From NCBI RefSeq assembly GCF_029626265.1, contig NZ_JARUBN010000001.1:6823001-6887000 (forward strand): a stretch of 64,000 nucleotides of DNA, read 5' to 3'. The notes under the pieces are model-generated. The model saw nothing but the letters and a program-made list of their open reading frames with translations, searched no databases and was not told the origin of the DNA. A program made the position numbers and the translations under genes. The stretch is from Micromonospora sp. WMMD1102. GTDB lineage: Bacteria; Actinomycetota; Actinomycetes; Mycobacteriales; Micromonosporaceae. Positions 1 through 64,000 of the stretch are shown here, in pieces; the first letter of the stretch is position 1; each line of letters opens with the position of its first letter.

Positions 1-777
1 AGGGCAGGACGCATTCCTGCAGCGACCTGTCGTAGAACATGGCCGTGCGTTCCGCATAGCCAGGTGGTTCCGGGTAGGCGTACGCGTAGAAGGCGCCCTC
101 CTCGCCGCCGCCCGGCCAGAAACCGAAGCTCGCCAGCTCGTGTGAGTAGCCCTCGTGCATCACCTGCGGCGGGCAGTTCGGCACCCCCGCCCGGGTGTGG
201 CGGCGCGACGGCGCCCGAGAAGCGGGTGTAGGCCAGGTCCATCGCACCCCAGAAGAAATGCACCGGGCTCGCCTTGCCCACGAACTCACCACGGAACCGG
301 CCCAGCACCCGCTCGGCCTGCAACAGTTGCCGCCAGAACAACTGCGCGGCCGCGCCGTCGTACGTCTTGTTCTGGTGATCCTCGGCGAACGGAACCGCGG
401 GCTCGACCTCGTTGGGGGCGGCGTGGATCTGCGGCTCGATGCCCAGCGCGGCCAGCGCCTCCAGCGTCTCGCCATAGAACGTGGCAACCGATTTGGATCC
501 CAGGACCACGTCACGGGTCCGACCGTCGCTGGCGCGCACGTGCAGACGGTGTTCGAGGAAGTCGAACTCGATGTCGAAGACGCCGTGGTCGTACGGCATC
601 GCCGAAGTGGTCAGGCCGCGCGCGGTGGGGTACAGCGTCACGTGCCACCAGTGGTTGACCGCCGGTGCGTACGCCAGCCGCACCTTTCCGACGATCTGAG
701 TCCACATGTGCAGCGTGTTGCGGGTGTCGGTCCAGTCGGCCACGCGGAGCCGGGGCCAATGCCCGATTGGGCCGAGT
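1..777 (-). pseudogene. DUF5996 family protein, frameshifted and lacking its start
   Basis: Reading the minus strand gives a clear DUF5996-type protein: WPRLRVADW near the start, then HMWTQIVGKVRL, NHWWHVTLY, RGLTTSAMPYDHG, FDIEFDFLEH and SPVHFFWGAMDLAYTRFSG. After APPHPGG the frame breaks at a run of five C on the plus strand (184-188). The expected continuation (VPNCPPQVMHEGYSHELASFGFWPGG, in pieces) is in the next frame, so one extra base explains the shift. Upstream of the first tryptophan there is no start codon with a ribosome binding site, and sequence similarity stops near 770, so the N-terminus looks lost as well. The family has no assigned reaction that I know of. The gene continues off the left edge. 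A single homopolymer error could explain the frameshift but not the missing start. Confidence 0.75.
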
Positions 778-778
778 T

Positions 779-841
779 GTCTTTTAACGTTCGTTGCGGC
801 GCCGGCAAGAGCACCCTGGTGCGCATCGTCGCCGGCGGCCG
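779..841 (+). pseudogene. Possible ABC-ATPase P-loop remnant
   Basis: Translating the plus strand here gives FNVRCGAGKSTLVRIVAGG, which resembles the Walker A region of an ABC ATPase (normally GxNGAGKSTLxRILAG). Residues before and after do not continue the family, so at most about 45 bases survive. It sits exactly where the DUF5996 gene loses its start, so it may be the other side of a deletion or rearrangement junction. The remaining bases to 1089 contain no gene that I can support. The match is short and chance cannot be excluded. Confidence 0.3.
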
Positions 842-1089
842 TCTCGCCGAGCGCCGTGATCTCGACCAGGCGGCCCTGATCTCGACCGGGCGCAGGACCG
901 GGCGGCGGCGGTCGCCGACCCGGCCGAACCGACGCGCGCCGCCGGAGCAGGTACGAAGTCGACGCGGTGCCCGAGAACAGAGCGGGCCACGTCGCAACAG
1001 CTGAGGGGCCCGATCGACCACCGCGGCCGAGCGGGCCAGGACTCCGCACGCCGGGGTGCCCCGACGGCTTGGCCGGTGCTCTGACCGAA

Positions 1090-1784
1090 TCACCTGCCCG
1101 TGTCGACGCACCACCAGTCCCTCCCGGCGGCCGATTCTCCGGCCCAGGGTTCCAGGAGGTCTCCCGGCGCGAGTCCGAGGGCCTGTTCGATCTCCCCGGG
1201 GGTGAGGGTGCGCAGGGACTCGGAGAGCGACCGGGTCAGGTCGAGCCAGTACCCACGTAGCGTGGACTCGCTCACGAACAGTTGCTCGGCGATCCGGGCG
1301 TAGCTCAGTCCGCGGGCACGGCCGTGCAGGATCTGGCGCTGGCGTTCGCTGAGCAGGGTGATGCAGTTGCGCCGGACCAGAACCTCGAGGATCCCGACGA
1401 CCGACTGTGGCACGACGGTGCCGCCGGAGGCGACCTCGAGCAGGAGCTGCTCGGCCCGGCCGATCGGCAGCGCCTTGGAGACGACCCCGCTCGCGCCCGC
1501 CGCGATGCAGGCGGCGAGGACCAGACGGCGCTCCTCCTGGCTGTAGACGCAGACCCGGTAGCCGCAGCTTCTCAGTGCGCGGAGCGCGGCGATGCCCTGC
1601 CGGACGTCAGGCTGCTGTTCGAGGTTTGCCAGGTGCAGGTCGAGCAGGACCAGGTCGACCGCCGGCCGACGGTGCAGCAACTCTTCCACGGTCCCGACCG
1701 CGGCGACGACGTCGAGACCGGTCAGGAGCAGGGCGAACGACTCGCGGATCAGCGACGCGTCGTCGACGACCGCGACCGGGGGCC

Positions 1785-1788
<4 letters not shown>
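1090..1788 (-). CDS. LuxR/NarL-family response regulator
   Basis: A 232-residue response regulator. The receiver domain occupies about residues 1-125, with the acidic pair D9/D10 and the phospho-acceptor D50 in DLVLLDLHL. A LuxR-type helix-turn-helix follows at about 145-195 (LSERQRQILHGRARGLSYARIAEQLFVSE, in pieces). The C-terminal 30 residues are extra. Its start codon overlaps the stop of the upstream histidine kinase by four bases (ATGA), so the two are translationally coupled and form one two-component system. The HTH is less canonical than in NarL itself, and the target genes are unknown. The neighbouring secreted protease, transcribed divergently from the pair, is one candidate target (inference). 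Confidence 0.85.
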
Positions 1789-3185
<1,397 letters not shown>

Positions 3186-3277
3186 GGTCCTCCCCGCGGC
3201 CGGCGGCCGACGCCGACGAAAGTTCGCGGATTCGTTGGGTCACAGGTCACCCGGAAAACGCAATGATCATGGTACTT

Positions 3278-3293
3278 CAGCGAAACGTCGCTG
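3278..3293. promoter_or_regulatory. Inverted repeat in the divergent kinase/protease promoter region
   Basis: A perfect six-base inverted repeat with a four-base loop (CAGCGA-AACG-TCGCTG) lies between the histidine kinase (start 3185, minus strand) and the protease (start 3320, plus strand). It is about 25 bases upstream of the protease start, whose ribosome binding site GAGAGG is at about 3306-3311. It is placed where a regulator could act on the protease promoter. The regulator is not identified. Confidence 0.35.
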
Positions 3294-3319
3294 GATATCA
3301 CCCCGAGAGGACACCATAG

Positions 3320-4633
3320 ATGCGACGAGCGTTGACTCTGCTCACCTCGCTCACGCTCACAGCCAGCCTGCCGGTCGTCGTGGTGGCTCCCGCCCAGGCG
3401 GCCACCGACCCTGGCAGCACCGGTAGCGACGCCATCCAGGTCGACGTGCCGGTGCGCCCCGCGCCGACGTCGACGGGCACGTTCCAGGTGACCGGGACGG
3501 CTCGCTCCGCACAGGCCCTGGACGCCGAGGCGATGCAGGACCTGACCACGTACGCCGAGAGCACCGGACAGGCGCTGTCCACGGTGGTCGCGGCGCACCA
3601 GGGTATCCACGAGTTCAGTGCCTACACCACCAAACTGGAGGAGACCAGCCCGGACACGTTCGTGCGGGCCGGGCTGGCTGCCGGCGGGGCGGCCGGCAAC
3701 TGGATCCAGTTCACCGCGAAGCCGAGTGCCGAGGTCGTTGCCGAACTGGAGCGGCTGCCGGTGAACACCGAGGTCCAGTACGGTGCGCCGGCCAGTTCGA
3801 AGGAACTCGCCGACCTCGCCTACACCCTCGTCACGTCCCTGGCGGCACGGTCCGACGTCATCCGGTCGGCGGGCACCCGCTACGACTACCAGCGACGCGT
3901 GCTGCGTCTCGAGTACGCGCCGGTCGGGCAGAGCCCGCTGCGCACGCTCAGCTCGGTCTTCCAGTCGGCGCTGACCGCGGGCACCGTCGGGGGACAGCTT
4001 CCCGTCGAGGTGGTACTCGAACTCGACGCCAACCCGGCTGCGGTCGCCGAACGGGTCATCGAGGGCGGTCGGGATCTGAACAAGACCAACGGCGACAGCC
4101 ACTGCACCGCGGGTTTCACCGCTGTCCGCAACGGTGCCCGGGGTGTGCTGACCGCGCGGCACTGCGACAACGCGCTCCGGTACGGCAACGCCGTGGGGCT
4201 GATCAGCACCCGACCCGCTTCGGGCTCGAACGCCGCGGTCGACTTCCAGTTCCACCGGACGTCGACCGCGAACGGCCACTCGACGAACAAGCAGTTCCGG
4301 GCCACGAACCGGCAGGCCGGCGGCGACCGGACGGTGACCGCCGTCGCCAACGCGCCGATCAACTCGGCCGTGTGCCACTGGGGTCGGACCACCGGGTACA
4401 GCTGCACCTACGTCGCGGACACCGACAGCTGCCGGACCGTGAGCGGCCATCGGTACTGCGGTCTGGACAGAACCGACCGCGATGTCTCGGCGGGTGGTGA
4501 CAGCGGCGGCCCGTGGTTCTTCGGGAACACGGCCCGGGGCGGCCACACCGGCGCGGCGGACAACGTGTTCAGCCTCTTCACCCGGATCAGTCGGGTACCG
4601 AACCACCTCGACGCCTCGGTGCTGCGGAACTGA
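3320..4633 (+). CDS. Secreted trypsin-like (S1 family) serine protease
   Basis: A 437-residue pre-pro-protease. Residues 1-29 form a Sec signal peptide (basic MRR, hydrophobic core, cleavage near AQAA). Residues 30-250 are probably a pro-region resembling the long pro-peptides of streptogrisin and alpha-lytic-type proteases. The mature chymotrypsin-fold domain starts near CTAGF. The triad is H281 in TARHC, D308 in AAVDFQFH and S395 in AGGDSGGPW. Cysteines pair around the His (CTAGF/HC) and in the C-terminal half. A GAGAGG ribosome binding site precedes the ATG, and a strong hairpin follows the stop. It should act outside the cell on protein substrates. The two-component pair transcribed away from it may control it (inference). 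Confidence 0.9.
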   Translation: MRRALTLLTSLTLTASLPVVVVAPAQAATDPGSTGSDAIQVDVPVRPAPTSTGTFQVTGTARSAQALDAEAMQDLTTYAESTGQALSTVVAAHQGIHEFSAYTTKLEETSPDTFVRAGLAAGGAAGNWIQFTAKPSAEVVAELERLPVNTEVQYGAPASSKELADLAYTLVTSLAARSDVIRSAGTRYDYQRRVLRLEYAPVGQSPLRTLSSVFQSALTAGTVGGQLPVEVVLELDANPAAVAERVIEGGRDLNKTNGDSHCTAGFTAVRNGARGVLTARHCDNALRYGNAVGLISTRPASGSNAAVDFQFHRTSTANGHSTNKQFRATNRQAGGDRTVTAVANAPINSAVCHWGRTTGYSCTYVADTDSCRTVSGHRYCGLDRTDRDVSAGGDSGGPWFFGNTARGGHTGAADNVFSLFTRISRVPNHLDASVLRN

Positions 4634-4637
4634 CCCG

Positions 4638-4687
4638 CCGGCGCTCCCGCTGGTGCGTCACGATTGATGCACCAGCGGGAACGCCGG
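4638..4687 (+). terminator. Hairpin terminator after the protease
   Basis: A 19-base stem with one mismatch and a 12-base loop starts five bases after the protease stop codon. It lacks a T-tract, as is common in actinomycetes. It also lies about 55 bases past the stop of the convergent XRE-SARP gene, so it may serve both directions. Confidence 0.75.
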
Positions 4688-4742
4688 CAGGCCGGCCCTG
4701 CTGAAGTCGCCGGTCAGGTGCACCGGCCCCGGAGGTGCCGCT

Positions 4743-7700
4743 TCAGCGGGGCCGGCCCAGTTGTTCCGCCTCGACCCGTCCGGCCAGTAGGTCCGCGCCG
4801 GCGGTCCGGTAGGTGTCGGCGGCGCCGGCGGCGAGTCGCCTGGCCAGCGCCGGGTCGTCGCCGGCGACGCAGCGTGCCCGCACCTCCAGTGCGCCGGCCT
4901 CGACCATCCGGAACCCGTGCGCGCGTGCCGCCTCCTCGGCGCGCTCCGCGTGCCGGTGCGCATCGGCGCCGTCCCCGACCTGCCGCAGCGACTCGGCCAG
5001 CCCGACGGTCGCCCGGGTGGCGAAGTACGGGTAGTCGGCGGCGACCCGGAGTGCCTGGCGGAACGATTCCAGGGCCGCCGGAACGTCGCCGCCGCCCAGG
5101 TGCGCCTCGCCCATCGTGGTCAGCAACGCCGCCTGCGCGCGCTGGTTCCGGACGATCAGCGCGAGGTCGTACCCCTGCTGGGCGGCGCCGACCGCGGCGG
5201 CGCCCTCCCCGCGCTGGGTGTGCAGCTGGCTCAACTCGTCCAGACAGGACAGTTCGCCGTGCGGGTCGGCCAGGCGCCGGTAGCCGTCCCGGGCCGCGCA
5301 GAGGTGCTCCTCGGCGGTCGACTCGGCTCCGAGCTGCCGCAGGACCATCCCGAGGTTGAGGCGGTTCGCCAGCACGGACGTGTCCCGTCCGGTCACCTGG
5401 TTGATCCGCAGGGCGGCGCCGAAGTACTCCGCCGCGGCGCTGAGGCGGCCCTGGTCGGCACACATCACGCCCAGACCGTTCAGGGTCACCGCGCGCACGT
5501 GCCCGAGGTCGTCGTCGGCGCTGAGTGCCAGCGCGGCCTGATAGGACTGTTCCGCCTCGTCCAGCCGCCCCTGCTCGGCCAGCACGAGGCCGATGTTGTG
5601 CCGCAGGTACGCGACGGCCGGCCGCCATCCACCGGCGTCGGCCAACCGGGCACCCTCGGTGTAGGCGTCGAGCGCCTCCGGGTGCCGGCCCAGTGCCCAC
5701 ATCGCCTGGCCGCGGCTGATCAGCATCGCCGCCTGGGCGGCCGGGTCGCCCTCCGCGACCGCCGCGCGCAGACCCGCGTCCGCGGTCCGCAGCCATCGGT
5801 CGACGTGCCGCCGGACCAGGAAGTACCCCCGCAACTGGTCGGCGATCTGCCAGGCCAGCCGGCGGTGGTCCGAGTCCGCGGTGCGCTCGACCAGCGAGAC
5901 CAGCGCCGGTGCCTCCGTGTCGAGCCACTCGAACGCGTCGTCGGGCCCGTCGAACACGGCGCCCCGGTCACCGTGCGAGGTCCGCCTGACCAGCTGCGGG
6001 TACACCCACTCCAGCGCCGCCGTCGCACCCCGCAGGTACCACGTGTGCAGCCGGTCCCGGGCCGCGGCGCGCTCCGCCCGGTCGTCCTCGGCGAGCAGCC
6101 TGGCCGCGTAGAGGCCCAGCAGGTCGTGGAAGCGAAACCGGTCGGCGGCGTACTGCAGGAGCATGTTGGCGTCCAACAGCTCGCCCAGGACCAGGTCCGC
6201 CTCGACCGGATCGACGTCGAGCAGCACGGCGGCGGCTTCCAGCCCGAAGTCGTCCCCGGGGTGCAGTGCGCAGACCCGGAAGGCCCGCCGTGCGGAGTCG
6301 CTGAGGTCGTGGTAGCTGAGCCGGAAGCTGGCCAGCACACCGACCTCGCCGACGCTCAACTCGGTCAGCCGGCGGTTGGTGTCCCGCAGCCGTTCGACGA
6401 GGTCGGCCGTGCTCCAGGACGGCCGGCTGGTCAGCCGTGCGCCCGCGATGCGCAACGCCAGCGGGAGTTGCCCGCAGGCCGCGGCCAGCTGCCGGGCGGA
6501 CCGCGGATCGGCGATGATCCGGTGCGGGCCCACGGCCGCGGCCAGCAGGTCGAGGGCGTCCGCGACCGGCAGCGTGGGCAGGTCGACGACCGTGGCGCCC
6601 GCGAGGTCCGGAAGGCGCCGCCGGCTGGTCAGCAGCACGACGCATTCCCCGGCGCCGGGCAACAGCGGGGACACCTGCCGCGTGTCCCGGGCGTTGTCGA
6701 GGATCACCAGCATTCGGCGGCCCGCGAGTTCGCTGCGCAGCATCGCCCCCGCCTCGGCCTCGTCGGCGCCGACCCGCTGCGCGGGGACGCCGAGGGCCCG
6801 CAGGAACCGGCCGAGCACCTCCAGCGGCGCGACCGGGTCGGTGGAGACTCCGCGCAGGTCGGCGTAGAGCTGCCCGTCCGGAAAATCGTCCCGCAGACGA
6901 CGCGCCGCCTCCAGGGCGAGGGCGGTCTTGCCGATGCCGGCCGGACCGTTGACGGCGACGATCCGTGCCGGCGGCACGAGCCCGGCCGCCGACCGGCCGA
7001 GGCCGAGTGCCTCGGCGACCACTGCCAGTTCCCGGCCACGCCCGACGAAGTCCGGCGGTGCCGCCGGCGCCTGCTGGATCACGGTACGCCCCGACGCACG
7101 CGGCGTGCCGCGCCACCGTTGCTGCAGCACACCCTGGTGCGCCGCCCGGAGCTGGTCACCCGGGTCCATGCCGAGTTGGTCGCCGAGCGCCGCGCGCACC
7201 CGCTGGTAGGCGGCGAGTGCCTCGGCCTGCCGGCCGGTCGCGGACAGGGTGATCACCAGCTCGGCGTGCAGCGGTTCGTGCAACTCCAACCGGCCGGCCA
7301 GGTCACGCAGGCGCGGCAGCACCTGCTCGCCCTCGCCGCCGTCACGCGCGACCGTGGCGTAGCCGCACAGCAGGGCCGCGTACTCCTCGATCACCGCGGT
7401 CATCAGCGGGCTGCTCGACAGCAGGTCCACGTCGGGGTGTCCGCGCCACAGCCGGGCTGCCTCCGCATAGTGCCCGAGTGCGCGTTCCGGATCCTCCTCG
7501 CCGGCCCCGCGCGCGGCGAGTTCCCGGAACCGCAGCAGGTCGAGCTGGTCGGGACCGACGACGAGACGGTAGCCGCCGCCGGTCGTCGAGAGCATTCGCA
7601 CCGGCGTCGGCTCGGGTTGCAGCAGCGCCCGCAGCCGTGCGATGCAGGTGTGCAGCGAGTTCTTCGCCGATGCCGGTCGCCGCCCACCCCAGAGCAGGTC

Positions 7701-8177
7701 CATCAGCTCCTCGCGCCCGACGACGTCGCCCGCGCTCAGCGCGAGCCGCAGCACGACGACCTTCTGCCTGGCGGTCAACGGCACCGCGCCTCCGCCGCGC
7801 CACACGGTGAGCGGGCCCAGCACGCCGAGCCGGGTCGGCGTGGCAGGCGCGGCCGGGTCGGTCTCGGTCGGCCGGGTGGGCGCCGGAACCGCCGTGGGCC
7901 GCATCGCGAAGGCGGCGGCGAAAAGCCGGGCCTCGTCCTGGGCGTTCAGTTCCAGGGCGCGTGCGAGACCGCGGACCGAGTCACGCCGGGGACGGCGGCT
8001 GCGTCCCTGTTCCAGGTCGCGGATCGCCGCCAGGCTGACGCCCGACCGTCCGGCGAGGTCCTGCTGGGTCAGGCCGACGCGCTCACGGTACGACTTCAGC
8101 AGGATGCCGACCGGAGGTGCCGGGGCGGGGGCGTCGGCCGACGTGGGCCCGCTGCGCGCCTCTGTCCGCCCCGACAC
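4743..8177 (-). CDS. XRE-SARP-NB-ARC-TPR transcriptional regulator (AfsR-like)
   Basis: A large multidomain activator, 1144 residues from the GTG at 8177. An upstream extension to 8279 reads as low-quality Arg/Cys-rich protein and is probably not translated. Domains in order: an XRE helix-turn-helix (SYRERVGLTQQDLAGRSGVS), an OmpR/SARP winged helix (LGVLGPLTVW to GGGYRLVV), the BTAD domain of SARPs (about 200-340), an NB-ARC ATPase with Walker A GPAGIGKTALAL, and a C-terminal run of TPRs (repeats around QAAMLISRGQAMWALGRHPE and ARAVTLNGLGVM). AfsR/SARP proteins activate antibiotic and secondary metabolite genes. The decayed SARP and lanthipeptide synthetase next door suggest it once sat in such a cluster (inference). 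The XRE fusion is a less common architecture than AfsR. Confidence 0.88.
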   Translation of the reverse strand: MSGRTEARSGPTSADAPAPAPPVGILLKSYRERVGLTQQDLAGRSGVSLAAIRDLEQGRSRRPRRDSVRGLARALELNAQDEARLFAAAFAMRPTAVPAPTRPTETDPAAPATPTRLGVLGPLTVWRGGGAVPLTARQKVVVLRLALSAGDVVGREELMDLLWGGRRPASAKNSLHTCIARLRALLQPEPTPVRMLSTTGGGYRLVVGPDQLDLLRFRELAARGAGEEDPERALGHYAEAARLWRGHPDVDLLSSSPLMTAVIEEYAALLCGYATVARDGGEGEQVLPRLRDLAGRLELHEPLHAELVITLSATGRQAEALAAYQRVRAALGDQLGMDPGDQLRAAHQGVLQQRWRGTPRASGRTVIQQAPAAPPDFVGRGRELAVVAEALGLGRSAAGLVPPARIVAVNGPAGIGKTALALEAARRLRDDFPDGQLYADLRGVSTDPVAPLEVLGRFLRALGVPAQRVGADEAEAGAMLRSELAGRRMLVILDNARDTRQVSPLLPGAGECVVLLTSRRRLPDLAGATVVDLPTLPVADALDLLAAAVGPHRIIADPRSARQLAAACGQLPLALRIAGARLTSRPSWSTADLVERLRDTNRRLTELSVGEVGVLASFRLSYHDLSDSARRAFRVCALHPGDDFGLEAAAVLLDVDPVEADLVLGELLDANMLLQYAADRFRFHDLLGLYAARLLAEDDRAERAAARDRLHTWYLRGATAALEWVYPQLVRRTSHGDRGAVFDGPDDAFEWLDTEAPALVSLVERTADSDHRRLAWQIADQLRGYFLVRRHVDRWLRTADAGLRAAVAEGDPAAQAAMLISRGQAMWALGRHPEALDAYTEGARLADAGGWRPAVAYLRHNIGLVLAEQGRLDEAEQSYQAALALSADDDLGHVRAVTLNGLGVMCADQGRLSAAAEYFGAALRINQVTGRDTSVLANRLNLGMVLRQLGAESTAEEHLCAARDGYRRLADPHGELSCLDELSQLHTQRGEGAAAVGAAQQGYDLALIVRNQRAQAALLTTMGEAHLGGGDVPAALESFRQALRVAADYPYFATRATVGLAESLRQVGDGADAHRHAERAEEAARAHGFRMVEAGALEVRARCVAGDDPALARRLAAGAADTYRTAGADLLAGRVEAEQLGRPR

Positions 8178-8369
8178 GTGATCGACGTTACAAGAGAGCA
8201 ATCGACACTGGAAGGTGGCGGTCCGGGGACAGATCGCCGCTCGGAGCCCGCGGGGCGGAGCCCGGGAGGGGCCGGTCACTCAATAGTCAGTGGATGGGCT
8301 GAGCACCTTCGTACCGTGGGTTGCCGGGACGTGTGACGACGGGCGGATCTCCTGGGCGGGGGTACTCCG

Positions 8370-9057
8370 ATGACAGAGCCTTTCCGTTTCGTGGTACTCG
8401 GCGACCTGCGGTTCTGGCGGTCCGGGATCGAGCAACGTCTCGGCAACCGGCAACAACAGCTGGTGCTGGCCCGGCTGCTCGCCTCGCCGGGCTGCTCGGT
8501 CAGCCGCGGAGACCTGGCCGAGTTGCTCTGGAACGACCGGCCGCCGGCCCGGGCCACCAACCTGATCCACCGGTACATCGGCAACATCCGCCGCCTGATC
8601 GAACCGGGCCTGCCCCGCCGGTCGCTCGGGAAATGGTTATTGTCGGACGGGCACCGCTACCGACTCTCCGCCGGACCCGACCATCTCGACCTGATGGACT
8701 TCAGGCGGCACCTGGGCGCCGGCCGGCAGGCCGCCGCGGAGGGCCGGCCGAGCCTTGCGATCCGGTACTACCTCGCCGCCCTGCGACTGTGGCAGGGCCG
8801 GTTCGGTGCGGGGATCGAGCCGGCCACCGGCCCGCATCCGACCTTCGACGCCGTCGACCAGGAGTGCGTGATCGCGGTCCAGGAAGCCGCCGAGGTCGCC
8901 GTGCGGATCGGTCACGCCCGCGACGTACTCCGGCGGTGGGTCGCGCCGCCCGGCTCAGTCTGCTCGACGAGCGGTTGCACGCCCAGTGGATGCTGCTGCT
9001 CGCCGCCGACGGCAGGCAGGCCGAGGCCGCCCTCCGCTATCACGACATCCGGCGCCG
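8370..9057 (+). pseudogene. SARP-family regulator, frameshifted and truncated
   Basis: Starting at ATG 8370, this frame gives a SARP winged helix (FRFVVLGDLRFW, LVLARLLASPGCSVSRGDLAELLW, DGHRYRLSAGPDHLDLMDF) and the first half of a BTAD domain (YYLAALRLWQGR, QEAAEVAVRIGHARDVLRRWV). At about 8945 the frame shifts by one base, and the BTAD domain continues in the next frame as ARLSLLDERLHAQWMLLLAA and EAALRYHDIRR. It stops abruptly at about 9055, where the next expected BTAD motif would be. From there the sequence belongs to an opposite-strand gene fragment. Both a frameshift and a deletion have therefore inactivated it. It is divergent from the large XRE-SARP gene. Confidence 0.8.
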
Positions 9058-9269
9058 GCCTCGTCCAGGGTGGCCGAGACGTGGATCTTCCAGCCCTGTT
9101 CGGGCAGCTCGACGTCGACCGGCGTGAGCTGGGTCCAGTAGCCGTCCCGGCCGCTGGTCCAGTCGGCCGCCGACGCGATGTCCGGCAGTGCGAAGCCGGG
9201 CGCCTCGACAGCGGCCGGATGGTCGTAGAAGTCGCCGGGATGCTGGCTGTAGAAGAGGTGCTCGTCCAT
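9058..9269 (-). pseudogene. N-terminal fragment of a class III/IV lanthipeptide synthetase (LanKC/LanL-like)
   Basis: On the minus strand an ATG at 9269, with a GAGGGG ribosome binding site eight bases upstream, opens a frame reading MDEHLFYSQHPGDFYDHPA, then DGYWTQLTPVDVELPEQGWK and IHVSATLDEA. This is the typical start of class III lanthionine synthetases, where GWKIHVSATLDNA precedes the lyase domain. After about 68 residues the similarity ends at the junction with the truncated SARP. The lyase, kinase and cyclase domains are all absent. It is a remnant of a RiPP biosynthetic locus, with promoter-like, less GC-rich sequence at about 9370-9420 still upstream. Confidence 0.72.
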
Positions 9270-9462
9270 CGCTCGTCGCCCCTCACCCGGGTCACCGTCG
9301 TCGATCAGCGCCGCGGTCGCCGCCGTCGAACCGCCCTTGCCGGACCGACGCTACGGCGGGTGAGTTACCGCATAGTGCGCGGAAAATTACCTACCCTCTG
9401 TCATCGATCATGTCGAATGCGTCGATCCCTGGTCGGCCCGGCCCAGGGCGCCCGGGTCGGGC

Positions 9463-9515
9463 CGAACTGGGCCGGGCTGAGCTGGGCCGGGCTGGGCTGG
9501 GCTGGGCTGGGCCGG
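9463..9515. repeat. Pentanucleotide GGGCT/GGGCC tandem repeat
   Basis: About ten consecutive units of GGGCT or GGGCC, partly interrupted by GAACT and GAGCT, lie 20 bases upstream of the MerR-family start codon. The repeat occupies the likely leader or promoter of that gene. The rest of the interval from 9270 holds no gene that I can see. Confidence 0.8.
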
Positions 9516-9533
9516 CGCGCGTATGCTCCGGCC

Positions 9534-9974
9534 ATGCTCGACACCCCAGCGGAATTCAGCATCGGGCAGGTGGCCGAACGCACCGGCCTGAGCGTGCACA
9601 CCCTCCGGCTGTACGAGCGGGAGGGGTTGCTGACCGGTCGGCTGCGCCGGAGCAGCGGCGGGCGACGGGTCTACGGTGAGTGGGACGTGCAGTGGCTCGC
9701 GAACTGCACGAAGTTCCGGGCTTCCGGGATGCCGCTGGCCACGATCCGCCGGCTCGCCGAACTCGTCGGCGAGGGTCCGGGCAACGAGGCGGAGCGGCTC
9801 GAACTGCTCCGGGCGCACCGGCAGCGGGTACTGGACCGGATCGCCGAACTGCACGACTGCCTGGACTTGATCACCGACAAGGTCACCGCGTACGAGGAGG
9901 CCGTCGGGCAGGGCACCGCGGACCGGCTCTGGGTCGCCGGCGTCCGCCCGACCCCGGCGACGGGAGCTGGCTGA
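9534..9974 (+). CDS. MerR-family transcriptional regulator
   Basis: A 146-residue MerR protein. The winged helix-turn-helix lies at residues 8-75 (FSIGQVAERTGLSVHTLRLY, then EREGLLTGRLRRSSGGRRVY). A dimerising coiled coil follows (about 85-130: ERLELLRAHRQRVLDRIAEL). There are no effector-binding cysteines, so it is not a metal or SoxR sensor. It resembles the small single-domain group that often controls aldo-keto reductases or dehydrogenases, but no such target is adjacent. The start is the ATG at 9534. The reading frame stays open upstream through the SARP remnant, but that part is not coding for this protein. Confidence 0.88.
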   Translation: MLDTPAEFSIGQVAERTGLSVHTLRLYEREGLLTGRLRRSSGGRRVYGEWDVQWLANCTKFRASGMPLATIRRLAELVGEGPGNEAERLELLRAHRQRVLDRIAELHDCLDLITDKVTAYEEAVGQGTADRLWVAGVRPTPATGAG

Positions 9975-9980
9975 CGCAGC

Positions 9981-10667
9981 TCAGCCGCCGGCCCCGCCGG
10001 GCGCGACCAGTCCGGTCTCGTACGCCAGCATCACCAGTTGGGCCCGGTCCCGGACACCGAGCTTGGTGATGATCCGGCTGACGTGGGTCTTGGCGGTCAG
10101 CGGGCTCATCCGCAGCGCCCGGCCGATCTCGGCGTTGCCCAGCCCACCCGCCACCAGGGCCAGCACCTCGCGTTCCCGGGCGGTCAGCTCGGCGAGTCGT
10201 TCCACCGAGCCCTGCCGGGGCCCGGGGCGACGACCGAACTCCTCGATCACCCGTCGGGTCACGCTCGGGCTGAGCAGCGCGTCCCCGGCCGCGACGACCC
10301 GGACGGCGTGGCACAGCTCCTCCCGGCTCACGGTCTTGGCCAGGAAGCCGCTCGCTTCGGCCAGCAACGCCGAGAAGATGTACTCGTCGATCTCGTACGT
10401 GGTGAGCACGATGACCCGTACCCCGGCGGTGGCCGGATCCGCGCTTATCCGCTCGGTGGCGGTCAGGCCGTCCAGCACCGGCATGCGGATGTCCAGCAGT
10501 GCGACGTCGGGTCGGAGCTGCCGTACCTGGCGCACCGCGTCCGCGCCGTCGGCCGCCTCCGCCACCACCTCGATGTCGCCGTCCAGCCCGAGCAGACCGC
10601 GTAGCCCGGCCCGGACCAGCGGCTGGTCGTCGGCGAGCAGCACCCGGATCGGCAACCGGTTCACCAC
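9981..10667 (-). CDS. NarL/LuxR-family response regulator
   Basis: A 228-residue response regulator with a receiver domain (IRVLLADDQPLVRAGLRGLL; phospho-acceptor D59 in DVALLDIRMP; conserved T in IVLTTYE; K in FLAKTVSREEL). A LuxR HTH sits at about 155-215 (LTAREREVLALVAGGLGNAE, then MSPLTAKTHVSRIITKLGVR). Two adjacent GTG codons can start it. The second, at 10664, gives a GTGA overlap with the stop of the histidine kinase. The pair forms a two-component system of the DesKR/NarL type. Confidence 0.88.
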   Translation of the reverse strand: MVNRLPIRVLLADDQPLVRAGLRGLLGLDGDIEVVAEAADGADAVRQVRQLRPDVALLDIRMPVLDGLTATERISADPATAGVRVIVLTTYEIDEYIFSALLAEASGFLAKTVSREELCHAVRVVAAGDALLSPSVTRRVIEEFGRRPGPRQGSVERLAELTAREREVLALVAGGLGNAEIGRALRMSPLTAKTHVSRIITKLGVRDRAQLVMLAYETGLVAPGGAGG

Positions 10668-11839
10668 CCCGACGCGGCGCGAGCCGGCACGACACCGACG
10701 CGGGCCGGGGCACCGGCGAGGGCGGCGAGGGCGGCGACGCCATCGTCGGGAGAAGCGGGGGCGGGGACGTCGGCGAGGGCGGGGGCGGGGACGTCGGCAA
10801 GAGCCGGAGCAGCGGCGTCGGCGGGGGCGTCGACCGTGCGGGGCAGCCAGGCCCGGACGGCGTACCCGCCGTCGGGCAGCGGGCCGGCGTGCAGCCTCCC
10901 GCCCAACCCGGTGGCCCGTTCCCGCATCCCGGTCAGACCATGTCCGGCGGGTGCCGTGCCGGTGCCGGCGCCCCTGCCGTCGTCGCGGACGTCGAGGGCG
11001 ACGCCGTCCGGGGCGTACCGGAGGGTGAGGGTGACCGACCGGGCGTGCGCGTGCCGCAGCACGTTGGTGACGGACTCCTGGGCGATCCGGTACACGGTCA
11101 GGCCGACGGTGGGCGGCAGCGGCCGGGGCTCGCCCTCGCGGTGCAGCGTCGTCGTCAGGCCGGCCTCGGCAGCCCGGTCCAGCAGCGTCCCGAGCTGCGT
11201 CTCGTCCGGCGCAGGCCGCAGCTCCGGCCGAGATCCCAGCTCCGGCCGAGATCCCAGCTCCGGTGGGGAGGCCGGGTCGGGTGCGGTGGCGGCGGGATCG
11301 GGCGCACGGAGCAGGTGTACCGCCCGGCGCAGTTCGTCGATCGCGTCCACGTTGATCCCCCGGGCGCTGTCCAGCAGGTCCCGGGCGGCGTCCGGGTCGC
11401 GCCGGACGAGTTCCCGGGCCAGGTTGAGCTGGATCCCGACCACCGCGACGGTGTGCGCGGTGACGTCGTGCAGTTCGCGGGCGATCCGGATCCGTTCGGC
11501 GAGAACCGACCGGGCGGACTCCCGGGCCCGTTCCGCCTGCTCGGCGGCGAGCCGGGCCTCGGCCTCCTTGCGGTAGAGCTCAGCGGTGCGGAACGCGGTG
11601 CCGGCCACCAGGGCCAGGGCCAGCATCGTGGCCTCGCGGAGCAGGCCGTCGAGCATCCGGAGCGGTTCGACTCCGGCGTTCAGCACCCAGCCGGTGGAGA
11701 CCAGCAGAGCCGACACGCCGACCGCCGTACCGATCAGGATCTGGCCCGCCCGGGTGACCGCGTAGAGCGGGACCAGCAGCGAACAGATCGGCGAGATGCT
11801 GGGAAAGTCGGTCAGGTTGTAGCCCAGCACGGCGACCAT
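10661..11839 (-). CDS. Sensor histidine kinase with truncated N-terminus
   Basis: The reading frame begins to look like a kinase at MVAVLGYNLTDFPSISPICS. From the ATG at 11839 it encodes about 392 residues: roughly three hydrophobic segments, a HisKA_3 region with the H box (ARELHDVTAHTVAVVGIQLN), and an ATPase domain (N box AQESVTNVLRHA, G box DDGRGAG, G2 box HGLTGMRERATGLGG). Members of this group normally carry four to six N-terminal helices. Here the first part has been replaced by the end of an SRPBCC gene, so the sensor region is incomplete and there is no obvious ribosome binding site. The kinase core is intact. The tail carries repeated ALADVPAP units, and the loop before the ATPase carries three ELGSRP-like repeats. 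Confidence 0.7.
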   Translation of the reverse strand: MVAVLGYNLTDFPSISPICSLLVPLYAVTRAGQILIGTAVGVSALLVSTGWVLNAGVEPLRMLDGLLREATMLALALVAGTAFRTAELYRKEAEARLAAEQAERARESARSVLAERIRIARELHDVTAHTVAVVGIQLNLARELVRRDPDAARDLLDSARGINVDAIDELRRAVHLLRAPDPAATAPDPASPPELGSRPELGSRPELRPAPDETQLGTLLDRAAEAGLTTTLHREGEPRPLPPTVGLTVYRIAQESVTNVLRHAHARSVTLTLRYAPDGVALDVRDDGRGAGTGTAPAGHGLTGMRERATGLGGRLHAGPLPDGGYAVRAWLPRTVDAPADAAAPALADVPAPALADVPAPASPDDGVAALAALAGAPARVGVVPARAASGW

Positions 11840-11844
11840 GCCAG

Positions 11845-12397
11845 GCGCGTTCGACGCTGGCCTGGTCGACGTCGGCGCCGAAGAGGTGGTGGCCGAGGAC
11901 CAGCACGCTGCCCCGGTCCACTCCGGAGTGCAGGAACCGGTAGAGCGCGTCGTCGGTGCGTACCCCGAAGTAGGTCGGCAGGCCGGCGATGTCGACGACT
12001 CCGTCGACCGGCGGCAGGCCGTCGACGGTGAGCCGGGCCGGTGTGCCCTCGGTGATCCCGCCGGTGATGCCGAACGCGTCGGCCACGGCCGCCCAGACCT
12101 GTTCCGGCTCGCCGGCACCGGGCCGGAACGCGGCGGCCGGGACGCCGTGCCGGCCCGGGAAGTGGCGCAGGTACGAGGCGAGGCTGGCCAGGTACATGTC
12201 CCAGCCGACCCCCATCGCCTCGTACTCGGTCTCCCAGTTGTCGCCGAGCACCCCGCTCTGCACCAGTGCAGCACGGTGCTGCCCTGGTCACGGCTGAACC
12301 AGGAGTCGATGCCGGGGCCGGTGGCGATCGCCGCCCAGACCTGCTCCGGCGTCCCGGCCAGTTCGATTTCCCTGCACAGTTCGAACTCGTGTCCCAC
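11845..12397 (-). pseudogene. SRPBCC (START/AHSA1-like) protein, internally deleted, frameshifted and 3'-truncated
   Basis: A GTG at 12397 with an upstream GGAG starts GHEFELCREIELAGTPEQVW and ATGPGIDSWF, the typical opening of an AHSA1-type SRPBCC protein. The next residues, DQGSTVL, belong to a position some 60 residues further on in the family, so the middle is missing. One base is then lost near 12272, and the C-terminal part continues in another frame (LVQSGVLGDNWETEYEAMG, YLRHFPGRHGVPAAAF, PPVDGVVDIAGLPTYFGVRT, LVLGHHLFGADVDQASVERA). The last segment of the family is replaced by the histidine kinase. It probably once formed an operon with the HTH regulator just upstream, a common ArsR-SRPBCC pairing. 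Confidence 0.75.
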
Positions 12398-12435
12398 GGT
12401 GACGGTCTCCAATGCACTGGCTTGCGGAAACGGAG

Positions 12436-12480
12436 CGGGCGGGCGCGGGGCGGGGCGGGGCGGGGGCGGGGGCGGGGCGG
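12436..12480. repeat. G-rich tract with quadruplex potential
   Basis: Nine runs of three to five G, separated mostly by single C, lie on the plus strand between the HTH regulator gene and the SRPBCC remnant. Four or more G-runs with one-base loops fit a G-quadruplex motif. On the transcribed (minus) message it would be a C-rich leader. Confidence 0.75.
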
Positions 12481-12484
12481 ACGG

Positions 12485-13093
12485 CTAACCGGGCTGACCG
12501 GTGCTCTCCCGGTCGGTCGGGACGTGCGGGTGCAGCGCGACCACCACCCGGTGCTCCCGGCCGCCGGGCGCGGACTCGTCGTGGTATCTGCTGACCAGCC
12601 TGGTGACCGTCGCCGCCAGCTCCTCGGCGAACGCGGCCCGGTCGGTCGCGGAGGCGAACCGGACCTGGGCGTCGATCGCGAACGTCGCCACCCGCCGGTC
12701 GGCCCGGTCGGCACCGGTGATCAGCGCGCCGACGTCCTGGACGAGTCGGGCCGCGACCGCCAGCAGCCACCGCGCCGACAGCCGGTCGGGCGACCTGCCC
12801 GGGTTCGGTCGCACGGCGGAGAGCGCGGCCGGGGAGATCACGTACGAGGCCGCGGTGGCCCGCATCACCCGTTCGGTGACGTTGCCCTTGCGGCGTTCCT
12901 CCTGGAGTTCGATCAGTCCGTGCTGTTCGAGCGCCCGGAGGTGGTAGTTGACCTTCTGCCGGGCCAGGCCGACCCTGCCGGCGAGCATGGTGGCCGACGC
13001 CGGCTCGGCCAGCTCGGCCAGCAGCCGCGCCCGGATCGGGTCGAGCGACGCCTCGGCCGCCGCCGGATCCTCGATCACTGTGATGTCGAACAT
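12485..13093 (-). CDS. ArsR-type winged-helix transcriptional regulator
   Basis: A 202-residue regulator. The N-terminal winged helix (residues 18-75) reads LDPIRARLLAELAEPASATM, LAGRVGLARQKVNYHLRALE and HGLIELQEERRKGNVTERVM. The C-terminal half is an uncharacterised helical domain. In the wider family such proteins are encoded upstream of SRPBCC proteins, and here the decayed SRPBCC gene follows it by about 90 bases on the same strand. A palindrome 17 bases upstream of its ATG may be its own operator. No metal-binding cysteines are present, so it is not a metal sensor. Confidence 0.82.
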   Translation of the reverse strand: MFDITVIEDPAAAEASLDPIRARLLAELAEPASATMLAGRVGLARQKVNYHLRALEQHGLIELQEERRKGNVTERVMRATAASYVISPAALSAVRPNPGRSPDRLSARWLLAVAARLVQDVGALITGADRADRRVATFAIDAQVRFASATDRAAFAEELAATVTRLVSRYHDESAPGGREHRVVVALHPHVPTDRESTGQPG

Positions 13094-13109
13094 GAGGCTA
13101 GCGTCCCAC

Positions 13110-13124
13110 CGACAACTCTTGTCG
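13110..13124. promoter_or_regulatory. Palindromic operator upstream of the HTH regulator
   Basis: A perfect inverted repeat CGACAA-CTC-TTGTCG lies 17 bases upstream of the regulator start (13093, minus strand). It overlaps a -35-like TTGACG at 13128-13123. A repressor bound here would block the promoter, so autoregulation is likely (inference). Confidence 0.5.
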
Positions 13125-13200
13125 TCAAGGAAAGCTAGGCTGTCGGAGGACAGGATTCCACGGTAGCTCGGGGCGCCACGGCGGCTCGGGCGGCCACCCG

Positions 13201-14031
13201 CTATCCGTCGTGCCGCCAGCCGAGCACCCGCTCCGCCTTCGTGCAGTCGAAGAGGCCCTGGTTGCCGCCGAGTTCGCCGCGCACCGGCACGTCCGGATAG
13301 TACTTCCGGCACAGCTCCTCGGTCGGGGTGCTGGTGACGGTCCGCGGGGCTACCACGTAGCAGACCTGGTGACCGGAGAAGTCGGCGGTGAGGGCCAGCA
13401 GGCAGGCCCGGGCAGCCGCCCCGGCCAGGGTGTACCCCCACAGCTCGCGGGCGGCCTGGGCGGGCTGCTCCGCCTCGGGCCGGAGAACCGGGCGGGCCGG
13501 CTGCACGCCGTGCAGCCGCAGGCTGGCGACGCGCAGCTCGGCGTACCGGCGGGCGAAGCTGTCCGCCTGGGCCTCGCCGAGCCATTTCGACAGGCTGTAC
13601 GGGTCCTCGGTGTAGCTGGGATGCCGCTCGTCCAGCGGGAAGTAGTCGTAGCGCGGCGAGCGACTGTACGCCCCGCCGACGGCGTTCACGCTGGAGGCGA
13701 GACAGACCCGGGTGATGCCGAGTTCGACGGCGCCCCGCAGTGCGTGGTAACTGGCGGTCACGTTCACGCCGTGCACCACGTGGTCCGGCTCGTCCCACGG
13801 TTTCGGGTACGCCGCCAGGTGCACCAGCGCCTCGCACCCGTCCAGCGCCCGCAGCAGCGCCGGATAGTCGGTCACGTCGGCGGGGCGGCGTACCAGCCCG
13901 GCCGGCGTCCCCGGACCGGCGTCCCGGGCCGACGGCCGGTCGATCTCCACCACGGTGTGCCCCTCGGCCAGCGCGTGCGCGACCACCGACCGCCCGACCG
14001 TCCCCGCCCCGCCGGTCACCGCCATCCGCAT
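13201..14031 (-). CDS. NAD-dependent epimerase/dehydratase (extended SDR)
   Basis: A 276-residue Rossmann protein starting at ATG 14031, with a CGGAGAA ribosome binding site six bases away. A longer frame upstream is not convincing. The dinucleotide motif is GGAGTVG at residues 7-13, D31 in VEIDRPS points to NAD, and the active-site motif is [19 protein letters not shown] matches the LxHLAA segment. This is the group related to UDP-glucose 4-epimerase, but the short C-terminus (no clear nucleotide-sugar loop) leaves the substrate open. It is encoded alone and divergent from the DGPF/sigma operon. Confidence 0.82.
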
Positions 14032-14161
14032 CGCACCATTCTCCGCCGGACCCGCGCCGCAGCGCACTTCCGGGCAACCCGCCACGGCCACCGGGAACGG
14101 CGCGGCGGACACAGAGACGGCGGGTACACGGAGCGGCGGGTACGGAAAAGTCCGCGCGGGT

Positions 14162-14188
14162 TGTCGTTCCCGATCCGGTCCGTTCGTC
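14162..14188 (+). promoter_or_regulatory. Putative ECF42-type promoter of the DGPF/sigma operon
   Basis: TGTCGT at 14162-14167 and CGTC at 14185-14188 are separated by 17 bases and lie about 50 bases upstream of the YCII/DGPF start. As I recall, ECF42 sigma factors recognise TGTCGA at -35 and CGA/TC at -10, typically upstream of DGPF genes. The fit suggests that the sigma factor encoded by this operon drives its own expression (inference). Confidence 0.5.
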
Positions 14189-14238
14189 GTCATGCTGTGC
14201 AGCAGCCCGCTGTACGCGACGAACCGGAGGAGACCGGC

Positions 14239-14595
14239 GTGAAATACCTGTTCCTGCTCTACGGCGACCCGGCGAGCGACCCGACCGACCCGGCGGTGAT
14301 CCAGGCGGAGATCGACACGTACTGGGCGTACGACAAGCTGCTCGAGGACGCCGGCGCGCTCCTCGACAGCCAGGCGTTGCAGGGCACCGAGACCGCCACG
14401 ACGGTGCGGGTCGGCGGGGCCGGCGACCGCACCGTCACCGACGGCCCGTTCGCGGAGACCCGGGAGATCCTCGGCGGCTACTACCTGGTCGACCTGCCGG
14501 ACCTGGACACCGCGATCGGCTGGGCGGCCCGCTGCCCGGCCGCGCTGCGCGGCACCGTCGAGATCCGCCCGATCCTGGAGTTCGAGAAGCCGTGA
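14239..14595 (+). CDS. DGPF/YCII-related protein
   Basis: A 118-residue single-domain protein ([36 protein letters not shown]). The DGPF motif and the following GGYY mark the YCII/DGPF family, a ferredoxin-like fold that is always found with ECF42-type sigma factors. The start is the GTG at 14239, after GGAGGAG. The stop overlaps the sigma factor start (GTGA). The family function is unproven. In related systems the DGPF genes are targets of the sigma factor rather than anti-sigma factors. Confidence 0.9.
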
Positions 14596-14675
14596 CCGGC
14601 GGCGAGCGGCCGACCGCCGACACCGTGGAGACAGCCGTGACCGGCGGCGAGCGGCCGACCGCCGACACCGTGGAG
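14588..14675. repeat. 43-base direct duplication covering the sigma factor start
   Basis: The 43 bases at 14588-14630 are repeated exactly at 14633-14675, a 45-base period. Each copy contains a GTG in the same frame followed by [12 protein letters not shown]. The duplication adds 15 residues to the N-terminus and gives the sigma gene two possible starts, 14592 (overlapping the DGPF stop) and 14637. Confidence 0.92.
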
Positions 14676-15932
14676 CGGGTGTTCCGGGAGGAGCGCGGCC
14701 GGCTGCTCGCCAGCCTGGTCCGGCACTTCGGCGACCTCGACCTCGCCGAGGAGGTCGCCTCGGACGCGATCGAGGCGGCCCTGCGGCACTGGCCCGAGCG
14801 GGGCGTGCCGACCCGCCCGACCGGCTGGCTGCTCACCACCGCCCGGCGCCGGGCCGTCGACCGGCTCCGCCGGGACCGCGCCTACGCGGCCCGGCTGGCC
14901 GTACTCCAGGCCGAGGCCGTCCGGGACGAGCCGGCCGCGCCCGCCACGGACGACGGCGACGACCTGCCGGACGAGCGGCTGCGACTCTTCTTCACCTGCT
15001 GCCATCCGGCGCTACCCGGCCCGGCGCAGATCGCGCTGACCCTGCGCTGCCTGGCCGGGTTCGACACCGCCGAGGTGGCCCGGGCGTTCCTGGTGCCGGT
15101 GCCGACGATGGCCCGGCGGATCGTGCGGGCGAAGGAGAAGATCCGGGCCGCCCGGATCCCGTTCCGGGTGCCGGACGTCGCCGAACTGCCGGCCCGGCTC
15201 CCCGGCGTACTCCGGGTGATCTACCTGATCTTCACCGAGGGGTACGCGGCCAGCGGCGGCCCGCAGCTCGTCCGGGCCGACCTGTCCGACGAGGCGATCC
15301 GGCTGGCCCGGCTGCTGCACCGGCTGCTGCCCCGGGAACCGGAGGTCACCGGGCTGCTCGCCCTGCTGCTGCTCGTCGACGCGCGCCGGGCCGCCCGGTG
15401 CACCGCCGACGGCGACCTGGTACTCCTCGACGAGCAGGACCGGACCCGCTGGGACCGCGACCGGATCGAGGAGGGCCGTGGACTCGTACCCGCCGCGCTG
15501 ACCGGCCGGCCCGGCCCGTACGCCGTGCAGGCCGCGATCGCCGCCCTGCACGGCGAGGCCCCGGACGTGGCCGGTACGGACTGGCCGCAGGTGGTCGCGC
15601 TCTACGACGTACTGGCCCGGATGGCGCCGTCGCCGACGGTGGCACTGAACCGGGCGGTGGCGGTCGCGCTGCGGGACGGTCCGGCCGCCGGGCTGCGCCT
15701 GCTCGACGCGCTCGACCGGGACGGCCGGCTGGCCGGCTACCACCTGCTGCCGGCCGCCCGGGCGGACCTGCTGCGTCGGCTGGGTCGCGCCGGGGAGGCC
15801 GCCGAGGCGTACCGTCGGGCTCTCGACCTGGTCGGCAACGAGCCGGAGCGGGCGTTCCTGCGGCGGCGGCTCGCGGAGGTCGCCGGCTCCGGCCGGCGGG
15901 CCGGAAACCACGGCACCCCGGGCGGGCCGTGA
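14592..15932 (+). CDS. ECF42-type RNA polymerase sigma factor with C-terminal TPR-like extension
   Basis: A protein of 446 residues from GTG 14592, or 431 from GTG 14637. Sigma region 2 lies at about 30-100 ([20 protein letters not shown], then [19 protein letters not shown]). Region 4 lies at about 140-200 ([20 protein letters not shown], then [15 protein letters not shown]). The long C-terminal half (FTEGYAAS motif, then [20 protein letters not shown] and [11 protein letters not shown]) is the helical, TPR-like extension typical of this family and replaces a separate anti-sigma factor. It is translationally coupled to the DGPF gene and probably transcribes its own operon. The 45-base duplication at its start is unusual. 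Confidence 0.9.
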
Positions 15933-15977
15933 CATAGGGTCGACCCCTCGCCGCCGCACCGCCCGGAGTACGCCACA

Positions 15978-18441
<2,464 letters not shown>

Positions 18442-18461
18442 CCTGACCAAGCACAGCCCGA

Positions 18462-18496
18462 CCGGTGCGGAGGACCACTGTGGTCCTCCGCACCGG
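18462..18496 (+). terminator. Palindromic terminator after the xylanase
   Basis: A 17-base perfect palindromic stem (CCGGTGCGGAGGACCAC and its complement) with a one-base centre lies 21 bases after the xylanase stop and 22 bases before the LysE start. There is no T-tract. Confidence 0.8.
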
Positions 18497-18517
18497 CGTC
18501 TGTGCGACGATCATCGG

Positions 18518-19144
18518 ATGCCCGTCGACCAACACCTGCTGCTGGCGTTCACCCTGACCACGATCGTCGCAATGGTCACGCCCGGACCGGACATGCTCTT
18601 CGTGCTCGGTTGTGGGATGCGCGGCGGCTCCCGCGCCGGGCTGCTCGCCACCGCGGGGGTGGCGACCAGCGAGGCGGTGCACGTGGCCGTGGCGGCGGCC
18701 GGGCTGGCCGCGCTCTTCGCGGCGGCACCGACCGCGTTCGCGGTGGTCCGGATCGTCGGTGCCGCCTACCTGATCTATCTCGGCGTGCAGTTGATCCGGC
18801 ACCGCCGGGACACCCCGGCCGAGCTGCCGACCGGCGGGCTGTCGGGCCGGAAGGCATACCTGAGCGGCCTGCTGACGAACCTGCTCAACCCCAAGATGGT
18901 CACCTTCACGATCGCGTTCCTGCCACAGTTCGTCAGCCCGGAACTGGGGCGGGTCTGGCTACAGTTCGTCATCCTCGGCGCCATCCTGATCGGGCTGGAG
19001 TTCCTGGTGGACGGTGCCGTCGGCGTGTTCGCCGGGCGGATCGGCGGCTGGCTGCGCCGCCGGGCGGCCGCGCGCCGCCGCATCGACACCGCGACCGGCG
19101 GGATCTTCATCGGCCTCGGGGTGCGGCTCGCCGTCGAGCGGTGA
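18518..19144 (+). CDS. LysE/RhtB-family amino-acid exporter
   Basis: A 208-residue membrane protein with six predicted helices. The family signature near the N-terminus is present (TPGPDMLFVLGCGMRGGSRA), as are GLLTNLLNPKMVTF and AYLIYLGVQLIRHRR. Members export amino acids or small metabolites by proton exchange. The substrate is not predictable. The C-terminal LRRRAAARRRI loop is strongly basic and should face the cytoplasm. Confidence 0.88.
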   Translation: MPVDQHLLLAFTLTTIVAMVTPGPDMLFVLGCGMRGGSRAGLLATAGVATSEAVHVAVAAAGLAALFAAAPTAFAVVRIVGAAYLIYLGVQLIRHRRDTPAELPTGGLSGRKAYLSGLLTNLLNPKMVTFTIAFLPQFVSPELGRVWLQFVILGAILIGLEFLVDGAVGVFAGRIGGWLRRRAAARRRIDTATGGIFIGLGVRLAVER

Positions 19145-19149
19145 GCGGC

Positions 19150-19240
19150 ACCCGCCCGGGGCGAGCGGGCCTGGCGCGGGCGGGGCCGGGGCTGGCGGAT
19201 CCGGCGCGGGCAGGCCCGGGGCGGGCGGGGCCGGGTGTCG
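19150..19240. repeat. Degenerate GC-rich direct repeats
   Basis: Several imperfect copies of a GGGCGGGGCCGGGG-like unit lie just after the LysE gene, in an interval of about 230 bases with no gene. CACCGTGTACCGGTCACGGTG at 19300-19319 (written here in part as CACCGTG/CACGGTG) contains a seven-base dyad and precedes the next gene. Confidence 0.5.
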
Positions 19241-19374
19241 ACTTCGCGAGGTGCGACAACCGGCACGTCGCGGGTTTCCCGCCGCTTCGTCCGGGTAGCA
19301 CCGTGTACCGGTCACGGTGCGCGTCGTACCGGCCACCGGCGCGCGCCCGGCTCGGCGACCCGGAGGGAGTCCAG

Positions 19375-19836
19375 GTGACGGATCGACAGTGGTTGCGTGC
19401 CGGCTCGACGGCGGCGGTGCGCGGCGCCGCCCGGGGGGTGGTCGCCGCGATGGCGATGTCCGGCTTCCGGCAGGTGACCACCGGCCTGGGACTGGTCCGG
19501 CGTACGCCGCCCGAGCACGTACTCCGGCAGACCGCACCCAGCCTGTTCCGCCGGATCCCGGTGGCCCGTCGGCAGGCGCTCGTCGAGCTGCTGCACTGGG
19601 GGTACGGCGCCGGCGGCGGGGCGATCTTCGGACTGCTGCCCCGAGGGGTGCGGCGGCTGGCCTGGACCGGCCCGGCGTACGGCTTCGTCTTCTGGGCCAT
19701 GTTCGAGGGGGCTCTCGCGCCCCTGCTCGGCATCGACGAGCGCCGGCACGGCGCCCTGGAGTCGTCGGCGCTGCTCGCCGACCACCTGCTCTACGGCATC
19801 GTGGTCGCCGCCTCTCCCTGGCCGCTCGGCGACTGA
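19375..19836 (+). CDS. Hypothetical membrane protein
   Basis: A 153-residue protein starting at GTG 19375 after GGAGGG. It has hydrophobic stretches around AARGVVAAMAMSGF, GYGAGGGAIFGLLP, YGFVFWAMFEGALAPLLGI and LADHLLYGIVVAASPWPL. The pattern (a basic start, HWGYG then FGLLP) resembles small actinobacterial integral membrane proteins of unknown function. I do not recognise a characterised homologue. It stands alone. Confidence 0.65.
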   Translation: MTDRQWLRAGSTAAVRGAARGVVAAMAMSGFRQVTTGLGLVRRTPPEHVLRQTAPSLFRRIPVARRQALVELLHWGYGAGGGAIFGLLPRGVRRLAWTGPAYGFVFWAMFEGALAPLLGIDERRHGALESSALLADHLLYGIVVAASPWPLGD

Positions 19837-19952
19837 TCCGGCTCGGACCGGTACGGCGCTGATCCGGCTCCGGCCGGTCCGTCGCCGGGGCGACCGCTCG
19901 CCCGGTGACGGCCGGCTGCACCGGACGGGCCGGGCTGGCCAGGATTCGCCGG

Positions 19953-20576
19953 TCAGGGCCGCGCCTCGCGCCGTGCCTGGCGACGCCGGCGGATCAGCCA
20001 CCACGCCGCCAGGCAGAGCACCACCAGCGCGGCGAGGCCCGCACCGGCCTCCCCGAGATGGTCCTCGATCCGTCGCCAGGAGGCGCCGGCCAGATAGCCG
20101 ACCAGCACCACCGCGCCCGCCCAGGCGGCGCCGCCGAGCGCGTTGAAGAGCAGGAACCGGCGGTACGGCATCCGGTTCATCCCGGCCAGTGCCGGCACCA
20201 GGGTCCGGAGGACGCCGACCCACCGTCCCAGCAGCACCGCCAGCGGCCCGTGCCGGGCGACGAACCGCTCGGCCCGGCACCAGCGCCGCTCGCCGATCCA
20301 GCGGCCGGCGCGACTGCGGCGCAGCGGCGGGCCACTCCAGCGGCCGATCTCGTAACCGACGCTGTCCCCGGCGATGGCGGCGACGGTGGCGACCACGATC
20401 ATCGCCAGCAGGCTCACCCGGCCGGTCGCGGCGAGTGCTCCGCCGAGCAGCAGCGCGGTCTCGCCCGGGAGTACCAGGCCGACGAACGCGGCGGACTCGC
20501 CGAAGGCGAGCCCGCCGACCACCAGCAGCGCCGCCCAGCCGGAGAGCGCGGTAAGGGTGTCGATGACGCCGTCCAC
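19953..20576 (-). CDS. DedA-family membrane protein
   Basis: A 207-residue protein with the DedA/SNARE-associated signature: FGESAAFVGLVLPGETALLL, a conserved gate motif GDSVGYEIGR, and FVARHGPLAVLLGRWVGVLR followed by LVPALAGMNRMPYRRFL. Bacterial DedA proteins are polytopic and have been linked to undecaprenyl-phosphate or other lipid flipping. The C-terminus ends in an Arg-rich tail. It is monocistronic. Confidence 0.9.
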   Translation of the reverse strand: MDGVIDTLTALSGWAALLVVGGLAFGESAAFVGLVLPGETALLLGGALAATGRVSLLAMIVVATVAAIAGDSVGYEIGRWSGPPLRRSRAGRWIGERRWCRAERFVARHGPLAVLLGRWVGVLRTLVPALAGMNRMPYRRFLLFNALGGAAWAGAVVLVGYLAGASWRRIEDHLGEAGAGLAALVVLCLAAWWLIRRRRQARREARP

Positions 20577-20706
20577 GCCTGCCGCCGGTCAGCCGCCGGC
20601 TGCCGGCCGGCGGCGGGCGGTCGGGTCGGCCGGGGCGGTCTCCACCCGGCCATCGTGCCCGACGAGATGCCGCGAAACGCTGCGATTGCCGCGACTGGTA
20701 CCGCCG

Positions 20707-21186
20707 CTACCCGGCCGACTCGTCGAGGTGACCGGTGGCCCGGAGCACCGCCCGAGCGAACCGGCTGATCGGCAACGTGGCGATCTCCGTCCGGTCGAAC
20801 CACCCGGCCGCGCCGATCTCGTCCCCGTCCGGAAGCGGCGTACCGGCGACGATCTCGACCTGGTAGACCGCCGTGACGTACGCGGCCCGGTCGCCGTGCG
20901 GATAGATCACCTCGAAGTCCGGCCCACCCAGTACGTCGAGCAGCCGCACCACCCGCACCTCGACCCCGATCTCCTCCCAAGCCTCGCGTACGGCGGCCTC
21001 GGCCGGGGACTCGCCGGGCTCGACGGCGCCGCCCACCAGACCCCATCCGTCGGTGTGCCCGCGGTGGCGGACCAGCAGCAGCCGGCCGGCCGGATCGACC
21101 GGCAGCACCGAGGCGCTGGGCAGTAGCAGCAGTTCGGTGGGCCCGACGGCGGCCCGCAGCCGGGCGATGTGCGGCGGAATCGGCAT
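20707..21186 (-). CDS. NUDIX hydrolase
   Basis: A 159-residue protein with a perfect NUDIX box (G-x5-E-x7-REAWEEIGV at about residues 55-77: GGAVEPGESPAEAAVREAWE, then EIGV). GHTDGWGLVGG precedes it. It hydrolyses nucleoside diphosphate-X bonds, but the substrate is open. The ATG at 21186 is preferred. A frame extending to 21255 adds an Arg-rich stretch without a good ribosome binding site. Confidence 0.9.
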   Translation of the reverse strand: MPIPPHIARLRAAVGPTELLLLPSASVLPVDPAGRLLLVRHRGHTDGWGLVGGAVEPGESPAEAAVREAWEEIGVEVRVVRLLDVLGGPDFEVIYPHGDRAAYVTAVYQVEIVAGTPLPDGDEIGAAGWFDRTEIATLPISRFARAVLRATGHLDESAG

Positions 21187-21353
21187 GTACGTCACGGTAG
21201 GCGTTGCCCGCCGCCGGCCGGCCGAGCCAAGCCGCGACACCCGCTCGGGCCGCACCGCCGGAATCGACAGCCGCTCGGGCGCACCGGATCACGGCGACAA
21301 ACCTCCGATCGAAACGGACTTTCCGGGGCTTGTCGGGCGATAGGCTCGGCAGC

Positions 21354-22400
21354 GTGCGCCCCACCATCCAGTCCGATCCCCGGCTGCGGCCGGTCACCGC
21401 CACCGACCGGGTCTGGACCGGCGTGACCACCACCGGCGACGGCCGGGTCTTCGTGAGCTTCCCGTCCGCCGACGGCCCCGGCATGCAGGTCGGGGAGGTG
21501 GTCTCGGACGGCCGGATCCTCCCCTATCCGGACGCGGGCTGGAACGAGGTACGCGACCGGCCCGATCCCGAGGGCGCCTTCGTGCACGTCAACGGGTTGC
21601 GGATCGGGCCGGACGGGAACCTGTGGATCGTGGACGCCGGCAGCCCGGGGATCGGGCTGCCGGTCGTACCCGGAGGTCCCCGGCTGATCGTCGTCGACCC
21701 GCACTCGGCGACGGTGGTCCGCGGCTACGACCTCGGCCCGGCGCTGCGGCCGAACAGCTACGTCGACGACGTGCGGTTCAACGGCCGGATGGGCTACCTG
21801 ACCGACGCGGGGGCGCCCGGACTGATCGTGCTGGACCTGGCGACCGGGGCGTGCCGGCGGGTACTCGACGGGCACGCCAGCACCGTCGCCCGGCGCCCGT
21901 TGCGGGCCGACGGAGAGCTGCTGCGCGACGCGCACGGCCGGGAACTGCGGATCCACGCCGACCAGTTGGAGGTCTCCCCGGACGGCCGGTACCTGTACTA
22001 CCAGCCGGCGTCCGGGCCGCTGCACCGGATCGAGACCCGCTGCCTCGACGACCCGGGGATCCCGCCCGAGATCGTGGCCCGGCAGGTCGAGCCGTGGGTG
22101 GACACCCCGACCACCGGCGGTACGGCGATCGACGCGGCCGGGGTGATCTACCTGAGTGACGTGGACCGACGGCGGATCCTGGCGATCGGCCCGGACCGCC
22201 GGATCGAGGTGCTGCTCGCCGACCCCCGGCTGGTCTGGGGCGACGCGCTCTGGCTGGACGGCGCCGGCCAGCTCTGGATCCCGGCCGCCCAGCTGAACCG
22301 CACTCCGGGGCTGGCCGGCGGCTCGTCCAGCGTCGACTACCCGGTGTGGATCTACCGGATGCCGGTGGGTGCCGTGCCACCCGCCAACGACCACGCCTGA
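21354..22400 (+). CDS. Major royal jelly/yellow-like beta-propeller protein
   Basis: A 348-residue protein starting at GTG 21354. The motifs DDVRFNGRMGYLTDAGAPGL, VLDLATGACRRVLDGH and DTPTTGGTAIDAAGVIYLSD are those of the yellow/MRJP six-bladed propeller family, whose bacterial members are annotated as L-dopachrome tautomerase-related or SMP-30-like. VHVNGLRIGPDGNLWIVDAG is the blade that binds metal in relatives. There is no signal peptide, so it should be cytoplasmic. A redox or hydrolase role is possible but unproven. It is divergent from the NUDIX gene. Confidence 0.75.
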   Translation: MRPTIQSDPRLRPVTATDRVWTGVTTTGDGRVFVSFPSADGPGMQVGEVVSDGRILPYPDAGWNEVRDRPDPEGAFVHVNGLRIGPDGNLWIVDAGSPGIGLPVVPGGPRLIVVDPHSATVVRGYDLGPALRPNSYVDDVRFNGRMGYLTDAGAPGLIVLDLATGACRRVLDGHASTVARRPLRADGELLRDAHGRELRIHADQLEVSPDGRYLYYQPASGPLHRIETRCLDDPGIPPEIVARQVEPWVDTPTTGGTAIDAAGVIYLSDVDRRRILAIGPDRRIEVLLADPRLVWGDALWLDGAGQLWIPAAQLNRTPGLAGGSSSVDYPVWIYRMPVGAVPPANDHA

Positions 22401-22459
22401 TTCCGCCGGACCGCGCCGACATCCGTACGGGTGGCGCCGCGCCCCGATCCGGGTAACGC

Positions 22460-22549
22460 CGACCCCCGACACGGGTCGCGCTGACCCCCGTACGGCTGTC
22501 ACACTGACCCCCGTCCGGCCGTCACCGTGACCCCTGTTCGGTGGTCGGT
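22460..22549. repeat. Four tandem 22-23-base repeats upstream of a kinase operon
   Basis: Four head-to-tail units with the conserved core TGACCCCCGT (first unit CGACCCCCGA, fourth TGACCCCTGT) lie 40-130 bases before the histidine kinase start. The period of about 23 bases is close to two helical turns, as expected for an array of binding sites on one DNA face. No other feature lies in this 190-base interval. Confidence 0.8.
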
Positions 22550-22589
22550 CGCGCGGCGGCGGTGGAGCGACGGGAGGGTCGGGGCACAC

Positions 22590-23831
22590 ATGTCTGCCTT
22601 TTCCGCCACCGGCTCCGCCACCGGCTCCGCCACCGGCGCCCCGGCCAGCGGGGTCGATCCCGCACCGGCCACCGCCGAGATGCCGGCGGCCAGCGCGCTG
22701 AGCTGGGTCTACACCGTCTTCCCGGCCCTGCTCCGGCTCACCTGCGGGCTGGCCTGCGCGGTGCCGGCGCTGGCGGTGCGCACCCCGCCGGTGCGGACCC
22801 CGCTGCTGGTCGCCGTGGTGGGTCTGCTGACCGTCTGGTCGGTGTGCTTCGCCGTCCTGGTGGTCCGGTGGCGGCGGCCGGGCCCGGCGATCGCCGTCGA
22901 CCTGCTGCTCACCGTCGGCACCTGCCTGCTGATCCGGGATCTCGTCGCCACCGAGGTACTGCCCGGCGAGGTGAGCTGGGTCGCGATCCAGTCCAGCACC
23001 TCGGTGATCGTCGCCCAGTTCGTCCTGCCGGCCACCCGCTCGGTCCCGGCCGGGCTGCTGGTCGCCGCCGCGTACGGGATCGGCGCGCAGTTGGCCGGCG
23101 ACGACGCCGAGGCGCTCGGGCACGCGATCACCCTCGCCGTGCAGACCGGCTCCGCGGCCGCACTGGCCGGGGTGGCCCGGCGCAGCAGCCGGCTCGCCGA
23201 CGCCGCCTTCGCCGCCTACCAGGAGACCGCGCGGGCCGCCCTGACCGCTCGGGCCGCCCGGGCCGCGGAGCGGCAACAGAACCGCGACCTGCACGACACC
23301 GTCCTCTCCACGCTCACCGTGGTCGGTCTCGGCGCGGTCGCCGGGCGGTCACCGCTGCTGCGTGAGCGGGCCGCCGCCGACCTGCACACCCTGGCCGCGC
23401 TGGCCGGCAACAGGTCGACGGCCGGCGCCGGGCCGGCGGACGAGGTCCGGCTGGTCGCCCTCGACGAGCGGTTGCGTGCCCTGCTCGGCCGGCTGCCCGA
23501 GCTGCGGGTCGGCGCGGAACTGGAGCCGTGCGCCGTGCCGGCCCCGGTCGCCGAGGCGGTCACGCACAGCACCGGCGAAGCGCTGTCCAATGTGCTCCGG
23601 CACGCGCCCGGGGCGACCGCCTCGGTGCGGCTGCGCCGCGACGGCGACACCGTCGCGGTCGAGGTGGTCGACGACGGGCCGGGCTTCGACCCGGCCACCG
23701 TCCCCCGGCACCGGTACGGCCTGCGCGAGTCCGTGCACGGCCGGATGGCGACGGTCAGCGGCCTGGCCGAGGTGGACTCCGCCCCCGGCCGGGGCACCCG
23801 GATCCGGCTGGAGTGGTCCGATGTCGGCTGA
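22590..23831 (+). CDS. Membrane sensor histidine kinase
   Basis: A 413-residue kinase starting at ATG 22590 after GGGAGGG. A Ser/Ala/Thr-Gly repeat opens the protein (SATG three times). Five or so hydrophobic segments occupy residues 40-200. The phospho-acceptor is H235 in NRDLHDTVLSTLT (HisKA_3-like). The ATPase domain has an N box (STGEALSNVLRHA) and a G box (VVDDGPGFDPATVPRHRYGL). It overlaps the next gene by 11 bases and, with the following two genes, forms a signalling operon. Confidence 0.88.
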   Translation: MSAFSATGSATGSATGAPASGVDPAPATAEMPAASALSWVYTVFPALLRLTCGLACAVPALAVRTPPVRTPLLVAVVGLLTVWSVCFAVLVVRWRRPGPAIAVDLLLTVGTCLLIRDLVATEVLPGEVSWVAIQSSTSVIVAQFVLPATRSVPAGLLVAAAYGIGAQLAGDDAEALGHAITLAVQTGSAAALAGVARRSSRLADAAFAAYQETARAALTARAARAAERQQNRDLHDTVLSTLTVVGLGAVAGRSPLLRERAAADLHTLAALAGNRSTAGAGPADEVRLVALDERLRALLGRLPELRVGAELEPCAVPAPVAEAVTHSTGEALSNVLRHAPGATASVRLRRDGDTVAVEVVDDGPGFDPATVPRHRYGLRESVHGRMATVSGLAEVDSAPGRGTRIRLEWSDVG

Positions 23832-24987
23832 CCTCCACGGCGGTGCCGCGGGCACGGTCACCGCCACCGTCGAACGCGGTCCCCGGATCGCCGCCGTGCT
23901 GATCGCCTTCGGCTGGCATCTCGCCATCAACCTGCCGGCGGTACTCGGTGCCTGGTCGCAGTACCGGCTGCCCTGGCTCGTCGGCACCGGCTGGCTGGTC
24001 TTCGGCGCGGTCGGGGTGGTCGCCTCGGTCAACCTGCTGCGCGGGAGGCCCTCGCCGGCCTGGCCACTGGTCGGCGTACTGCTCGCGGTCGACGTGCTGG
24101 TCTTCGCCTGCGTACCGGGCTCGCTGGTCTTCGACTCCGCCAACTTCGGCTGGGCGACGCTGGGCTGGTTCGTCCTGCTCCTGCTCTGGGGCCGGCGGAT
24201 CCCGGCCCTGGTCGCGGTACTCGCGGTCGGCGCGGCGATCGCCCTGGTCGGGGTAGTCACGCTGCGTGGCACCGGTGCCGCCGACCTGAGCCGGTACGCG
24301 ATGGCCGTCTACGGCAACGCGACGCTGCCGATCGCGATGATGGTCGCGGTAAACCTGCTCGGCACCCTCGCCGGCAGCACCGCGCGGGCGGCGGCGGCCC
24401 GGACGGCGATCGAGACCGAGCGGGCCGCCGCCGGCCGGATGCACCAGAGCCGCCGGGACCGGCTCGCCGCGCTGGACCGGACCGCCGGGGCGATCCTGAC
24501 CGACCTCGCGCAGGGCCGGGCCGACCCGGCGGACCCGGGCGTGCAGCGCCGGTGTGCCCTGGAGGCGTCCCGGCTGCGCCGGCTGATCGCCGAGTCCGAC
24601 GACGTGCCGGACCCGCTGCTGCACGAGCTGCGCGCCTGTGTCGACGTGGTGGAACGCAACGGGCTGCCGGTCGACTTCGTGGCCGTCGGCACGCTGCCGC
24701 CGCTGCCGGTGGAGATCCGCCGGCAGCTCGCCGAGCCGCTGACCAGCACCCTGGCCGCCGCGACCCGGTGGGCCCGGCTGACCGTGGTCGGCCAGCCCGA
24801 CGAGGTGGTGGTGAGCCTGACCACCCCCGGCACGTCCACCATCGTCACCGACCCGGCCGGCGCGGCCGACCCGGCCGGGCCGGCCGTCGGTGCCGACGGC
24901 GACGCGGTCACCGGCACCGACGTCGAGTACGTCTACGAGGAGAACGAGGAACTGGTATGGGTGCAGACCCGGTGGCGGGCGGCATGA
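23821..24987 (+). CDS. Degenerate histidine-kinase-like membrane protein
   Basis: A 388-residue protein, translationally coupled to the kinase before it and the response regulator after it. Six hydrophobic segments span about residues 22-190. A cytoplasmic helical region carries MHQSRRDRLAALDRTAGAIL, where a phospho-acceptor helix would be, but without the HD pair. The C-terminal 120 residues have the size of an ATPase lid region but lack recognisable N, G1 and G2 boxes. It may be a pseudokinase partner that senses a signal or modulates the true kinase (inference). The acidic C-terminus (EYVYEENEELVW) is unusual. Confidence 0.6.
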   Translation: MSADLHGGAAGTVTATVERGPRIAAVLIAFGWHLAINLPAVLGAWSQYRLPWLVGTGWLVFGAVGVVASVNLLRGRPSPAWPLVGVLLAVDVLVFACVPGSLVFDSANFGWATLGWFVLLLLWGRRIPALVAVLAVGAAIALVGVVTLRGTGAADLSRYAMAVYGNATLPIAMMVAVNLLGTLAGSTARAAAARTAIETERAAAGRMHQSRRDRLAALDRTAGAILTDLAQGRADPADPGVQRRCALEASRLRRLIAESDDVPDPLLHELRACVDVVERNGLPVDFVAVGTLPPLPVEIRRQLAEPLTSTLAAATRWARLTVVGQPDEVVVSLTTPGTSTIVTDPAGAADPAGPAVGADGDAVTGTDVEYVYEENEELVWVQTRWRAA

Positions 24988-25640
24988 CCCCGGAACGGTC
25001 GCGGATCACCGTGGCGATCGTCGACGACCACCCGGTGGTCATCGAGGGGATCCGCTCGTGGCTGGCCACCGAGCCCCGGCTGGCGGTGGTGGCGACCGGC
25101 GAGGACCCCGACACGGTTCTCGCCGCCGGCCAGCCGGCCGACGTGATCCTACTCGACCTGCGGCTGCGCGGCCGGATGGCGATCGACAAGGTGACCGAGC
25201 TGAGCGGTGCCGGCCGCCGGGTGGTGGTCTACTCCGAACACAGCGACCCGGAGACCATCCTGGCCGTACTCGACGCCGGCGCGGTCGCCTTCCTGGCCAA
25301 GCAGGAGGGGCGGGAGCACTGCGTGGACACCGTGCTGGCGGCGGCGAGCGACCGGCCGTACGTGCCACCGGCGCTGGCCGGGGCGATCGTCGGCGACCGG
25401 CGCACCGGCCGGCCGGTACTGTCCGAGAAGGAACGTGAGGCGCTGCTGCTCTGGTTCCAGTCGATGTCGAAGGCGTCGGTCGCCCGCCGGATGAACATCA
25501 GCGAGCACACCGTCAAGCAGTACGTCGACCGGGCCCGGATCAAGTACGCCAGGGCCGGCCGGCCGGCACCGACGAAGGCGGCGCTGCTGGCCCGGGCGAT
25601 CGAGGACGGGCTCGTCCGGGCCGACGAGATCGGCAACTAG
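24984..25640 (+). CDS. LuxR-family response regulator
   Basis: A 218-residue response regulator. The receiver has IVDDHPVVIEGIRSWL, D58 in ADVILLDLRL and K in FLAKQEGREH. The C-terminal HTH is LSEKEREALLLWFQSMSKAS, then VARRMNISEHTVKQYVDRAR. Start 24984 overlaps the previous stop (ATGA). An in-frame ATG at 24957 has a better ribosome binding site (GAGGAA) and would add nine residues. It is the output of the three-gene operon with the kinase and the kinase-like protein. Confidence 0.85.
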   Translation: MTPERSRITVAIVDDHPVVIEGIRSWLATEPRLAVVATGEDPDTVLAAGQPADVILLDLRLRGRMAIDKVTELSGAGRRVVVYSEHSDPETILAVLDAGAVAFLAKQEGREHCVDTVLAAASDRPYVPPALAGAIVGDRRTGRPVLSEKEREALLLWFQSMSKASVARRMNISEHTVKQYVDRARIKYARAGRPAPTKAALLARAIEDGLVRADEIGN

Positions 25641-25642
25641 TT

Positions 25643-25699
25643 CGGTCCCCGGGTCGCCGGTGCGGGACCGTAGATCCAACGGTTACCGCCCAACCGTTG
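25643..25699 (+). terminator. Two hairpins after the signalling operon
   Basis: CGGTCCC (25643-25649) pairs with GGGACCG (25664-25670) directly after the response regulator stop. A second perfect dyad, CAACGGTT-N7-AACCGTTG, follows at 25677-25699. The first is a likely terminator. The second could be part of it or an operator for the next gene. Confidence 0.5.
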
Positions 25700-25806
25700 T
25701 CCGTGACTCAGCCGAGCGTCCGACCCCCCAACAACCGTCGTGACAGCGGATCGGAAGTCCGCCAGCCTATGAGGTACGACGTCCCGTACCCGGGAGGCCC
25801 TCCCCC

Positions 25807-26730
25807 ATGACCGAGAACGCGTCCCCGTTCTTCATCCGGCCGCACCGTTTCGACGACCCGGACCAGGACGACACCTACTTCCCCCGGCTCGACTGGCACC
25901 GCCGGCTGGTGCTGGACACCGACGAGCGGGTGCTGTGGCGTGACCGGGTCGAGGTGGCCGGTTACCTGCTCGCCCCCGACGCCGGCCCGGACGAGTTGGC
26001 CTGGTCGCTGCCCCGGCCGGCCGAGGTGACCGTCACCGACCGCCGGCTGACGTACGTCTGCGGCGACTGCCACATCGGACCGGCGCCCGCGCCGCGGCTC
26101 GCCGCCCGGCACCGGCGCCCGGTCGGCCCGGTCGGCACCGGGGTGGTGACCGGGCAGATCCGCTGGCAGTGGCCGGCCGGGCTGCGCATCCTCGCCGCCG
26201 GCACGGACCCGCGGACCGCACCGGGCAGCACCGACGAGCGCCTGCTCGTGGTCTGCGACGCGGTACGCGCCATCGGCCGGCCGGCGCTCGCCCTCTCCGG
26301 CGGCCCGCTCGACTCGCCGCAGAGCGTACGGCGGCTGGCCACCGTGATCCGGCGGGCGGTGGCCGGGTTCCGGCTCGCCAACCCGGCGATGGTGGAGCTG
26401 GCCCCGCCGGAGTGGGACGCGCTGCTGACCCGGGCCGGGCTGGCGCTGCACGCCGACGCCCTGGCCGATCCCCGGCGCGGCGTCGACCTGCCCGGATCGC
26501 TGCCGGTCGAGTTCGCGCACCGCGACGACTACTACCGGCGCGCCCTGCGGCACCGGAACCTGCCGGCACCGAGCCGCAGTGCCGCCTCGCCGACCGGCAA
26601 CTCGGCGGCGCCGGGTGCGGGTTCGTCGACACCCGGCCGGAACGCGTCGCCGTCGGGGCGGAACTCGCCGGGCCGGATGCCCGGCGGTTCGCCGACCCGT
26701 TGGCCGGAACGGCAGCCCGGCCCGGCCTGA
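25807..26730 (+). CDS. Hypothetical actinobacterial protein
   Basis: A 307-residue cytoplasmic protein that I do not recognise. The first 245 residues look folded (a mixed alpha/beta pattern, LDWHRRLVLDTDERVLWRDR, RRLTYVCGDCHIGP with a single C-x-x-C pair, and RLATVIRRAVAGFRLANPAM). The last 60 residues are Ser/Pro/Gly/Asn-rich and probably disordered (SPTGNSAAPGAGSSTPG and similar). It has no signal peptide or membrane helix. It stands between the signalling operon and the AI-2E-type transporter, and its start follows GGGAGGCCC. Confidence 0.6.
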   Translation: MTENASPFFIRPHRFDDPDQDDTYFPRLDWHRRLVLDTDERVLWRDRVEVAGYLLAPDAGPDELAWSLPRPAEVTVTDRRLTYVCGDCHIGPAPAPRLAARHRRPVGPVGTGVVTGQIRWQWPAGLRILAAGTDPRTAPGSTDERLLVVCDAVRAIGRPALALSGGPLDSPQSVRRLATVIRRAVAGFRLANPAMVELAPPEWDALLTRAGLALHADALADPRRGVDLPGSLPVEFAHRDDYYRRALRHRNLPAPSRSAASPTGNSAAPGAGSSTPGRNASPSGRNSPGRMPGGSPTRWPERQPGPA

Positions 26731-26880
26731 CCCGACCGTCCGCCCTCGCCACGTCCTGCCGGCCTGCCGAACCGACCGCGCGCCCCGTCTCCGCCGTAAC
26801 CGAACAGATCGACCCACAGCGGCAGGTGTCGCCCGGGTTCCGGGCGGGTATCCGTGCGCCGGGGTCGACAGGAGGCGGAT

Positions 26881-28062
26881 ATGGGCAACGCGGCCGACCG
26901 GCCGGACGGGTACGGCGGGCGCCCTGGTCAGCTACTCGACCGTCTTCCCTGGTTGGTGCGCTGGGCGGTGCTGGCCAGCCTGTGCCTGCTGGTGCTCACC
27001 GCCGGGGCGTACGTGCTGGCGCAGATCGCCACCCGGCTCGCCCCGCTGAGCATCGCGCTCGCGGCCACCCTGTTCCTGACCGCGCTGCTCGACCCGGTGG
27101 CCAGCCGGCTGCGCCGGTACCGCTTCCCGCCCGCGCTCGCCGCACTGGCCACCGTACTGCTGCTGCTGGGGTTGCTCGGCGGCGCCGTACTGCTGATCTG
27201 GCGGCTGACCGCCGACCAGTTCTCCGACCTGTCGAAACAGCTCGACCAGGGGCTGGAACGGACCCGGGAGTTCGTCACCGGCGCGCTGCCGATCAGCCAG
27301 CAGCAGCTCGACAGGCTGACCCAGCAGGCGGTCGGCGGCGTGCAGAAGGCGGCGCCCGACCCGCTCAGCGGCGCGGCGACCGTCGCGGAGGCGCTCGGTG
27401 GCCTGCTGCTGGTCCTGGTGCTGCTGTTCTTCCTGTTGAAGGACGGCCGCCCGATGTGGCGGTGGGTGCTGGACCGGGTGGCCGGGCGGCACCGGGCCCG
27501 GACGGCGGCGGCCGGCCGGGCCGGCTGGCGGACGCTGGGCGCGTACACCCGGGGCACGATGATGATCGCCGCGATCGACGCGATCGGCATCGGGATCGCC
27601 CTGGTGGTGCTCCGGGTGCCGCTGGCCCTGCCGCTGGCGGTGATCACGTTCCTCGGCGGCTTCGTGCCGATCATCGGCGCCACCGTCGCGGGCGGGGTGG
27701 CGGTGCTCGTCGCGCTCGCCGCGAAGGGTCCCACCACCGCACTGCTGGTGCTGGCCGCGGTGATCGCCGTGCAGCAGACCGAGGGGAACCTGCTCGAACC
27801 GCTGATCATGAAGCGGCAGGTCCGGTTGCACCCGGTGGTGGTGCTGCTGGCGGTCACCGCCGGCACCCTGCTCGGCGGCATCGTCGGCGCCTTCGTCTCG
27901 GTGCCGATCACCGCGGTGCTGTACCGGACGATCGACACCATAGCCGCGGACCGGCTCGCGACGAGTCAGGGCGCCGCGGCGGACCGGGACCCGGCGGGAG
28001 GCGGAGACCGGGCGGACCCGGCGGCGGCTGACGGGGAGGGTCGGGACGGCTCCGGTCACTGA
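26881..28062 (+). CDS. AI-2E/PerM-family transporter
   Basis: A 393-residue polytopic protein starting at ATG 26881 after AGGAGGCGG. Paired helices open the protein (WAVLASLCLLVLTAGAYVLA, APLSIALAATLFLTALLDPV). A middle cytoplasmic segment (QLDQGLERTREFVTGALPIS) and the conserved C-terminal block (FLGGFVPIIGATVAGGVAVL, NLLEPLIMKRQVRLHPVVVL, GAFVSVPITAVLY) mark the family. Members include autoinducer-2 exporters and Na/H antiporters. The substrate is unknown. The C-terminus is a disordered Gly/Asp tail. Confidence 0.9.
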   Translation: MGNAADRPDGYGGRPGQLLDRLPWLVRWAVLASLCLLVLTAGAYVLAQIATRLAPLSIALAATLFLTALLDPVASRLRRYRFPPALAALATVLLLLGLLGGAVLLIWRLTADQFSDLSKQLDQGLERTREFVTGALPISQQQLDRLTQQAVGGVQKAAPDPLSGAATVAEALGGLLLVLVLLFFLLKDGRPMWRWVLDRVAGRHRARTAAAGRAGWRTLGAYTRGTMMIAAIDAIGIGIALVVLRVPLALPLAVITFLGGFVPIIGATVAGGVAVLVALAAKGPTTALLVLAAVIAVQQTEGNLLEPLIMKRQVRLHPVVVLLAVTAGTLLGGIVGAFVSVPITAVLYRTIDTIAADRLATSQGAAADRDPAGGGDRADPAAADGEGRDGSGH

Positions 28063-28157
28063 TCACTGACCGGTGCCGGCTCGGGGGCGCGTCGGGCGCG
28101 TCGGGCGCGTGCGCGGCGATTCCCGGGAACAGGACCGCGGGAGGACAACCTCGCACG

Positions 28158-28257
28158 GAGACTGTCGAGCTGGGCGCACGGACGGGGCACCACGCGCGGA
28201 CCAGCGCCTTGCGGTCACTCGCAGTTGGGCGCACGGACGGGGCAGCTCGACAGTCTG
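28158..28257. repeat. Palindromic intergenic element, copy 1
   Basis: The ends GACTGTCGAGCTG (28160-28172) and CAGCTCGACAGTC (28243-28255) are perfect inverted repeats. Just inside each end lies TGGGCGCACGGACGGGGCA in the same orientation (28171-28189 and 28226-28244). The whole unit is about 100 bases and lies between two convergent genes. A second copy, inverted and longer, occurs at 51628-51797. No transposase is nearby. Confidence 0.85.
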
Positions 28258-28260
28258 CGC

Positions 28261-28314
28261 GCGGAGGTATCCCGCCCGCCGGAGCCCGCGGAGGTATCCC
28301 GCCCGCCGGAGCCC
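28261..28314. repeat. 27-base perfect tandem duplication
   Basis: A 27-base unit beginning GCGGAGGTATCC is present twice, head to tail and without mismatch, immediately next to the palindromic element. The interval 28063-28360 holds no gene. It consists of this duplication, the palindromic element and a short GGGCGCGTC triplet repeat at about 28084-28112. Confidence 0.9.
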
Positions 28315-28360
28315 GACAAGGCTGGCCTGGCAGCGGGCCAGTTGCCGAGGCAGGGCCGGC

Positions 28361-28987
28361 TTACGGCGCGCCGAGCTGCCGGTGCAGTTCGGCACCGTCC
28401 AGGTCGGCCAGGTAGACCGGGGTACCGGGCTGGTGCCGGCGCCCCTCGGCCAGCCGGCCGGCATCCACCGGCTCGTACCCGACCTGCTCGATCAGGTCGG
28501 CGACCCGCCGCTTGGCGGCCGGGTCGTCACCGGAGACCGGGACGCCGTAGCGGCGCTGTGCCGAGGACTGCCTGCCGTACTCGCGCAGGTGGTCCCAGCG
28601 CATCGTGTTGAACGCCTTCACCACGTGCGCCTCCGGCAGGTGTTGCTGGAGCAACTCGCTGGAGGTGGTCCGGTCCTGGTCGAGCGCCGGATCCCGGCCG
28701 TCCCGCTCCGGGTAGTAGTTCCCGGTGTCGATCACCGTCCTGCCCGCCATCGGCTCGGCGGGCAACTCGGCGTACCGGCCGACGGGTACCGAGACCACCA
28801 CCACCTCGCCGAACCGGGCCGCCTCCGGCACGGTCACCGGGCGCACCCGCTCGCCCAACTCGTCGGCGAGCCCCCGGAGGGTGTCCGGCCCCCGTGAGTT
28901 CGCCACCGCCACCTCGTGACCTGCCCTGCTGAACAACCGGGCCAGCGTGCCACCGACGTTCCCGGTGCCGACGATGCCGATCCGCAC
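28361..28987 (-). CDS. NADPH-dependent F420 reductase-like / NAD(P)-binding protein
   Basis: A 208-residue Rossmann protein starting at GTG 28987 after GGGGGAGGA. The opening MRIGIVGTGNVGGTLARLFS and the NSRGPDTL segment (N-S-R for NADP phosphate recognition) fit the NADP-oxidoreductase, coenzyme F420-dependent family. VVKAFNTMRWDHL matches the VKAFNT motif, and PVSGDDPAAKRRVADLIEQV follows. Members reduce F420 with NADPH or act as related metallo-reductases. The exact substrate is open. It is divergent from the AraC gene. Confidence 0.8.
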   Translation of the reverse strand: MRIGIVGTGNVGGTLARLFSRAGHEVAVANSRGPDTLRGLADELGERVRPVTVPEAARFGEVVVVSVPVGRYAELPAEPMAGRTVIDTGNYYPERDGRDPALDQDRTTSSELLQQHLPEAHVVKAFNTMRWDHLREYGRQSSAQRRYGVPVSGDDPAAKRRVADLIEQVGYEPVDAGRLAEGRRHQPGTPVYLADLDGAELHRQLGAP

Positions 28988-29108
28988 GTTCCTCCCCCTT
29001 CTCCACCGCCTGGGCGCCGAATTCCCGGCCGGCCACCGGACAAACACCCGCCCCGGGGTCCGGACGGCGGGCATAGGCTGGTCGGACCCGTCGGGAGGAG
29101 GTGGCAGG

Positions 29109-29990
29109 GTGACGACCGGACCGAGGTCGGAGTTCGTCGGGCGGCGCCCGGCGCCCGCGCTGCGGCCGTACCTCGCCGGGTACGTCGGCTACCGGGAGAG
29201 CGGCGTTCCGCCGGGGCGGCACCGGGGGCTGCCGTCGCCGTACCTGACGCTCATCGTCACCCTCGACGATCCGCTGGTGGTGGCCGCCCATCCGGACCCG
29301 GCCACCCCGCCCGGCCGGTACGACACCCTGCTCGGCGGCCTGCACACCGCACCCGCCCTGATCACGCACCCCGGGCAGCAGTCCGGGATCCAACTGGCGC
29401 TGCACCCGCTCGGTGCCCGGGCGCTGCTCGGCCTGCCCGCCGGGGAACTCGCGCACACCGACGTCGACGCCGGCAACGTGCTCGGCTCCTTCGCCGACGA
29501 GCTGCGGGACCGGTTGCGGGCCGCCGACGGCTGGGCCGGGCGGTTCGCGCTGCTCGACCGGCTGCTCACCGCACGGCTCGCCCCGGACACCCCGCTCCCG
29601 GCCGAACTCGTGCACGCCTGGCGGCGCCTGCGGGCCAGCGGCGGCCGGGTGCCGGTGACCGAGCTGGCCCGGGAAACCGGCTGGAGCTCCCGCTATCTGG
29701 GCCGCCGCTTCGACACCGAGATCGGGCTGAGCCCCAAGCGGGCCGCCCGGGTGGTGCGGTTCGACCGGGCCCGGCGGCTGCTCCGGCGCGGGTCCGCCAC
29801 CGGCCGGCCCGGCGCGCTGGCCGAGCTGGCCGTCGCGGCGGGCTACTACGACCAGGCGCACCTCGACCGGGACTTCCGGGCCTTCGCCGGCTGCCCGCCG
29901 AGCCGCTGGCTGGCCGAGGAGACCGCCGGTGGCGAGTTCCGAAACGTCCAAGCCGGGGCGGCTGCCGGGGCGGCAGACTCGGCGGCATGA
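29109..29990 (+). CDS. AraC-family transcriptional regulator
   Basis: A 293-residue regulator starting at GTG 29109 after GGAGGAG. The N-terminal ligand-type domain (residues 1-170) is of the DUF6597 style (LRPYLAGYVGYRESG, PSPYLTLIVTLDDPL, HPLGARALLGLPAGEL). The C-terminal AraC HTH pair reads VTELARETGWSSRYLGRRFD and LAELAVAAGYYDQAHLDRDF followed by RAFAGCPPSRWL. Its stop overlaps the start of the VOC gene, which is probably the gene it serves. Confidence 0.88.
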   Translation: MTTGPRSEFVGRRPAPALRPYLAGYVGYRESGVPPGRHRGLPSPYLTLIVTLDDPLVVAAHPDPATPPGRYDTLLGGLHTAPALITHPGQQSGIQLALHPLGARALLGLPAGELAHTDVDAGNVLGSFADELRDRLRAADGWAGRFALLDRLLTARLAPDTPLPAELVHAWRRLRASGGRVPVTELARETGWSSRYLGRRFDTEIGLSPKRAARVVRFDRARRLLRRGSATGRPGALAELAVAAGYYDQAHLDRDFRAFAGCPPSRWLAEETAGGEFRNVQAGAAAGAADSAA

Positions 29991-30400
29991 CAGTCAACTC
30001 GCCGCCTCCGCCGCAGGTCTGGCCCACGCTGAGAGCCCGCGACGCCCGGGGGCTGATCCGGTTCCTGGTCGACGCGTTCGGTTTCGAGGAGGTGATGGTC
30101 AGCGCCGACGGCGACCTGGTGCACCATGCCCAGCTCCGCTGGCCGCCCGGCGGCGGCATCATGCTCGGCTCGGTACGGGACGACCCGGCCGACCCGTGGC
30201 CGGTGCAGCCGGGCAGCTTCGGAGCGTACGCCGTCACCGACGAGCTGGCCGAACTCTATGGCCGGGCGGTCGCCGCCGGTGCCGAGGTGGTGCGGGAGCT
30301 GCGGAAGACCGACTACGGCACGCAGGAGTTCCTGGTCCGTGACCCGGAGGGCAACCGCTGGTCGTTCGGCACCTACCGGGGCGAGCCGGTCCCCTCCTGA
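29987..30400 (+). CDS. VOC-family (glyoxalase-like) protein
   Basis: A 137-residue vicinal-oxygen-chelate fold protein. ARDARGLIRFLVDAFGFEEV and FLVRDPEGNRWSFGTYRG are the two characteristic segments. H42/H43 and E-type ligands are only partly kept, so metal binding is uncertain. The ATGA overlap with the AraC gene indicates a coupled pair, as is common for AraC plus glyoxalase/bleomycin-resistance-like proteins. Confidence 0.85.
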   Translation: MTVNSPPPPQVWPTLRARDARGLIRFLVDAFGFEEVMVSADGDLVHHAQLRWPPGGGIMLGSVRDDPADPWPVQPGSFGAYAVTDELAELYGRAVAAGAEVVRELRKTDYGTQEFLVRDPEGNRWSFGTYRGEPVPS

Positions 30401-30427
30401 CCGACCCGCCCCGCCCCCGCCTCCCGG

Positions 30428-30883
30428 TTACGCCGCGCTGTAGGTGAGGCAGTGGTCCAGACGGACGCTGTCGTCGTGGCTCCAGTACTCGACGATCCGG
30501 TCGCCGGCCACCCGCAGGATGTCGACCCCGGAACAGGCCACGATGATCCGATGTGGACAAGGCGTCTCCGGGTCGTCGCCGGCCCGGACGAGCTGCCACC
30601 GGCCGGCGATCAGGTCCGGCCCGATGATCGGCCCGACCTCGACGGCGAGCCGCGCGTCCGGACAGTTGGCGTGCCGGCCGGAGACCCAGGCGACAAGCGC
30701 CTGCCGGCCCCGGACCCGCTCCGGCGAACCACCGGGCACCGGCAGGTGGGCCAGCACCGTGGGCGCGAGGATCTCCTCGACGAGCGACCGGTCGCCGTTG
30801 CGCAGCGCGATCCAGTTCTGCCAGAGCATCGGCCGGGAGTCGACCGGGACCACGACCGAGCTGTGGTTGGTGTTGATGGTCAT
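30428..30883 (-). CDS. SnoaL-like (NTF2-fold) protein
   Basis: A 151-residue protein starting at ATG 30883 after GGAGGA. An NTF2-type pattern is seen: WIALRNGDRSLVEEILAPTV, GRQALVAWVSGRHANCPDAR and GDRIVEYWSHDDSVRLDHCL. The last segment is typical of SnoaL-like polyketide cyclase/ester-hydrolase relatives. Most of these orphan proteins have no assigned reaction. It is convergent with the VOC gene and follows the WYL regulator on the same strand, which may control it. Confidence 0.75.
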   Translation of the reverse strand: MTINTNHSSVVVPVDSRPMLWQNWIALRNGDRSLVEEILAPTVLAHLPVPGGSPERVRGRQALVAWVSGRHANCPDARLAVEVGPIIGPDLIAGRWQLVRAGDDPETPCPHRIIVACSGVDILRVAGDRIVEYWSHDDSVRLDHCLTYSAA

Positions 30884-30976
30884 CGCGAGAGTCCTCCCGT
30901 GGGCGGTGATCCGGCCCGCTCCGGCGATCGGCCGACGGAGCGGGCCGGCCTCGTCACCCACCATTCTCGACGCCGG

Positions 30977-31735
30977 TCAGGACAGCATCCTGTCCGCTTT
31001 TCTCGGCGAATCCGCTCGTCCGGGCAGCCGCAGCCGGGTCGCCGGCAGGTCCACACCGGCCCGCCAGGCCGGCTCGACCGGCCGGGGCGGCGCGGTCTCG
31101 TTGGTCGGCGCCGCCCGGCGCACCCGGTCCAGCCGGAAGCCGCGCACCTCCTGCCGGAGCCGGCACCAGCCGACCAGATACCAGAGCCGGCCGGCACCGA
31201 GCAGCTCCACCGGCTCGATCAGCCGGTGCGAGGTGGCGCCGTTGCGGTCGACGTACTCGATCGCCAGCACGGTGCGGCTGAGCAGCGCCTCACCGGCGGT
31301 CCGGAGCACCTGCCGGGCCGGTGGTGCCGCCGCCGGCTCCGGCTCCAGCGCCGCCAGCCGGATCCGGCCGGCCAGCTCGGCCACCGCCTCCACTCCGGAC
31401 GGCGGCATCACCGCGAGGATCTTGTGCAGCACCGAGCGTGCCGCGTCGAGGAACGGGGTGTCGGCCATCGTCTCCAGCGCCACGGCGGCGACGACCGCCT
31501 CGCGCGGGGTGATGTTCACCGGCGGCAGCGTGTAGGCCCGGTCCAGCACGTAGCCGCCGCCCCGGCCCAGCTCGGGATAGATGGGCACGCCGGACTCCTG
31601 TAGGGCGCCGATGTCCCGCCTGATCGTGCGCGCGTCGACCTCGAATCGGTCGGCGAGCCACCGTGCGCTGCGCGGTCGGGGTGCGACCGCACGCAACTCC
31701 TCCACCAGGGCATAAAGCCGATCGGTACGGTTCAC
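30977..31735 (-). CDS. WYL-domain transcriptional regulator (YafY type)
   Basis: A 252-residue regulator. An N-terminal DeoR-like HTH (RLYALVEELRAVAPRPRSAR, LADRFEVDARTIRRDIGALQ) is followed by GGGYVLDRAYTLPPVNITPR, typical of this family. The WYL domain lies at about 145-235, where the motif appears as RLWYLVGWCRLRQEVRGFRL. It probably acts as a repressor or activator of the SnoaL-like gene 93 bases downstream (inference from arrangement). Confidence 0.88.
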   Translation of the reverse strand: MNRTDRLYALVEELRAVAPRPRSARWLADRFEVDARTIRRDIGALQESGVPIYPELGRGGGYVLDRAYTLPPVNITPREAVVAAVALETMADTPFLDAARSVLHKILAVMPPSGVEAVAELAGRIRLAALEPEPAAAPPARQVLRTAGEALLSRTVLAIEYVDRNGATSHRLIEPVELLGAGRLWYLVGWCRLRQEVRGFRLDRVRRAAPTNETAPPRPVEPAWRAGVDLPATRLRLPGRADSPRKADRMLS

Positions 31736-31769
31736 CTGCCAAAACTACCGATCCGGTACGACGTTTCCG

Positions 31770-31829
31770 GGTGTAAGGAAGGGCCCCCGCATATCGTTTT
31801 TTGTTGTAGCGGGGGCCCTTCCTTACACC
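31770..31829. terminator. Perfect 21-base inverted repeat, bidirectional terminator-like
   Basis: Arms at 31770-31790 and 31809-31829 pair perfectly around an 18-base loop that contains a T6 run. The element starts one base after the stop of the AfsR-like gene. On the other side it is 35 bases from the start of the WYL gene. From memory, very similar GGGCCC-centred hairpins with AAGGAAGG arms occur many times in Micromonosporaceae genomes, so it may be a dispersed repeat as well as a terminator. Confidence 0.85.
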
Positions 31830-31830
31830 T

Positions 31831-34800
31831 TCAGGAGCCGCTGTTCACCAGGGGCGTGTCGGCCAGCCGCAGTACGATCCCGGCCAGTGCCGGGGTACGG
31901 GTGTCCCGGGGGTCGCTGAGCAGACCGGCCCAGAACCGGGCGTCCCGGGCCGCGTCCCCGGCACCGGTCTCGTCGTACGCCCGGGCGAGCATCTGCAACG
32001 TGGCCGCCTGCGCCGACGGCATGCTCATCTCCTCGAACGTCCGCACGCACCGGCGCAGTACGCCGACCGCCGCCTCGGCCCGGCCCTCGCCGATCCAGCT
32101 CACCGCCAGGTCCCGGGCCAGCCCGGTGGCCCAGGGGCGGTCACCCAACCGCACCGCCAGGTCGTGACTCTGCTGGAGCCGGTGCACCGCCTCGGCCCGC
32201 CGGCCCAGGCAGACCGCCGCCGAGGCGAGGTGCCGCAACGCGGCCAGCAGCACGTACCGGTCGTTGACCGTACGCAGCAACGCCACGGCCCGCTCCGCGG
32301 CGGCGTACGCCAGCGCCGGCTCGTCGCGGAGCAGCCGGGTCACCGCGAGCGCGTTCAGGCAGCGGGCGGTGACGATCTCGGCCGCACCCAGCTCGTCGGC
32401 CTCGGCGACCGCCGCCTCGTCGACGGCCAACGCCTCGTCCAGCCGCCCCAGCCCCCGGTACGCCGCCGAGAGCACCGGCGCGGCCAGCAGGGCGCCCAGC
32501 GGGTCCCCCTCGGCCCGGAACAGCGCCACCGCCCGCTCGGCCGTCGAGGCGGCGTCCTCGGCGCGGTTCTGGTAGTCGTAGAGCACCGCCTCGTCGCTGA
32601 GTACGCAGGCCAGGCCGTGCCGGTCGGCGAGCCGCTCGTAACGGATCCGGCCCTCGCGCAGCCGCTCGGCGGCGCCGGTCAGGTCGCCCCGGGCCAGTCG
32701 CAGCAGCCCGAGCACGAAGTCGGCGCGGGCCACCGTCCGGTCGTCGCCGATCCGCTCGGCGGCCTGCCGGGCCAGCCGCTGCACCGCCTGGAGTTCCGTC
32801 CAGTGCCCGTGCACCCAGCAGAACGGGGCGAGCCGCTCGGCGAGGTCGATCGCGGCCCGCTCGGCACCGCACTCCGGGGCGAGCCCGAGCAGGCCGGTGA
32901 GGAAGTCGAGTTCGGCCGCGAACCAGCCGAGCGGGTCGGCGGCGACCCGTTCGGCGGCGCGCGCCGGGCGTACCCCTTCGGCCGGCTCCGTCAGGCGGGC
33001 CCAGGTCAGGGTCCGGGGCAGCCGGCGGGCGGCGCTGCCGACGAGCGTCGCTGCCGCCGCCACCAGCCGGCGCCGCGCCGCCGCCCGCCGACCCGGCTGC
33101 CCGGCCGGTTCGGCGGGGGAACCGTTCGGGGCCGGTGTCCCGTCGGGGCCGGCCACCGTCCGAAGTGGTCGGTCGGCGGTGGCGGCGAGTTCCTCGGCGT
33201 AGACCCGGAGCAGGTCGTGCAGCCGGTAGCGGGGCTCGCCGCCGTCGGCCGGCCGGGCCACCTCCAGCAGGCTCGCCTCGACCAGCTCGTCGAGCATCCG
33301 GTCGGCGTCGGCGCTGTCCAGCAGTTCGGCGACCGCCCAGGCCGCGAAGGAGACCGGGCCGAGCGAGCCGAGCAGCCCGAACGCCTCCCGGGTCGGCGGG
33401 GAGAGCGCCTGCACGCTCAACGCCAGGCTGGCCCGGACCTGGAGGTCTCCGGCGGCCAGTTCGTCGAGGCGCTGCCGCTCGTCGTCGAGGCGGTCGGCGA
33501 GGATGGCCAGCGGCCACGACCGGTTGGCGAGCCGGGTGCCGGCGATCCGGACCGCCAGTGGCAGGTTGCCACAGGCGGCGGCGATCCGGGCCGCCTGGCC
33601 CGGCTCCTCGGCCACCCGTTCCGGGCCGACGACGTCGGCCAGCAGTGCCCGCGCCTCGTCGTCGGTGAGCGGGCCGACCGGCAGGTGCCGGGCGTCGATC
33701 AGGCCGCTGAGCCGGCGCCGGCTGGTGGTCAGCACGGCGCTGCCGGGAGTACCCGGGATCAGCGGCCGGACCTGCGCGGCGGTGGCGGCGTCGTCGAGCA
33801 CGACGAGCACCCGCCGGTCGGCGAGCCGGGCCCGGTAGGCGGCGGCCAGCGCGGAGAGGTTCTGCGGCAGCGCCGAGCCGGGTACGCCGAGTACCCGGAG
33901 CAGGTCGGCCAGGACGGCGGCCGGATCGCGGGGCGCGGCCGAGGCGCCGGCCAGGTGTACGAAGAGCTGCCCGTCCGGGAACCGGTCCCGGATCTGGTGT
34001 GCCACCGTCACCGCCAGGGCGCTCTTGCCCACGCCCGGCTGGCCGGAGACGGCCACCACCGGCACCCCGCCGCCGGTCGGGTCCAGCATCCGCTCGATCC
34101 GCTCGATGCCGGCGGCCCGGCCGACGAAGCCGGGCAGGGCCGGCGGCAGCTGGCAGACCGGGAACGGGGACCGTGCGACGGGCTCGGCCCGGCTGCCGGC
34201 CGGGTCGACCGCCGGCTCCTCGCCGCGCAGGATCGTCTGGTGCAGCCGGCGCAGCTCGGGTCCCGGCTCGACGCCCAGTTCGGTCACGAGGACCTCCCGG
34301 GCCCGCTGGTACGCGGCCAGCGCGTCGGCCCGGCGCCCGGCCCGGTACAGCGCCACCATCAGCTGGCCGTACGGCCGTTCCCGCATCGGGTGCCCGGTCA
34401 CCAGCTCGTGCAGTTCGGTGAGTACGGTGGCGAGGTCGCCGCCGCTGCGCAGGTCGGCGTCGACACAGTCCTCCTGGGCGCCGACCCGTTCGAGTTCCCA
34501 GCGGGCGAGTTCGGGTTCCAGCGTCGGCACGGTCAGGTCGGCCAGTGGCCGTCCCCGCCACTGCCGCAGCCCGAGCCGGAACCGTTGCGCCGCCAGCGCC
34601 GGGTCGCCCGCGGCCAGGGCCGCCCGCCCGGTGGCCACCTCGCGGCGGAACACCAGCACGTCAACGTCGTCGGTCGCCACCCGCAGCAGGTAGCCGTCGC
34701 CGCGGTGCTCGATGGCGACGTCGGGCAGCCGCTCCCGCAGCCGGGAGACGTAGGTCTGCAGGTTGGAGGCGTACGAGGCCGGTGGGCGGTCGCCCCAGAG

Positions 34801-34947
34801 CGTCTGCACCAGTCGGTCGACGGTGACGAGTCGGCCGGCGCCGACCAGCAGCGTGCCCAGCACGGTGCGCTGGTGCCGGCTGCGCAGTACCAGCTCGGCG
34901 CCGGAGTCCGCGCAGACCCGCAGCGGGCCGAGCACCCCGAACTTCAC
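31831..34947 (-). CDS. AfsR/SARP-family regulator with NB-ARC and TPR domains
   Basis: A 1038-residue activator starting at GTG 34947 (VKFGVLGPLRV) after GGAGACGG. The upstream frame to 35055 is not convincing. Domains: SARP winged helix (1-95; RSRHQRTVLGTLLVGAGRLV, YVSRLRERLPD), BTAD (about 100-245; ALYRAGRRADALAAYQRARE), NB-ARC ATPase (about 270-600; Walker A GQPGVGKSALAV, LVVLDDAATAAQVRPLIPG), and C-terminal TPRs (about 720-1020). This is the classical AfsR layout without the XRE domain of the first SARP. No biosynthetic genes adjoin it, so its targets are elsewhere or are pleiotropic. Confidence 0.92.
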   Translation of the reverse strand: MKFGVLGPLRVCADSGAELVLRSRHQRTVLGTLLVGAGRLVTVDRLVQTLWGDRPPASYASNLQTYVSRLRERLPDVAIEHRGDGYLLRVATDDVDVLVFRREVATGRAALAAGDPALAAQRFRLGLRQWRGRPLADLTVPTLEPELARWELERVGAQEDCVDADLRSGGDLATVLTELHELVTGHPMRERPYGQLMVALYRAGRRADALAAYQRAREVLVTELGVEPGPELRRLHQTILRGEEPAVDPAGSRAEPVARSPFPVCQLPPALPGFVGRAAGIERIERMLDPTGGGVPVVAVSGQPGVGKSALAVTVAHQIRDRFPDGQLFVHLAGASAAPRDPAAVLADLLRVLGVPGSALPQNLSALAAAYRARLADRRVLVVLDDAATAAQVRPLIPGTPGSAVLTTSRRRLSGLIDARHLPVGPLTDDEARALLADVVGPERVAEEPGQAARIAAACGNLPLAVRIAGTRLANRSWPLAILADRLDDERQRLDELAAGDLQVRASLALSVQALSPPTREAFGLLGSLGPVSFAAWAVAELLDSADADRMLDELVEASLLEVARPADGGEPRYRLHDLLRVYAEELAATADRPLRTVAGPDGTPAPNGSPAEPAGQPGRRAAARRRLVAAAATLVGSAARRLPRTLTWARLTEPAEGVRPARAAERVAADPLGWFAAELDFLTGLLGLAPECGAERAAIDLAERLAPFCWVHGHWTELQAVQRLARQAAERIGDDRTVARADFVLGLLRLARGDLTGAAERLREGRIRYERLADRHGLACVLSDEAVLYDYQNRAEDAASTAERAVALFRAEGDPLGALLAAPVLSAAYRGLGRLDEALAVDEAAVAEADELGAAEIVTARCLNALAVTRLLRDEPALAYAAAERAVALLRTVNDRYVLLAALRHLASAAVCLGRRAEAVHRLQQSHDLAVRLGDRPWATGLARDLAVSWIGEGRAEAAVGVLRRCVRTFEEMSMPSAQAATLQMLARAYDETGAGDAARDARFWAGLLSDPRDTRTPALAGIVLRLADTPLVNSGS

Positions 34948-35255
34948 TCGCCGTCTCCTGATGGCCGCAGGCGAATCACGGACATGAAACCGTACTACGG
35001 TGTCTGCCCAGCATGCGGCGGTGGATCGGCCCGGTCCCGGCGTGGCGTGTGGCAATCGTGTGGCAGTTGTGTGGCGGGCATCCCCAAGCTGCTAGAGGCC
35101 CGCGGGGGGCGGGCCGGTCACGGGGGTCGGCGTTCGGAGGGAATCCGGTGCCGGGGAGAGCGTCTCCGGCACCGGATCGAACGCCGGGCACCCGAGCCGT
35201 CCGATGTGCACCGCCGGGTCGAGCCCGAGGCGGCATGGCGGTGCGGCGTCGTCCG

Positions 35256-35325
35256 CCGGGCCGCCACACCGGGCCGCCAGACCGGAGCCGCCAGGTCACC
35301 GGGCCGCCAGGTCACCGGGCCGGCG
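35256..35325. repeat. Imperfect 16-base tandem repeats
   Basis: Four to five units of a GGCCGCCAGGTCACCG-like sequence lie in the 554-base interval between the AfsR-like gene and the next plus-strand gene. The last two units are identical. The rest of the interval contains no gene that I can support. It should hold the promoters of both divergent genes. Confidence 0.75.
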
Positions 35326-35501
35326 GACTGCCGGTGGACTGCGGCTGCGACACTTCCCGGTGTCGGCGGCCCGCGCCGGTCAGTTCCGGCCGGGCCGCTC
35401 CGGCCGCCGGTCCCCACCGGCGCAGCTTCCAACAACCCCGGCAGGCCGCTCGCACCGGCCCGGACGGGCGCGACCGCAATACTTACCCTCGAAAGGCAAC
35501 G

Positions 35502-36287
35502 ATGTCCACATATCCACCCCCGGGCTACGGTCCGGACGGGCCTTCCCAGGACCCTCGCCAGTCTGGCGGGTACGGCGCTCCGGGAGCCGGCGGCGACTCC
35601 GGCTACCCGCCGCCCGGCTCGGGCTCCTACCCGCCGCCCGGCTCGGGCTCCTACCCGCCGCCCGGCTCGGGCTCCTACCCGCCGCCCGGCTCGGGCTCCT
35701 ACCCGCCGCCCGGCTCGGGCTCCTACCCGCCGCCCTCGGGCTCGGGCTCGTACCCGCCGCCGTCCGGTTACCCGGCGCAGGGCGACTACCCGTCGGCGCC
35801 GGGCTCGCCGGCCGGACCTGCGGGGCAGACCGGCACCCCGGTCCCGCCGAAGAAGAGCAAGGCGCCGCTGATCGTCGGCATCGTCCTCGGCGTCCTGCTG
35901 CTCTGCTGCGGCGGCGGCACGGCGGCGGTCCTCTGGGCCGGTGACGACGAGGACCCGTCGAACGTCTCCGCCGAGCAGACCCCGACCCCGAAGCCGAGCG
36001 CAAAGACGACGCCGCCGAAGGGCAAGCCGTCGCCGACCCCGGAGGAGGACTCGGTGGAGGGCAACCTCGACCAGTTCAAGAAGGGCGACTGCCTCACCCT
36101 CGACGACTCCGGCAAGGTCGAGGAGGCAAGTTGCGGTGCCCGGGGCGCGCTCAAGGTGCTGCTCCGCAAGGACGGCACCATCAGCGAGTCCGCCTGCGAG
36201 AAGACCGACTACACGCAGTACCTCTACCAGGACGGCACGATCGGGACGCTCCAGGACTTCATCCTGTGCGTAGCCCCGGCCCGCTGA
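35502..36287 (+). CDS. Proline-rich single-pass membrane protein
   Basis: A 261-residue protein with three parts. The N-terminal 115 residues are a cytoplasmic Pro/Gly/Tyr/Ser repeat region (GSYPPPGS units). One transmembrane helix follows at about 123-148 (APLIVGIVLGVLLLCCGGGT). The exported part is a Pro/Thr/Lys linker plus a compact C-terminal domain with four cysteines (GDCLTLDDSGKVEEASCGAR, SESACEKTDY, FILCVAPAR). The layout resembles actinobacterial proteins whose extracytoplasmic domain is a small disulfide-bonded LppU/SCO-type module. The function is unknown. Confidence 0.75.
   Translation: MSTYPPPGYGPDGPSQDPRQSGGYGAPGAGGDSGYPPPGSGSYPPPGSGSYPPPGSGSYPPPGSGSYPPPGSGSYPPPSGSGSYPPPSGYPAQGDYPSAPGSPAGPAGQTGTPVPPKKSKAPLIVGIVLGVLLLCCGGGTAAVLWAGDDEDPSNVSAEQTPTPKPSAKTTPPKGKPSPTPEEDSVEGNLDQFKKGDCLTLDDSGKVEEASCGARGALKVLLRKDGTISESACEKTDYTQYLYQDGTIGTLQDFILCVAPAR
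35622..35765. repeat. 24-base coding repeat (GSYPPPGS units)
   Basis: Four near-identical 24-base units and two diverged ones run head to tail inside the gene, each encoding GSYPPPGS. Copy number can change in frame. The repeat is coding and not a CRISPR array. Confidence 0.9.
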
Positions 36288-36439
36288 CGCCCGAGCCGAT
36301 GTCGGCCCGCCCCCTCGCGGCCCGTGAGGGGGCGGGCCGACAGGGGGCGGGACGCGCGGCGACGCGGTCGACGGCCGGGTCGCTTCCTTAGCCAGCAACC
36401 AAGCGATTCTTAAGACTGAACTAAGCGGGCCGCTCGGGC

Positions 36440-36469
36440 TTGGTTTCCGACACATCGACCCGGTACATA
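36440..36469 (+). promoter_or_regulatory. Promoter of the ferric-reductase operon, probably leaderless
   Basis: TTGGTT (36440-36445) and TACATA (36464-36469) are 18 bases apart, and the GTG start at 36476 lies seven bases after the -10. Transcription would begin at the start codon itself, giving a leaderless message. No ribosome binding site precedes the GTG, which supports this. CTTAAG near 36411 adds a short palindrome upstream. Confidence 0.5.
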
Positions 36470-36475
36470 TTCTTC

Positions 36476-38131
36476 GTGACTCGTCGTCGGGATGTCGATA
36501 CGGCCGAGCCGCTCACCGAATGGGTGACCGGCCTGCTGCCCCGGGTGCCGTCCGAGGACCCCTACGACCGGCCACCCCGGGGGCGTGACCGCGAGGGGTA
36601 CGACGAGTTCGACAGGTACGCCCCCGCCGAACCCGCGGATCCGGCGGACGCCTGGTCGAATCCGTCGCGCGGCCGGGAGCCGTCGCGTGGCCGGGAGCCG
36701 TCGCGCGGCAGGAACTCCTGGTCGTACGCGGACCAGGCCCCGGCGTACCGGCCCAACCCGATCAGCGGGGCCGCCGAGGCGGCCCGGCACCGGGAGACCG
36801 CCGAGGTCGAGCCGTACGACCGCAGCGGCCGGCTCTTCTTCCACATCGTCTTCTGGTCGGCGCTGGCCACCAGTGTCTATCTCTGGTGGCTGAACACCCC
36901 GACCGGCTCGATCCGGAACACCGCCGACATCCTGATCGCCGGTGGCCGGCTCACCGGCATGGTCGGCGGGTTCCTGCTGCTCGCCCAGGTGCTGCTGATG
37001 AGCCGGGTGCGCTGGCTGGAGCGCTGGATCGGCGCGCACTCGCTGCTGATCTGGCACCGGGAGCTGGGCGCCTTCCTGCTGCTGGCCATCCTGGCGCACG
37101 CCGGGCTGATCGCGGTCGGCTACAGCAAGCTGACCAACACCCCGATCGTCGAGGGCACCTGGACGCTGCTGAGCACGTACGAGGACATGATCAGCGCGAC
37201 GGTGGCCACCGGCATCCTGGTCGGCATCGCGCTGCTGGCCATCCGGGCGATCCGCCGGATGATGAACTACGAACTCTGGTACTACCTGCACCTGAGCACC
37301 TACCTGGTGCTGCTGTTCAGCTACGGCCACCAGTTCGCCACCGGGCGGGAGCTGTCCAAGCCGGGCTTCGGGATGTACTTCTGGGCCGGGCTCTACGTCT
37401 TCGTCGTCGCCTGTGTCCTGTGGGGACGGATCATCTCCCCGATCGCGTTCAACCTGCGGCACCGGCTGCGGGTCGAGGACGTGGTGCCGGAGGCGTTCGA
37501 GATGGTCTCCATCTACATCTCCGGCAACCGACTGGACGAGCTGGACGCCCGCGCCGGGCAGTACTTCCGGTGGCGGTTCCTGACCAAGGGCTGCTGGTGG
37601 CAGGCGCACCCGTTCTCGCTCTCGGCCGCGCCGAACGAGCAGTGGCTGCGGCTGACCGTCAAGGTCGTCGGCGACCACACCGAGTCGCTGCAATACCTGG
37701 AGCCCGGCACCCGGATCTTCGCCGAGGGGCCGTCCGGGGTCTTCACCGCCGACCGGGCGATCCGGCCCCGGGCCCTGCTGATCGCCGGTGGCAGCGGCAT
37801 CGCGCCGATCCGGGCGCTGCTGGAGGACCTGCCCGAGCAGACCGTGGTGATCTACCGCTCGCGCAGCGAGGAGGAGCTGCTCTTCCGCGACGAGCTGGAC
37901 TTCCTGGCCCGCTCCCGCAACGCCCAGGTCTGGTACGTCATCGGTTCCCGCGACGACCCGGCACCCCGGCATCTCTTCACCGCGAAGGGCATGCGCGAGC
38001 TGGTGCCGGACGTACGCCGTCGGGACGTCTACCTCTGCGGCCCGCCCGGCCTGGTCGACGTCTCGATGCGGACGATGCGCAAGCTCCGGGTGCCGCGCCG
38101 GCAGATCCACCTCGACCCGTTCGAATTCTGA
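36476..38131 (+). CDS. Ferric-reductase-like transmembrane flavocytochrome
   Basis: A 551-residue membrane oxidoreductase. About 120 N-terminal residues are hydrophilic, with three SRGREP repeats. Six helices follow (about 125-325) with candidate haem histidines in LLIWHRELGAFLLLAILAHA and YYLHLSTYLVLLFSYGHQFA. The C-terminal half is a ferredoxin-reductase module: FAD-binding AGQYFRWRF and HPFSLSAAP, NAD(P)-binding LLIAGGSGIAPIRALLEDL, YLCGPPGLVD and the terminal FEF. It should take electrons from cytoplasmic NAD(P)H through FAD and haem across the membrane. The genes for an FMN-binding protein and ApbE follow at once, so the probable acceptor is the covalently bound FMN of that protein. Confidence 0.9.
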   Translation: MTRRRDVDTAEPLTEWVTGLLPRVPSEDPYDRPPRGRDREGYDEFDRYAPAEPADPADAWSNPSRGREPSRGREPSRGRNSWSYADQAPAYRPNPISGAAEAARHRETAEVEPYDRSGRLFFHIVFWSALATSVYLWWLNTPTGSIRNTADILIAGGRLTGMVGGFLLLAQVLLMSRVRWLERWIGAHSLLIWHRELGAFLLLAILAHAGLIAVGYSKLTNTPIVEGTWTLLSTYEDMISATVATGILVGIALLAIRAIRRMMNYELWYYLHLSTYLVLLFSYGHQFATGRELSKPGFGMYFWAGLYVFVVACVLWGRIISPIAFNLRHRLRVEDVVPEAFEMVSIYISGNRLDELDARAGQYFRWRFLTKGCWWQAHPFSLSAAPNEQWLRLTVKVVGDHTESLQYLEPGTRIFAEGPSGVFTADRAIRPRALLIAGGSGIAPIRALLEDLPEQTVVIYRSRSEEELLFRDELDFLARSRNAQVWYVIGSRDDPAPRHLFTAKGMRELVPDVRRRDVYLCGPPGLVDVSMRTMRKLRVPRRQIHLDPFEF

Positions 38132-38169
38132 CCCCCCGCACACCCCCACCCCCTACGGAGGTAACTCCC

Positions 38170-38676
38170 GTGCGTCGTGCCGCCTTCGCCGTCCTCGGTA
38201 CCGCCATCGGCGCCAGCCTGCTGATCGGCGCCAAGCTCGGCACCTCGACCGAAGCCCCCGGCGACCAGGTGGCGCTGGAGGAGGAGACCGACGGCGGGGC
38301 CGCCGCCGCGCCACCGGCCGGCAGCACGCCGGGCGCGAAGAAGACCACCGCGCCGCCGGCCAAGAAGCCCCCGGCGAAGGCTCCGGCGGGCGGCCTGAAG
38401 GACGGCACCTACGCGGGGGCGACCGCCAACTACGACTACGGTGCGATCAAGGTGACCATCACGGTCGCCGGTGGCAAGGTCACCGACGCCGACGCCAGCT
38501 ATCCGGACGAGGACCCGACCAGCGCCAGCATCAACCAGGGCGCGATCCCGAAGCTGCGCCAGCAGGCGCTCGCGGCCACCAGTGCCAGCAAGGTGAACAC
38601 GGTCTCCGGGGCGAGTCTGACCAGTGCGGCCTACAAGGCGTCGTTGCAGTCCGCGCTCGACAAGGCGAAGGCCTGA
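38170..38676 (+). CDS. FMN-binding domain protein, exported
   Basis: A 168-residue protein starting at GTG 38170 after GGAGG. A signal-anchor-like N-terminus (RRAAFAVLGTAIGASLLIGA), an Ala/Pro/Lys linker and a C-terminal FMN-binding domain (about 78-168; LKDGTYAGATANYDYGAIKV, VTITVAGGKVTDADASYPD) are seen. The attachment motif reads NTVSGASLTS. In most relatives the acceptor is Thr in SGAT, whereas here the aligned residue is Ser. ApbE is encoded six bases downstream, so covalent flavinylation is expected. It would carry electrons outside the membrane, supplied by the upstream flavocytochrome. Confidence 0.88.
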   Translation: MRRAAFAVLGTAIGASLLIGAKLGTSTEAPGDQVALEEETDGGAAAAPPAGSTPGAKKTTAPPAKKPPAKAPAGGLKDGTYAGATANYDYGAIKVTITVAGGKVTDADASYPDEDPTSASINQGAIPKLRQQALAATSASKVNTVSGASLTSAAYKASLQSALDKAKA

Positions 38677-38682
38677 GCGGCG

Positions 38683-39531
38683 ATGGGTACCGCCGGGCTG
38701 CGTCGGGTCGAGCAGATCATGGGTACGCCGATAAGCGTGCAGCTCACCGACCCGCTGCCGCCCCGGCGCCTTGCGGCGCTCGCCGAGCAGACGTTCGACT
38801 GGTTCCGCGAGGTGGACGAGCGGTTCAGCACCTACAAGGAGCACAGCGAGGTCAACCGCTTCCACCGGGGCGAGCTGTCCATCCAGGACTGTTCGGCCGA
38901 CCTGCGGCTGGTGGTCGAGGCCTGCGCCGACCTGTGGCGGGAGACCGACGGCTACTTCGACGCGTACGCCACCGGCCGGTTCGACCCGTCCGGCTATGTG
39001 AAGGGCTGGTCGGTGCAGGTGGCGTCGGACCGGCTGCTGGCGGCCGGCTGCCGGTCGCACTGGATCAACGCGGGCGGGGACATCCGGGCCCGGGGCGGCC
39101 CGCGTCCGGGTGAGCCGTGGCGGATCGGCATCCGGCACCCGTGGCAGGCGGACCAGATCTGCTGGGTACTCGGCGGGAACGACTTCGCGATCGCCACCTC
39201 CGGGACGTACGAGCGGGGCTTCCACGTGGTCGACCCGTACCGGGGTGCTCCGGCCACCGAGCTGACCTCGGTCACCGTGGTCGGCACGGATCTCGGCCGC
39301 ACCGACGCGTACGCCACCGCCGGGGTGGCGATGGGGCAGGCCGGGCTGCGCTGGCTGGCCGATCTGCCGGAGTACGAGGTCGGCATCGTCACCTCCGAGG
39401 AACTCTGCTACCGCACCGACGGCTTCCCGGTGCTGCCGCTCGACCCGGACGCGCCGGGGCCGCCGTCACCGGCGCACTCCGATGTCACCGGCCAGCCCGC
39501 CCACGGCTGGGCCGACGGCCGGCGGAGCTGA
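38683..39531 (+). CDS. apbE: FAD:protein FMN transferase
   Basis: A 282-residue ApbE. Family motifs: VEQIMGTPISVQLTD at the start, FDWFREVDERFSTYKEHSEV (normally FSTYRPDSEVSR), TDGYFDAYATGRFDPSGYVK, KGWSVQ, WINAGGDIRARGG, and the Mg-binding TSGTYERGFHVVDPYRGAPA (TSG.YER.HI.DP.G). The downstream TDAYATAGVAMG is also typical. The enzyme transfers FMN from FAD to Ser/Thr of exported proteins. Here the partner is encoded immediately before it. There is no clear signal peptide, unlike many Gram-negative ApbE lipoproteins. The 3' end is built into a 16-base repeat. Confidence 0.93.
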   Translation: MGTAGLRRVEQIMGTPISVQLTDPLPPRRLAALAEQTFDWFREVDERFSTYKEHSEVNRFHRGELSIQDCSADLRLVVEACADLWRETDGYFDAYATGRFDPSGYVKGWSVQVASDRLLAAGCRSHWINAGGDIRARGGPRPGEPWRIGIRHPWQADQICWVLGGNDFAIATSGTYERGFHVVDPYRGAPATELTSVTVVGTDLGRTDAYATAGVAMGQAGLRWLADLPEYEVGIVTSEELCYRTDGFPVLPLDPDAPGPPSPAHSDVTGQPAHGWADGRRS

Positions 39532-39577
39532 CGGCCGGCGGAGCTGACGGCCGGCGGAGCTGACGGCCGGCGGAGCT
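39514..39577. repeat. 16-base tandem repeat across the apbE stop codon
   Basis: Four perfect copies of GACGGCCGGCGGAGCT run from inside the last codons of apbE past the stop, which lies at the junction of units one and two. A fifth degenerate copy follows. The repeat probably arose by slippage. Confidence 0.92.
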
Positions 39578-39633
39578 GCCGAGGGCGGAGCTGCCGGAAC
39601 GGAACCGGCGGGGAGGAGCCGGCGGGAGCGGGG

Positions 39634-40284
39634 TCAGCCGGGCAGTCGGCCGACGAACCACTCCGCCGCCTCCCGGGCCACCTGGTCCAGGGTGCCGGGT
39701 TCCTCGAAGAGGTGGCTGGCACCGGGCACCACCCGCAGTCGCGCACCGGCGTCGAGGTCGCCAAGCGCCAGGTCGTTGAGCCGCAGTACCTCGTCGTCCA
39801 GGCCGCCGACCAGCAGCAGGGTTCCGGCGCGTACCCGGGGCAGGTCGGCGCCGGCCAAGTCCGGGCGCCCGCCCCGGGAGACGACCGCGTACACCTGGTC
39901 GGGGCGCTGCGCGGCGGCGCGGAGCGCGGCGGCGGCTCCGGTACTCGCCCCGAAGAGCCCGATCGGCAGCCGGCCGGCCGGTTGCGCTGTCGACAGCCAG
40001 TCGACGACGCCGACGAGTCGGTCGGTGAGCAGGCCGATGTCGAAGCGCAGTTCCCCGGTCCGGTCGTCGAGCGCCTCCTCGTCCCGGGTCAGCAGGTCGA
40101 CGAGTACGGTGGCCAGGCCGCTGCGGTTGAGCGCCTCGGCCACCATCCGGTTGCGCGGGCTGTGCCGGGAGCTGCCGCTGCCGTGTGCGAACAGGACGAT
40201 CCCGCGCGCGTCGGCGGGGACGACCAGGTCGCCGACGAGGCGTACCTCCCCGGCCGGAATGGTGGTCTCGGTGGTTCCGTCCAT
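39634..40284 (-). CDS. Alpha/beta hydrolase (dienelactone-hydrolase-like)
   Basis: A 216-residue hydrolase starting at ATG 40284 after AGGAGAGG. VLFAHGSGSSRHSPRN is the oxyanion-loop segment. The nucleophile is Ser in GLFGASTGAAAALRAA, Asp is in LLLVGGLDDEVL and His in VPGASHLFEEPG. The size and sequence fit the phosphoribosyltransferase-associated or dienelactone hydrolase group often seen in stress loci. The substrate is unknown. Confidence 0.85.
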   Translation of the reverse strand: MDGTTETTIPAGEVRLVGDLVVPADARGIVLFAHGSGSSRHSPRNRMVAEALNRSGLATVLVDLLTRDEEALDDRTGELRFDIGLLTDRLVGVVDWLSTAQPAGRLPIGLFGASTGAAAALRAAAQRPDQVYAVVSRGGRPDLAGADLPRVRAGTLLLVGGLDDEVLRLNDLALGDLDAGARLRVVPGASHLFEEPGTLDQVAREAAEWFVGRLPG

Positions 40285-40367
40285 CGGCTGCCTCTCCTGC
40301 CTGTCGCCGGGCGCGTTCGGCCGCGTACCACCGACCCGCCGCTCCGTCGGTCCCACCCGGCGCCTCC

Positions 40368-40415
40368 GGTCCGGTTTCAGCCGGCGGTTTCGGTCCGGTC
40401 TCAGCCGGCGGTTTC
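40368..40415. repeat. 24-base tandem duplication
   Basis: Two adjacent 24-base units starting GGTCCGGT differ at one base and lie upstream of the hydrolase start. The 278-base interval 40285-40562 otherwise holds only the promoters of two divergent genes. Confidence 0.85.
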
Positions 40416-40562
40416 GTCCGGCTTACCCGCCGGTGCCCGGGTCAACCACCCGGCCGCCCCGGAACGGGGTTTGCGGCTGCCTGACCGGGGAAGGCCACCG
40501 CAGCATCCGACTAGACGCCGGCCGGCCGCCGTGCCGACCGGCGGAGGAACGGAAGGGGCGCT

Positions 40563-40766
40563 ATGGCCCGCCACAAATCCGGCAAGGCGAAGTCCAGCTC
40601 GGCCCGGACCGACGACGCGGGGCAGCAGGCCCCCGACCGGAGCGAATGGGCGGACGAGGCGGCCAAGGCGAGGTCGCTCGACGACCCGCGCCGGATGCCG
40701 CCGCGCGACGCGGTAGGCATGCCGTCCAGCGGCGAGCGGTACTCGGAGGATCCGCGCGACCACTGA
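40563..40766 (+). CDS. Small hydrophilic hypothetical protein
   Basis: A 67-residue, highly charged, probably disordered protein (MARHKSGKAKSSSARTDDAG, SGERYSEDPRDH). GGAACGGAAGGGG precedes the ATG, and a strong T-tailed terminator follows the gene, both of which argue that it is real. I do not recognise it. Its composition resembles small actinobacterial stress-type peptides, but nothing firmer can be said. Confidence 0.6.
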   Translation: MARHKSGKAKSSSARTDDAGQQAPDRSEWADEAAKARSLDDPRRMPPRDAVGMPSSGERYSEDPRDH

Positions 40767-40811
40767 CCGGGCGACGGCAGCCCGGCACGAACCGATCGAC
40801 GATCCGCTGTC

Positions 40812-40866
40812 AGATCCTTGGAGACCCGTGGTCAGTCTCGACCATGAGTCTCCAAGGATCTTTTTG
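40812..40866 (+). terminator. Rho-independent terminator with T-tail
   Basis: Arms AGATCCTTGGAGAC (40812-40825) and its exact complement (40848-40861) enclose a second small stem (TGGTC/GACCA). Five T follow. This is the only canonical U-tailed terminator that I see in the window. Confidence 0.92.
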
Positions 40867-40874
40867 CAGCAATA

Positions 40875-40910
40875 TCAGTGTTGACTTAATTAAGTTATAG
40901 CTGACATAGT
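40875..40910 (+). promoter_or_regulatory. AT-rich promoter and operator of the ArsR/SRPBCC operon, leaderless
   Basis: TTGACT (40881-40886) and CATAGT (40905-40910) are 18 bases apart, and the GTG at 40917 begins seven bases after the -10, implying a leaderless message. The spacer holds the perfect palindrome CTTAATTAAG, centred in a 30-base imperfect dyad (TCAG to CTGA, 40875-40904, 11 of 15 pairs). It is the most AT-rich spot in the window and looks like an ArsR-type operator. Confidence 0.7.
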
Positions 40911-40916
40911 TCCCGG

Positions 40917-41135
40917 GTGCACACGTTCGACACCCCCGCGCGCCGGGGCGGGCCGACAGCGGTCAGCCGGGAGATCGGCAGCTGGCTGGAACGCCTCCGG
41001 CTGTTCTGGAGCCAGCGCCTCGACGCGCTGGCCGGCGAACTCGCCCGCCGTGAAGGCGAACGCCCCGAACAGCACGTCACCGGCGCGGACACCGCCGGAA
41101 CACCGGACCAGCCCGTCAACGAGGAGAACCCGTGA
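40917..41135 (+). pseudogene. ArsR-family regulator with its DNA-binding domain deleted
   Basis: A 72-residue frame starting at GTG 40917. It opens MHTFDTPA, like ArsR regulators paired with SRPBCC proteins (MHxFDVLGDPVRRRILELL). It then jumps to IGSWLERLRLFWSQRLDALA and GELARREGER, which is the C-terminal dimerisation helix of the same family (normally residues 75-105). The whole winged helix, about 65 residues, is missing, while the reading frame, the promoter/operator and the overlap with the next gene (GTGA) are kept. Either it is a dead remnant that still supports coupled translation of the next gene, or a small dimerising peptide. The operator would no longer be bound by it. Confidence 0.65.
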
Positions 41136-41785
41136 TCGACATCGTCAACCAGATCAACGCCACCCAGCGGGAGATAGGCAACCAGGCGGTCACCGGCGGA
41201 CCGGGGCGGTCGGTGCTGCTCCGCCGGAGCTACGACGCCCCGGTCGAGGACGTCTGGCACGCCTGCACCGACCCGGAGCGGCTCGGCCGATGGCTCGGCG
41301 TGGTCGAGGGCAACCTCCGGGTCGGCGGCAGGTTCCAGCTCAAGGAGAACGCCGGTGGCGAGATCCTGCGCTGCGAGGAACCCCGGCTGCTCAAGGTCAC
41401 CTGGCTCTTCGGCGAGGGCATGCCGACCGAGGTGGAGGTACGACTGTCACCCGGCGAGGACGGCCGGACCCTCTTCGAGCTGGAACACGCCTCACCGGCC
41501 CAGATCGTCGACGAACTCGTCAACACCTACGGTCCGGGCGGCACGATCGGCATCGGCGTCGGTTGGGACCTCGCGCTGCTCGGCCTCGACCTCTTCCTGC
41601 GCGACGTCGAATTCGATCCCGCCAGCTGGCAGCACACCCCCGAGGCAAGGGACTTCGCCACCCGCGGCTGCCACGCCTGGGGACGGGCGGTCCAGGTCGC
41701 CTGGGGGACGAGTGACGACGACGTCGCCACCGCCGTCGCGTTCGCGACGCAGCACTTCGTCCCCGAGACCGACAGCGCCGGCTGA
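41132..41785 (+). CDS. SRPBCC (AHSA1-like) domain protein
   Basis: A 217-residue START-fold protein. LLRRSYDAPVEDVWHACTDP, ERLGRWLGVVEGNLRVGGRF, EILRCEEPRLLKVTWLFGEG and GIGVGWDLALLGLDLFL are the usual segments of AHSA1-like proteins encoded with ArsR regulators. The start GTG overlaps the stop of the ArsR remnant by four bases. The function is unknown. In related operons the SRPBCC protein is repressed by the ArsR partner, so loss of the partner's DNA-binding domain could leave this gene constitutively on (inference). Confidence 0.88.
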   Translation: MIDIVNQINATQREIGNQAVTGGPGRSVLLRRSYDAPVEDVWHACTDPERLGRWLGVVEGNLRVGGRFQLKENAGGEILRCEEPRLLKVTWLFGEGMPTEVEVRLSPGEDGRTLFELEHASPAQIVDELVNTYGPGGTIGIGVGWDLALLGLDLFLRDVEFDPASWQHTPEARDFATRGCHAWGRAVQVAWGTSDDDVATAVAFATQHFVPETDSAG

Positions 41786-41837
41786 CGGCCCCCGTCGCCC
41801 GGTGGGCGAATGAGCACAGCACAATCAGGAGGTGCCG

Positions 41838-42509
41838 ATGACCGAGCCGGGAGTGCCCGAGGTGATGGCCGAGCTGGCCGCGTTGGACGACCCGAAGATG
41901 CGCGAGGCGAACGAGAGACACGGTGACGACCACGGGGTGAACCTCGGCCAGCTGCGCGCGCTGGCCAAGCAGCTGAAGACGCAGCAGGACCTCGCCCGCC
42001 AGCTCTGGCGGACGGAGGACACCGCGGCCAGGCTGCTGGCGCTGCTGATCTGCCGCCCGAAGGCGTTCGACCGTGCCGAACTCGACACCATGCTGCGGCA
42101 GGCGCGCACGCCCAAGGTGCACGACTGGCTGGTCAACTACGTGGTGAAGAAGAACCCGCACGCCGAGGAGCTGCGGCTGACCTGGTTCGCCGACCCGGAT
42201 CCGGTGGTCGCCAGCGCCGGTTGGGCCCTGACCAGCGAGCGGGTGGCGAAGAAGCCGGAGGGGCTCGACCTGCGCGGACTGCTCGACACCATCGAGGCGG
42301 AGATGAGGGACGCCCCGGATCGTCTCCAGTGGGCGATGAACAGCTGCTTGGCCCAGATCGGCATCGACCACCCCGGACACCGCGCCCGGGCGATCGACAT
42401 CGGCGAGCGCCTACAGGTGCTCAAGGACTACCCGACGTCGCCCGGCTGCACGTCCCCGTACGCGCCCGTCTGGATCGGGGAGATGGTGCGCCGGCAGCGG
42501 GGCGGCTGA
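41838..42509 (+). CDS. DNA alkylation repair protein (AlkD-like HEAT fold)
   Basis: A 223-residue all-helical protein starting at ATG 41838, five bases after AGGAGG. EVMAELAALDDPKMREANER, NLGQLRALAKQLKTQQDLAR, VHDWLVNYVVKKNPHAEELR and DRLQWAMNSCLAQIGIDH fit the PF08713 family, HEAT-repeat glycosylases that remove alkylated bases. The AlkD catalytic Trp/Asp/Arg arrangement cannot be confirmed by eye, and some family members lack glycosylase activity. Confidence 0.8.
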   Translation: MTEPGVPEVMAELAALDDPKMREANERHGDDHGVNLGQLRALAKQLKTQQDLARQLWRTEDTAARLLALLICRPKAFDRAELDTMLRQARTPKVHDWLVNYVVKKNPHAEELRLTWFADPDPVVASAGWALTSERVAKKPEGLDLRGLLDTIEAEMRDAPDRLQWAMNSCLAQIGIDHPGHRARAIDIGERLQVLKDYPTSPGCTSPYAPVWIGEMVRRQRGG

Positions 42510-42597
42510 CCCGGGGGGCACAAATTCCACGCCGGACTCCGCCGAATCCATGAATCGACCCGGTTGACCAGGTAGTCTGACTCCGGTTCCGCCCGGT

Positions 42598-42747
42598 GGC
42601 GCACCCCTCCGCGCCGGCGTGACCGCCGCCGAGTCACCCGTCAGGGTGAGCCGGGGACCCAGGTAGGTGGGGTGAGTCCGCAACCGCGGTAGGGGCTTGT
42701 TCCGTCCCGAACCCGTCAGCTAACCCGGTAGGCGGGCGACGGAGGGA
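42598..42747 (+). promoter_or_regulatory. Cyclic di-AMP riboswitch (ydaO/yuaA type)
   Basis: The leader contains the conserved blocks of the actinobacterial ydaO/yuaA class in order: GAGTCACCCG, CCGGGGACCCAGGTAGG, GGGGTGAGTCCGC, ACCGCGGTAGGGGC, and AACCCGTCAGCTAACCCGGT followed by AGGCGG. It ends immediately before the start of a secreted wall-hydrolase gene. In actinomycetes this class switches off resuscitation-factor and peptidase genes when c-di-AMP is high, so the context fits. A -35-like TTGACC at 42564 and TAGTCT at 42573 lie upstream. Confidence 0.92.
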
Positions 42748-42752
42748 CATGC

Positions 42753-43781
42753 ATGACGGGATCCACCCGCCGGCGGCTGCCGCTGGCCCTGGCCCTGATC
42801 GCCACGTTCGGCGCGCTCACCGGGGCGGCGCTCCGGCCGGACGTCGCGGAGGCGAACAGCCCCGCCGCACTCGGCGACGAGGGCGACACACCACTCTTAC
42901 GCGACGTGCTCGAATCCACCGGCCGAGGCTACCTACAGGCGAAGAACGCGCTGGCCAACGCCAAGGCCCGGCAGGCGAAGATCGCCGCCGAGCTGCGCCG
43001 GGTGGAGGCACGGATCGCGGAGCTGCGCCCCCGGGTCGAGGAGGTGGCCCGGACGGCGTACCGGACGGGTCGGATCGGCCCGGTGCTGGCCCTCCTGCAC
43101 AGCAGCTCGGCCGACGAGCTGCTGGAGCGCGCCCGTCGGCTGGAGGCGGTGGCGCTGCAGGACGACGACGCGCTGCGCGCGCTCGGCGAGGCTCGGGAGC
43201 GGGCCACCCGGGCGAAGCGGGCGCTGGACGCCCAGGTCGTCGAGGAGCGCCGGCAGCTCGCCATCATGCTGCGGCAGAAGCAGGCCGCCGAGCGGGCCCT
43301 GGCCCAGGTCGGCGGGGCCTCCACCGGAGGATTCGTCAACGCCAGCTCGCCGCTGGCCCGGCCGGCGCCACGGGCCGGCGACGGCTCCTGGCCGCCGCAG
43401 TCGTGCAGCCGGCCCGACCCGACCACCACCGGCTGCGTCACGCCGCGAACCCTGCACGCCTTCGCCGAGGCGCGCCAGGCCGGCTTCACCAGGTTCGCCG
43501 GCTGCTACCGCTCCGGCGGCCCGTACGAGCACCCGAAGGGGCGGGCCTGCGACTTCTCCGCCGAGCCGGGCGGGTTCCGTGGCGCCGCCAGCGGAGCCGA
43601 CCGCACCTACGGCAACAATCTCGCCGCGTTCTTCGTCCGCAACGCCGACCGGATCGGCGTGCTCTACGTGATCTGGTACCGGCAGATCTGGTTACCGACC
43701 ACCGGCTGGAAGTCGTACGGCGGGGCGCGCGGCGACCCGTCCAGCGACCACACCAACCACGTGCACCTGTCGCTGGTCTGA
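42753..43781 (+). CDS. Secreted coiled-coil protein with M15-like peptidase domain
   Basis: A 342-residue exported protein. A signal peptide (RRRLPLALALIATFGALTGA) is followed by a PcsB/RipA-type coiled coil (about 55-190: NALANAKARQAKIAAELRRV, RAKRALDAQVVEERRQLAIM). A short linker leads to a C-terminal domain (about 215-342). That domain carries a zinc-site pattern like the D,D-peptidase M15 family, HPKGRACDFS (HxxGxAxD) and a final SDHTNHVHLSL. It is probably a peptidoglycan hydrolase or a regulator of one. The c-di-AMP riboswitch in its leader ties it to envelope and osmotic homeostasis. Confidence 0.85.
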   Translation: MTGSTRRRLPLALALIATFGALTGAALRPDVAEANSPAALGDEGDTPLLRDVLESTGRGYLQAKNALANAKARQAKIAAELRRVEARIAELRPRVEEVARTAYRTGRIGPVLALLHSSSADELLERARRLEAVALQDDDALRALGEARERATRAKRALDAQVVEERRQLAIMLRQKQAAERALAQVGGASTGGFVNASSPLARPAPRAGDGSWPPQSCSRPDPTTTGCVTPRTLHAFAEARQAGFTRFAGCYRSGGPYEHPKGRACDFSAEPGGFRGAASGADRTYGNNLAAFFVRNADRIGVLYVIWYRQIWLPTTGWKSYGGARGDPSSDHTNHVHLSLV

Positions 43782-43825
43782 CGCCCCGGGAGAACAGCCC
43801 CGGGAGACAAGCCCCGGCCAGGTTG

Positions 43826-45961
43826 TCACGGTGTGCTGGCGTCGCGATGGGTCACCTGGTAGGTGGCATCGACCGCATCGGTCTCCAGCAGCACCGTCAG
43901 CAGGCCGTCCGGCAGCGTGCAGGTGAGGGTGCGGTCGGCCGACGGGCTGAGGGTGTAGCAGTGCCGGATCCCGCTCTCGTCGAAGATCGAGATCGTCGCG
44001 TCGCCGGTCCCCGAGATGCGCTGGTAGCGGAACGCCTCGCGCACCGCGTGCTGGTCGGCCGGCACCGTGAAGCAGAACCCGAACCGCTCGCTGCCACTGG
44101 TGACCGTCAGGCCCGCCGGGTCGCGGGTCAGGACCGGGCAGGACGGCGGGGCGGCCACCCGCCGGAAGGCGAGCTGGTAGTCACCGGTCGGCTCCCCGCT
44201 CGCCTGGTTGTCGGCCACCACGAAGAACGGCGCGGTGCCGGTGAGCTCGCAGGAGTACTGGTAGAGCTGGAAGGCGTCACAGACGTAGCCACCCGTGGCG
44301 TCGAACACCGTCAGTTGGGGGTTCGCCACCCCGGCCGCGTCGCCCGGGGTCAGCCGTACCACCTTGGAGCCGGCGGCGCTGGGCAGTTCGAAGCAGTCGA
44401 CCTCGCCCACCACGCCGAACTGTCCATGCTGGACCGTGCCGTCGTCACCGGCCGTGGCGCAGCCGGACGGGGCGACCGGGAGGAACGAAACCGCGTAACT
44501 GACGTCGTTGTCGACGATCGATCCCGGCGAGGAGCCGACCACCAGGGTGTACCGGCCGGCGGCGGGGAACTGGCAGTACGGCCAACCGGGGCAGACCGTC
44601 GTCCCGGTCCCGGTGCTGTCGACGATCCAGGCGGACACCTCGTTGTAGACGGTCGGCGCCACGAAGGTCAGGATCCGGTCACCGGCACGGCCCCGGAACG
44701 GCTGGCACTGGGTACCCACCGGCGACAGTTGCCGTACCGAGAGGGTCGGGCCGGTCCACTCCGTTCCGGTCGCCGGCGCGCAGCCCGCGTTGCGGATCAG
44801 CGCGGTCACCGCCACCTGGTAGGACTTCTCGTCCCAGGTCTGGCTACGCACGACCAGCGTGTAGTCACCGACCGTCGGCAGCGCACATGCGCGGCTCTGC
44901 GAGTACTGGTCGCAGATCTTTGCTCCGGCGTCGTCGTAGAGGTCCCACCAGAGGAGCTGGCTGTCGGCGATCCGCACCAGGACCGGGCCGGCCGCGCTGG
45001 TACGGATCTTGTGGCAGGCGAGGTCTCCGTCGAACCGCACGATGCCGGTACCGGTGTTGTCGCCCGGATCGCCGAACGCGGCGGGCCGGAGCAGCGGGCA
45101 TCCGGCCGACTGGGACAGCCGGGACATCCGCAGCGTGTACGTGGCCTCGGCACCGTAGAGCTGGGTGAGGAAGAAGCGGTAGGGGCCCGCGCTGTCGAGC
45201 CGGCACTCCGTCGTATCGGCGATCGGACAGACCGGCTGCGAGTTGGCATCGAGTATCGCGCCGCGCACGCTGTGTCCGAGCGCCCGCAGCTGCAAGACGC
45301 TGCCGACCGGTTGGTTGAACCGGTAGCAGTGCCCCGCCGAACCGTTCGGCAACGTGGCAGTGATGCCGGGTGACGCGAACGAGAAGAAGGCGTTGGGCAA
45401 CTGGGTGCAGGAGGACGGCGTCTTCAGCGAGTCGACGGCCACGGTGTAGTCGTTGGTGCCGCCCCAGTCGACCGTCACGGTGATCGTGTAGGTGCCGACC
45501 GCGCCCAGCTGGCACTGCGAGGAGGACCACAGATAGCAGGCGTGGGTACCGTCGGGCGCCGTGACGGCGGCGTGCACCGGTTCGCCGTCGCCCTCGTGGA
45601 AGGTCGCGTAGAGGACGTCACCGTTGCGCTGCGTCGTCACGGTGTAGAGGTGCCGCTCGTCGCCGCTGATCGACGGGCAGGTGACGATCTGCCCGAAGGG
45701 CAACGACCCGCCGCACGGCTCGGCGCCGGCCTTCGGCGCCGCCTTGGCCGGCGTGACCGCGACCGGAGTCGGCGTGGCCGCGACCGGCGATGGCGCGGCA
45801 GCGGACGCGGTCGGGGAGGCCGCGGCCCCTGGCGTGGGCGTCGTGGCCTGGGCCGCCGCGGGCGCGGCAAGACCGGCGGAGAGTACCGCCAGTGTCGCGG
45901 CGAGCGCCGCCCAGCCGGTGCGGTGGAAGGATTTCGGACGCATGGCATCGACGTGACCCAC
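43826..45961 (-). CDS. Secreted protein of six tandem four-cysteine modules
   Basis: A 711-residue protein from GTG 45961 (or ATG 45943). A signal peptide (about 1-38) and a Pro/Thr/Ala linker (about 38-80) precede six modules of about 102-107 residues, starting at C83, C185, C288, C394, C501 and C608. Each has exactly four cysteines: the first opens the module, the second lies 12-28 residues on (HCYRF, ACHKI, DCFEL), the third sits in a VC/ICD-type turn, and the fourth, 6-13 residues later, is followed by L/F and GxYxLxV. The fold looks like a bacterial pre-peptidase-C-type beta sandwich. I know of no characterised homologue. It may be a wall or matrix protein. Confidence 0.8.
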   Translation of the reverse strand: MGHVDAMRPKSFHRTGWAALAATLAVLSAGLAAPAAAQATTPTPGAAASPTASAAAPSPVAATPTPVAVTPAKAAPKAGAEPCGGSLPFGQIVTCPSISGDERHLYTVTTQRNGDVLYATFHEGDGEPVHAAVTAPDGTHACYLWSSSQCQLGAVGTYTITVTVDWGGTNDYTVAVDSLKTPSSCTQLPNAFFSFASPGITATLPNGSAGHCYRFNQPVGSVLQLRALGHSVRGAILDANSQPVCPIADTTECRLDSAGPYRFFLTQLYGAEATYTLRMSRLSQSAGCPLLRPAAFGDPGDNTGTGIVRFDGDLACHKIRTSAAGPVLVRIADSQLLWWDLYDDAGAKICDQYSQSRACALPTVGDYTLVVRSQTWDEKSYQVAVTALIRNAGCAPATGTEWTGPTLSVRQLSPVGTQCQPFRGRAGDRILTFVAPTVYNEVSAWIVDSTGTGTTVCPGWPYCQFPAAGRYTLVVGSSPGSIVDNDVSYAVSFLPVAPSGCATAGDDGTVQHGQFGVVGEVDCFELPSAAGSKVVRLTPGDAAGVANPQLTVFDATGGYVCDAFQLYQYSCELTGTAPFFVVADNQASGEPTGDYQLAFRRVAAPPSCPVLTRDPAGLTVTSGSERFGFCFTVPADQHAVREAFRYQRISGTGDATISIFDESGIRHCYTLSPSADRTLTCTLPDGLLTVLLETDAVDATYQVTHRDASTP

Positions 45962-46105
45962 AGCAAACCCCCGTTACCCTCCGTCAAAATGCAGAGTCAC
46001 AGGATTTTGCCATGTAGATATATCACTCGACAGTCCTCATTCGGACGCCGATGTCTGGCGCGGCGGCCAAGACCTCCGGCCAGGCGGACCGTCGGGATAG
46101 GACGG

Positions 46106-48481
46106 TCAGCTCGGCTCGCCCTCCGGAGCGCGCCGGACCGGGGCCCGACCGGCGGGCTGGGCCGGCTGCGGACCGGTCGGCCGGAACGGCGGGATCGGCC
46201 GGGTCACCTCCTCCAGGCAGGTGACCAGGACCTTCTCGCCGTGGTGCAGCAGCTCCAGGGCGTCGTCCGGTTCCCCGTCGCGCAGCGAGTACGTCGCCTC
46301 GTGCCGCCGTACGTCGACCCGCATGTGCACGCCCCGGTAGCGCAGCGAGAACTCCAGCCGGTCGATCCGGCTCGGCAGCCGGGGGGTGAAGGAGAGCGTC
46401 TCGGTGTGGTCGCGCATCCCGCCGAAGCCGGCGACCAGGGCGATCCAGGCCCCGGCCAGCGAGGCGACGTGCACGCCGTCCCGGGTGTTCTGGTTGAGGT
46501 CGTGCAGGTCCATCAGGGCCGCCTCGCCCAGATAGTCGTGCGCGAGTTCGAGATGCCCGGTCTCGGCCGCGAGTACCGCCTGGGTGCAGGCCGACAGCGA
46601 CGAGTCGCGTACCGTCCGCCGCTCGTAGTAGGCGAAGTTGGCCGCCTTCTGCTCGTCGGTGAACGCGTCGCCGCGCCAGTGCATCGCCAGCACCAGGTCG
46701 GCCTGCTTGATCACCTGCTTGCGGTACAGGTCGAAGTAGGGATAGTTCAGCAGCAGCGGGTACTGCTCCGGCGGGGTGCCGGCGAAGTCCCACTCCTGGA
46801 ACCGGGTGAAGCCCTCCACCTGCGGATGTACGCCCAGCTCCCGGTCGTACGGGATGTGCATGTCGTGTGCGGCGTCCCGCCAGGAGGCCGTCTCCTCGTC
46901 GTCGACGCCGAGCCGCCGGGCCTCCTCGCCGTGCCGGACGGCGGCCTCGGCGGCGGCCAGCAGATTCCGCTGGGCCATCAGGTTGGTGTAGACGTTGTCG
47001 TTCTTCACCGCCGTGTACTCGTCCGGCCCGGTCACCCCGTCCAGGTGGAACCGGCCGTCCCGGTCGTGGTGCCCGAGCGAACGCCAGAGCCGGGCGGTCT
47101 CCACCAGCAGCTCCAGCCCGACCTCGCGCTCGAACTGCACGTCGTCGGTCGCCTGCACGTACCGGCGTACCGCGTCGGCGATGTCGGCGGCGACGTGGAA
47201 CCCGGCGGTGCCGGCCGGCCAGTACGCCGAGGTCTCCTGGCCCCGGATGGTCCGCCACGGGAAGGCGGCGCCGCGCAGGCCGAGGGTACGGGCCCGCTCC
47301 TGGGCCAGGTGCAGGGTGGAGTGCCGCCAGCGCAGCGCGGAGGCGACCGCCGGGGGCAGGGTGTAGGTCAGCACCGGAAGTACGAACGTCTCGGTGTCCC
47401 AGAACGCGTGCCCGTCGTACCCCGGTCCGGTCAGCCCCTTGGCGGCGATCGGCCGCAGTTCGGCGCGGGCGCCGGCCTGGAGCACGTGGAAGAGTCCGAA
47501 CCGGACCGCCTGCTGCACCTCCGGGTCGCCCTCGACCCGGACGTCGGAGTCGTCCCAGAAGGTGTCGAGATAGCGGCGCTGCTCGCCGCAGAGCCCGTCC
47601 CAGCCGGAGAACTTGGCGCCGGCCAGTGCCGCCGCCACCTGGTCGCGCAGGGCCGGGCGGGACCGCCGGCTGGACCAGCCGTAGGCGACGAACTTGACCA
47701 GCCGGAGCTGCTCGCCCGGCTTGATCACGGAGGTGACGGTGGTCCGCGCCCAGTCCTCGTACGCCTCGGTGCCGACCAGCTTGCGTTCCGGCCCGTGCAC
47801 CTCGTGGCTCATCGAGACGGCGACCCGCAGCCCGCTCGCCTTGGTGCGGTGGATCAGCAGCGCACCGTCGGCGTGCACCAGGCGCTCCTCGGCCTGCAAC
47901 GGCGACTCCAGCACCGCCGCCACCCGGGGGTCCCGGCTCTGCGCCGGCAGTTGTTCGTTGGCGACCAGCTCGGACTGGATGATCAGCCGCATCGGGCCGT
48001 CGACCGGCTCCACCCGGTATTCGATCGCCGCCACCGAGCGCTGGGTGAACGAGACCAGCCGGGTCGAGCAGATCCGCACGGTACGCCCGGCCGGGGAGCG
48101 CCACTGCACCGACCGTTGCAGGGTGCCGCCGCGCAGGTCGAGCACCCGTTCGTGGCTGAGCAGTTCGCCGTACCGGACGTCGAACGGCTCGTCGTCGACG
48201 AGCAGCCGGATCGGCTTGCCGTTCGTGACGTTCACGATCGTCTGGCCGGATTCGGGGAAGCCGTAGCCCGCCTCGGCGTACGGCAGCGGTCGCAGCTCGT
48301 AGAAGGAGTTCAGGTAGGTCCCCGGCAGGCCGTGCGGCTCGCCCTCGTCCAGGTTGCCGCGCAGCCCGATGTGCCCGTTGGAGAGCGCGAACACGGATTC
48401 GGACTGGGCGAGTACGTCAAGGTCGAGCCGGGTCTCGCGGACGTGCCACGGCTCGACGGGATAGGCCCGCTCCCGGATCAT
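46106..48481 (-). CDS. GH65-family disaccharide phosphorylase
   Basis: A 791-residue enzyme of the maltose/trehalose/kojibiose phosphorylase family. An N-terminal beta-sandwich (about 1-260; ALSNGHIGLRGNLDEGEPHG is typical) leads into an (alpha/alpha)6 barrel. GHAFWDTETFVLPVLTYTLP and the general acid E488 in DGVTGPDEYTAVKNDNVYTN are seen, together with KQADLVLAMH for phosphate/sugar binding. It phosphorolyses an alpha-glucoside to beta-glucose 1-phosphate. The neighbouring HAD protein overlaps by four bases and should convert this product to glucose 6-phosphate. The specificity (trehalose, maltose or kojibiose) cannot be fixed by eye. Confidence 0.92.
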   Translation of the reverse strand: MIRERAYPVEPWHVRETRLDLDVLAQSESVFALSNGHIGLRGNLDEGEPHGLPGTYLNSFYELRPLPYAEAGYGFPESGQTIVNVTNGKPIRLLVDDEPFDVRYGELLSHERVLDLRGGTLQRSVQWRSPAGRTVRICSTRLVSFTQRSVAAIEYRVEPVDGPMRLIIQSELVANEQLPAQSRDPRVAAVLESPLQAEERLVHADGALLIHRTKASGLRVAVSMSHEVHGPERKLVGTEAYEDWARTTVTSVIKPGEQLRLVKFVAYGWSSRRSRPALRDQVAAALAGAKFSGWDGLCGEQRRYLDTFWDDSDVRVEGDPEVQQAVRFGLFHVLQAGARAELRPIAAKGLTGPGYDGHAFWDTETFVLPVLTYTLPPAVASALRWRHSTLHLAQERARTLGLRGAAFPWRTIRGQETSAYWPAGTAGFHVAADIADAVRRYVQATDDVQFEREVGLELLVETARLWRSLGHHDRDGRFHLDGVTGPDEYTAVKNDNVYTNLMAQRNLLAAAEAAVRHGEEARRLGVDDEETASWRDAAHDMHIPYDRELGVHPQVEGFTRFQEWDFAGTPPEQYPLLLNYPYFDLYRKQVIKQADLVLAMHWRGDAFTDEQKAANFAYYERRTVRDSSLSACTQAVLAAETGHLELAHDYLGEAALMDLHDLNQNTRDGVHVASLAGAWIALVAGFGGMRDHTETLSFTPRLPSRIDRLEFSLRYRGVHMRVDVRRHEATYSLRDGEPDDALELLHHGEKVLVTCLEEVTRPIPPFRPTGPQPAQPAGRAPVRRAPEGEPS

Positions 48482-49302
48482 CGGTGTCTCCTCGCGGTCA
48501 CCGGACCACCTCCGGCCCCCCGCCCGGCTCCGGGCAGTAGTTCGGACAGGTCCCGCACCACGATGTCGGCGCCGTGCTCGCGCAACGCGTCGGCCTGGCC
48601 CACCCGGTCGACCCCGACCACGAAGCCGAAGTTGCCGGCCCGGCCCGCCGCCACCCCGGCCAGCGCGTCCTCGAAGACGACTGCCTGGTCGGGGCGTACC
48701 CCGAGCAGTTCGGCGCCGGCCAGGAAGGTGTCCGGATGCGGCTTGCCGCGCAGCCCGCGCGCCCGGGCGACGACCCCGTCCACCCGGGCCTCGACCATCG
48801 GTTCCAGGCCGGCGGCGGAGATCACGTCGGCGGCGTTCGCGCTGGCCGAGACGACGGCCCGGCGCAGCCCGGCGGCGCGGGCGGCGTGCAGGTAGTCCAC
48901 CGATCCCTGGTACGCCAGCACCCCGTCGGTGCGGATCCGGGCGAGCAGGATGACGTTCTTGCGGTTGCCCACCCCGTGCACGGTGTCGGCGGTCGGCGGG
49001 TCGTCCGGTTCGCCCTCCGGCAGGGTGATCTGCCGGGATGCGAGGAAGGTCCGCACCCCGTCGGCCCGGGGGCGGCCGTCGACGTACCGGTTGTAGTCGT
49101 CGCCCGGGTCGAACGGCCGGAACGGTTCGCCGGTGATGGCGGATCGCCGCCGGAGGAAGTCGTCGAAGGTCTCCGCCCAGGCGGCGTTGTGCACCCGGGC
49201 GGTCTGGGTCAGCACGCCGTCGAGGTCGAAGAGGCATGCGGTCACATGCGCGGGTAGGCCCAACACGCCTAACAACCTAACCGGGAAGGCATCCCGGGGC
49301 AC
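48478..49302 (-). CDS. Beta-phosphoglucomutase-like HAD phosphatase
   Basis: A 274-residue HAD-superfamily protein. The nucleophile and acid are the two Asp in CLFDLDGVLTQTARVH. The cap has FRPFDPGDDYNRYVDGRPRA. SASANAADVISAAGL supplies motif II, K in GLRGKPHPDTFL motif III, and VFEDALAGVAAGRAG motif IV. The long form with RxDGV(R/Q)xFLASR is the type encoded with GH65 phosphorylases. The start may be the 49302 codon or a GTG nearer the DLDGV motif. The ATGA overlap makes the two genes one catabolic operon. Confidence 0.9.
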   Translation of the reverse strand: MPRDAFPVRLLGVLGLPAHVTACLFDLDGVLTQTARVHNAAWAETFDDFLRRRSAITGEPFRPFDPGDDYNRYVDGRPRADGVRTFLASRQITLPEGEPDDPPTADTVHGVGNRKNVILLARIRTDGVLAYQGSVDYLHAARAAGLRRAVVSASANAADVISAAGLEPMVEARVDGVVARARGLRGKPHPDTFLAGAELLGVRPDQAVVFEDALAGVAAGRAGNFGFVVGVDRVGQADALREHGADIVVRDLSELLPGAGRGAGGGPVTARRHR

Positions 49303-49404
49303 GGTTTACGGCTTGGCCACGCCGATACGCCCGGCCCCGCCCGGGCCGCCCGGTGACGGTGCCGCCGGGCGGGCCCGCGGCGTCGGTCGAGCGAGCCGCG
49401 CCGG

Positions 49405-50940
49405 TCAGCGGTGCTGGCCGTGACCGTGGCCGGCTGGTGGCCGACCCGGTCGCTGGCCCGGCTCGACCACCACGAACTGCCCCATCATCCCCTGGTCCTC
49501 GTGGTCGAGGATGTGGCAGTGGAACATGTACGGCACGTTCGGGTCGGCGTGGTCGGCGAACCGGGCGATGACCCGGACCGGCCGCCCGGCCGTCAGGAGT
49601 ACGGTGTCCTTCCAGCCGGCGAGTTCCGGTGGCGGCGGCGCCCCGTCCACCGAGAGCACCTGGAACTGCACGTCGTGTACGTGGAAGCTGTGCGGCGTAC
49701 CGTCCTGTTTGTCGAGTTCCCAGATTTCGGTGCTGTCCTTGGTGACCGCGAAGTCGATCCGGTCCGGGTCCATGGCGCGACCGTTGATCTGCCGGCCGCT
49801 CAACCGGAAGTGCCGCTGCTCGGCCGCCGAGGCCGGGTCGAGCCGGTCGACCGGGACCAGTCGCCTCGGCACCTCGGGCGCCGGTGCGAGCGTGCCGGCG
49901 GCCCGTAACTCCAGCACGTCGAAGGTGTCGTCGCCGCCGGTGAACCGGCTGTTGAGGAAGTCGACGCCGGTGTGCGGCGGGAAGCTGCGCAGCACCGGGC
50001 GCTCGCCGGGGCGCACCGACACCACGATCTCGGCCCGTTCGCCGGGCGAGAGCCGGATCCGGCCGGTCTGGTGCGGGGCGGCCAGCAGCCCGCCGTCGGT
50101 GCCGACCAGCGCGAATCCGCGCCCGTCCGCGAAGCCGAAGTCGTACGTCCGCCCGTTGGAGCCGTTCAGCAGCCGCAGCCGGACCCGCTCGGTCGTCACG
50201 TCGAGGTACGGCCCGACGGTGCCGTTGACCAGCAGGGTGTCGCCGAGGATGCCGACCCCGCCGAGGGCTCCCCGGCCGTGGTCGAAGCGCCCGTCGGAGC
50301 GGAACTTGCGGTCCTGAACGATCACCGGGAAGTCGTCGACGCCGTACCGGCGGGGCAGTGGGAGCGCCCGCGACGGCGCGTCGTCGAGCAGGAACATCCC
50401 GGCCAGCCCCCGGTAGACGTGCTCGGCGGTGGCGCCGTGCGGGTGCGGGTGGTACCAGAGCGTGGCGGCGGGCTGGTCGACCTTCCACCGCGGGGACCAG
50501 GTCGCGCCGGGCCGGACCATCTGGTGTGGCCCGCCGTCCATCGCGGCCGGCAGGTGCATGCCGTGCCAGTGCACGCTTGTCGGCTCGCCGAGCCCGTTGA
50601 CGACGTTCACCAGCACCTCCTCGCCGCGCTCGGCCCGCAGGGTGGGGCCGAGGTAGTCGCCGTTGAAGCCCCAGGTGTGGGTCGGTCCGCCCGGACCGAA
50701 GTCCCGCTGGCCGGGCTGGGCCCGCAGGTCGAAGACCCGGCGTCCCCGGTCGTCGATCCGGGACGGCGCCAGCGGCGGTACGGCCAGCCGGTTGACGAAG
50801 TCCACCTCTCCCGTGGTGTCGACGACCGCACGGGTCCAGCCCCAGGTGGCCGCCGCCGTGCCGATTCCGCAGAGCAGCAGTACGACCGAGAAGACTCCGA
50901 GCAGCACCCGGAGCCAGCGCCGCGATCCCCCGCCGGCCAT
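49405..50940 (-). CDS. Multicopper oxidase
   Basis: A 511-residue exported or membrane-anchored three-domain cupredoxin starting at ATG 50940, seven bases after GGGAGG. A start at 50955 would overlap this ribosome binding site. An N-terminal hydrophobic segment (LRVLLGVFSVVLLLCGIGTA) is followed by the four copper motifs: HWHGMHLP, WYHPHPHG, HSFHVHDVQF, and HCHILDHEDQGMMGQF with the T1 ligands Cys, His and Met. It resembles CueO/FtsP-type and bilirubin-oxidase-like enzymes, oxidising Cu(I), metals or phenols with O2. A dyad upstream resembles copper-repressor sites. Confidence 0.93.
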   Translation of the reverse strand: MAGGGSRRWLRVLLGVFSVVLLLCGIGTAAATWGWTRAVVDTTGEVDFVNRLAVPPLAPSRIDDRGRRVFDLRAQPGQRDFGPGGPTHTWGFNGDYLGPTLRAERGEEVLVNVVNGLGEPTSVHWHGMHLPAAMDGGPHQMVRPGATWSPRWKVDQPAATLWYHPHPHGATAEHVYRGLAGMFLLDDAPSRALPLPRRYGVDDFPVIVQDRKFRSDGRFDHGRGALGGVGILGDTLLVNGTVGPYLDVTTERVRLRLLNGSNGRTYDFGFADGRGFALVGTDGGLLAAPHQTGRIRLSPGERAEIVVSVRPGERPVLRSFPPHTGVDFLNSRFTGGDDTFDVLELRAAGTLAPAPEVPRRLVPVDRLDPASAAEQRHFRLSGRQINGRAMDPDRIDFAVTKDSTEIWELDKQDGTPHSFHVHDVQFQVLSVDGAPPPPELAGWKDTVLLTAGRPVRVIARFADHADPNVPYMFHCHILDHEDQGMMGQFVVVEPGQRPGRPPAGHGHGQHR

Positions 50941-50965
50941 TCCGACACCTCCCATAACTCAGCTG

Positions 50966-50994
50966 ACTACATGTAGGCTCCCTTCATATGTAGT
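50966..50994 (-). promoter_or_regulatory. CopY/BlaI-like operator upstream of the multicopper oxidase
   Basis: ACTACAT (50966-50972) and ATGTAGT (50988-50994) form a perfect seven-base dyad, and the first arm is itself part of the 10-base palindrome CTACATGTAG (50967-50976). TACA/TGTA half-sites are typical of the BlaI/MecI/CopY winged-helix repressors. The site lies 26 bases before the ATG and overlaps a TACATA/TACATG hexamer that could be the -10. Confidence 0.6.
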
Positions 50995-51090
50995 GCCGCG
51001 TCCATAGCCGGCGGCGGAAGTCAGGGACGGTTCAGGGAGACCCGGACGAGATCCTCCGGGCTCCGGCGGGCGGCAGGCGGCGTGGGTGGC

Positions 51091-51555
51091 TCAGCGCGGC
51101 TTGAGTGTCCAGTGCACGGTCATCGCGGTGGTCGGCACGCCGTCCTCGGTGCCGATCTCGACCGACACCGGGAACTCCGGCCGGTCGCCGCGCTCGAACT
51201 CGGCCAGTACCTCGGCGGCCGGGCGGCCGAGCCGGGCGGTGGCCCGGACCGCTCCCATGGCCAGCCGCCGGTAGCGGATCTCCGCCCTGGTGGCCAGCGG
51301 CACCGCCCGCTCGAAGAGCTGACCGAACACGGCGAGCACCACGGCGCCGGAGGCGGTCTCGCCGAGCGTGAAGAGGGCCCCGGCATGCGGGCCGCCGACG
51401 TGGTTGTACGTCGGCGGCGAGTCGGGCAGCCGGACGACGGCGCGGATCCCGCCGGCCCCGTCCGGGGCCACCTCGACCAGCTCGAAGCCGAGGGTCCGGG
51501 CGAACGGTACGGCCTCGAGCAGGCCGGCGGCGATCTGCCGTACGTCGGGAGACAT
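51091..51555 (-). CDS. Hotdog-fold thioesterase (DUF4442/PaaI-like)
   Basis: A 154-residue single hotdog domain. ARTLGFELVEVAPDGAGGIR, NHVGGPHAGALFTLGETASG and VVLAVFGQLFERAVPLATRA fit the PaaI/DUF4442 group. NHVGGPHAGALF is the active-site turn with Asn/His. It probably hydrolyses an acyl-CoA thioester. It is single, and nothing nearby defines the substrate. Confidence 0.82.
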   Translation of the reverse strand: MSPDVRQIAAGLLEAVPFARTLGFELVEVAPDGAGGIRAVVRLPDSPPTYNHVGGPHAGALFTLGETASGAVVLAVFGQLFERAVPLATRAEIRYRRLAMGAVRATARLGRPAAEVLAEFERGDRPEFPVSVEIGTEDGVPTTAMTVHWTLKPR

Positions 51556-51627
51556 GGCCGTACGCTACTCGCTGGTAACTTCCGTCGGCAAGGCCCCGTG
51601 AGATGCGGGCGTGGGGATGGTCGCCGG

Positions 51628-51797
51628 GGAAACTGTCGAGCTGCCCCGCTTGTGCGCCCACCCTCCCGGGCGGCCCGAGTCCCGCTCCCGGCCTACCCCG
51701 AACCCCGCTCCCGGCCTGCCGGCCGACTCGAACCGCAGCACCACGTCGGCAATCCGGGCTTCCGTGCCCCGTCTGTGCACCCAGCTCGACAGTCTCC
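51628..51797. repeat. Palindromic intergenic element, copy 2 (inverted)
   Basis: ACTGTCGAGCTG (51632-51643) and CAGCTCGACAGT (51782-51793) are perfect inverted ends. The left 30 bases match the reverse complement of the right end of the 28.2 kb copy, and the right 30 bases match its left end, so this copy lies in the opposite orientation with a longer core. The core has a small CCCGCTCCCGGCCT duplication. The 380-base interval 51556-51936 holds no gene. Confidence 0.85.
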
Positions 51798-51936
51798 GCG
51801 CCGACTATCCCCCGCTCCGCCGCCGGGCCGCTCGTCCGGTCAGCCGGGCCGTCCGCCCAGCGATGAAAGGCCGGAAGACGGCCACCAAGAGATGCCCGAT
51901 CAAGGGGTCACCCGGGCAACCCGCAAAGACGAGGCG

Positions 51937-53070
51937 CTAGAAGAGGCTGCCCAGGCTGCGCAGGATCTCCGCGTAGAAGTTCCCGTCGATGCTGCGGAAC
52001 AGCGCGAACGGCTGGTCCGGGTTGCCGAAGAAGGGCCGCAGCGTCCAGGCCAGCTGGGTGCCGACGAACCCGAAGAGCAGGATCCAGATGTAGAGCAGGG
52101 TCATGCTCGCCGGGCGGGGGCCGCCGGCCGGGGAGTGCGGGCCGCCCGGCCGTCCGACCGGGTACGGGCCTGCGGCAGGGTAGCCGTACTGCGGCACGTA
52201 GAAACCGGGTGCCGGCTGGGCCGGGGCCACCTGCACCGGAGCCGCCGGCACGAGAGCCGGAGCCGCCGGAGCCACCTGCGCCGGAGCCGCCGTCTCGGCC
52301 GGAGCCGGCTGGGCGGGCGTCGGCTGGGCGGGCGTCGGCTGGGCAGACCCGGCCGGCGCGGCGGACGGAACCGGGGTGGTCGGGCCGTCCCCGTTGGCCG
52401 TGCTCGCCGGAGCCGCCGCCTCGCCGCCCGCAGCGCCCACCGCGACCGGGACCGGGACCGGCGGGACGTTCCCGGGCGCCGGCACGGCGGTGGCCGGCTG
52501 CGACACCTGCTGGGCCGGCACGGCCACGGCGGGCTGACCGGCGGTCGCGGCGGGCTGGTTGGCCGGCGCGAGCAGGCCGTGCGCGTTGAGCACCTGCATG
52601 CCGCTGGTCAGGAAGCGCAGCCCGACCAGCGCCGACAGGGCCAGGATCGCCACGTTGAGCAGCTTGAAGAAGGCGTAGTCCGGCGCGGTGACCAGGAAGA
52701 AGAGGCTGATCGGCGCGAACGCCACGGCCAGCATCGCGGTCACCGTGATCGCTACCATCACCATCGCGATGGCCTGCCGCACCGACAGCCGGGCCCCGAA
52801 CACCAGGTTGAACAGATACAGCGTGGGCAGGCAGATGGCGAGCGTGACCAGGAAGAGCAGCGGCAGCTTCACCGCCGAGGTCAGGGCCATCAGGACACTT
52901 TGGAAGGCACCGAGCACGGCGCCGTAACAGGCCAGCGCGATCGCCGAGCTGGCCATCATCCGGCCGGTCAGCGCGTTCAGGTCGCGCTCGTCGACTATCT
53001 GCTGCCAGATGCCCTGCCGGTCACGGAGAATCCGCTCGATCACGAGCAGGCCGGGTCGTTCCTGGGACAC
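51937..53070 (-). CDS. Hypothetical polytopic membrane protein with Ala/Pro-rich loop
   Basis: A 377-residue protein. The N-terminal cytoplasmic segment (LLVIERILRDRQGIWQQIVD) is followed by four or five helices (about 38-165: ASSAIALACYGAVLGAFQSV, VKLPLLFLVTLAICLPTLYL, FAPISLFFLVTAPDYAFFKL). A 120-residue Ala/Pro/Val linker follows, then a last helix with the conserved motif FVGTQLAWTLRPFFGNPDQP. The family is found in bacteria without known function. Its relatives lack the Pro/Ala insert. It is placed upstream of nothing obvious. Confidence 0.7.
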   Translation of the reverse strand: MSQERPGLLVIERILRDRQGIWQQIVDERDLNALTGRMMASSAIALACYGAVLGAFQSVLMALTSAVKLPLLFLVTLAICLPTLYLFNLVFGARLSVRQAIAMVMVAITVTAMLAVAFAPISLFFLVTAPDYAFFKLLNVAILALSALVGLRFLTSGMQVLNAHGLLAPANQPAATAGQPAVAVPAQQVSQPATAVPAPGNVPPVPVPVAVGAAGGEAAAPASTANGDGPTTPVPSAAPAGSAQPTPAQPTPAQPAPAETAAPAQVAPAAPALVPAAPVQVAPAQPAPGFYVPQYGYPAAGPYPVGRPGGPHSPAGGPRPASMTLLYIWILLFGFVGTQLAWTLRPFFGNPDQPFALFRSIDGNFYAEILRSLGSLF

Positions 53071-53138
53071 GAGCGGTACTCCTCACTCCGACCACCGTCG
53101 ACGGTGGGAATCGAAGAACGTTAAGGGACCCGAGGCGG

Positions 53139-54452
53139 TCAGCGCCACCCCACGTCGATCCGGTCGCCGCGCTCGTCGAAGAAGTGCACCGCGTCCATGC
53201 GTACCGAGACGGCCATCGGGTGACCGGAGGTGACCGCCGGGTACGGCGCCAGGCGTACCGCCAGCTCGGCCGGCCGGCGGTGGTGCCGGCCGGGGTCGAG
53301 CACGCTGCCCCGGCCGCCCTGGGCCTCCTGGGTCGGCTGGGTCGGCCCGACGGCCCGCCCGGTCAGCCGCTGCATCACCTGGCCGAGCCGCCTCAGACCC
53401 CGGCCCGCCCCGCCGGAACGCTCCTCGGTGACCGGGCCGCCAAGGTCGTCGACGACGATCGCGGTCGCCCCGATGTCGAGGAACGCCAGCGACTCGTGCC
53501 CGTGGTGCTCCAGATAGCGGATCCGCCCCTGCAACACGTCGCCCGGGGCGTCCGGGGCGACCGGGGTGAGCGCCTCGGCCCGCATCCCGACCACGATCCG
53601 CTCGCCGTGGTAGTGCGCCACCGCCCGGGCCCGGATGTCGTCCCAGGGCAGATAGAGCGCCTGCTCGCCGAAGTTGAGCGCGACGTACCGGTCGAGGTGC
53701 ACGTAGACGGTCGCCTCCAGCAGGTTCATCCGGGGGCTGCCCAGGAACGCGGCGACATAGAGGGTGGCCGGGCGGCCGTACACCTGGGTCGGGGTGCCGA
53801 CGTCCTGGAGGACGCCCTTGCGCATGATCGCCACCCGGTCGGCCATGGTCAGCGCCTCGGCCTGGTCGTGCGTGACGTAGATGGTGCTGACGCCCAGCTC
53901 GCGGACCAGGCCGGAGATCTCCGCCCGCAGCTCGGCGCGCAGGCCGCTGTCCAGGTTGGAGAGCGGCTCGTCCATCAGGAAGAGGCCCGGCCGCCGGACG
54001 ATCGCCCGGCCCATCGCCACCCGCTGCCGCTGGCCGCCGGAGAGCTGGCTGGGCTTGCGGCCGAGTACGTCGCCGATGCCGAGCGCGCTCGCCACGTCGG
54101 CCACCCGCTCGGTGCGCGGCCCTTCCTCGACTCCGGAGAGCCGGAGTGGGAAGGCGATGTTCGCACCCACCGACATGTGTGGATACAACGCGAAATCCTG
54201 GAACACCATGGCAATTCCACGGTCCCGGGGCGGCAGCTCGTTCGCGAGTTCGCCGTCGAGCAGCACGGCGCCGCTTGTCGGATCCTCCAACCCGGCGACC
54301 ATCCTCAGTACGGTGGACTTTCCGCAGCCCGAGGGGCCGAGCAACACCATGAACTCACCGTCGTTGACGTCGAGACTGACGTTGTCGACAGCCACTGTCC
54401 CGTCCGGGAATACCTTCGTGACGTCTTTGAGCGCGACGGTAGTCACCGTCAC
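53139..54452 (-). CDS. ABC transporter ATP-binding protein (MsmK/UgpC-like)
   Basis: A 437-residue ATPase. Walker A GPSGCGKST (residues 40-48), Q-loop VFQDFALYPHMSV, signature LSGGQRQRVAMGRAI, Walker B LFLMDEPLSNLD and H-switch VTHDQAEAL are all present. It belongs to the carbohydrate-importer group with C-terminal MOBE/TOBE modules (about 240-437), which are enlarged here by an insert of about 70 residues (SGGAGRGLRRLGQVMQRLTG, RHHRRPAEL). No permease or binding protein is encoded nearby, so it probably serves several sugar importers, as MsiK does (inference). Confidence 0.9.
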   Translation of the reverse strand: MTVTTVALKDVTKVFPDGTVAVDNVSLDVNDGEFMVLLGPSGCGKSTVLRMVAGLEDPTSGAVLLDGELANELPPRDRGIAMVFQDFALYPHMSVGANIAFPLRLSGVEEGPRTERVADVASALGIGDVLGRKPSQLSGGQRQRVAMGRAIVRRPGLFLMDEPLSNLDSGLRAELRAEISGLVRELGVSTIYVTHDQAEALTMADRVAIMRKGVLQDVGTPTQVYGRPATLYVAAFLGSPRMNLLEATVYVHLDRYVALNFGEQALYLPWDDIRARAVAHYHGERIVVGMRAEALTPVAPDAPGDVLQGRIRYLEHHGHESLAFLDIGATAIVVDDLGGPVTEERSGGAGRGLRRLGQVMQRLTGRAVGPTQPTQEAQGGRGSVLDPGRHHRRPAELAVRLAPYPAVTSGHPMAVSVRMDAVHFFDERGDRIDVGWR

Positions 54453-54551
54453 CTCCCCGCAGCGTTTTGGCCGGCCCCGGAATGACTGTGACGAGGATCA
54501 TCACGGAAGCCCATCGGGTAAACGTGCCATGTTCACGTTGTGACATGACGG

Positions 54552-56582
54552 TTACCAGACTCGTTTCGGGCTCCGTTGTCGCAACTTCCACCGGCCGGTC
54601 GGCGGTGCCGGGTCGGCGCCGGCGGTGCCGAACTCGCCGTGCCGGGGCAGCCCGGTCCACTGTGCGCCGCCGTCCCGGAGGAAGTACTCCAGCCCCGGGT
54701 CCCAGGTGTGCCCGGCCGGGCGGCGCCGGTAGACGTACCCGAGCGGATGGGTCCGGTAGACCAGCCCGCCGCAGCGGCGTACCCGGTCGAGAAGTCCCCG
54801 GTCGACGGAGCTCGGCACCGGGCGCCAGCCGCCGACCTCGGCCAGGTCGCCCCGGTCGACCAGGATGGTGCCGCCGGCCACCACCTGGGCGAAGCTCTCC
54901 GCCGCCCCGGCGTCCCGCCGCACGGTGGTGTCCAGCGCGCCGAGGTGGACGAACTCGGCCGCCTTGCCGACAAGCGTGGCGCCGGAGTGGTGCCGGGCGA
55001 GGACCAGGTCCCAGACGTGCTCCGGCCCGTACGTGTCGTCGTCGTCGAACTTCGTCACCAGGGTGCCCCGGGCCCGCGCGGTGGCCGCGGTCATCGCCTC
55101 GCCGAAGCTCCGCCCGGCCGGCACCTCGACCACCTCCACCGGCCGCCCGCAGTCGGCCAGTCGCTGCCGCAGCCCGACCGGCAGTCCCACCCCGTGCAGG
55201 CAGAGCACGATCTCCAGCTCGGGATAGCGCTGCGCCGCGACCATGCCGACCGCGTCGAGGACGTGCTCCAGCCGACGGGTGACCAGCAGCACCGAGACCG
55301 ACGGCAGCGCGCCGAGGCCGGGAAAGGTGGCCGCCGCCAGCCGGGGCAGCGCGAAGCCCCGGGCGTGCCGGCGCAGCACCGCCCGGCGCTGGCGTACCGT
55401 CCGGGCCTCCCACTCCAACTCGGTCTGCGGGTCGGGCCGGCCGCCGGGGCGCTGCGGCAGCGGTGCGCGGAACAGCTCGACCACCTCGTCGGCCAGCTGC
55501 GCCCGGCAGGCGACCGGCAGCTCGGGCACCCGCAGCAGCACCCCGGCCAGCGCCAGGTGCAGCAGCAGGGCGGCCTCGGCCCGGGGCCGCCGCCCGGGCA
55601 CCACGCAGTCGAGTACGCCGATCCCGGCCAGCGCCGCCCAGGTCGACTCGTCCAGCCACGGCCGGTCGAGCCGCCCCCGCAGGTCCAGCCCGGCCGGTCC
55701 CCGCAGTTGCCAGCTCCCGCCGTCCGGGCCGGCGCAGAAGGTCAACTCGGCCCGGGGGGCGTCCGGCCCGAACGGCCCGTACCGGCCGACCGGCACCGCG
55801 TGTTCGGCATCGAGCAGTACCGGCCCGGTCCGACCGCCGTCGGAGGCGTCCGGTACGCCCAGCCGGTCCACGGCCAGCGCCGCCCGGTACGCCGTACCGG
55901 CGTCGTCGCCCCGCACCGCCGGGTCCCGGCCGTCCGGCCGGAGCACCAGGTCGTACGGCCGGACGTCGGGGTTGCCCGGCAGGGTGCCCGCGACGACCGC
56001 GAGGTTCGGTCCGGCGCCGAGCCAGCCGGGGAAGACGTCCTGGGCAGTGACCTCCGGGCTGCCCGGACTGGGCAGTGCCCGGATCGGGGTGAGCACCGGC
56101 AGGACGGCCGCGAGCAGCGAGCGCAGCGGCACCGACCAGCGCAGTTCGATCTCGACCACCGCCCGCCCCCGGTCGTGCCGGGGCAGCGTGACCCGCTGGG
56201 TGAGCAGGTGCGGCACCGGTCCCAGCCGGCCGGACCAGCCGCGCTGCGGAATCTCCCAGTCCTGCACGGCGACGCTGAGCCGGCGTACCCGGGCCAGCCC
56301 GACCGGATGGTCGAGCAGGTGCCGCAGCCAGGTCACCGAGCGGGCGACCACGGCGATCCGGCCGACGAAGATCCGGGGCCAGGCCGGGGTGCGGTCGGGT
56401 CCGGACCGCTCTGTGCCGGCCAGGGTCGCCGTGCCCGGCCCGGCTGGCCGGCCCGGCGGCGGGCCGGTTATCTCGGTCAGCCGGGAGCCGAGGGTGGCCA
56501 GCGGCCACCGCCGCCGGCCGCCGGGTTCACCGACGGCGATCCGCCAGCGGAGGTACTTCTCCGGGTCGTCCCTGCCTGGCAC
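54552..56582 (-). CDS. Glycosyltransferase family 2 protein with large N-terminal domain
   Basis: A 676-residue protein from GTG 56582, seven bases after AAAGGA. The upstream frame to 56642 lacks a ribosome binding site. Residues 1-440 form an unrecognised domain (EKYLRWRIAVGEPGGRRRWP, WEIPQRGWSGRLGPVPHLLT, DVRPYDLVLRPDGRDPAVRG). Residues 440-650 are a GT-A glycosyltransferase: VSVLLVTRRLEHVLDAVGMV, FGEAMTAATARARGTLVTKF, the DDDD metal motif in KFDDDDTYGP, and VAGGTILVDRGDLAEVGGW. It is divergent from another GT2 gene and borders the wall-polymer genes, so cell-envelope glycan assembly is likely. Confidence 0.8.
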   Translation of the reverse strand: MPGRDDPEKYLRWRIAVGEPGGRRRWPLATLGSRLTEITGPPPGRPAGPGTATLAGTERSGPDRTPAWPRIFVGRIAVVARSVTWLRHLLDHPVGLARVRRLSVAVQDWEIPQRGWSGRLGPVPHLLTQRVTLPRHDRGRAVVEIELRWSVPLRSLLAAVLPVLTPIRALPSPGSPEVTAQDVFPGWLGAGPNLAVVAGTLPGNPDVRPYDLVLRPDGRDPAVRGDDAGTAYRAALAVDRLGVPDASDGGRTGPVLLDAEHAVPVGRYGPFGPDAPRAELTFCAGPDGGSWQLRGPAGLDLRGRLDRPWLDESTWAALAGIGVLDCVVPGRRPRAEAALLLHLALAGVLLRVPELPVACRAQLADEVVELFRAPLPQRPGGRPDPQTELEWEARTVRQRRAVLRRHARGFALPRLAAATFPGLGALPSVSVLLVTRRLEHVLDAVGMVAAQRYPELEIVLCLHGVGLPVGLRQRLADCGRPVEVVEVPAGRSFGEAMTAATARARGTLVTKFDDDDTYGPEHVWDLVLARHHSGATLVGKAAEFVHLGALDTTVRRDAGAAESFAQVVAGGTILVDRGDLAEVGGWRPVPSSVDRGLLDRVRRCGGLVYRTHPLGYVYRRRPAGHTWDPGLEYFLRDGGAQWTGLPRHGEFGTAGADPAPPTGRWKLRQRSPKRVW

Positions 56583-56699
56583 GCCGATCCTTTCGTCGGC
56601 CGACCATGGGCGCCGAGCTACGCGACGCTGTCGCGAAGACACTCAAGGTAGTCGAGAACCGGACCGATTCCTCGACCGACACCCGCCGCGCGGGATGAA

Positions 56700-56731
56700 T
56701 TGTCAGCGCTCCGCGATGGGATGGTTACACT
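56700..56731 (+). promoter_or_regulatory. Possible leaderless promoter of the plus-strand GT2 gene
   Basis: TACACT (56726-56731) lies seven bases before the GTG at 56739, the position expected for a leaderless transcript. The best -35-like hexamer is TTGTCA at 56700, 20 bases away, which is longer than usual. There is no ribosome binding site ahead of the GTG. Confidence 0.35.
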
Positions 56732-56738
56732 GTGCCGC

Positions 56739-58391
56739 GTGTCCAGCCGCACCCGGGCCACGACGGCCCGCTCCCCGGTCCGGTTGTTCCGCAACGACTG
56801 GAGCCGGCTCAGCCCGCCCGAACCGGGCGAGTGGCAGCCGAGCCGGTCCGTTTCGCTGATCATCCCGGCGCACGACTGCCAACGCTCCCTCGACCTCACC
56901 CTGGCCGCGCTCTCGACCCAGACCTATCCGTCCGGGCTGCTGGAGGTGGTGGTGGTCGACGACGGCAGCGACCCGCCGCTGGTGCTGCCCCGGCTCCGCC
57001 CGGAGAACTGCCGGCTGCTCCGGCTCGCCGAGCACGGCGACGGCTGGGGCCGGTCGGCGGCACTGCACGCCGGGGCGACGCGGAGCGAGGGCGAGATCCT
57101 GCACTGGCTCGACGCGGACATGGTGGTCTTCCCGGAGCACGTCGCGGCACAGGCCCGCTGGCAGCACGTCAGCGACGAGGCGGTGACGCTGGGCTACAAG
57201 CGGTTCGTCGAGGCCGACTGGCCCACCCCGGAACAGGTCGCCGAGAGCTGCGCGGGCGGCACCGCCGACCAACTCTTCCGGCTCGACGACTCCGAACCGC
57301 ACGAGTACGTGGAACGCCTGATCGACGCCACCGACCAGCTCCGCGGCGGCGACCACCTGAACTTCCGGGCCCACGTCGGCGCCACCGCCGCACTGTCCCG
57401 CGGTCTCTACACCGAGACCGGCGGGCTCAACCCCGGGTTGCGGCTCGGCGAGGACACCGAGTTCGGCTACCGGCTGGCCCAGGCGGGTGCGGTCTTCGTG
57501 CCCGAACCCCGGGCGAGGAGCTGGCACCTCGGGCGGTCGCACATGATGACCCGGGGCGAGGCGCTGCGCCGGTACAACCGGCCGTTCCTGGCCGACCTGA
57601 TGCCGCAGCCCCGCTACCTGCGCGCCGCCGCACAGCGCGGCTGGGCCGTACCGCTGGTGGTGGCGGTGGTCCGGGCCGACGGGCCGTACGAGATGGTCCG
57701 CACCTGCGTCGACCGGCTGCTCGCCGGGGACCAGACCGACCTGCGGGTGGTGCTGGTGGCGCACTGGGCGGAGCTGACCGACGACCGGCGCCCGGTACTG
57801 GCCGACCCGCTGCTGGACCGTCGACTGCTCGCCGCGACGTACCGCTCGGAGCCCCGGGTGGAGTTGGCCGAGGAGCCGCCCCGCACCGCGTACCCGGCCG
57901 CCTACCTGCTGGAGGTCGGGTCGCACCTGGGGGTGGACGGCGACACCGTACGCCGGCTGGTGGCGGTCGCCGACCAGTGGCAGGTGGGGCTGCTCCGGGT
58001 ACTGCCGGTCGGGGCGGCCACCCCGGACGACGGACTGTCGCTCTGGCGTACCTCGGCACTGAGCCGGGCGTTGCGGGTGCGCGGCCCGGCCGAGGAACTC
58101 GCCGAGGTGGTCGCCGAGGTGGCCGGGCGGCGCTGGGTCAGCGGCGACGACTTCGGGGTGGTCGACCTGCGGCTGCTGCCGGAGAGCAGCTGGGTTTCGC
58201 CCCGCCCCCGGCAGGTGGTCCGGCCGGACCGGCGGGCCCGGCGGGCGGCACTGGCCGGGGTGGAGACGATCCCGGTCGGCGGGATCCGGTCCCTGGCCAC
58301 GGCCACCCGGTTCGTCGCCGGCCGGTACGCCGGGCTCGCCGCCGACCGACTCCGGCAGCGGGTACGCCGCCCCGCCGCCCCGGCGGACTGA
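56739..58391 (+). CDS. Glycosyltransferase family 2 protein
   Basis: A 550-residue protein. The GT-A domain at about 35-290 has SVSLIIPAHDCQRSLDLTLA, EVVVVDDGSDPPLV, the DxD in LHWLDADMVVFPEH and a GT2/chondroitin-polymerase-like acceptor part (GGLNPGLRLGEDTEFGYRLA). The rest (about 300-550) is a second Rossmann-like region without a clear DxD (VVAVVRADGPYEMVRTCVDR), perhaps an inactive glycosyltransferase fold or an acceptor-binding domain. It is the only plus-strand gene in the wall-polymer region, and its 5' end faces that of the previous glycosyltransferase. Confidence 0.85.
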   Translation: MSSRTRATTARSPVRLFRNDWSRLSPPEPGEWQPSRSVSLIIPAHDCQRSLDLTLAALSTQTYPSGLLEVVVVDDGSDPPLVLPRLRPENCRLLRLAEHGDGWGRSAALHAGATRSEGEILHWLDADMVVFPEHVAAQARWQHVSDEAVTLGYKRFVEADWPTPEQVAESCAGGTADQLFRLDDSEPHEYVERLIDATDQLRGGDHLNFRAHVGATAALSRGLYTETGGLNPGLRLGEDTEFGYRLAQAGAVFVPEPRARSWHLGRSHMMTRGEALRRYNRPFLADLMPQPRYLRAAAQRGWAVPLVVAVVRADGPYEMVRTCVDRLLAGDQTDLRVVLVAHWAELTDDRRPVLADPLLDRRLLAATYRSEPRVELAEEPPRTAYPAAYLLEVGSHLGVDGDTVRRLVAVADQWQVGLLRVLPVGAATPDDGLSLWRTSALSRALRVRGPAEELAEVVAEVAGRRWVSGDDFGVVDLRLLPESSWVSPRPRQVVRPDRRARRAALAGVETIPVGGIRSLATATRFVAGRYAGLAADRLRQRVRRPAAPAD

Positions 58392-58407
58392 GCACCGGTC
58401 CACCCGT

Positions 58408-58452
58408 CGTACACATGTGCTATCCACAGGCTGTGGATGGAACATGTGTACG
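58408..58452. terminator. Convergent terminator hairpin
   Basis: Arms of 22 bases (58408-58429 and 58431-58452, two mismatches) begin 16 bases after the GT2 stop and 40 bases past the stop of the convergent GT2-TagF gene. The stem contains TATCCACAG/CTGTGGAT, which looks like DnaA boxes, but the hairpin position explains it better. Confidence 0.75.
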
Positions 58453-58491
58453 AGTGGCCGGGACGCTGTGGACAACGTGCCGGGCAGCCGG

Positions 58492-60735
58492 TCAGTCGGG
58501 TTCGCCGAGCAGGACGCGCCGGACCACCCGCTCGGCCGCCCGGCCGTCGTCCAGGGCGCAGAACCGCTCCCGGAAGCGGCTCCGGGCCAGCGCGGCCGGC
58601 GGTCCGTCCACCACACCGGTCCGGAACGCCGCCAGCAGGCCGGCGAAGTCCCGCACCGCCACCCCCGGTGCCTCGGCCAGCACGTCGAGATAGACCCCGC
58701 GCTCCCGGCGGTACTCGGCCCAGTCCGGGGCGTAGACGACGATGGGCCGGTCCAGCGTGGCGTAGTCGAACATCGCCGACGAGTAGTCGGTGACCAGCAC
58801 GTCGGCGGCGAGATAGAGGTCCTCGACGCAGCCGTGTCCGGTCACCTCCAACACCCGGTCCCGTCCGTCGACGACCCCCGGGACGGTGGGGGCGGCCGGG
58901 TCGAGGTAGTGGCCGCGGACCAGCACCCGGCCCGCCGGGCCGAGGACGTCGAGCAGCGCCGCCGGGTCGAACGGCGGCGAGTACCCGGGCCGGTGCTCGC
59001 GGTGCGTCGGCGCGTACAGCACCACCCGCTCGCCCGGGTCGATGCCGAGCGCCCGCCGCACCGCCCCGACCTCGGCGGGCCCCGCGTTCACCAGCCGGTC
59101 GTTGCGCGGATAGCCGACCTCCAGGGTCCGGTACTCCGCCGGATAGGCCCGCTCCCACATCTGGCTGGAGAAGGTGTTGGCGCTGACGCTGTAGTCCCAG
59201 CGGTCGATCCGGCGCAGCAGCCCCGGGAAGTCCAGTCCGGCCGCGCCGCGCGGATAGTCCTGCTGGTCCAGCCCCATCACCTTGACCGGGGTGCCGTGGT
59301 GGGTCTGCACGTGCACCGAACCCGGGCGTTTGACCACGTAGTCCGGGAAGTTCACGTTGTTGACGAGCCACTTCGCCCTGGCCAGCACCCGGAAGTACGG
59401 CCGGCTGCCGGCCACCACGTACGGCAACCCGGGCGGCAGGCCGGCGACCCGGTCCCGGCGTACCACCCAGACGCCCCGGACCCGGGGAGCCAGCTCGCTG
59501 GCCCGCTGGTAGATCGCCGCCGGGTTGCAGGCGTGGCCGCGATACCAGTACGCGGCGTAGACCGCCAGCGTGGGATCCAGCCGGCGGCGCAGTTGGACCC
59601 GGTAGTAGCCGCGCAGCAGCCCCTCCCGGGCCAGCCCGGCGACCCGGGACAGCGGCCCCGGCAGCCGGGCCAGGTAGGCCGGGCCGGGCAGCCGGTTCAC
59701 CCCGCTCGGCGGAGTCGACCGGCGAGCCCGGCGGACCAGCCGGCGGGCGTCGCCCCGGGCGTGGTGCACCGCGCGCAGCAGGGCGTACGCCCACCAGTGG
59801 TCGCCGGCCACCAGCCGGTGCTTCACCCCGTCGATCCCGCCCGGCACCCGGTAGCCGCCCGGCGGCAGCCAGCGCCGGTAGTCCGCCACCACCTGTGCGA
59901 AGAAGTCGCGGCGCAGCTCCGGGGAGAGCCGCCGGCCGTTGCCGAGCACGATCAGGTAGTGCCAGAGCATCCGCTCGAAGACCAGCGGGCGGAGGTCGTC
60001 GTGTTCCGGCCCCCACCGGTCCATCAGGTCGAAGACCCGGTGCCAGTGCGGGAACACCTCGAAGTGCCGGTCGTCCCGGGTCCGGGTGATGGCACCACAC
60101 CGCCGCTGCCGGTAGTTGACGCAGACCTCGTCCAGCACGCTGATCCGGCCGGCGGCGAGCAGCACCGGATAGCTGAACGACACGTCCTCGTACCAGCCGG
60201 GACCGAAGCGCAGGCCGGCGTCGCGCAGGAACCGGCGGCGCACCACCTTGTTCCAGGCGGTGTGCAGCACCTCCAGCAGCTCCGGCCGGTCCCGGACGGT
60301 GCAGACCCCGTCGCCGGAGTCCGGCACCGTCCGGGCCAGGTCACCGCCTCGGACCCGGTGGTCCCAGTACGCCCGGACGTGGTCGACCAGCAGCACCTCC
60401 GGCCCGACCCGGCGCAGCCGCTCGGCCACCGCCGGCAGGCAGCCGTCGACAAGCCAGTCGTCGCTGTCCAGGAACCAGACGTACTCGCCGGTGGCCTGGT
60501 CCAGGCCGGTGTTGCGGGCCTCGCCCAGCCCCACGTTGCGGCCCAGGGTCACCGCCCGGACCCGGTCGTCCCGGGCGGCGTACTCGGCGATGATCTCGCC
60601 GCAGCTGTCCGGCGAGCAGTCGTCGACCACCACCACCTCGATGTCCTCGACCGGCTGGCCGAGGATCGAGTCGAGGCACTCCCGCAGGTAGCCCTGCACC
60701 CGGTAGACCGGTACCACGAAACTGACAAGCGTCAT
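58492..60735 (-). CDS. Fused GT2 glycosyltransferase and TagF-like glycerophosphotransferase
   Basis: A 747-residue bifunctional enzyme starting at ATG 60735 (MTLVSFVVPVYRVQ). The N-terminal GT-A domain (1-330) has EVVVVDDCSPDSCGEIIAEY, NVGLGEARNTGLDQATGEYV, the DSDD motif WFLDSDDW and GWYEDVSFSYPVLLAAG. The C-terminal domain (about 400-747) is of the CDP-glycerol:polyglycerophosphate type: NFPDYVVKRPGSVHVQTHHG, TPVKVMGLD, APTHREHRPGY, VLVRGHYLDP and VTDYSSAMFDYATLDRPIVV. It should add sugar and polyol-phosphate units in teichoic-acid-like polymer synthesis. The longer upstream frame to 60942 is Arg/Pro-rich and not convincing. Confidence 0.9.
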   Translation of the reverse strand: MTLVSFVVPVYRVQGYLRECLDSILGQPVEDIEVVVVDDCSPDSCGEIIAEYAARDDRVRAVTLGRNVGLGEARNTGLDQATGEYVWFLDSDDWLVDGCLPAVAERLRRVGPEVLLVDHVRAYWDHRVRGGDLARTVPDSGDGVCTVRDRPELLEVLHTAWNKVVRRRFLRDAGLRFGPGWYEDVSFSYPVLLAAGRISVLDEVCVNYRQRRCGAITRTRDDRHFEVFPHWHRVFDLMDRWGPEHDDLRPLVFERMLWHYLIVLGNGRRLSPELRRDFFAQVVADYRRWLPPGGYRVPGGIDGVKHRLVAGDHWWAYALLRAVHHARGDARRLVRRARRSTPPSGVNRLPGPAYLARLPGPLSRVAGLAREGLLRGYYRVQLRRRLDPTLAVYAAYWYRGHACNPAAIYQRASELAPRVRGVWVVRRDRVAGLPPGLPYVVAGSRPYFRVLARAKWLVNNVNFPDYVVKRPGSVHVQTHHGTPVKVMGLDQQDYPRGAAGLDFPGLLRRIDRWDYSVSANTFSSQMWERAYPAEYRTLEVGYPRNDRLVNAGPAEVGAVRRALGIDPGERVVLYAPTHREHRPGYSPPFDPAALLDVLGPAGRVLVRGHYLDPAAPTVPGVVDGRDRVLEVTGHGCVEDLYLAADVLVTDYSSAMFDYATLDRPIVVYAPDWAEYRRERGVYLDVLAEAPGVAVRDFAGLLAAFRTGVVDGPPAALARSRFRERFCALDDGRAAERVVRRVLLGEPD

Positions 60736-60805
60736 CGACGCCGTACCCCCGCTGGCAGCGTCATGCGTTCCTCTCCGCCGCGCCGCCCGCGCGAAGGTGC
60801 CCGTG

Positions 60806-63073
60806 TCACTGCACCGGCGGCGTCCTCTCCTCCGGTGCCCGCCGCTGTGCCGGCCCGGCCGGGTCGGCTCGGGTCGGGGTCGCGACGGGCCCCTCTCCCG
60901 CCCCGGCGGTGACGAACGCGGCGGGCGCGGCGGGGTGGCCACCGGACCCGACGGCGGCGTCGGCCGGCTGTCGTGGCGCGGGAATGTCCCTGGGTACCCA
61001 GCCTCGCAGCGCGTTCACCACGAAAATCGCCGATAGGTAGCCGGTGAGCAGCAGCATGGCCAGCCGACCGAAGCCGGGCCCGGCGAGTACGGCGGCGGCG
61101 AGCAGGATCAGCCGGCCGTCCCAGCCGAGCCCGAGCGCGTGCAGCAGCGGCGCCCGCTCCCGCTTCTCCAGCCGGGCGGTGAGGTCGTAGTGCCGCAGCG
61201 CCAGCACGAAGAGGAGCGCGAAGATCACCGCGCCGTCGGCGTCGACGAGCAGCCCGGTGCCGATCACCGTCAGGTATTCGGCGGCCCGCAGTGCGGCCGG
61301 GACCAGCCAGTCCAGTGCGCCGCCGTGCGGGTTCGCCGCCGGCAGCCCGGCGAGGAGCGCCACGAGTACGCCGAGCGGCACCAGCCAGCGGGCCGGCCCG
61401 GTGCCGACCCCGGCCAGGCCGGCGCCGAGCAGGGCCAGTCCGGCCGCCACCCCGAGCAGGGCCAGCACGAGCGGGCCGGGCAGCCCGGCGCTCCGGCCGA
61501 GCGTGCTGAGCCAGCGCACCGCCGGCCCGTCGTCGCGGTGCAGCCCGGTGTCGACGCCGGTCAGCACCGCCACCCGCATCGAGCGGGCCCGCAGGGTACG
61601 CAGGGCGAGCGTGTAGAGCGCCGCGAACCCGGCCCAGGCGAGTACGGCGACCAGGCTGACCAGCGGACTGAGGATCGCCACGGTGAGCGAGATCAGTGCC
61701 CACCGCTCGCCGATCGGGAAGACCACGGTCCGCTTCGCCCAGTAGGTGAGCGAGCCGGTGTCCGCCTGCACCCGGTTGGACGCCTGGCTGAGCCGGTCGC
61801 CGAGCCCGCCGGAGCCCTGCCCGGCCGCCGGTTTCGGTCGCCTGGCCGCCTCGTCGTGCAGCGCGCCGTACCAGGTGTCGGTCATGTGCCGGACGGTTTG
61901 CAGGGTCATCGCGGCGATCGCCAGCGCCCAGCCGGGGCCGCCGGCCCGCTCGACCCCGATGCCGAGGCCGGCGTAGACGAGGTATTCCTTGGCCCGGTCG
62001 GCGATGGTGTCCAGCCAGCCGCCCCACGGGCTGAACTGCCTGGTGTACCGGGCGAGCTGCCCGTCGACGCAGTCGAGCACGAAGCCGAGGTAGAGCAGCA
62101 CCGCGCCGGCCACCAGCGCCGGCCGGTCGCCGAACGCGAAGAGCGCCGCCGCCGCCACCGCGAAGGCGACCGAGATCGCGGTGACCCCGGTCGGGGTGAG
62201 TCGGAGCCGGGCGCAGAGCTTGGTCACCCACGGGGACCAGGTGCTGACGAAGTACGTGGTGAAGAAGTCGTCCTTCTCCTTGACCGAGAGCCGCAGCTCG
62301 GCCCGGTCGGCGTCCACGGCCGCCACCGCCGTCTCGGCCTCGGCCAGCCCGGTCGGGTCGGCGACCCGGCGGGCGACGAGCAGGCGCACCCGGTGGGCGA
62401 AGATCGTGACGTCGCGGCCGGTCGCCGGATCGGGCCGGGTCAGCCCGGCGATCAGCCGGTCCAGCAGCGGCACGGAACCGGCCGGCCCGGTATCGCCGGG
62501 CGCGGCGACGGCCTGCGCCACGCCGCCGTCGGCGACGACCTGGACCACGCCGCCGGCGGCGGCCGGCACCGCAGCCGCCCCGACGCCCGGGTCGGGCAGG
62601 TCGGCGACGGCGGTCTCCGCCGCTGTCTGGTCGGCGACGGCGCGGGCGGCGGCGGCCAGGGCGGGCAGGTCGGCGACGGCGACGCGTACCGCTCCGCCGG
62701 AGGCGCCGCTCGGGGCGGCGGCGCCGAGCGTGCCGGCCGGGCCGGCGGCGACCACCTGGTTGCGGTCCTCGACCACGCCGACCGGGCCGGCGCCCGGCTC
62801 GGGCAGCACCAGGGCGACGGTGCCGGGCATCGGGCTGCTGGCCAGGTGCCGGAGCACGGCGCTGTGCGCGACCAGGTCGCCGGAGCAGAGCAGCACCGGC
62901 TCCCGGGCGGTACCGGCCAGCACGGCGACCTGCCCCGGATCGTCGGTGAGTACGACGTCCCGGGCGCCGGCCGCGCGCAACTGGTCGCGGAGCCGGGCGG
63001 CCAGTGGCAGGCCGTCGGGCCGGGTCAGCGGGGCGCCCGGCCGGGTGGGGGTGAGCAGGATCGCCAGCATCAC
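60806..63073 (-). CDS. CDP-alcohol phosphatidyltransferase with N-terminal nucleotidyltransferase-like domain (DUF5941)
   Basis: A 755-residue protein from GTG 63073; the ATG at 63070 is equally possible. Residues 1-260 resemble a MobA-type nucleotidyltransferase but are degenerate: LLTPTRPGAPLTRPDGLPLA stands where the GxGxR and KP motifs would be. Residues 280-480 hold the CDP-alcohol phosphotransferase motif D-x2-DG-x2-AR-x8-G-x3-D-x3-D, read as DCVDGQLARYTRQFSPWGGW followed by LDTIADR. Further helices (500-700; DUF5941) follow. It may transfer a CDP-activated polyol or inositol phosphate to a lipid or polymer, perhaps priming the wall polymer made by the neighbouring enzymes (inference). 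Confidence 0.85.
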   Translation of the reverse strand: MMLAILLTPTRPGAPLTRPDGLPLAARLRDQLRAAGARDVVLTDDPGQVAVLAGTAREPVLLCSGDLVAHSAVLRHLASSPMPGTVALVLPEPGAGPVGVVEDRNQVVAAGPAGTLGAAAPSGASGGAVRVAVADLPALAAAARAVADQTAAETAVADLPDPGVGAAAVPAAAGGVVQVVADGGVAQAVAAPGDTGPAGSVPLLDRLIAGLTRPDPATGRDVTIFAHRVRLLVARRVADPTGLAEAETAVAAVDADRAELRLSVKEKDDFFTTYFVSTWSPWVTKLCARLRLTPTGVTAISVAFAVAAAALFAFGDRPALVAGAVLLYLGFVLDCVDGQLARYTRQFSPWGGWLDTIADRAKEYLVYAGLGIGVERAGGPGWALAIAAMTLQTVRHMTDTWYGALHDEAARRPKPAAGQGSGGLGDRLSQASNRVQADTGSLTYWAKRTVVFPIGERWALISLTVAILSPLVSLVAVLAWAGFAALYTLALRTLRARSMRVAVLTGVDTGLHRDDGPAVRWLSTLGRSAGLPGPLVLALLGVAAGLALLGAGLAGVGTGPARWLVPLGVLVALLAGLPAANPHGGALDWLVPAALRAAEYLTVIGTGLLVDADGAVIFALLFVLALRHYDLTARLEKRERAPLLHALGLGWDGRLILLAAAVLAGPGFGRLAMLLLTGYLSAIFVVNALRGWVPRDIPAPRQPADAAVGSGGHPAAPAAFVTAGAGEGPVATPTRADPAGPAQRRAPEERTPPVQ

Positions 63074-63816
63074 GGCCTGACCACGTCGTGGTATGCGTCA
63101 AGTGCCTCGCGTATGGTGCCGTCCACCCGTAATCGTCCTCCGTCGAAGTAGAGTCCCCGGCTACAGAACCGGGTGAGATCGTTCTCGTTGTGCGAGACCA
63201 GCATCACGGTACGGCCCTCGGCGATCAGCCGGTCGATGGTGTCGTAGCACTTCTTCCGGAAGTCGGCGTCGCCGACCGCCGTCACCTCGTCCATCAGCAG
63301 CACCGGGTGCTGGAGTTGGGCGATCACCGAGAAGCCGAGCCGGACCTTCATCCCGGACGAGTAGTGCCGGACCGGGGTGTCGATGGCCTTGGCGATCTGT
63401 TCGCCGGAGAACTCGATGATCTCGTCGAAGTGCCGGCGCAGGAAGCTCGGGCTGAGCCCGTGCAGCGAGCCGAGCAGGTGGACGTTCTCCCGCCCGGTCA
63501 GGTCGTTGGAGAAGCCGGCGGAGAGTTCCAGCAGCGGTGCGACGGCGCCGCCGACCCGGATCCGGCCCTCGTCCGGGATCAGCACCCCGGCGATCAGCCG
63601 GAGCAGGGTGCTCTTGCCGGTGCCGTTGCGGCCGATGATCCCGACGGTGTCGCCGGGGGCGACCGAGAAGGAGACGCCGCGCAGCGGCCAGAAGACCCCG
63701 GCGGCCGGCTGCCGGCGCCCCCGGTGGATAAACATCTCCCGCAGCCGCAGGTTGCGCCGCCGGTTGCGGACGAACCGGATGCCGAGGTTCTCCGCCTGCA
63801 CCATCGCCCCAGCCAC
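63070..63816 (-). CDS. Polysaccharide/teichoic-acid export ABC ATPase (TagH/Wzt-like)
   Basis: A 248-residue ATPase. The N-terminal LREMFIHRGRRQPAAGVFWP and WPLRGVSFSVAPGDTVGIIG are typical of TagH. Walker A is GRNGTGKST, the signature HYSSGMKVRLGFSVI and Walker B LLMDEVTAVGDADF. It lacks the C-terminal carbohydrate-binding domain of some Wzt proteins. Its stop overlaps the CDP-alcohol phosphotransferase start, and a TagG-like permease lies upstream, so the genes form one export and assembly operon. Confidence 0.92.
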   Translation of the reverse strand: MAGAMVQAENLGIRFVRNRRRNLRLREMFIHRGRRQPAAGVFWPLRGVSFSVAPGDTVGIIGRNGTGKSTLLRLIAGVLIPDEGRIRVGGAVAPLLELSAGFSNDLTGRENVHLLGSLHGLSPSFLRRHFDEIIEFSGEQIAKAIDTPVRHYSSGMKVRLGFSVIAQLQHPVLLMDEVTAVGDADFRKKCYDTIDRLIAEGRTVMLVSHNENDLTRFCSRGLYFDGGRLRVDGTIREALDAYHDVVRP

Positions 63817-63859
63817 TACGGCTCCCCCGTCGCACCGGCCGGCACAGTTCCGCCGGCCA

Positions 63860-64000
63860 CTACAGCTCCTTCAGCACGGCGGGTTCGAGGCGGCGGAACA
63901 CCCACCAGCCGGCGAGCAGCACCAGCAGGCTGCCGCCGACCGACACCCCGAGCAGCCGGGCGTCCGGGAACTCGTCCGGGTACCAGACCGCGTGGTGGAG
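63860..64000 (-). CDS. ABC-2 type permease for wall polymer export (TagG-like), C-terminal end only
   Basis: The last 46 codons of a frame that enters from the right edge. They read LHHAVWYPDEFPDARLLGVS, then a final helix (VGGSLLVLLAGWWVFRRLEP) and a short tail AVLKEL before TAG at 63862-63860. A terminal helix followed by FxxLEP is typical of TagG/Wzm permeases, and the TagH-like ATPase follows 43 bases downstream. The start and the rest of the membrane domain are outside the window. Confidence 0.75.
   Translation of the reverse strand, partial: LHHAVWYPDEFPDARLLGVSVGGSLLVLLAGWWVFRRLEPAVLKEL

Follow-up and report, generated by a model that had tools for sequence, protein, structure and literature searches.

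The question raised by this locus is what kind of protein is encoded by the minus-strand frame at 43826..45961 of the window (the whole stretch of 64,000 nucleotides from Micromonospora sp. WMMD1102 that was analyzed), whose 711-residue product carries exactly 24 cysteines in six blocks of four, and whether its modules represent, as an earlier note proposed, an undescribed repeat family. A recount agrees with the number and grouping of the cysteines, and the module starts given in that note (residues 83, 185, 288, 394, 501, and 608) are the first cysteines of the six blocks. The frame is translated here from a GTG at 45961; an ATG at 45943 (residue 7) is a possible alternative start. Residues 7–39 (45845..45943, on the minus strand like all parts of the gene given below) form a putative signal peptide, assigned by eye from an Ala-x-Ala-like end before TT, which we take to reflect the usual cleavage rule. 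Residues 40–82 (45716..45844) form a Pro/Ala/Thr-rich linker, delimited from the sequence and from the full-length model, in which pLDDT is <50 for residues 1–80. There follow module 1 (C83, C95, C142, and C150; 45419..45724), module 2 (C185, C212, C245, and C253; 45110..45418), module 3 (C288, C316, C350, and C359; 44792..45109), which is the module that was modeled alone, module 4 (C394, C419, C457, and C463; 44471..44791), module 5 (C501, C523, C561, and C571; 44150..44470), and module 6 (C608, C630, C668, and C681; 43829..44149), after which there is no further domain; modules 2, 4, and 5 were assigned from sequence. The gene is single-copy in its own genome (8.9 Mb in 8 contigs), where one further match alone was found (E 0.002, 28% identity), over residues 13–107, which are mostly leader and linker.

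The regularity of the array is far from that of chance. When 24 cysteines were placed randomly in residues 80–711, C1-C1 spacings as even as those of the protein arose in 2 of 200,000 trials, all six C3-C4 spacings fell within 6–13 in 19 of 200,000, and the two regularities never occurred together (0 of 200,000). Searching with a module profile, an approach that the earlier note had also proposed, recovered relatives as well as the six modules of the window protein: when the profile was made from 107 modules taken from other proteins, it picked out six domains in a row in the window protein, with i-Evalues of 8e-18 to 8e-25, and in a control with 200 shuffled window proteins the best whole-sequence E was 0.0045. 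The six-module observation is confirmed as real and well conserved. The details given for it need revision, since the proposed signature VC-x(5-12)-C-[LF]-x4-GxYxLxV fits none of the six modules as written; a gap of 5–12 residues between Cys3 and Cys4 is found in all six, but Val precedes Cys3 in only three. From Cys4, C-x-[LF] is present in all six modules, and a corrected signature, C-x-[LF]-x3-G-x-Y, fits four of them (modules 1–4). The uniform four-cysteine rule likewise holds for the six blocks but not for their topology, in that the Cys1-Cys2 spacing is 12 residues in module 1 and 22–28 in the other five, and in the full-length model Cys2 of module 1 (residue 95) is on the first strand (92–99), in contrast to its position on strand 2 in modules 3 and 6.

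The pattern extends to other actinomycetes. A contig scan with the single window protein as query gave no relative, and one with alignment A2 gave three; in a sample of 21 genomes five were matched, one of which (G007) was left out of the relatives, its match covering just residues 18–102, mostly leader and linker. A plasmid search gave 25 records (E up to 1), 22 of them from Streptomyces; five of the 25 were opened, and the 3 Paraburkholderia records were left out. The named relatives are from Paractinoplanes rishiriensis, Actinoplanes liguriensis, and Catenuloplanes japonicus, in addition to those on Streptomyces plasmids. Among 18 proteins in all, there are six modules in the window protein, seven in thirteen, nine in two, eight in one, and five in one. 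The seven-module forms that are array-terminal number eight (G004, G009, G012, G022, G030, G038a, G038b, and P. rishiriensis), and the two from G038 are side-by-side paralogues (L037:7825-10281 and 10295-12805, minus strand) whose listed frames are 13 bases apart. A C-terminal TIG domain is over the cut-off in L013 and P0002, and there are sub-cut-off matches to the NCBIfam ZirU-family model in L088, L024, L038, and L013. In the G083 protein (L087:3927-9008, minus strand), two-Cys and four-Cys modules alternate and are followed by a DUF7619 region (about 1325–1600) that is common to plasmid proteins annotated as CARDB, Ig-like, or Calx-beta. Neither in the window protein nor in its 17 relatives is any catalytic domain over the curated Pfam cut-off. 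As a separate observation, two Streptomyces relatives (L015:5662-8841 and L016:5584-9546, plus strand) end in three repeats with LDTRDGTG-like motifs, for which no Pfam family is above the cut-off.

The same set of proteins provides information on how the cysteines may pair. Profiles made without the tested protein, from training modules cut by counting cysteines in fours, found 128 modules in the 18 proteins, 111 of which have Cys in all four alignment columns. Another 13 are hits to module 1, where Cys1 and Cys2 are just 12–13 residues apart, so that Cys1, and twice also Cys2, is outside or beside its aligned column; in these all of the cysteines are present in the sequence itself, as they are in one hit that is short at its end. 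The other three modules, all in the G083 protein, retain Cys1 and Cys2 but have neither Cys3 nor Cys4, and not one of the 128 is missing just one member of the latter pair. This joint absence supports a pairing of Cys1 with Cys2 and of Cys3 with Cys4, although the three modules, alternating as they do with four-Cys modules, may reflect one event followed by duplication, which weakens the argument. The strand positions point in the same direction: in the model of module 3, Cys3 (residue 66) is on a strand at 64–68 and Cys4 (75) on the next strand at 72–77, while Cys2 (32) is on a strand at 30–37. The claim of two disulfides in each beta-sandwich module can therefore be retained for the beta-sandwich, as modeled for module 3, and two cystines per module are probable from the joint absence of Cys3 and Cys4. 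In a hand-cut set, from which two Streptomyces cysteine groups outside the array (S1450_m8 and Scad_m8) had been removed, 112 of 113 modules have exactly four cysteines and one has five, a count that is partly circular because these modules were cut by counting cysteines in fours. VKOR-family proteins function in oxidizing folding systems, and the presence of a VKOR-family gene in the genome of the window makes such a system plausible there.

The structure of a single module, a prediction that the earlier note had also suggested, was modeled for module 3 alone and has eight strands at a pLDDT of 90. This predicted fold matches the PPC/collagen-binding jelly-roll, PPC/CBD chains occupying VIA ranks 1–7. 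None of the curated models assigns the window protein to a characterized family, the Pfam scan giving PPC (PF04151) no match and 0 families at E up to 10; what was found instead is a distant likeness to PPC. Among the 17 relatives, PPC exceeds its gathering cut-off in one, the L013 protein (38.8 bits against 25.9, the best stretch, 72–133, being within its first module), matches below the cut-off in four (P0002, 22.8; P0005, 20.3; L019, 18.0; and L023, 16.2 bits), and is absent from 12; sub-cut-off Pfam matches in relatives other than these were disregarded. A profile-profile alignment of the modules with PPC is co-linear over 82 columns, with a probability of 88.8 and an E of 2.5e-6 in a single comparison made without an unrelated beta-sandwich control. 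The modules thus look like distant relatives of the PPC/collagen-binding jelly-roll, and the description of them as an undescribed repeat family is not supported in that form; given this distant relationship to a binding domain already known from bacteria, their shape is no novelty. That a separate, undescribed family has merely converged on a PPC-like jelly-roll, the view to which the earlier note leads, is unlikely in light of the relative that exceeds the PPC cut-off, the co-linear alignment, and the exclusive occupation of the seven leading VIA ranks by PPC/CBD chains. Some other matches were set aside. When 29 modules were searched singly against Pfam, 11 families turned up, each represented by one member and among them PPC (E 0.1), an outcome attributed to chance; profile hits to Xaa-Pro dipeptidase and to designed "Pizza" proteins were short or compositional; and matches to phage proteins (86 records, best E 0.09) and to PHROGs (best E 0.0091, Hoc-like) were weak and confined to short stretches.

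The predicted fold also matches that of the lysozyme inhibitor PliG (4dzg), which raises the idea that the modules inhibit peptidoglycan-cleaving or other exported enzymes and so protect the wall or tune its turnover. We consider this highly unlikely, because PPC/CBD chains score higher than PliG and because an inhibitor would not usually take the form of an array of differentiated modules, with TIG or DUF7619 tails in some of the related proteins. PliG differs in being, according to its PDB entries, a periplasmic g-type lysozyme inhibitor of Gram-negative bacteria. Nor does the neighboring frame at 42753-43781 favor it. This 342-residue frame, which is apparently secreted and convergent with the array gene, has no Pfam match and no match in the relatives' loci that were compared. 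Directly before it is a c-di-AMP (ydaO/yuaA) riboswitch at 42617-42749 (plus strand; 80.6 bits, E 3.8e-17).

The wider neighborhood contains no convincing partner for the array gene. On its other side are genes for a GH65 enzyme, a HAD hydrolase, and a multicopper oxidase; the GH65 glycoside hydrolase/phosphorylase frame (46106-49237) overlaps that of the HAD hydrolase (48478-49302), both on the minus strand, and the two are presumably a sugar-phosphate mutase pair. The only near gene matched in the relatives' loci is an alkylation-repair gene at 41832-42509, which has counterparts near the G038 homologues, the other matches being to window frames at 10–15, 24–26, 53–54, and 63–64 kb. In three relatives (G009, G022, and A. 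liguriensis), PNP_UDP_1-family and dnaX genes are near the array gene, and two of these three also have genes for recR, a deaminase, and a solute-binding protein nearby. A small frame of about 176 residues that looks like a secreted protein or lipoprotein, with no Pfam or NCBIfam family over the cut-off, adjoins the array gene both in G009 and in G022 and is about 6 kb from it in G004 (L018:7285-7815, minus strand; L035:9245-9778, plus strand; and L040:866-1798, minus strand, are the loci of such genes); its homologue in the genome of the window (G000:C1:7891714-7892259) is about 1 Mb from the array gene, and it is therefore not a fixed partner. MFS transporter genes are upstream of the array gene in two Streptomyces, and no counterpart is found at the threshold used beside the close relative L013. 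No promoter-like site was found in 43600-46200.

Occurrence bears on a further possibility, that the protein belongs to the coat or matrix of a spore, sporangium, or aerial surface and that its modules attach to one another or to a polysaccharide of the matrix, as opposed to a substrate outside. The examined relatives for which the organism is known are from Paractinoplanes, Actinoplanes, Catenuloplanes, and Streptomyces, which are spore- or sporangium-forming genera, and a disulfide-rich array with no recognized enzyme domain would suit such a role. However, the gene is sporadic, being present, with its own genome included in each count, in 2 of 7 genomes of the genus, 7 of 26 in a family sample with one genome per genus, and 3 of 60 in a class sample searched with the module profile (these counts rest on smaller genome and plasmid collections). 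It is thus not generally needed for sporulation, and no recognized development gene is present among the neighbors that were scanned. A coat or matrix function restricted in this way is rather unlikely, a little less so than convergence.

The arrays also record something of their history. When scored against seven relatives, modules 1, 2, 3, 5, and 6 of the window protein best match positions 1, 2, 3, 6, and 7, so that its modules 5 and 6 are equivalent to modules 6 and 7 of the seven-module proteins. Module 4 is a hybrid: ancestral module 4 accounts for its front half, which scores 150 for position 4 (29 for the next best), and ancestral module 5 for its back half, which scores 82 for position 5 (54 for the next best). 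Consistent with this, family profile A2 breaks in the window protein at model positions 494–590 but is unbroken in the seven other proteins matched. It is therefore probable that about one module length was deleted in frame from a seven-module ancestor. The approximate junction is at residues 448–457 (44591..44620, minus strand); a tandem ACCGGG in the DNA there is consistent with recombination at a conserved D-x-x-G turn. Modules at the same position in different proteins have a mean identity of 45.0% (147 pairs) as compared with 28.8% for different positions (882 pairs), indicating that the positions are old and differentiated. Misassembly was considered as a source of the hybrid, but the collapse of near-identical repeats is unlikely when modules at different positions in relatives are only about 29% identical.

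Considering these results together, we hold with moderate confidence that the protein is a secreted rod of six PPC-related jelly-roll modules, pinned by disulfides, with a binding or coat role outside the cell and a seven-module ancestry. Binding outside the cell, or a function in a coat, is probably the most likely role, given a leader, differentiated copies of a fold that binds extracellular polymers in the members studied so far, TIG or DUF7619 tails in some relatives, and no recognized enzyme. The protein would be exported by its signal peptide, and the Pro/Ala-rich linker would span or leave the wall. Within each module, a Cys1-Cys2 bond would link the N-terminal segment with strand 2 (with strand 1 in module 1), and a Cys3-Cys4 bond would staple the hairpin of strands 5 and 6, so that the disulfides might give the stability that some PPC domains obtain from calcium. 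The array of nonidentical modules could then make multivalent contact with an extracellular polymer, either protein or polysaccharide. We tentatively extend this to enzyme-free PPC-like arrays as a group, in which two disulfides may replace calcium, ligand surfaces may be specific to position, and length may change by recombination within modules at the D-x-x-G turn to leave working hybrids; this generalization is possible, but less probable than the reading of the window protein itself.

What is already known here is the fold and, from a protease-attached domain, the idea of the cystines; what is new is such an array without a recognized enzyme. A domain known mainly as a protease helper that grips the substrate is thereby extended to stand-alone arrays. 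The natural variants (three two-Cys modules, one hybrid, and arrays of 5 to 9 modules) are well suited to tests of the disulfides and of module number, and the module profile could give a name to proteins such as the Streptomyces relatives, which are now annotated as "hypothetical protein", "Tat pathway signal protein", or "cell envelope integrity protein TolA".

Searches of the open-license literature brought up neither a comparable actinomycete protein nor a function described for any protein that consists solely of this domain, and the closest known system is PPC (PF04151), which includes the collagen-binding domains of ColG and ColH (1nqd and 3jqw) and the PPC domain of Bacillus anthracis collagenase (5sv5). 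PPC is typically, although not obligatorily, attached to a secreted peptidase, whereas a peptidase domain is over the cut-off in neither the window protein nor any of its 17 relatives; the modules also differ in having four fixed cysteines, the window protein in having no Pfam match, and the family in having 5–9 tandem copies and no recognized protease domain. The accessible part of one report describes the PPC domains of some proteases as binding and swelling collagen (PMC7426729). For an ion-channel jelly-roll domain, the part of the account at hand gives Tk-SP, the Clostridium collagen-binding domain, and PliG as fold neighbors, the same as those of the present modules, and notes calcium sites in the first two (PMC12664993). 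In a comparison set of 19 actinomycete PPC domains (from 27 listed, 22 of them over the cut-off, with the eight lowest left out), 12 have no cysteine and 7 have two or four, none with the spacing of the window modules. Four of these (L043, L049, L057, and L061, three of them from genomes of one genus) have a Cys pair 10–11 residues apart near the Cys3/Cys4 hairpin of strands 5 and 6 but, unlike the window modules, no Cys1 or Cys2; in L043 the second Cys is about two residues from the position of Cys4, as read by eye from the alignment. The disulfides treated in the available portion of PMC5821440 are those of a protease catalytic domain, and it adds nothing on those of PPC. A nearer precedent is found in the M9A collagenases. 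According to the accessible part of a study of the Grimontia hollisae enzyme, the mass of a C-terminal segment containing its PPC domain fits two disulfides, four cysteines are common to the PPC domains of seven other M9A collagenases, and the segment still binds collagen when calcium is absent, in contrast to the Hathewaya domains (PMC6168687). The mass and the conserved cysteines indicate that a four-Cys, two-disulfide PPC domain is already in print, a second respect in which the description of the modules as an undescribed family is not supported, the likeness being drawn from that paper's description. In the M9A collagenases, however, the PPC domain is a single domain behind a metalloprotease, whereas the window protein is an array free of any recognized enzyme.
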